16,576 nucleotides of DNA from a bacterium. GTDB lineage: Bacteria; B130-G9. The position numbers and the translations under genes are program-made. Positions 1-16,576 of the stretch are shown here, piece by piece. The number at the start of each line of letters is the position of its first letter. Position 1 is the stretch's first letter. Location of the stretch: assembly GCA_021160245.1 (NCBI GenBank), contig JAGHCW010000220.1:1-16576 (forward strand), in the 5' to 3' direction. The notes beneath the pieces are model-generated. The model had not been told where the DNA came from, ran no database searches, and worked only from the letters and a program-made list of their open reading frames with translations.

Positions 1-941
1 ATGCAATCATAATTGCCCCTGGGGCAGGTGGCCTTGAGGCACGGCGAGCACTCGAGGTCCGATGTGATGACAACGTGGCCGTCGCCAAGCGGGCGCGTCG
101 CGGTGGGATCGGTTGATGCGAAGATCGCAGCAACCGGCGTCCCAACTGCCGAGGCGAGATGCATAAGGCCCGAATCGTTGGTCAGAACAGCGCTCGCCCT
201 CGATAGCACCGCTGCCGCCTCAAGCAGGGCCGTTTTGCCGCAGAGGTCAACGCATTTCCCCGAAGTCATCTCCGCTATCGCTCTAGTTATCTGCGCCTCG
301 CTTCCGCTCCCAAGCAGAACAGCTGGCATACGCCGAGTCTCCCAAAGCCAATCAAGCACCTTCGCAAAACTCTCCTCCGGCCATCGCTTCGCCGGCCCGA
401 ACGCAGCTCCCGGGCAAACGGCGACGAACTCTCCATCGTTCGGTCCCAGGGCTTCCCTCAAGATGGCGTCAATTCTCGAAAGAGCCTCCTGCGGAACCAG
501 AAGATGAGGCTCGCGAGGGACATCGACCGGAAGCCCTGCCTGCTGCAAGAGATTCAGATAATAATCAACGTGATGAAGTCGCTTCACCTCCCGCGTCACC
601 CGGATGGAACTAGTTAACAGCATTCCCCTGCAATCCCTGGAATACCCGACCCGCTCCGGCACTCCAGCCAGAAAAACCAGCAAAGCCGCCTCAAATGCGT
701 TCTGGAACAAGAACGCCTTCTGAAAACGGCGCCCTCTGATCTCGCGAATTGCCGACCGGCTAAAACCCCTATAGGATATGACGCCCGTAGCGCCTTCTCT
801 CGCCTCGAATATGGGGGCGACCCACGGCTTGGCGAGAACAAAGACCTCATCGTCTGGGTGGTTCTTGACGATCGCCGCGAGGGCTGGAAGATTCATAATC
901 GCGTCACCCACCCAGTTGGTGGCGCGCACAAGAATTCTCAT
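1..941 (-). CDS. waaF: ADP-heptose:LPS heptosyltransferase (WaaF/RfaF-like, glycosyltransferase family 9), 3' end cut
   Basis: Likely transfers heptose from ADP-heptose to the inner core of lipopolysaccharide on the cytoplasmic face of the inner membrane. The 313 residues present start at the ATG at 939-941 and run off the window. The N-terminal motif NWVGDAIMNLPAL (residues 9-21) is the acceptor-side signature of the family, with Asp13 at the usual catalytic position. CPGAAFGPAKRWP (176-188) and TNDSGLMHLASAVGTP (254-269) are the donor-binding C-terminal motifs. Cysteines at 298, 301, 306 and 313 match the Cys-rich tail common in heptosyltransferase II. Its ATG overlaps the TGA of the upstream gene as ATGA, so translation is probably coupled. 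It is the fourth gene of the minus-strand operon starting at 3282. The family is near certain; WaaF rather than WaaC or WaaQ is likely but not proven. Confidence 0.92.
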   Translation of the reverse strand, partial: MRILVRATNWVGDAIMNLPALAAIVKNHPDDEVFVLAKPWVAPIFEAREGATGVISYRGFSRSAIREIRGRRFQKAFLFQNAFEAALLVFLAGVPERVGYSRDCRGMLLTSSIRVTREVKRLHHVDYYLNLLQQAGLPVDVPREPHLLVPQEALSRIDAILREALGPNDGEFVAVCPGAAFGPAKRWPEESFAKVLDWLWETRRMPAVLLGSGSEAQITRAIAEMTSGKCVDLCGKTALLEAAAVLSRASAVLTNDSGLMHLASAVGTPVAAIFASTDPTATRPLGDGHVVITSDLECSPCLKATCPRGNYDC

Positions 942-1657
942 TGCCAATCTGGCTTCCCAAGAGAAAAGGCCACGGAGAGGTTTTGGCCCTCCTCAATGCG
1001 AGCCTTGTCACCGGTCCGGTCTCTCCATTCCCCGCGCCCGGCGGGCTGCTTCGCAACGCCATGCAATGGAATGCTCTCCGAAAGCTCACTCACGATCTCG
1101 GGGGCCAAAGTTTTCGAGAAGTAGCGTTTCTGCTTGATCTTCAAGATGCTCGCTGGGCGGAATTCACCCTTCGGATCGAATCTAAATAACAGCTTCACCT
1201 TGTCCTTTTCAGCGCCTATAAGGCCAAGTACACTGCTTGCAGCAGCTAGCGACATGCAGGCAAGGCTTAGCAGCTCTGATTTCTGCAGAAGAAACAACAA
1301 GGAGGCAATTGCCCCGATAATTTGGGAGGATACTAAGAAGATGTTCTTGGCATCCGATTTGCGGGGATGACGCGCGATGATGTGACCGCAATCTCTGCAT
1401 CGCTCCTGCCGGATTGTGGACAGCACAGCTCTGCAATTCGGACAGCCCAGGATTATCTCCGTGGCCTTACCCTCAGAAACGCAGAAAAGCCTCTCTCTCC
1501 TCTCTGCGCAGGCTCCCAATGGAATGTGTGCGGCCAGTCTATTCTTGGCGCCGAATCGGCGTACGGTGTACCAAATGGCCGAATCTCTTCCCGGAATGTC
1601 CTTGAGAGCCTCAAGGACTTTGCGGCTTGGTCGGATAGTCTTGCGGTTACGCGCCAA
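938..1657 (-). CDS. zinc-ribbon membrane protein of unknown function
   Basis: A 239-residue protein not recognised by name. Residues 72-90 hold a CPNC...CRDC pattern, a four-cysteine zinc ribbon. Two hydrophobic segments follow at about 104-125 and 128-148, then a charged tail with a KVKLLFRFDPKGEF stretch (153-166). The likely start is TTG at 1655-1657, behind a purine-rich AAGGGGGGCGG. This gives an 11-base overlap with the upstream gene, while the TGA overlaps the heptosyltransferase ATG. The order ribbon, two helices, then a 'KxLLxFxxxG' segment repeats that of the upstream gene, so the two look like diverged tandem paralogs. The neighbourhood suggests a membrane role near LPS or envelope synthesis, but no reaction can be assigned. 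An internal start is possible, but the ribbon and helices would remain. Confidence 0.75.
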   Translation of the reverse strand: MARNRKTIRPSRKVLEALKDIPGRDSAIWYTVRRFGAKNRLAAHIPLGACAERRERLFCVSEGKATEIILGCPNCRAVLSTIRQERCRDCGHIIARHPRKSDAKNIFLVSSQIIGAIASLLFLLQKSELLSLACMSLAAASSVLGLIGAEKDKVKLLFRFDPKGEFRPASILKIKQKRYFSKTLAPEIVSELSESIPLHGVAKQPAGRGEWRDRTGDKARIEEGQNLSVAFSLGKPDWQ

Positions 1658-2492
1658 AACCGCCCCCCTTCGGCAGAATCTTGCTTACGTCGAGCGGTTT
1701 TGTGCTCTCTGATGAGTCCTGCGCGCGGCTTTCCTTAAGCTTCTTAAGCATCGGGTTTAGATTGAAGGCGGACTTGATGCGCTCCTGAATTTTCTTGTCT
1801 GCTTGCGATGAGTAATATTCCGGAAGCGCGATGAGCATCTTCTTCTCTGGCAACTTGTGCCCATCAACCGAGACTTGGAGGAGTATCTTCGCGCCTCGCC
1901 CGAAGATGGAGAGCACCGCCACAACGGCAACAGCAGCTGGGACCACGAACTTGAACAGATCGGCGAAATCATCAAATATGGTCTCAAACAGGGCCTTGGC
2001 GGCGTATCCCAGACCGAATAAGAGAGGTATTGCGACCTTTTTGAGCCAGAAGAATGGTCTCGAAAGTGCGAGCCTCGCGCCGCAGCGTGGACACTCGGAG
2101 ACCCCGAGCTGAGTTAGCTGATTCGTGCACTTGGGACATTTTAGTTTGTAGTCTATCCGAAAGCCATAGAGCTCAAATGAAGACGAGGCGACGACCGCGC
2201 CGGATGTCTTCGCCCTGCCGGCTGCCGCCTCAACCACGCGCTGCTGCCTTTTCGCATCGTCTCTTGACTCCCGCCAGGGCTGCGCATTGGTTCTTACAGG
2301 GCCTCTTCTGGGCGCTGGTTCATCATCCCAAATCCCCTCAAATAGCGGCAGCTGCCCCGACTTGACCCATTTGCCCTGCGTCAGCTCATCGCATTTTATC
2401 TGATACCAGGGCTGAATCTTCCCCTTGACAGCCATCTGCCGGAGCTTGCCCCGCGAGGCGTCGATCGTCTTGCCCTCGATTTGAACCTTCAT
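1647..2492 (-). CDS. GYF_2-like, zinc-ribbon, two-helix membrane protein
   Basis: A 281-residue protein. Residues 1-55 resemble the GYF_2 (DUF4339) small domain: a run KGKIQPWYQIK, then W42 and a closing LPLFEGIW. That domain is thought to mediate protein contacts and often sits on bacterial membrane proteins. A linker rich in Arg, Ala and Asp (56-105) follows. A zinc ribbon CPKC...CPRC lies at 119-137. Hydrophobic segments lie at about 152-170 and 180-198, and the tail includes LIALPEYYS (220-228). The ATG at 2492 has GGGGA about eight bases upstream. The gene starts 22 bp after the SDR stop and overlaps the next gene by 11 bp, so it belongs to the same operon. Function unknown; the ribbon-helices-tail order is shared with its downstream neighbour. 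Confidence 0.82.
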   Translation of the reverse strand: MKVQIEGKTIDASRGKLRQMAVKGKIQPWYQIKCDELTQGKWVKSGQLPLFEGIWDDEPAPRRGPVRTNAQPWRESRDDAKRQQRVVEAAAGRAKTSGAVVASSSFELYGFRIDYKLKCPKCTNQLTQLGVSECPRCGARLALSRPFFWLKKVAIPLLFGLGYAAKALFETIFDDFADLFKFVVPAAVAVVAVLSIFGRGAKILLQVSVDGHKLPEKKMLIALPEYYSSQADKKIQERIKSAFNLNPMLKKLKESRAQDSSESTKPLDVSKILPKGGGFGA

Positions 2493-2514
2493 CAGTTATT
2501 CCCCAATCCGATTC

Positions 2515-3282
2515 TCAAGCGGTCACGCCGCCATCCAGGACGATGAGAGACCCAGTCATCCACGAGCTCTTGTCCGATACGAGAAAGAGCGCTGTCTCCG
2601 CAATATCCTCGGGCATCCCGCGCCTCTTCAGCGGATACATAGAGTCGATCTTGGCCCTGTCGCTCACAACGCCGATGCTATTGTAGAAATCGATTGTCGT
2701 GTCCATGATCGGCGTGTCAACGTGCGCCGGGCAGATGCAGTTCACTCTTATCCCATGCTTCGCATAGCCCTTTGAGAGGCTTCTCGTCAGTATATGCACT
2801 GCTGCCTTTGAGGCGCTGTATGCGTCGGCATAAGTCGTCGCTCGAAGCCCGGAGACGGAGCCGATGTTCAAGATGTTTCCGCTATTTTGCCTTTTCATCT
2901 GCTCAATGGCCACCTTACTGCAAAGATAGACGCCTTTGACGTTGATATCGAACATGAGGTCCCAGTCCTCCTCGGACGTCGCCTCGATGTCCTTACGAAA
3001 CAAGATGCCGGCGTTATTCACGAGTATATCCAACCGCCCGAATCGCTCGATTACGTTCCCAAAGAATCGCTCAACATCGGCCCTCTTGGACACATCCGCG
3101 CTTTCTGCAAGGCATTTGGCCCCGATCCCATGCAGTTCCTCTGCCACCTGCTCAAGAGGCTCCTTCCGCCGGCCGCAGATGGCAACGCTTGCGCCCTCAC
3201 GCGCGAATTTCAAGGCAATCGCCCGGCCGATGCCCGTTCCACCACCAGTTACCATCGCTACTCTATCTTCAAGTTGCATCAT
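2515..3282 (-). CDS. SDR family NAD(P)-dependent oxidoreductase
   Basis: A classical short-chain dehydrogenase/reductase of 255 residues, the usual length. It would oxidise an alcohol or reduce a ketone with NAD(P)(H) in the cytoplasm. The nucleotide-binding glycine motif GGGTGIG is at 13-19 and NNAG at 89-92. The catalytic set is Asn114, Ser142, Tyr155 and Lys159 (YSASK). The C-terminal end SLIVLDGGVTA is typical of FabG/glucose-dehydrogenase-like members. GRRK after strand two favours NADP(H). AAGGAGA stands five bases before the ATG at 3282; a second ATG three bases downstream is equally placed. It is the first gene of the minus-strand operon leading to the heptosyltransferase, so a sugar or envelope precursor is a possible substrate. 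The substrate cannot be read from the sequence. Confidence 0.95.
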   Translation of the reverse strand: MMQLEDRVAMVTGGGTGIGRAIALKFAREGASVAICGRRKEPLEQVAEELHGIGAKCLAESADVSKRADVERFFGNVIERFGRLDILVNNAGILFRKDIEATSEEDWDLMFDINVKGVYLCSKVAIEQMKRQNSGNILNIGSVSGLRATTYADAYSASKAAVHILTRSLSKGYAKHGIRVNCICPAHVDTPIMDTTIDFYNSIGVVSDRAKIDSMYPLKRRGMPEDIAETALFLVSDKSSWMTGSLIVLDGGVTA

Positions 3283-3301
3283 TAGGTCTCCTTTTGACAG
3301 T

Positions 3302-3331
3302 ATGTTACCCTTTTCCTGGACTTACTTTCAA
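3302..3331 (-). promoter_or_regulatory. candidate sigma-70 promoter of the SDR operon
   Basis: On the minus strand TTGAAA (3331-3326) and TAACAT (3307-3302) are separated by 18 bp. They lie just upstream of the AAGGAGA ribosome site and the ATG at 3282. Position and spacing fit; the -10 match is moderate. Confidence 0.4.
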
Positions 3332-3471
3332 CAGCGGGAATGTTCGGTGGCGGCAACTCAGATCAGTGTTGTCAGGCGGGACATAATTCCGCTATGCTCT
3401 TCACTAACGCCCGCGAACCTGTTTCGTCAAGTGTCGGGCGTGCCGGTATTATTAACAAAGCAGGGTCTGTG

Positions 3472-3883
3472 ATGGATTTTGAGGGGATCAAGACGTTCAT
3501 CAAGGATACTGGATGGGGATATCTGGCCACAACAGACGGAGAGCGCCCGGCGGTTCGACCAATGGGGGGCGGTTGCTTGGATAGGCGATGAGTTCTGCTG
3601 TGCAACCGGGGCCAAGGACTCGAAGACCGTGGACGTATCGAAGCATCCACAAGTGGAGTATTGTTTTGCGGACAAAGAGGGCAAGCACGTCAGAATGCAG
3701 GGAACTTGCAGAATCAGCACCAAAGCCGAGCCAAAGGCAAAGCTGATTGAGCTCTATCCCTTTCTTGGCAAGTTCTTCAAGGGCCCCGATGACCCCAACT
3801 ACGTGGTACTCTGCATGAAGCCCGAGCGCATCAGATTCATGGGGGAAGGAAGCATGGAACACGACGAGGTCCCCATCGACTGA
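3472..3883 (+). pseudogene. pyridoxamine 5'-phosphate oxidase-family protein, frameshifted at a G6 run
   Basis: The family is the FMN-binding split barrel of pyridoxamine 5'-phosphate oxidase-like proteins, many of which bind flavin or heme cofactors and lack a proven substrate. The N-terminal part starts at the ATG at 3472 and runs 31 residues to the RPM at 3556-3564, including GWGYLATTDGERPAVRPM. The rest, from AVAWIGDEFCCATG onward, continues one base later in another frame and ends at the TGA at 3881-3883. The break is at a run of six G (3564-3569). One G fewer would join the parts into about 136 residues reading RPMGAVAWIGDE, which is what the family shows. It may be a real inactivating mutation or an assembly error in a homopolymer. 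No strong ribosome site is seen before the ATG. Confidence 0.8.
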
Positions 3884-3915
3884 GGAGGCCGTACCATAAG
3901 TCGAATCTCGGGGGT

Positions 3916-3979
3916 TGTAGGGGCGGGGCATGCCTCCGCCCATCTATATATGTGGGCAGACGTAAAGCCTGCCCCTACA
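3916..3979. repeat. palindromic intergenic element, TGTAGGGGC ends
   Basis: A 64-bp unit bounded by TGTAGGGGC (3916-3924) and its exact reverse complement GCCCCTACA (3971-3979). Inside are two further near-palindromes: GGCGGGGCATGCCTCCGCC on the left and GGGCAG...CTGCCC on the right. It lies just behind the stop of the frameshifted gene and could also act in transcription termination. The design resembles the palindromic repeats scattered between genes in many bacteria. Only one copy is seen here. Confidence 0.65.
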
Positions 3980-4065
3980 TATAGTATGCCCCACTACGCA
4001 TCTCCGTGGCATCGCCCTTGAGAACCGACTTATTAGACAGCCTCGGGAGCCTACGGCTACTCATT

Positions 4066-4084
4066 TATGCTCTTTCAGAGCATA
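4066..4084. repeat. hairpin with TTTCA loop
   Basis: TATGCTC (4066-4072) pairs with GAGCATA (4078-4084) around TTTCA. Counting the next T-A pair gives an 8-bp stem and a TTC loop. Similar in design to the hairpins between feoA and feoB. Confidence 0.45.
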
Positions 4085-4279
4085 GAGACTCTGGAGAATC
4101 GATGCGCCGACCGTCCACGTGCAGCACAAATGGCCACAAATGCAGCAACCCACAATCTGGGATCACATCCTTATCGAGGTCAACAATAGGCAGTTGTCAT
4201 CTCGGTTGAATTGCCCTATTATCCAAATCACATGGTAAGTATTGGTCAGAATCAAAGGCAGATATGGGGGGGGGCATAG

Positions 4280-4759
4280 GTGAAAGCTTATCTAATACGG
4301 GCAACATCTGTCGCAACATCAATACGAAATGGGCTGGTGGCCCTTTTCATCGTTCTACTCGCTCTTACCAGTTGTGTGCAGGCTCGCTGGGAAGAATGGG
4401 AAGGACGGGGCCTATTCCCATTCTTCTATAACGCCGGCAGTTGGTACACGCTGCTCTGCTTTGTGAACGCGAGGGAAGATTCATCGGACATAATCCGTAT
4501 CCGCTTTTTCAGCCCTGACGGCTCAGAATGCAGCGACAGCACAGAGGACATGTGGTCATTACGTGATCGGGAGATGAGATGGTTTTCGACCTCGCCCGAG
4601 CACAGATACCATTTCATTCCCACGACGAGCAACTTTGGATACGTGAAGTTTCGCACGTACGAAGCTAACGGGCTTGTACACGCATATTGTCTGATCTTCA
4701 ATCAGGCAACGAGCACGGGATTCACTGTGCCTGCATTTCGCCAGAGCGAGGGCTTCTGA
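4280..4759 (+). CDS. small secreted protein of unknown function
   Basis: A 159-residue protein not recognised. It starts at GTG (4280-4282). An N-terminal basic stretch and the hydrophobic run LVALFIVLLALTSC (residues 19-32) look like a signal peptide. LTSC could be a weak lipobox, or cleavage may follow VQA at about 35. The mature part is rich in aromatic residues and alternating polar/hydrophobic strands, such as WYTLLCFVNA, IIRIRFFSPDG and GYVKFRTYEA, suggesting a single beta-sandwich domain. Four cysteines in or after the signal region could form disulfides outside the cytoplasm. The ribosome site is unclear because a run of nine G lies directly upstream. It stands alone and converges on the HEAT-repeat gene. 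Confidence 0.6.
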   Translation: MKAYLIRATSVATSIRNGLVALFIVLLALTSCVQARWEEWEGRGLFPFFYNAGSWYTLLCFVNAREDSSDIIRIRFFSPDGSECSDSTEDMWSLRDREMRWFSTSPEHRYHFIPTTSNFGYVKFRTYEANGLVHAYCLIFNQATSTGFTVPAFRQSEGF

Positions 4760-4800
4760 ATGGTCGCAACGCCAGCACGCCCGGCAAAGCATGATGCCCT

Positions 4801-4842
4801 GCCAGACGAGTTTTAGGCTTTTAGTCCAATAGATTGTCTGGC
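4801..4842. terminator. inverted repeat between convergent genes
   Basis: GCCAGAC (4801-4807) and GTCTGGC (4836-4842) can pair around a 28-base loop. It lies between the ends of two convergent genes, at 4759 and 4909. No T run follows on either strand, so termination is only a positional guess. Confidence 0.3.
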
Positions 4843-4908
4843 GATTCCCAGCAATAAAGCCCGTCCGGGCACAAAGCCAACCTCGGGCAACAGATGATCG
4901 TGTACGGA

Positions 4909-7380
4909 CTATCTGTCCGCCGGCGCCTCCACGTCTTCTGCTAGCAGTATCTCGATCGCAGCGCGTTGGGCCGCTCGCCGGACGCGGAAGTCGAATGGCG
5001 CAAGACTCTTGCTCTCATACTCGGCGACCTTGAGAAGGTCCTTGAGGAATGCACGGTCCAAGAGCCGGCCCATGAACTCGGCCGCAGCGATTCTGTCCTT
5101 GAATTCGCCCTGCATCAGGACGTTTCTAAGTCTTTTCCTCGCTCGTTCTTCATTCGCGACGACGGCCGGATAGGAGATGAAGAAGAGCTGCCTGTATTCC
5201 TCACTCGAATGTACTGGAGAGAAGCCCATGTAAGCAGTATCGAGTTTCCTGAATCTCAGCATGACGGCCTTCTTGACCGATTCATCATCTAACATCATCG
5301 CAAGGGCCAGGGCCGCTTCCTTGCCAGTTTCAGGCTCTCTCTCCATTATTTTGATGATCTTCTTTGCTGATGCGACGTCATTGAGCTTGCCAAGTGACAC
5401 GATGCAACCTCGCAGCGCCATAGTGCTCTTCTCCGTATCGAGCATCCCGCGCAAGGTCGTTCTGACCTCCTCCTCGATGTCCAAGTTGCCAAGCTCGATT
5501 GCGAGGCCACCAAGCGATTGAGCGGAAAAAGCCCTGATCGCGGAGCTGGAATCCCCGAGAAGCTTCAGCAACAACCGAACCGCCTCGTCACCACCCATCG
5601 TAACCAGCGCCCTCGCCGCACTCTTGCGAATGACGCGATTCGAACTGCTGGCCGCATCCTGAAGAACCGGAAGCGCCGGACGGTCTATTGCGGCAAGCGC
5701 CTCCGCCGCAGAGATTCGGACTAACTTGCTTTTATCGTCCATCAACTGAACGAGCGCGTCGATGATTGCAGCCGAGGCGATGGGCTTCTTGGCGCAGACG
5801 TCGCCAGCCCGCCTTCTAATCCTATAGTCGGAATGCCCAAGAAGCATCAATAGCACATCCTCCGGAACGGGCTCCGCAGCATACCACAGCAAATAGGACG
5901 CTCGAAGAGCCGTCGTGGTCTCATCCGACTGGGCAGCCTTCAGGATTTCGTCAAACATCTCGCTCCTGCCAGCCTGATAGAGCACAAATTGGCTGTGCAG
6001 CCTGACAATTGGGTCCGCCTCGGTCTTTAGCACCTCTTCGGCAATCGGCTCAATGGCCGAAACATCCGGCAAGAAGGCCAGGGCCAACATCGCCTGTGAA
6101 CGAACGAACGCGTTCTCCGCCTTTGAGGCAGAAATCAGAGCTTGCTTCGCTCTGAAGCCCAAATCCACAAGGCCTCGGACTATATAGAAGTCGTAGTAAT
6201 TCCTGGACGCCGATTTCAGTAGCGCCTGCGCTGTTGCCGCGCTGTCGATGAATGACAGGCCCATCAGAGCGTATTGACGCGAGCTCGGCTGGCGACCATT
6301 GACCATGACGAGGGATTTTGAATCGGCGGCGATAACCATCTCGAGGTAGCGAATGGTCTCTATCACCATCTCATTCGTCTCACCCTCATCCTTGACCGCG
6401 GCCAGAAAAGACCTGGGTGTGTATCTCCCCGGTTGGACGTAATCCGCCTCGTGCCGCTGCGCAATGTCGGTTAATTCCCTACCAAGCAGGGCGCTTGATA
6501 TGAGTTCCATCTCGTCAACTATGATCTCAGGCGTGTCCTCGAAGAAGAGCTGCGTCAACTTCTGGTCCCGTTCGCTATACATATCCTGTTGGACATAATT
6601 GGTGCAGTAATAAACCATATACCTCGCCAGCGAGTTCGCCTCGGCCGCCAGGGCTGATCTCAGGTCATCTTGCTCAATGAAATGGAGTACTAACCGCTCG
6701 ATCCTCTTGGCAAGGTCAATGCTGTTATCGGATGATGCGGATAACGCGACGAATGCTGAACTTCCCTCCATGGACGACAGCGTCTTCACCGCCTCAGCCC
6801 GAACTGCTGCGTCCGGGTCCTGGGTCGCGCGCTTAAGCGCCGCTGTAGCCTCCTCTGTCCCAAGTCTCCTCAGGATTTTGACCGCCGCAAGACGGTTGCC
6901 GGTGTCCCTGTCCCCAAGAATAAAAGCAAGCGCCGGCACGCTATTTGGCAGCTGCATCCGACCGAGCATGTCAATGCCCATCGAGCGGTATTTACTGTTA
7001 TCCGAACGCAAAAGCGCCTCGGCCGCGCTGACGTCTCTTATTCGACTAAGCGCTGAGGCGGCTGCCTTGCTAACATCGCCTCGGCCATCGGACAGGAGCT
7101 TTTCTAGATGCGGAATGGCCTTCGGATCCCCCGTTTCACCCAGGGCGTCAGCGGCCGCAATGATCACCCTCTGATGAGGGTCATAGAGCGCCTTGACGAG
7201 CGCATCCACATAAATATCCCCCTTCATGCCCGCCAACTTTTTGGCCGCTCGCACTTTCGCGGCGGGCCCCTTGCTACCCGTCAATGTCGTAACACAAGAG
7301 TAGGGATTGCCCGCGCAGCTAACGAGCAAAGACGCTATGATGACCAACGAGACAATACTCAACATCCGAATCCTAATCAT
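4909..7380 (-). CDS. HEAT-repeat lipoprotein
   Basis: An 823-residue protein. The N-terminus has basic residues, a hydrophobic run and LLVSC ending at Cys22: a lipoprotein signal, so the protein is probably lipid-anchored outside the inner membrane. From about 45 to 215 and again from about 360 to 690, the sequence is made of roughly 30-residue helical units of PBS-lyase/HEAT type, for example ALGETGDPKAIPHLEKLL and DPDAAVRAEAVKTLSSM. Such solenoids act as scaffolds. A segment at about 225-350 does not follow the repeat and has several aromatic and acidic residues. The ATG at 7380 is preceded by GAGGTG. It follows the coiled-coil gene by 28 bp and is the last gene of the minus-strand operon from 9035. 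No catalytic motif was seen; partners are probably the three upstream products. Confidence 0.88.
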   Translation of the reverse strand: MIRIRMLSIVSLVIIASLLVSCAGNPYSCVTTLTGSKGPAAKVRAAKKLAGMKGDIYVDALVKALYDPHQRVIIAAADALGETGDPKAIPHLEKLLSDGRGDVSKAAASALSRIRDVSAAEALLRSDNSKYRSMGIDMLGRMQLPNSVPALAFILGDRDTGNRLAAVKILRRLGTEEATAALKRATQDPDAAVRAEAVKTLSSMEGSSAFVALSASSDNSIDLAKRIERLVLHFIEQDDLRSALAAEANSLARYMVYYCTNYVQQDMYSERDQKLTQLFFEDTPEIIVDEMELISSALLGRELTDIAQRHEADYVQPGRYTPRSFLAAVKDEGETNEMVIETIRYLEMVIAADSKSLVMVNGRQPSSRQYALMGLSFIDSAATAQALLKSASRNYYDFYIVRGLVDLGFRAKQALISASKAENAFVRSQAMLALAFLPDVSAIEPIAEEVLKTEADPIVRLHSQFVLYQAGRSEMFDEILKAAQSDETTTALRASYLLWYAAEPVPEDVLLMLLGHSDYRIRRRAGDVCAKKPIASAAIIDALVQLMDDKSKLVRISAAEALAAIDRPALPVLQDAASSSNRVIRKSAARALVTMGGDEAVRLLLKLLGDSSSAIRAFSAQSLGGLAIELGNLDIEEEVRTTLRGMLDTEKSTMALRGCIVSLGKLNDVASAKKIIKIMEREPETGKEAALALAMMLDDESVKKAVMLRFRKLDTAYMGFSPVHSSEEYRQLFFISYPAVVANEERARKRLRNVLMQGEFKDRIAAAEFMGRLLDRAFLKDLLKVAEYESKSLAPFDFRVRRAAQRAAIEILLAEDVEAPADR

Positions 7381-7408
7381 TCAACACCTCGCGATATGAT
7401 GATTTAGC

Positions 7409-8122
7409 TTACTGTAAACGGAAACGACCACGGAACTGCTGCGCCGGGCTCGCCATATTCACGGCGCCGGCCTCAAGCGGTTCCCAACCAACATCAATGC
7501 CATTTTTTTGAAGCTGCTTGCGCAGCTGTAAGAATATCCTGAAGCCGCTCGGCCGAACGACGAGGGCTACATATTCCTTCTTAGAATCGAGCTTCAAAGT
7601 CTCTACTCGCCAATCGGATGTGGACAGCCGAGTCTCTGCCAACGTCTCCCCCGGCCGATACCTGATCACGATGCTGTTGCTACCGACCTGCCGGACTACG
7701 TAATACTTCCGCACATATCGCCCGAAGAAGGGATTCACCCGATCGTCAACACATTCAAAATAGACCGCCCGCTTGCTACTATCCTTCTGGGCCGGCGTTG
7801 AGACCTCAATACTATGCTGCTCAATCTTGAAATCATTCGGCACAAGCGCCTTGAGCCGGGGCAGTTCATTCAGATGCTCCTCCCGCGTCTTTTCAAGAAC
7901 CGAAACCCGAGCCAAGAGCTCAACCACAGCGGCGTCTAGCTCCTTCTGGGCCGGTAAATTATCCCTCTTTGCATCATCCAGATTGAGCAACTCCAAAGCG
8001 GCATCGCGAGCCCGCTTCTTATCTTCCGCCTCCAACTTCGCCTGCTCAACTTCCCGTGTCAGCCCAGCAAGCCGAGCTCGCGTCTGGGACAGGTCCGTTC
8101 TGAGTTCCACCGGGGCGCTCAT
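7409..8122 (-). CDS. coiled-coil protein with C-terminal domain shared with its upstream neighbour
   Basis: A 237-residue protein with no signal or membrane helix of its own. Residues 8-92 form heptad-rich coiled coil (LSQTRARLAGLTREVEQAKL). The C-terminal domain opens with AVYFEC (119-124) and contains YVALVVRPSGFRIF...LRKQLQKNGIDVGWEPLEAG (184-219). The same two blocks occur in the protein encoded at 8268-9035 as PIYVEC and YVIFLIRTDG...GWAVGYEP, so the genes are paralogs. Its ATG overlaps the TGA of the 41-residue membrane ORF as ATGA. A fusion of the two would have the neighbour's architecture: helix, coil, domain. It therefore probably acts at the membrane with that small protein. Similar 'VRPDG...VGYE' proteins are known to me from Planctomycetes, where function is also unassigned. 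Confidence 0.82.
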   Translation of the reverse strand: MSAPVELRTDLSQTRARLAGLTREVEQAKLEAEDKKRARDAALELLNLDDAKRDNLPAQKELDAAVVELLARVSVLEKTREEHLNELPRLKALVPNDFKIEQHSIEVSTPAQKDSSKRAVYFECVDDRVNPFFGRYVRKYYVVRQVGSNSIVIRYRPGETLAETRLSTSDWRVETLKLDSKKEYVALVVRPSGFRIFLQLRKQLQKNGIDVGWEPLEAGAVNMASPAQQFRGRFRLQ

Positions 8123-8244
8123 CCCAGAGTATGAAGAACGACAACAGCAATTATGAAAATCAGAACACCGATTGTACAGGCCAGGATATCGAGAAATGAG
8201 AAACTGAAGAAGCCAATATCTGAAGAGCCCTTTCTTCGCGCCAA
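8119..8244 (-). CDS. 41-residue single-helix membrane protein
   Basis: A short gene with start TTG (8244-8242) and AGGAG seven bases upstream. It codes for a basic N-terminus (MARRKGSSD), then FFSFSFLDILACTIGVLIFI and a further hydrophobic run to residue 38, one membrane helix with the N-terminus inside. It ends at the TGA 8121-8119, overlapping the next ATG. The start of the helix, FSFLDILACTIGVLIF, resembles the first helix of ExbD/TolR, whose conserved Asp works in proton-driven energy transfer. Here that residue is Asp19. The paralogous segment of the upstream protein has FPFMAVLSCIIGSLVF with Met at this place. Termination and reinitiation at ATGA, or a frameshift making a fusion, are both possible. 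Coding is supported by the ribosome site, the overlap, and this similarity. Confidence 0.7.
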   Translation of the reverse strand: MARRKGSSDIGFFSFSFLDILACTIGVLIFIIAVVVLHTLG

Positions 8245-8267
8245 ATCCCTGCTCCTATGCCGCCCGA

Positions 8268-9035
8268 TTATCCGCCAAAGAAGAGCTCCCATTCGTCAAG
8301 AACAGGCTCATAGCCAACCGCCCATCCAGAAGCCTCTGAGAGCCGCCTAAGCTTGTCGAATACCGATACCCCGTCCGTGCGAATCAAGAATATCACATAC
8401 TTCGACGGGACCTCAAGACCGGACGCGGTGAGCCACTCCTCAAAAGTAGCATCCTTAACTCCATCCTCAAGCACAGGAATCGCAACAGCTGCCGGCCATA
8501 TCATCGCCTCGTTCAGCCTGCATTCCACATATATGGGCGTCTCGAGCCCTTTTTGCGACTGTTTCCGAACCGTTACAGCAACCGTTCTGCTCGCCGACAG
8601 CATCGCCGCCTTCTTCTTCAAATCATCAAGCTCCGCCGACCGGTCCCTATTCTTCGACTCGAGATTTGCGATCATCTCAAGGAGGCGCTCTCTCTCGGCG
8701 CCAAGCTCCGCAAGCCGTCTCGTGAGCTCTTCCGACTCCTGTTTCCGCCTCAGGAGCTCATCTGGCGATGGAACCTTCTTATCGACCAGAAACTCATTGT
8801 TCTCTCTCAGCTCCTGCTTGAGGCGCAGAAGCTCGGCTTCTTTCTCCTGCAAATCGGATTGTGCGCCCAGGACATCATCCTTGATGTCCCTCGTATCCAC
8901 GAGGTCCTTGCTGTATGCGATGAAGATAAAAAGGATGAAGACCAGCGAGCCGATAATGCATGACAGCACGGCCATGAATGGAAAATGCAGAACCTCTACT
9001 TGTCCATCTGAGGACGATCTTCGGTGCCTTCGCAC
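8268..9035 (-). CDS. membrane-anchored coiled-coil protein, first gene of envelope operon
   Basis: A 255-residue protein from a GTG start (9035-9033). The N-terminus is basic (MRRHRRSSSDG), followed by one membrane helix at 18-41 (VLHFPFMAVLSCIIGSLVF and on). A long charged coiled coil covers about 55-148, and the C-terminal domain 165-255 holds PIYVEC, YVIFLIRTDG and GWAVGYEPVLDEWEL. The helix motif FPFxAVLxCxxG recalls planctomycete membrane proteins usually annotated as hypothetical. With the N-terminus inside, the coil and domain should lie in the periplasm. The stop is 23 bp before the TTG of the 41-residue gene. The ribosome site is weak (GGGTGT at some distance). No enzyme motif was seen. 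Function is inferred only by analogy: ExbD/TolR-like architecture extended by a coiled coil. Confidence 0.82.
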   Translation of the reverse strand: MRRHRRSSSDGQVEVLHFPFMAVLSCIIGSLVFILFIFIAYSKDLVDTRDIKDDVLGAQSDLQEKEAELLRLKQELRENNEFLVDKKVPSPDELLRRKQESEELTRRLAELGAERERLLEMIANLESKNRDRSAELDDLKKKAAMLSASRTVAVTVRKQSQKGLETPIYVECRLNEAMIWPAAVAIPVLEDGVKDATFEEWLTASGLEVPSKYVIFLIRTDGVSVFDKLRRLSEASGWAVGYEPVLDEWELFFGG

Positions 9036-9041
9036 TGTTAT

Positions 9042-9108
9042 AGAACACCCATAATATGTAGGGACAGAGAACCTATGAAACCGCTAGAAGAACACCCCAG
9101 AGAACCTA
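9042..9108. repeat. duplicated AGAACACCC...CAGAGAACCTA block in the leader of the coiled-coil operon
   Basis: AGAACACCC at 9042-9050 and CAGAGAACCTA at 9065-9075 recur, closer together, as AGAACACCCCAGAGAACCTA at 9089-9108. The first copy carries 14 extra bases between the halves. The block lies just upstream of the GTG at 9035 on the minus strand. A TTGACA (9131-9126, minus) with a poor -10 (TAGGTT, 17 bp on) could make the copies part of the promoter or leader. Confidence 0.4.
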
Positions 9109-9237
9109 ATAGTTCGCCCGCAAACTGTCAATGAGTCTTCACTGGGGGAGTTTCCACAAGACGAAAACGGCAGAAGGGGGAAAGGGAGCTGCGCAGACCC
9201 ATTGACCCATTTGTTCTGCCTCGGCAAAAGAATCAGC

Positions 9238-9266
9238 TTGACAAGTTAGGATAGACGAACTATATT
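9238..9266 (+). promoter_or_regulatory. sigma-70 promoter of the DtxR-family gene
   Basis: TTGACA (9238-9243), 17 bp, TATATT (9261-9266): a near-consensus promoter. Transcription should begin near 9273, which makes the ATG at 9300 a better start than the in-frame GTG at 9273. Confidence 0.75.
9246..9264 (+). promoter_or_regulatory. candidate DtxR-type iron operator inside the regulator promoter
   Basis: TTAGGATAGACGAACTATA matches 13 of 19 positions of the DtxR/IdeR box as I remember it (TTAGGTTAGCCTAACCTAA). It fills the spacer and -10 of the promoter, where a repressor would block RNA polymerase. Its two halves are not a good inverted repeat, so confidence is limited. Autoregulation is the inference. 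Confidence 0.45.
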
Positions 9267-9299
9267 TGGGGTGTGGGAAATAATAAGACGAGTCGAATA

Positions 9300-9887
9300 A
9301 TGACTGGAAGCACGCAGAACATCACCGCCTCGATGGAGGATTACCTCGAGGCGATTTATCATATTTCGCGGGAACATAAGGTCGCTCGCGCGAAGCAGAT
9401 TGCCAGCAGGATGGACGTGGCGATGTCGTCCGTGACCGGCGCCCTGAGGCACCTGTCTCAGCATAAGCTGGTCAATTACGACCCTTACGAATACATCACG
9501 CTGACGGAGCGAGGCCAGAAGATTGCAAGCGACGTTGCGCGCCGGCATGGCGTATTCAAGTCATTTCTGATCAACGTCCTGTCCATTGACGAGGCGCAGG
9601 CGGACGAGACCGCTTGCGAGATGGAGCACGCGATTCGCGGTGAGGTCATGGAGCGTTTCCTGCTCTTTGCCCAGTTTGTCGAGAACTGCCCTCGCGCTGG
9701 ACGAGATTGGCTCGATGATTTTGGCCAATACTGCGAGAGGGGCGCGATCGGTGGACAGTGCGTCAAATGCCTCTCCGACCTTCTTGAGAAGTTGAAAGAG
9801 AAGCAAAATGCTTGTACTGCCGCGAGCACAGCATCAAGGACCGAGTGCAATGGCGGCGTTCTGTGCTGCGAGAGCCCGCAGCCTTAG
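9300..9887 (+). CDS. DtxR/MntR-family metal-dependent transcriptional repressor
   Basis: A 195-residue regulator that should bind Fe(II) or Mn(II) and repress the feo genes. The winged helix-turn-helix is within about 11-75 (KQIASRMDVAMSSVTGALRHL). The dimerisation/metal domain follows to about 128. Predicted metal ligands by alignment with MntR and DtxR are Asp14, Glu17, His83, Cys106, Glu109 and His110. Asp14/Glu17 are MntR-like, while Cys106 corresponds to DtxR Cys102, giving a mixed site. There is no SH3-like third domain. Instead the tail after 128 has cysteines at 130, 145, 154 and 157, and more at 172, 183, 189 and 190, which could hold a metal or cluster. The ATG at 9300 fits the promoter. 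It lies 120 bp before feoA. Confidence 0.92.
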   Translation: MTGSTQNITASMEDYLEAIYHISREHKVARAKQIASRMDVAMSSVTGALRHLSQHKLVNYDPYEYITLTERGQKIASDVARRHGVFKSFLINVLSIDEAQADETACEMEHAIRGEVMERFLLFAQFVENCPRAGRDWLDDFGQYCERGAIGGQCVKCLSDLLEKLKEKQNACTAASTASRTECNGGVLCCESPQP

Positions 9888-10007
9888 ATTATCAGAGGTA
9901 GAATAATACGGCAGCGTCTTGAGTCGCGATATGACTATCAGGAGTGGACAACGAGAGCTATAGGCCAGATGTGGCCGACTACTTGTGAATGGAATATGGG
10001 AAAAGCA

Positions 10008-10223
10008 ATGCCACTAACAACAGCGAAACTAGGCCAGAAAGTTATGCTCAAGAGCATCGATGCCGGGCGCGGGCTGAGGAGCAGACTAAACGCGATGGGC
10101 ATAGTGCCCGGGGTTGATCTCGTCGTTATGAACACGACATTTGCCGGGCCGATGGTGGTCATGGTGAAAAAGAGCAAGGTGATCTTGGGACGGGGCATCG
10201 CGACGAAGATGATGGTGGAGTAG
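10008..10223 (+). CDS. feoA: ferrous iron transport protein A
   Basis: A 71-residue cytoplasmic SH3-like protein that works with FeoB in Fe(II) uptake, probably by contacting its N-terminal domain. The start is set at the third in-frame ATG (10008), giving MPLTTAKLGQK, the usual FeoA beginning, and close to the family's common 75 residues. ATGs at 9969 and 9996 would add 13 or 4 residues of unfamiliar sequence. Family features visible are LGQKVMLKSIDAGRGLRSRL, NAMGIVPG and the closing LGRGIATKMMVE. No ribosome site is strong for any of the three starts. Unusually, feoB does not follow directly but lies 403 bp downstream. Confidence 0.93.
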   Translation: MPLTTAKLGQKVMLKSIDAGRGLRSRLNAMGIVPGVDLVVMNTTFAGPMVVMVKKSKVILGRGIATKMMVE

Positions 10224-10233
10224 TGTCGTTTTT

Positions 10234-10262
10234 TTGGTTCAGATGTTAGCTATGCCTAACAT
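10234..10262 (+). promoter_or_regulatory. candidate promoter upstream of feoB
   Basis: TTGGTT (10234-10239), 17 bp, TAACAT (10257-10262). The -10 overlaps the right arm of the operator at 10243-10262. A transcript from here would have a leader of about 360 bases before feoB. Confidence 0.45.
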
Positions 10263-10264
10263 AA
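10243..10264 (+). promoter_or_regulatory. candidate DtxR-type operator for feoB
   Basis: ATGTTAG and CTAACAT form perfect 7-bp arms around CTATGC (10243-10262). The core TTAGCTATGCCTAACATAA (10246-10264) matches 15 of 19 positions of the DtxR/IdeR box from memory. It overlaps the -10 of the candidate promoter, as expected for a repressor site. The likely ligand is the regulator encoded at 9300-9887. Confidence 0.65.
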
Positions 10265-10397
10265 TTGTCTATGGCTAGTAAACTGCAAATGATTGCACTT
10301 CAGAGTCAATATGATTGGGTTTTGATGCAGATAATGCAATCTCTATCTCAACACCCGGCGAAAGCGGTCGCGATGCAAATGGCTATCATTGTCCTAA

Positions 10398-10417
10398 CCC
10401 CCGAATTCATTCGGGGG
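10398..10417. repeat. REP-like hairpin 1 (TTCA loop)
   Basis: CCCCCGAA, TTCA, TTCGGGGG: a perfect 8-bp stem with a four-base loop. Confidence 0.7.
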
Positions 10418-10503
10418 CCTGCATCGGAGACAGCTGTCCGCCTTACATCCTCTTCAGGAAGGGATTTTTGGGAGGGAAGAGAAGGCCCTTGGCGTCTAGC
10501 TTT

Positions 10504-10523
10504 CACACGACTGAAGTCGTGTG
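10504..10523. repeat. REP-like hairpin 2 (TGAA loop, TTCA on the other strand)
   Basis: CACACGAC, TGAA, GTCGTGTG: a perfect 8-bp stem. Read on the minus strand the loop is TTCA, as in hairpin 1, while the stem sequence is different. Confidence 0.7.
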
Positions 10524-10546
10524 CTAACATAATAAGAGCCATTCCC

Positions 10547-10570
10547 ATCACCGCGTTCAGACGCGGCGAT
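10547..10570. repeat. REP-like hairpin 3 (TCAG loop)
   Basis: CCGCGT and ACGCGG pair around TCAG (10551-10566). Outer ATC and GAT pair across one A-C mismatch to give a 10-position stem. Loss of two bases from a stem-TTCA-stem form CCGCGTC/GACGCGG would give this sequence. Confidence 0.6.
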
Positions 10571-10626
10571 TCGGATTGAAAGAACTCCACGAATATGCGT
10601 AAAATTGTCGAAACTGAGAGAAACGT

Positions 10627-12786
10627 ATGCAAGAAGACAGAATAAAGATAGCACTTGCTGGAAACCCAAACTCCGGCAAGACGACGATATTTAACAATAT
10701 CACCGGCGCGCGTCAGCGCGTGGGCAATTATCCGGGCGTAACGGTTGAGAGGAAGGAGGGCAGCGCCTCATACAAGGGCCATTGGTTAAACGTCGTTGAC
10801 CTCCCCGGCACATACAGCCTAACGGCCTACTCAGTCGAGGAGCTCGTTGCCAGGGACTTCATTATCAACGAGCGGCCCGCCGTGGTTATCGATGTGGTCG
10901 ATACGTCGAATCTTGAGCGAAATCTATACCTCGCGGTACAGTTGATTGAGCTTGGTGTGCCTCTGGTTCTTGCGTTCAACATGAGCGACGTGGCGGAGCA
11001 GCGGGGAATGAAACTCGACCTTGCGCTGTTGTCAAGACTATTGGGCGCGCCGATAGTGCTCACGGTTGGACCTAAAGGCAAGGGGCTTGATGAGCTGCTG
11101 GAGGCGGCGATTGGTGTCGCGAATGGAGAGATCAAGTATCCGCCGGTTCGGGTTCATTATGGCAAACGTATAGACCGGCTGATTGACGGGCTAGAGCCGC
11201 TCGTTGAGGCGGATGCGGGGTTCACTGGACGGAGGCCGGCGCGGTGGGTCGCGTTGAAGCTTCTGGAGAATGACAGCAGGGCATTTGCGGACGTTAAGTC
11301 ACCTGCCCTGGCTGAGGCAGTTCAAGCGGGCATAGAGCATATTCAGAAGACCGCTGGGGATAGCCCGGAGACGGTCATCGCCGAGAGGCGCTATGGCTTC
11401 ATCTCTGGAGCCTGTCAGGAGGCGGTTCGGACAACGGTCGAGAAGAGACATGACTGGTCCGACAAGATCGACGCAGTGATGACGAACAAGGTGCTGGGCC
11501 TTCCGATATTCCTCGGCCTGATGTGGCTGATGTTCAAGTTCACGTTCGTTGCGAGCGAGCCGTTCATGGGCTGGATTGAGGACGCTTTCGCCATTCTGGG
11601 AGGATTAGTGGGACGATTTCTTACGGAGGGCAGCACGCTTCATGGCCTCTTGGTTGACGGCATCATCGGTGGTGTCGGCGGCGTTTTGGTCTTCGTGCCG
11701 ATCATTGGTTTTCTGTTTCTCTTTATGGCCGTGCTTGAGGCGACGGGTTACATGGCCAGGGCAGCCTTCATCATGGATACTTATATGCACAAAGTGGGGC
11801 TGCACGGGCAATCGTTCATCCCGATGATTCTCGGCTTCGGCTGCACCGTGCCCGGCATCATGGCCTGCCGCGTCATCCCCGACAGACGGGATAGGCTGGT
11901 AACGGTGCTCGTTACTCCCTTCATGTCCTGCGGCGCCAGACTACCTATTTACTCGCTGTTCATCGGGGCGCTGTTCGTTGAGCACGGAGGCACGGTTCTT
12001 TTTTCGCTCTATGCACTTGGGATACTCGTCGCGCTACTCTCGGCAAAGCTCCTCCGCAAATTCGTCCTGAAGGGCGACACCTCGCCTCTGGTCATGGAGC
12101 TGCCACCATATCGCGTGCCCACGGTCCGTGGGGTTCTTCTCCAGACCTGGGAGCAGGTGCGGATGTATATTAAAAAGGCCGGGACGATCATCCTGCTCGG
12201 CTCGATGATGATATGGTTTTTGAGCAGCTTTCCCTGGGAGCCTGAGTATTCAACGGATTACGGCGCGGCGATTGCAGGCGCTCAAGAGGCGCATCAGGGC
12301 AGACCCGCGGAGCAGCAGGCCGCCGTTAAGGAGCTTGAGGCGAGAATGCATGGGGAGAAGCTCCGCAATAGCTACGCCGGCATGTTGGGCAGAGCGATAG
12401 AACCTCTGATTAGACCGCTCGGTTTCGACTGGAAGATCGGCGTCGCCCTCGCTGGCGGCCTCGTGGCGAAGGAGGTCGTCGTCTCAACTCTCGGCACGCT
12501 CTACTCTGTTTCTGAGGCGGACGAGGAATCTCAATCACTTAGAGAGCGGCTCCAGAACGCTCGGTGGCCGGACGGCCGGAAGGTCTATACCCCGCTTGCG
12601 GCGTTCGCGCTGATGGTCTTCTCACTGCTCTATTTGCCGTGCTTCGCGGCGCTTGCGGTCATTAAGAAGGAGACTGGCACTTGGAAGTGGCCGCTTTTTG
12701 TTCTCGCCTACACAACTAGCGTGGCGTGGGTCATCTCATTGGTCATCTATCAGGTTGGAAGCGTTTTAGGAATCGGTCTTGGATAG
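10627..12786 (+). CDS. feoB: ferrous iron transporter FeoB
   Basis: A 719-residue inner-membrane Fe(II) transporter with an N-terminal G domain. G1 GNPNSGKT is at 12-19, G3 DLPG at 58-61 and G4 NMSD at 118-121; the helical regulatory part follows to about 275. The membrane part contains both Gate-type modules. Three conserved cysteine motifs are intact: GFGCTVPG (403-410, Cys406), PFMSCGARLPIY (431-442, Cys435) and YLPCFAALAVIKKETG (669-684, Cys672). The hydrophilic loop at about 536-580 is rich in Ala, Glu and Gln. The length is in the usual range. The start ATG is preceded by purine-rich GAGAGAAA. FeoC is not seen. Expression is probably controlled by the operator at 10243-10264. The next ORF overlaps its stop. 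Confidence 0.97.
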   Translation: MQEDRIKIALAGNPNSGKTTIFNNITGARQRVGNYPGVTVERKEGSASYKGHWLNVVDLPGTYSLTAYSVEELVARDFIINERPAVVIDVVDTSNLERNLYLAVQLIELGVPLVLAFNMSDVAEQRGMKLDLALLSRLLGAPIVLTVGPKGKGLDELLEAAIGVANGEIKYPPVRVHYGKRIDRLIDGLEPLVEADAGFTGRRPARWVALKLLENDSRAFADVKSPALAEAVQAGIEHIQKTAGDSPETVIAERRYGFISGACQEAVRTTVEKRHDWSDKIDAVMTNKVLGLPIFLGLMWLMFKFTFVASEPFMGWIEDAFAILGGLVGRFLTEGSTLHGLLVDGIIGGVGGVLVFVPIIGFLFLFMAVLEATGYMARAAFIMDTYMHKVGLHGQSFIPMILGFGCTVPGIMACRVIPDRRDRLVTVLVTPFMSCGARLPIYSLFIGALFVEHGGTVLFSLYALGILVALLSAKLLRKFVLKGDTSPLVMELPPYRVPTVRGVLLQTWEQVRMYIKKAGTIILLGSMMIWFLSSFPWEPEYSTDYGAAIAGAQEAHQGRPAEQQAAVKELEARMHGEKLRNSYAGMLGRAIEPLIRPLGFDWKIGVALAGGLVAKEVVVSTLGTLYSVSEADEESQSLRERLQNARWPDGRKVYTPLAAFALMVFSLLYLPCFAALAVIKKETGTWKWPLFVLAYTTSVAWVISLVIYQVGSVLGIGLG

Positions 12787-13060
12787 AAGCAGGAATACCG
12801 AGGCTGTTTATCGCAGCGCGGAGGAATTGCGGCGCCATATCGCCGCGCATTGCAGATTGCTTGCATCGCAACACGGGAAAGGAGGTGAACGCGAAGCTCA
12901 AACCGAACTCAATCGACCTCGGACGTGTGACAGCCCCAATTCGGAGAAGCTCAGGGCGGTGATACTGGAGGCTATCTCGGTCCTAGACGGCACGAGAAGA
13001 TGCTTCAAGTCGAGGCAATTGGAAGACCTTAGAAAGAAGTTGACGAAGGCGCTCCTTTAG
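12779..13060 (+). CDS. small helical protein coupled to feoB
   Basis: A 93-residue, charged, probably helical protein from a TTG start at 12779, with AGGAA six bases upstream. The start overlaps the end of feoB by 8 bp, so it should be translated with it. The N-terminal half has RSAEELRRHIAAHCRLL. The C-terminal half, from about residue 55, reads KLRAVILEAISVLDGTRRCF followed by KSRQLEDLRKKLTKALL. I recall small proteins with a similar 'FKSxQLExLRKKL' ending in other bacteria, all without known function. There is no membrane segment and no FeoC-type winged helix. Three cysteines are scattered. It is followed by a strong terminator, so it closes the feo transcription unit. A role in Fe uptake is suggested only by position. 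Confidence 0.65.
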   Translation: MDRSRNTEAVYRSAEELRRHIAAHCRLLASQHGKGGEREAQTELNRPRTCDSPNSEKLRAVILEAISVLDGTRRCFKSRQLEDLRKKLTKALL

Positions 13061-13114
13061 GAGGCGCGTAAGAAGAATTGTCCTACGGTCTGGCATGTTA
13101 GGGCCGGAAAGTGA

Positions 13115-13162
13115 GGGCGTGATTGAAAGCGACATCGGATCGCTTTGATCACGCCCTTTTTT
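13115..13162 (+). terminator. rho-independent terminator of the feo operon
   Basis: GGGCGTGAT (13115-13123) pairs with ATCACGCCC (13148-13156). An inner AAAGCGA/TCGCTTT stem continues it, and six T (13157-13162) follow. A classical, very stable terminator. Confidence 0.92.
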
Positions 13163-13198
13163 ATTGTGAGCAAATGACACAAGACAAGGAGAACAAGG

Positions 13199-14188
13199 AT
13201 GAAAAATGTAACGGTGCTCTGGGCGCTGGTCGTGATGATGGCGATGCTGTTCACGGGACAAGCAGTTGCGGAGGAGGTGACGGGGTGCCCACTTGGGCTG
13301 AAGAAGGGAGAGTTCTGGGTCAAGTCTCAAACGACATATCTGTATGCCGAGCGAGCGCTTTGGACGAACGAACCGGGCGAGAAGGCCGTCATGATGGACA
13401 TGCCGGAGAACTGGCATCAGAGGTTGACAAAAAGCAACTTACGGCTGGGTTACGGCATCACTGATAGACTTGATATCGGCCTGGTTATGGCCTACTTCGA
13501 CAAGCACGTCTGGAAGGGCAAGCACAAGCAGAAACCGAACGGCACGTGGTTTGTCAACGAGAGTAACAAAGAAGGCCAGGGGTTCGGCGATATCTGGCTC
13601 TCAGCCAAATACAAAATCGTCGCGGACAAGCAGCACATCGAGGCGATTTCGCTGGGCGCGGGTTTCCGGCTGGACGCCTCCGATGACTGCGAAGTGACCA
13701 AGGGCATCGGTTCCGGCGCAAAAGCCTTTAGGGCGGTACTTCTGACGCACGAGCATTTCGGGCAGTTTCACTTCTGCAACCATCTGTATTACGAATGGCA
13801 AGGCGGTAGGCGAGGCATCGACGTCAGGAACCAGAAGGGCGAGCTGGTCAAGTGGGAGAAATCAGGTCAGAACATCGGGGACAAGATAGGCTACAAGTTC
13901 AACGTTGAATACTGCATCAGCAAGGACGCGACCATCTGGGCCCATCTAGGTCTAATAGGCTGGCACAAGTTCGAGGACCAAGACTGCGATGGCGTTTCTA
14001 TCGACCGTAGCGATCGCTACGAGCACTCGGTCTTCCCGAAGCTAGTGTGGCTACCTGAAGGTCCCGCGCAAGAGCACCACAAGATATTCCTCGGCGTCAG
14101 ATGTCCCTACAAGTATAGAAAGGACTTCGAGTCGCACGTGATTCCGGTGCTGGGCATGATGTGGACTTGGGGCGGCGACAGCGGCTAA
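13199..14188 (+). CDS. secreted protein, probable outer-membrane beta-barrel
   Basis: A 329-residue protein with a clear signal peptide: basic start, hydrophobic residues 4-20, and likely cleavage after AVA (24). AAGGAG lies seven bases before the ATG. The mature part has many alternating, aromatic-rich strands typical of barrels, such as LRLGYGITDRLDIGLVMAYF and GFGDIWLSAKYKIV, repeated with short turns. The 'GFGD.WLSAKY' region resembles the putative porin family near phenol-degradation MetA proteins, by recollection. It does not end in the usual aromatic residue. It sits just after the feo terminator, so it is probably a separate unit, or is reached by read-through. No TonB box or plug domain was seen, so it is not a TonB-dependent iron receptor. 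Confidence 0.72.
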   Translation: MKNVTVLWALVVMMAMLFTGQAVAEEVTGCPLGLKKGEFWVKSQTTYLYAERALWTNEPGEKAVMMDMPENWHQRLTKSNLRLGYGITDRLDIGLVMAYFDKHVWKGKHKQKPNGTWFVNESNKEGQGFGDIWLSAKYKIVADKQHIEAISLGAGFRLDASDDCEVTKGIGSGAKAFRAVLLTHEHFGQFHFCNHLYYEWQGGRRGIDVRNQKGELVKWEKSGQNIGDKIGYKFNVEYCISKDATIWAHLGLIGWHKFEDQDCDGVSIDRSDRYEHSVFPKLVWLPEGPAQEHHKIFLGVRCPYKYRKDFESHVIPVLGMMWTWGGDSG

Positions 14189-14242
14189 TGCCTCAAGCGA
14201 ATTCGGCAATTCTAGACCTGGTTAGGGTCTTGGTCATCGCTC

Positions 14243-14287
14243 GTGGGGGCTCCGGTCCCGCTCCTTGGGCCATCAAGGGGCCCCCAC
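14243..14287. terminator. large stem-loop between convergent genes
   Basis: GTGGGGGC (14243-14250) pairs with GCCCCCAC (14280-14287). An inner CCTTG/CAAGG hairpin (14263-14278) lies inside the loop. It lies between the stops at 14188 and 14350 and may end transcription from either side, though no long T run follows. Confidence 0.5.
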
Positions 14288-14349
14288 AACTTCCATTCTG
14301 TTGACTAGATTGGTCGGGCTATATGACCCAAACTTCATCGAGTATCGGT

Positions 14350-15285
14350 TTATTCGCCCTGGGGCCCGACAACCGGCCTCTTGGCCATCTTCACCTTCAT
14401 CTCGACTCTCTCGAGCGGGTTGTCCCTTCGATCCCTCGACACGGCGGATATCTTGTCCACAACATCCATGCCCTTGAGAACGCGCCCGAAGGCGGTGTAT
14501 TGACCGTCCAGATTCGTATGTTTGGCGAGGCAGATGAAGAACTGGCTGCCCGCGCTGTTCGGGTCTCGGGTCCTCGCCATGGAAACTACGCCGCGCTCGT
14601 GCTTGGTGCTATTGAATTCCGCTGGGATTGTGTAGCCGGGGCCACCCGTTCCGTCATTCGCTCTGTTGTCGTCCTTGGAGTTGGGGTCGCCGCCCTGAAT
14701 CATAAAGCCGGGAATCACGCGGTGGAAGGTTACTCCGTTGTAAAAGCCGCTCCTAATGAGCTTCAAGAAGTTGTCAACCGTCTTGGGAGCAACTTCAGGC
14801 AGAAGCTCGATATATATCTTGCCGAATTTCGTCTCGATCTCGACGACCTCATCTGTGATCGGCGCCAATGGCTTAACCTTCATGAGTTGTTCCTCTCCAG
14901 GGGTTTGAGCCCCTGTATTCGTTTTTTTAACGAATGGCCCTCGTTTCCCAATAGGGCGAGCTTCAGGCCTCTTATTCAATTCGGTGATCATAGTAGTCCG
15001 GGTATCCCGAGCAAGGGAACCTTCTTTCAATGCCGCTCTGGTCTCCCTCTCAAAGCGTTTGATGTCGCGCTGCATGTCTTTCTTCGGCTTCCAAGCTGGG
15101 TCTGTGGCCCCTATTTTCGTTACAGGCCTGTCCTGGATTTTTTTGGAGATGCTCTTTTTTTCTACTTTCTTTTGGTTTTGCGCTTGCTCCTCTTTAGAGC
15201 ATGAGACCATTAGCCCAAGCAACATCGTGCAGACTAGCACACATCCCAACCAGGCCAGCATGGCCTCTTTAAGCTTCCCTGTCAT
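14350..15285 (-). CDS. cyclophilin-type peptidyl-prolyl isomerase, lipoprotein
   Basis: Catalyses cis-trans isomerisation of peptide bonds before proline; here probably a periplasmic, lipid-anchored folding helper. The start at 15285 is chosen because AAGGAGA stands seven bases upstream; longer in-frame starts reach 15351 but lack a ribosome site. That gives 311 residues. A lipoprotein signal ends in LMVSC (Cys29). A charged linker follows to about 145, with Lys, Arg and Glu. The cyclophilin domain lies at about 147-305. It keeps FHRVIPGFMIQGG (187-199, catalytic Arg189), AGSQFFICLAK and DGQYTAFGRV. The usual tryptophan before LDG is replaced by Asn, which is common in bacterial forms and weakens cyclosporin binding. 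Two hairpins fall inside the linker. It lies 135 bp downstream of the permease. Confidence 0.93.
   Translation of the reverse strand: MTGKLKEAMLAWLGCVLVCTMLLGLMVSCSKEEQAQNQKKVEKKSISKKIQDRPVTKIGATDPAWKPKKDMQRDIKRFERETRAALKEGSLARDTRTTMITELNKRPEARPIGKRGPFVKKTNTGAQTPGEEQLMKVKPLAPITDEVVEIETKFGKIYIELLPEVAPKTVDNFLKLIRSGFYNGVTFHRVIPGFMIQGGDPNSKDDNRANDGTGGPGYTIPAEFNSTKHERGVVSMARTRDPNSAGSQFFICLAKHTNLDGQYTAFGRVLKGMDVVDKISAVSRDRRDNPLERVEMKVKMAKRPVVGPQGE
14898..14935. repeat. two adjacent hairpins inside the isomerase linker
   Basis: CAGGGG/CCCCTG (14898-14903, 14910-14915) and ATTCGTT/AACGAAT (14917-14923, 14929-14935) lie one base apart. Both fall within the codons for residues around 118-128 of the isomerase. 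Confidence 0.5.
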
Positions 15286-15420
15286 GTTCACTTCTCCTTT
15301 CTTCTGAATTCTTGCTCGCATTAAGCCCAACGCTCTGTCAACGGCCGACAAAGCCCAAACATGAGACCCGCTGACACCGCCGCCGGCCCCAAATCATCTT
15401 GCCGTCATACATATAACAGA

Positions 15421-16212
15421 TCAAAACATTATAGCGGTCATAAAATAATCTGATGCGATGATTAGCATTGTTGTCGAGACAACGGCCGTCGTCGTGGCCC
15501 GGCCCACTCCCTCGGCGCCGCCCTTTGCGTAATATCCTGTGAAGCAGCTTATCAGTGTGAGAATCAGCCCAAAGACTGCGGCCTTTATCAGCCCGTTAAA
15601 CAGGTCGTCAACGTCCGAAAAGAGTATCGCATTCCGAGTAAAGAGCACCGGATTGACGCGCAGCAGATAAACCGAGACGGCATATCCACCGAGAATGCCA
15701 AAAAAATTCGCAATGCCTGTCAAGATAGGAACCATAATGATGCCCGCCCATATCCGCGGCACAATCAGGTATTGGATGGGTTCGACGGCCAGCGTATGGA
15801 GGGCATCGATCTGCTCTGTGACCCTCATTGAGGCCAGTTCTGCCGCCATGCTTGATCCTGCTCTCGCAGCGACCATCATGCTCGTTAAGACCGGACCCAG
15901 CTCCCGAAACATGCCCAGCGTTACAACGATGCCGATGTATGCGCCCGCCCCAACGGGTTTCAGGCCGTGATGCGTTTGAAGAGCCAGAACCATCCCGGTA
16001 AACCCTCCGGTCAGCATGACCATTATGGCCGACTTGACCCCGATGAACTCCATTTGCTTCAAGAGATTCCTGAAGTCAAAAGGCGGAACGAACGACCAGA
16101 AGAAGAATCTCCCAAGCATGAGCAAAACGTTGCCGACAACGTCCACGCTTTTTAGAATCCGATGGCCTGCAAACTCAAATGGGAGTCGAAGGTCCTTTAA
16201 TACAGATTTCAA
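15421..16212 (-). CDS. mlaE: MlaE-family ABC transporter permease
   Basis: A 263-residue inner-membrane permease of the phospholipid-trafficking Mla type, which keeps outer-membrane lipid asymmetry together with MlaF, MlaD and MlaB. TTG start at 16212-16210, with GGGGAG eight bases upstream. Family marks are MEFIGVKSAIMVMLTGGFTG (54-73), LGMFRELGPVLTS (99-111) and the loop AGSSMAAELASMRVTEQIDAL (118-138), which contacts the ATPase. Five or six hydrophobic segments are visible, the last ending near the C-terminus. No ATPase or MCE-domain gene is adjacent in the window: downstream is the isomerase, upstream a HAD hydrolase. The family is certain; the name mlaE is used by family, since related TrgB and Ttg2 systems share it. 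Confidence 0.93.
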   Translation of the reverse strand: MKSVLKDLRLPFEFAGHRILKSVDVVGNVLLMLGRFFFWSFVPPFDFRNLLKQMEFIGVKSAIMVMLTGGFTGMVLALQTHHGLKPVGAGAYIGIVVTLGMFRELGPVLTSMMVAARAGSSMAAELASMRVTEQIDALHTLAVEPIQYLIVPRIWAGIIMVPILTGIANFFGILGGYAVSVYLLRVNPVLFTRNAILFSDVDDLFNGLIKAAVFGLILTLISCFTGYYAKGGAEGVGRATTTAVVSTTMLIIASDYFMTAIMF

Positions 16213-16377
16213 TCAGTATTCTCCCCGCTAAAGGATGATCCCGCAGATCGCCACTCCGGCCAGACCACAAGACACAAAGATGTAGTTTAGCAATGTTAGG
16301 CCGCATGGCAAATGCAAATCATGGTCCGTCGAGCCGGAATGGGCCGGCGAATGGCGCGATTTCCATACGGCGCTATC

Positions 16378-16576
16378 CTAATCGGTCACGCCGTCTGATG
16401 AATCCGGCAAAAGATCGAGCACCTCAATCAGATGAGCGATGCGAAGCCCCGGCCAGCCATCCGATGCCGTTCGGCGCGGATTGAATAGCGTGTCCTCCGG
16501 CGTCCTGATCATAACCGCCGCCATGTTCACCGCCTCGGCTCCCTCAAGCTCCTGATTCCCGCCATCCCCAACATAC
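16378..16576 (-). CDS. C-terminal end of a HAD-superfamily hydrolase
   Basis: Only the last 65 codons are in the window; the start lies beyond 16576. The piece begins with YVGDGGNQELEGAEAVNM, the conserved motif IV of HAD hydrolases: the Asp after the first Gly coordinates Mg(II), and ELEGA follows. A short tail ends at the TAG 16380-16378. HAD enzymes usually remove phosphate from small molecules; the substrate is not readable here. The gene is on the same strand as the permease, with its stop 165 bp before the permease start. Confidence 0.8.
   Translation of the reverse strand, partial: YVGDGGNQELEGAEAVNMAAVMIRTPEDTLFNPRRTASDGWPGLRIAHLIEVLDLLPDSSDGVTD

Follow-up and report, generated by a model that had tools for sequence, protein, structure and literature searches.

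A pentameric ring around a pair of axle proteins is established for ExbBD, MotAB, and GldLM. In all 5:2 motors of solved structure known to us, the pair consists of two copies of one axle protein, so that a difference in the work of the two aspartates is hard to reveal by genetics. According to the sections of PMC9389320 covered here, the conserved aspartate is predicted for AglQ as well as AglS, the formation of an AglQ/AglS heterodimer is listed as an open question, and the GldM shaft measures 18 nm. The covered sections of PMC12204202 describe tolQ-like genes in the PVC group that occur with heterologous tolR-like gene pairs and vWA proteins, and those of PMC12505986 class the non-flagellar relatives together as generic ion transporters, part of them with no known function. 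The locus described here probably encodes the axle, formed by two different proteins, of a divergent motor of the 5:2 type.

The window, i.e., the whole stretch of 16,576 nucleotides analyzed, is contig C57 of a 3.43-Mb MAG (genome G000) and was compared with three further genomes (G001, G002, and G003) of the same family, “Candidatus Coatesbacteria.” A first-pass annotation had described four close genes on one strand. Their location on the minus strand stands, but the unit consists of three genes, A, B, and C (Table 1), and the supposed fourth, a helix open reading frame (ORF), is part of B. A, B, and C are neighbors in all four family genomes, including all three relatives of the window genome, and the refuting case, in which they would be neighbors in no related genome, did not arise; in G001, a contig break lies inside B, and the end of B is found on another contig. 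Gene A is conserved in 4/4 family genomes, and gene C is the best conserved of the three (63 to 64% identical in the relatives). Beyond the unit, genes for a DtxR-type iron-dependent repressor, FeoA, and FeoB follow one another in the orientation opposite to that of gene A, from which they diverge; the gene lists examined for the relatives show none of them next to A. A close homologue of the short-chain dehydrogenase/reductase (SDR) gene in the window adjoins gene C in G002 (74%) and a TolQ-type locus in G001 (75%).

Table 1. Coordinates of the features discussed (contig C57, the window, unless another contig or locus is named)
Feature	Contig or locus	Position	Strand	Description
Gene A	C57	8268..9035	-	255 aa, GTG start (ORF and translation); N-terminal membrane helix (LHFPFMAVLSCIIGSLVFILFIFIA), coiled coil, putatively ExbD-like C-terminal domain
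Gene B, 5' fragment	C57	8119..8244	-	Membrane helix with Asp (FSFLDILACTIGVLIFIIAV); frame stops at TGA
Gene B, remainder	C57	7409..8122	-	237-aa ORF from overlapping ATGA; coiled coil and C-terminal domain
One-base indel site splitting gene B	C57	8119..8134	-	CTCT-GGGATG; DNA alignment with G002
Gene C	C57	4909..7380	-	823-aa HEAT-repeat lipoprotein; lipobox LVSC, Ala at +2
Ring gene of the window genome	G000:C139	about 29305-30768		MotA/TolQ/ExbB-like
DtxR-type repressor, FeoA, and FeoB genes	C57	9273-12786	+	
SDR gene	C57	2515-3282	-	
PNPOx-family gene	C57	3472-3883	+	One-base indel at six-G run, ~3564-3569
Very long A-type protein	L059	7349-9583	-	
Very long A-type protein	L061	7690-9750	+	

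The helix ORF of the window (41 to 57 aa, with a single membrane helix) had been taken for a separate one-helix gene preceding the 237-residue protein. It is actually the N terminus of B, cut off by an indel. The helix and the 237-aa part form one ORF in G001, G002, and G003, with a length of 274 aa where complete; the first 41 residues of the relatives' B match the small ORF of the window, and the rest matches the 237-aa ORF. DNA alignment with G002 places one missing base of the window just before GGGATG (CATACTCT-GGGATGAGC in the window versus CACACGCTCGGGATGAGC). A separate 41-residue membrane protein was rejected on the basis of this one-base indel and of an intact, single gene B in three relatives. 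The supposed difference between the two proteins, only one of which would have had a helix of its own, disappears with it, as both A and B carry one. A PNPOx-family gene elsewhere in the window also changes frame through a one-base indel and is whole in the relatives G001 (L152) and G002 (L153). The occurrence of two one-base indels beside G runs within 16.6 kb makes an error the likelier cause, and the break in gene B of the window is likely to have arisen in sequencing or assembly.

In A and B alike, a short basic N terminus precedes a single membrane helix, which is followed by a coiled coil and a small C-terminal domain that bears the motifs recorded in the first-pass annotation (Y[VF]EC, then YV...R.[DS]G...VG[YW]EP). 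When alignments of the family alone were compared by hhalign, A and B matched over nearly their full length (probability, 99.1; E value, 4.5e-19), and the match strengthened with 35 and 33 sequences, respectively, from several phyla (probability, 99.9; E value, 1.7e-33). By profile comparison, A and B are thus full-length homologues, and the C-terminal domain that had been noticed as common to the 255- and 237-residue products is real. Window A scores 106.7 bits against the general A-type HMM, and the remainder of window B scores 63.5 bits against the B-type HMM (E value of 6.4e-37 in the whole-genome profile search); the 5' fragment of B is matched by the A-type HMM in its transmembrane segment only (42 bits). 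If fully helical and straight, the coils would measure ~17 nm in A and ~13 nm in B. Pfam and NCBIfam returned nothing for A and B except weak coiled-coil matches. No match to an OmpA-like domain of the MotB type was found in A, B, or the ring-linked relatives, and no vWA domain was matched in window A or B or appeared among the matches listed for the 35 A-type and 33 B-type members. Two Planctomycete-like genomes encode very long A-type proteins (687 to 745 aa) with the same helix motif.

The relationship of A and B to ExbD appears to be structural and positional. The AF2 model of A (mean pLDDT, 73) contains helices at residues 19 to 45, 48 to 85, and 91 to 160, followed by a C-terminal domain in which strands are combined with two helices; the model of B had a mean pLDDT of 55 and was left out of the fold search. 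Foldseek found no match to the A model in the PDB below an E value of 0.001. With VIA-align 2, the C-terminal domain of A aligned to 8p9r, the periplasmic domain of ExbD (Z score, 6.0; rmsd, 2.7; 68/74 residues), a score tied with those of several unrelated folds; the modeled domain resembles that of ExbD, though not decisively. Neither window A nor window B matched Pfam ExbD/TolR (PF02472) at E values up to 1, and hhalign comparison of A and B with ExbD proteins of the same genomes was not significant. A short cyanobacterial A relative, L142, was the only such relative to approach the Pfam ExbD model (21.1 bits, below the cutoff of 25.4). “ExbD-like” is therefore used here for predicted fold and position and not as a Pfam assignment.

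Relatives of A and B were found in Planctomycetota, Verrucomicrobiota, Myxococcota, Cyanobacteria, SAR324, and others. Distant matches to a profile of the C-terminal domains came from four genomes outside the family, and the gene order ring-A-B was found in G346, at two loci of G138, and in G275 and G093, the first three of which are among the profile-matched genomes; the ring gene of G093 was recognized by position only. Named genomes were then scanned with an alignment of the ring proteins, and the best 80 of at least 557 relatives were analyzed. Among these 80 loci, the genes directly behind the PF01618-like ring gene include A in 75 and B in 61. The five loci without A comprise the Coatesbacteria contig JAFGIT010000371.1, three contigs ending within 240 bases, and one cyanobacterial locus. 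Ring and A occur without an adjacent B in eight SAR324-type and four Planctomycetota loci, and two further contigs end before B. In G275, ring and A are located at 1.235 Mb, and a lone B is found ~665 kb away, at 0.571 Mb (L149 and L150); this separation suggests a possible model for the loci in which ring and A lack an adjacent B. The recurrent ExbB/TolQ/MotA partners for which a gene neighborhood analysis had been proposed are present: relatives of A and B stand directly downstream of such a gene in many phyla. The link to Planctomycetes drawn in the first-pass annotation for such helix-coil proteins also holds. Its reading of the products as a periplasm-spanning, perhaps energized complex gains strong gene neighborhood support but loses the separate one-helix partner.

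The genes that accompany these loci vary by lineage. No universal fourth partner was seen among the neighbors of the ring loci, only lineage-specific genes. The eight SAR324-type loci (L092, L096, L100, L103, L104, L118, L122, and L134) consist of the ring gene, a short A with Ser at the Asp site, and a gene for a lipoprotein-like, apparently TPR-type protein of ~520 to 916 aa; the carrier of the aspartate is not visible in them. In the Verrucomicrobiota loci L107, L110, L113, and L126, a BatA-looking gene of 593 to 604 aa (FANPAGLWALLGIPAVILIHFLQRKAQ) lies upstream of the ring gene. The ring protein of G275 has a zinc-ribbon-like N terminus.

In the Coatesbacteria family, no ExbB/TolQ/MotA gene was found beside A-B-C among the ring loci examined, which were the majority of those in the four genomes. 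A ring protein of ~490 aa is nevertheless present in 4/4 genomes, unlinked to A-B-C. The ring of the window genome matches PF01618 at 50.2 bits (cutoff, 22.9; E value, 4.8e-13), and the linked homologues score 45 to 51 bits. The family ring is homologous to the linked rings, N-terminal part included (E values of 1e-18 to 2e-42), and together they form one clade apart from the MotA, TolQ, and ExbB proteins of the same genomes (SH-aLRT, 97, in a quick tree with some long branches). The protein has an N-terminal hairpin and a long C-terminal helical tail. Pore threonines (GTV and TT; T184 and T226/T227) do not vary among eight aligned ring proteins; a pattern search of the best 80 loci found the GT motif in 77 and the TT motif in 64.

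The long helical tail recalls Zorya, and the best PADLOC matches of the ring protein are indeed ZorA models (ZorA2, 24.7 bits for the window family and 40.5 bits for G138). A Zorya-like anti-phage function for ring-A-B is nonetheless very improbable. The G138 ring scores only 23.8 and 21 bits against NCBIfam ZorA models with cutoffs of 100 and 500, respectively, and no ZorA model is among the NCBIfam matches listed for the window family ring. The OmpA domain is missing from A and B, the gene lists contain no recurrent effector-like genes beside the motor, and the ring-A-B set occurs in every family genome, unlike patchy defense islands. Identity with Zorya was set aside, as the ZorA scores are far below the cutoffs.

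The site of the ExbD/TolR/MotB aspartate was assigned by motif alignment as the residue seven before the conserved helix glycine, and the search patterns left this position free. Among the pattern-matched loci of the best 80, which share ancestry and do not represent independent events, B has Asp at this site in 55 of 55, and A has Ser in 61 of 72 and Asp in the other 11. Within the Coatesbacteria family, B has Asp in 4/4 genomes, and A has Ala in three, the window genome among them, and Ser in one.

The lack of the aspartate in A, together with an unlinked ring gene and a broken frame of B in the window, would also fit a static envelope tether. In that case, A-B-C of Coatesbacteria would have lost its motor function, and the unlinked ring would serve something else. 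This is unlikely, as all three relatives have the helix and aspartate of B in frame, 4/4 genomes retain the ring gene with its conserved threonines, and the parts are separated in G275 too (ring and A versus a lone B, at the distance given above). Alternatively, A and B could be force transducers or periplasmic linkers that dock outside an ordinary ExbB/TolQ motor in the manner of TolA/TonB. The length of the coiled coils and the C-terminal domain would fit such a role equally, and canonical ExbB/TolQ rings are present in these genomes. Yet no canonical ring locus listed adjoins A-B, several of these loci have MotB- or ExbD-like genes of their own, and the ring genes ahead of A and B relatives belong to a group of their own. 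Transducers are further disfavored by the invariant aspartate of B at the ExbD/MotB position and by the start of both A and B at the helix after a short basic N terminus, as in ExbD, and we consider this explanation quite improbable.

The product of gene C is a HEAT-repeat protein with a lipoprotein signal, in agreement with the HEAT-repeat lipoprotein solenoid that had been proposed to follow B; HEAT_2 matches in eight stretches (E value, 1.4e-60). The lipobox Cys and the Ala at +2 are present in 4/4 family genomes. In Escherichia coli, a lipoprotein with Ala at +2 is directed to the outer membrane, and the lipobox would make C a natural receiver of force there.

We therefore regard A and B as the probable heterodimeric axle (transpore) subunits of a divergent 5:2-type ion-driven motor that pushes on lipoprotein C. 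This reading draws on the homology of A and B, the conservation of A-B-C, the linkage of their relatives to ring genes, an orthologous ring in every family genome, and the aspartate pattern. The MotA/ExbB-like ring pentamer encoded on contig C139 would enclose one helix each of A and B in the inner membrane. Protons or another ion would travel by way of the aspartate of B and thereby shift the A/B pair relative to the ring, with an axle made asymmetric by the loss of the aspartate from A. The coiled coils would transmit this movement across the periplasm; if straight, they are long enough to span much of it, similar to the 18-nm shaft of GldM. The ExbD-like C-terminal domains, or the tip of the coil, may then engage C at the outer membrane. 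Conjectural parts of this model are the stoichiometry, the ion, the placement of C at the outer membrane and its role there, and the effect of the force. Several observations weigh against it: the ring gene is unlinked to A-B-C in the Coatesbacteria family, window A and B have no sequence-level match to ExbD/TolR, ExbD is just one of several folds with tied Z scores, and B is not adjacent in the SAR324-type and some Planctomycetota loci and lies elsewhere in one case in G275.

Whether these loci constitute a widespread, undescribed class of motor is, in our judgment, evenly balanced. Such a class would have an axle that is asymmetric by gene, with the aspartate always contributed by B and usually replaced by Ser or Ala in A, coiled-coil shafts, and lineage-specific lipoprotein outputs (HEAT type in Coatesbacteria and probably TPR type in SAR324). 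The literature covered, a partial selection that excluded most subscription journals and all preprints, contained no description of the coiled-coil pair or of a one-sided aspartate, and a prior description of the pair is possible. The covered part of the account of TPH-vWA motors (PMC12204202) likewise describes no one-sided aspartate, and these gene names are not mentioned in the main text of the Planctopirus limnophila essential-gene paper. With the axle halves encoded by separate genes and B as the sole carrier of the aspartate in most loci, swapping or removing the residue would permit a direct test of the number of ion-binding sites that a motor needs. Many unnamed helix-coil proteins of Planctomycetota, Verrucomicrobiota, and other phyla would also gain a likely mechanism from the model, which points to unexplored energized envelope machinery in these groups.

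The proposed motor shares features with five described systems and is distinct from each. As in ExbB-ExbD and TolQ-TolR, the ring gene in most relatives from other phyla is followed by genes for one-helix proteins that have a small periplasmic domain and, in B, an aspartate within the helix. Unlike those systems, A and B are two different one-helix subunits, usually with one aspartate between them and with long coiled coils; window A and B have no Pfam ExbD match, and the ring has the N-terminal hairpin and C-terminal helical tail. Zorya ZorAB has a similarly tailed ring and a one-helix partner, but there are two partners here instead of one, and neither has the OmpA domain. TPH-vWA motors, as described in the covered part of PMC12204202, are also found in PVC bacteria and combine a tolQ-like gene, heterologous pairs of helix proteins, and an accompanying TPR gene, whereas TPH proteins have a vWA domain, which is not found among the A/B-type matches listed. 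AglRQS of Myxococcus xanthus likewise has a single ring protein that is accompanied by two distinct subunits of the MotB/TolR type, whereas A usually has no aspartate and both A and B contain coiled coils. GldM of the Bacteroidetes motor GldLM is a homodimer with several periplasmic domains and differs from the A/B pair in this respect, but, compared by description, GldLM shares with the proposed motor a long periplasmic shaft, proposed in GldLM to push partners in the direction of the outer membrane.
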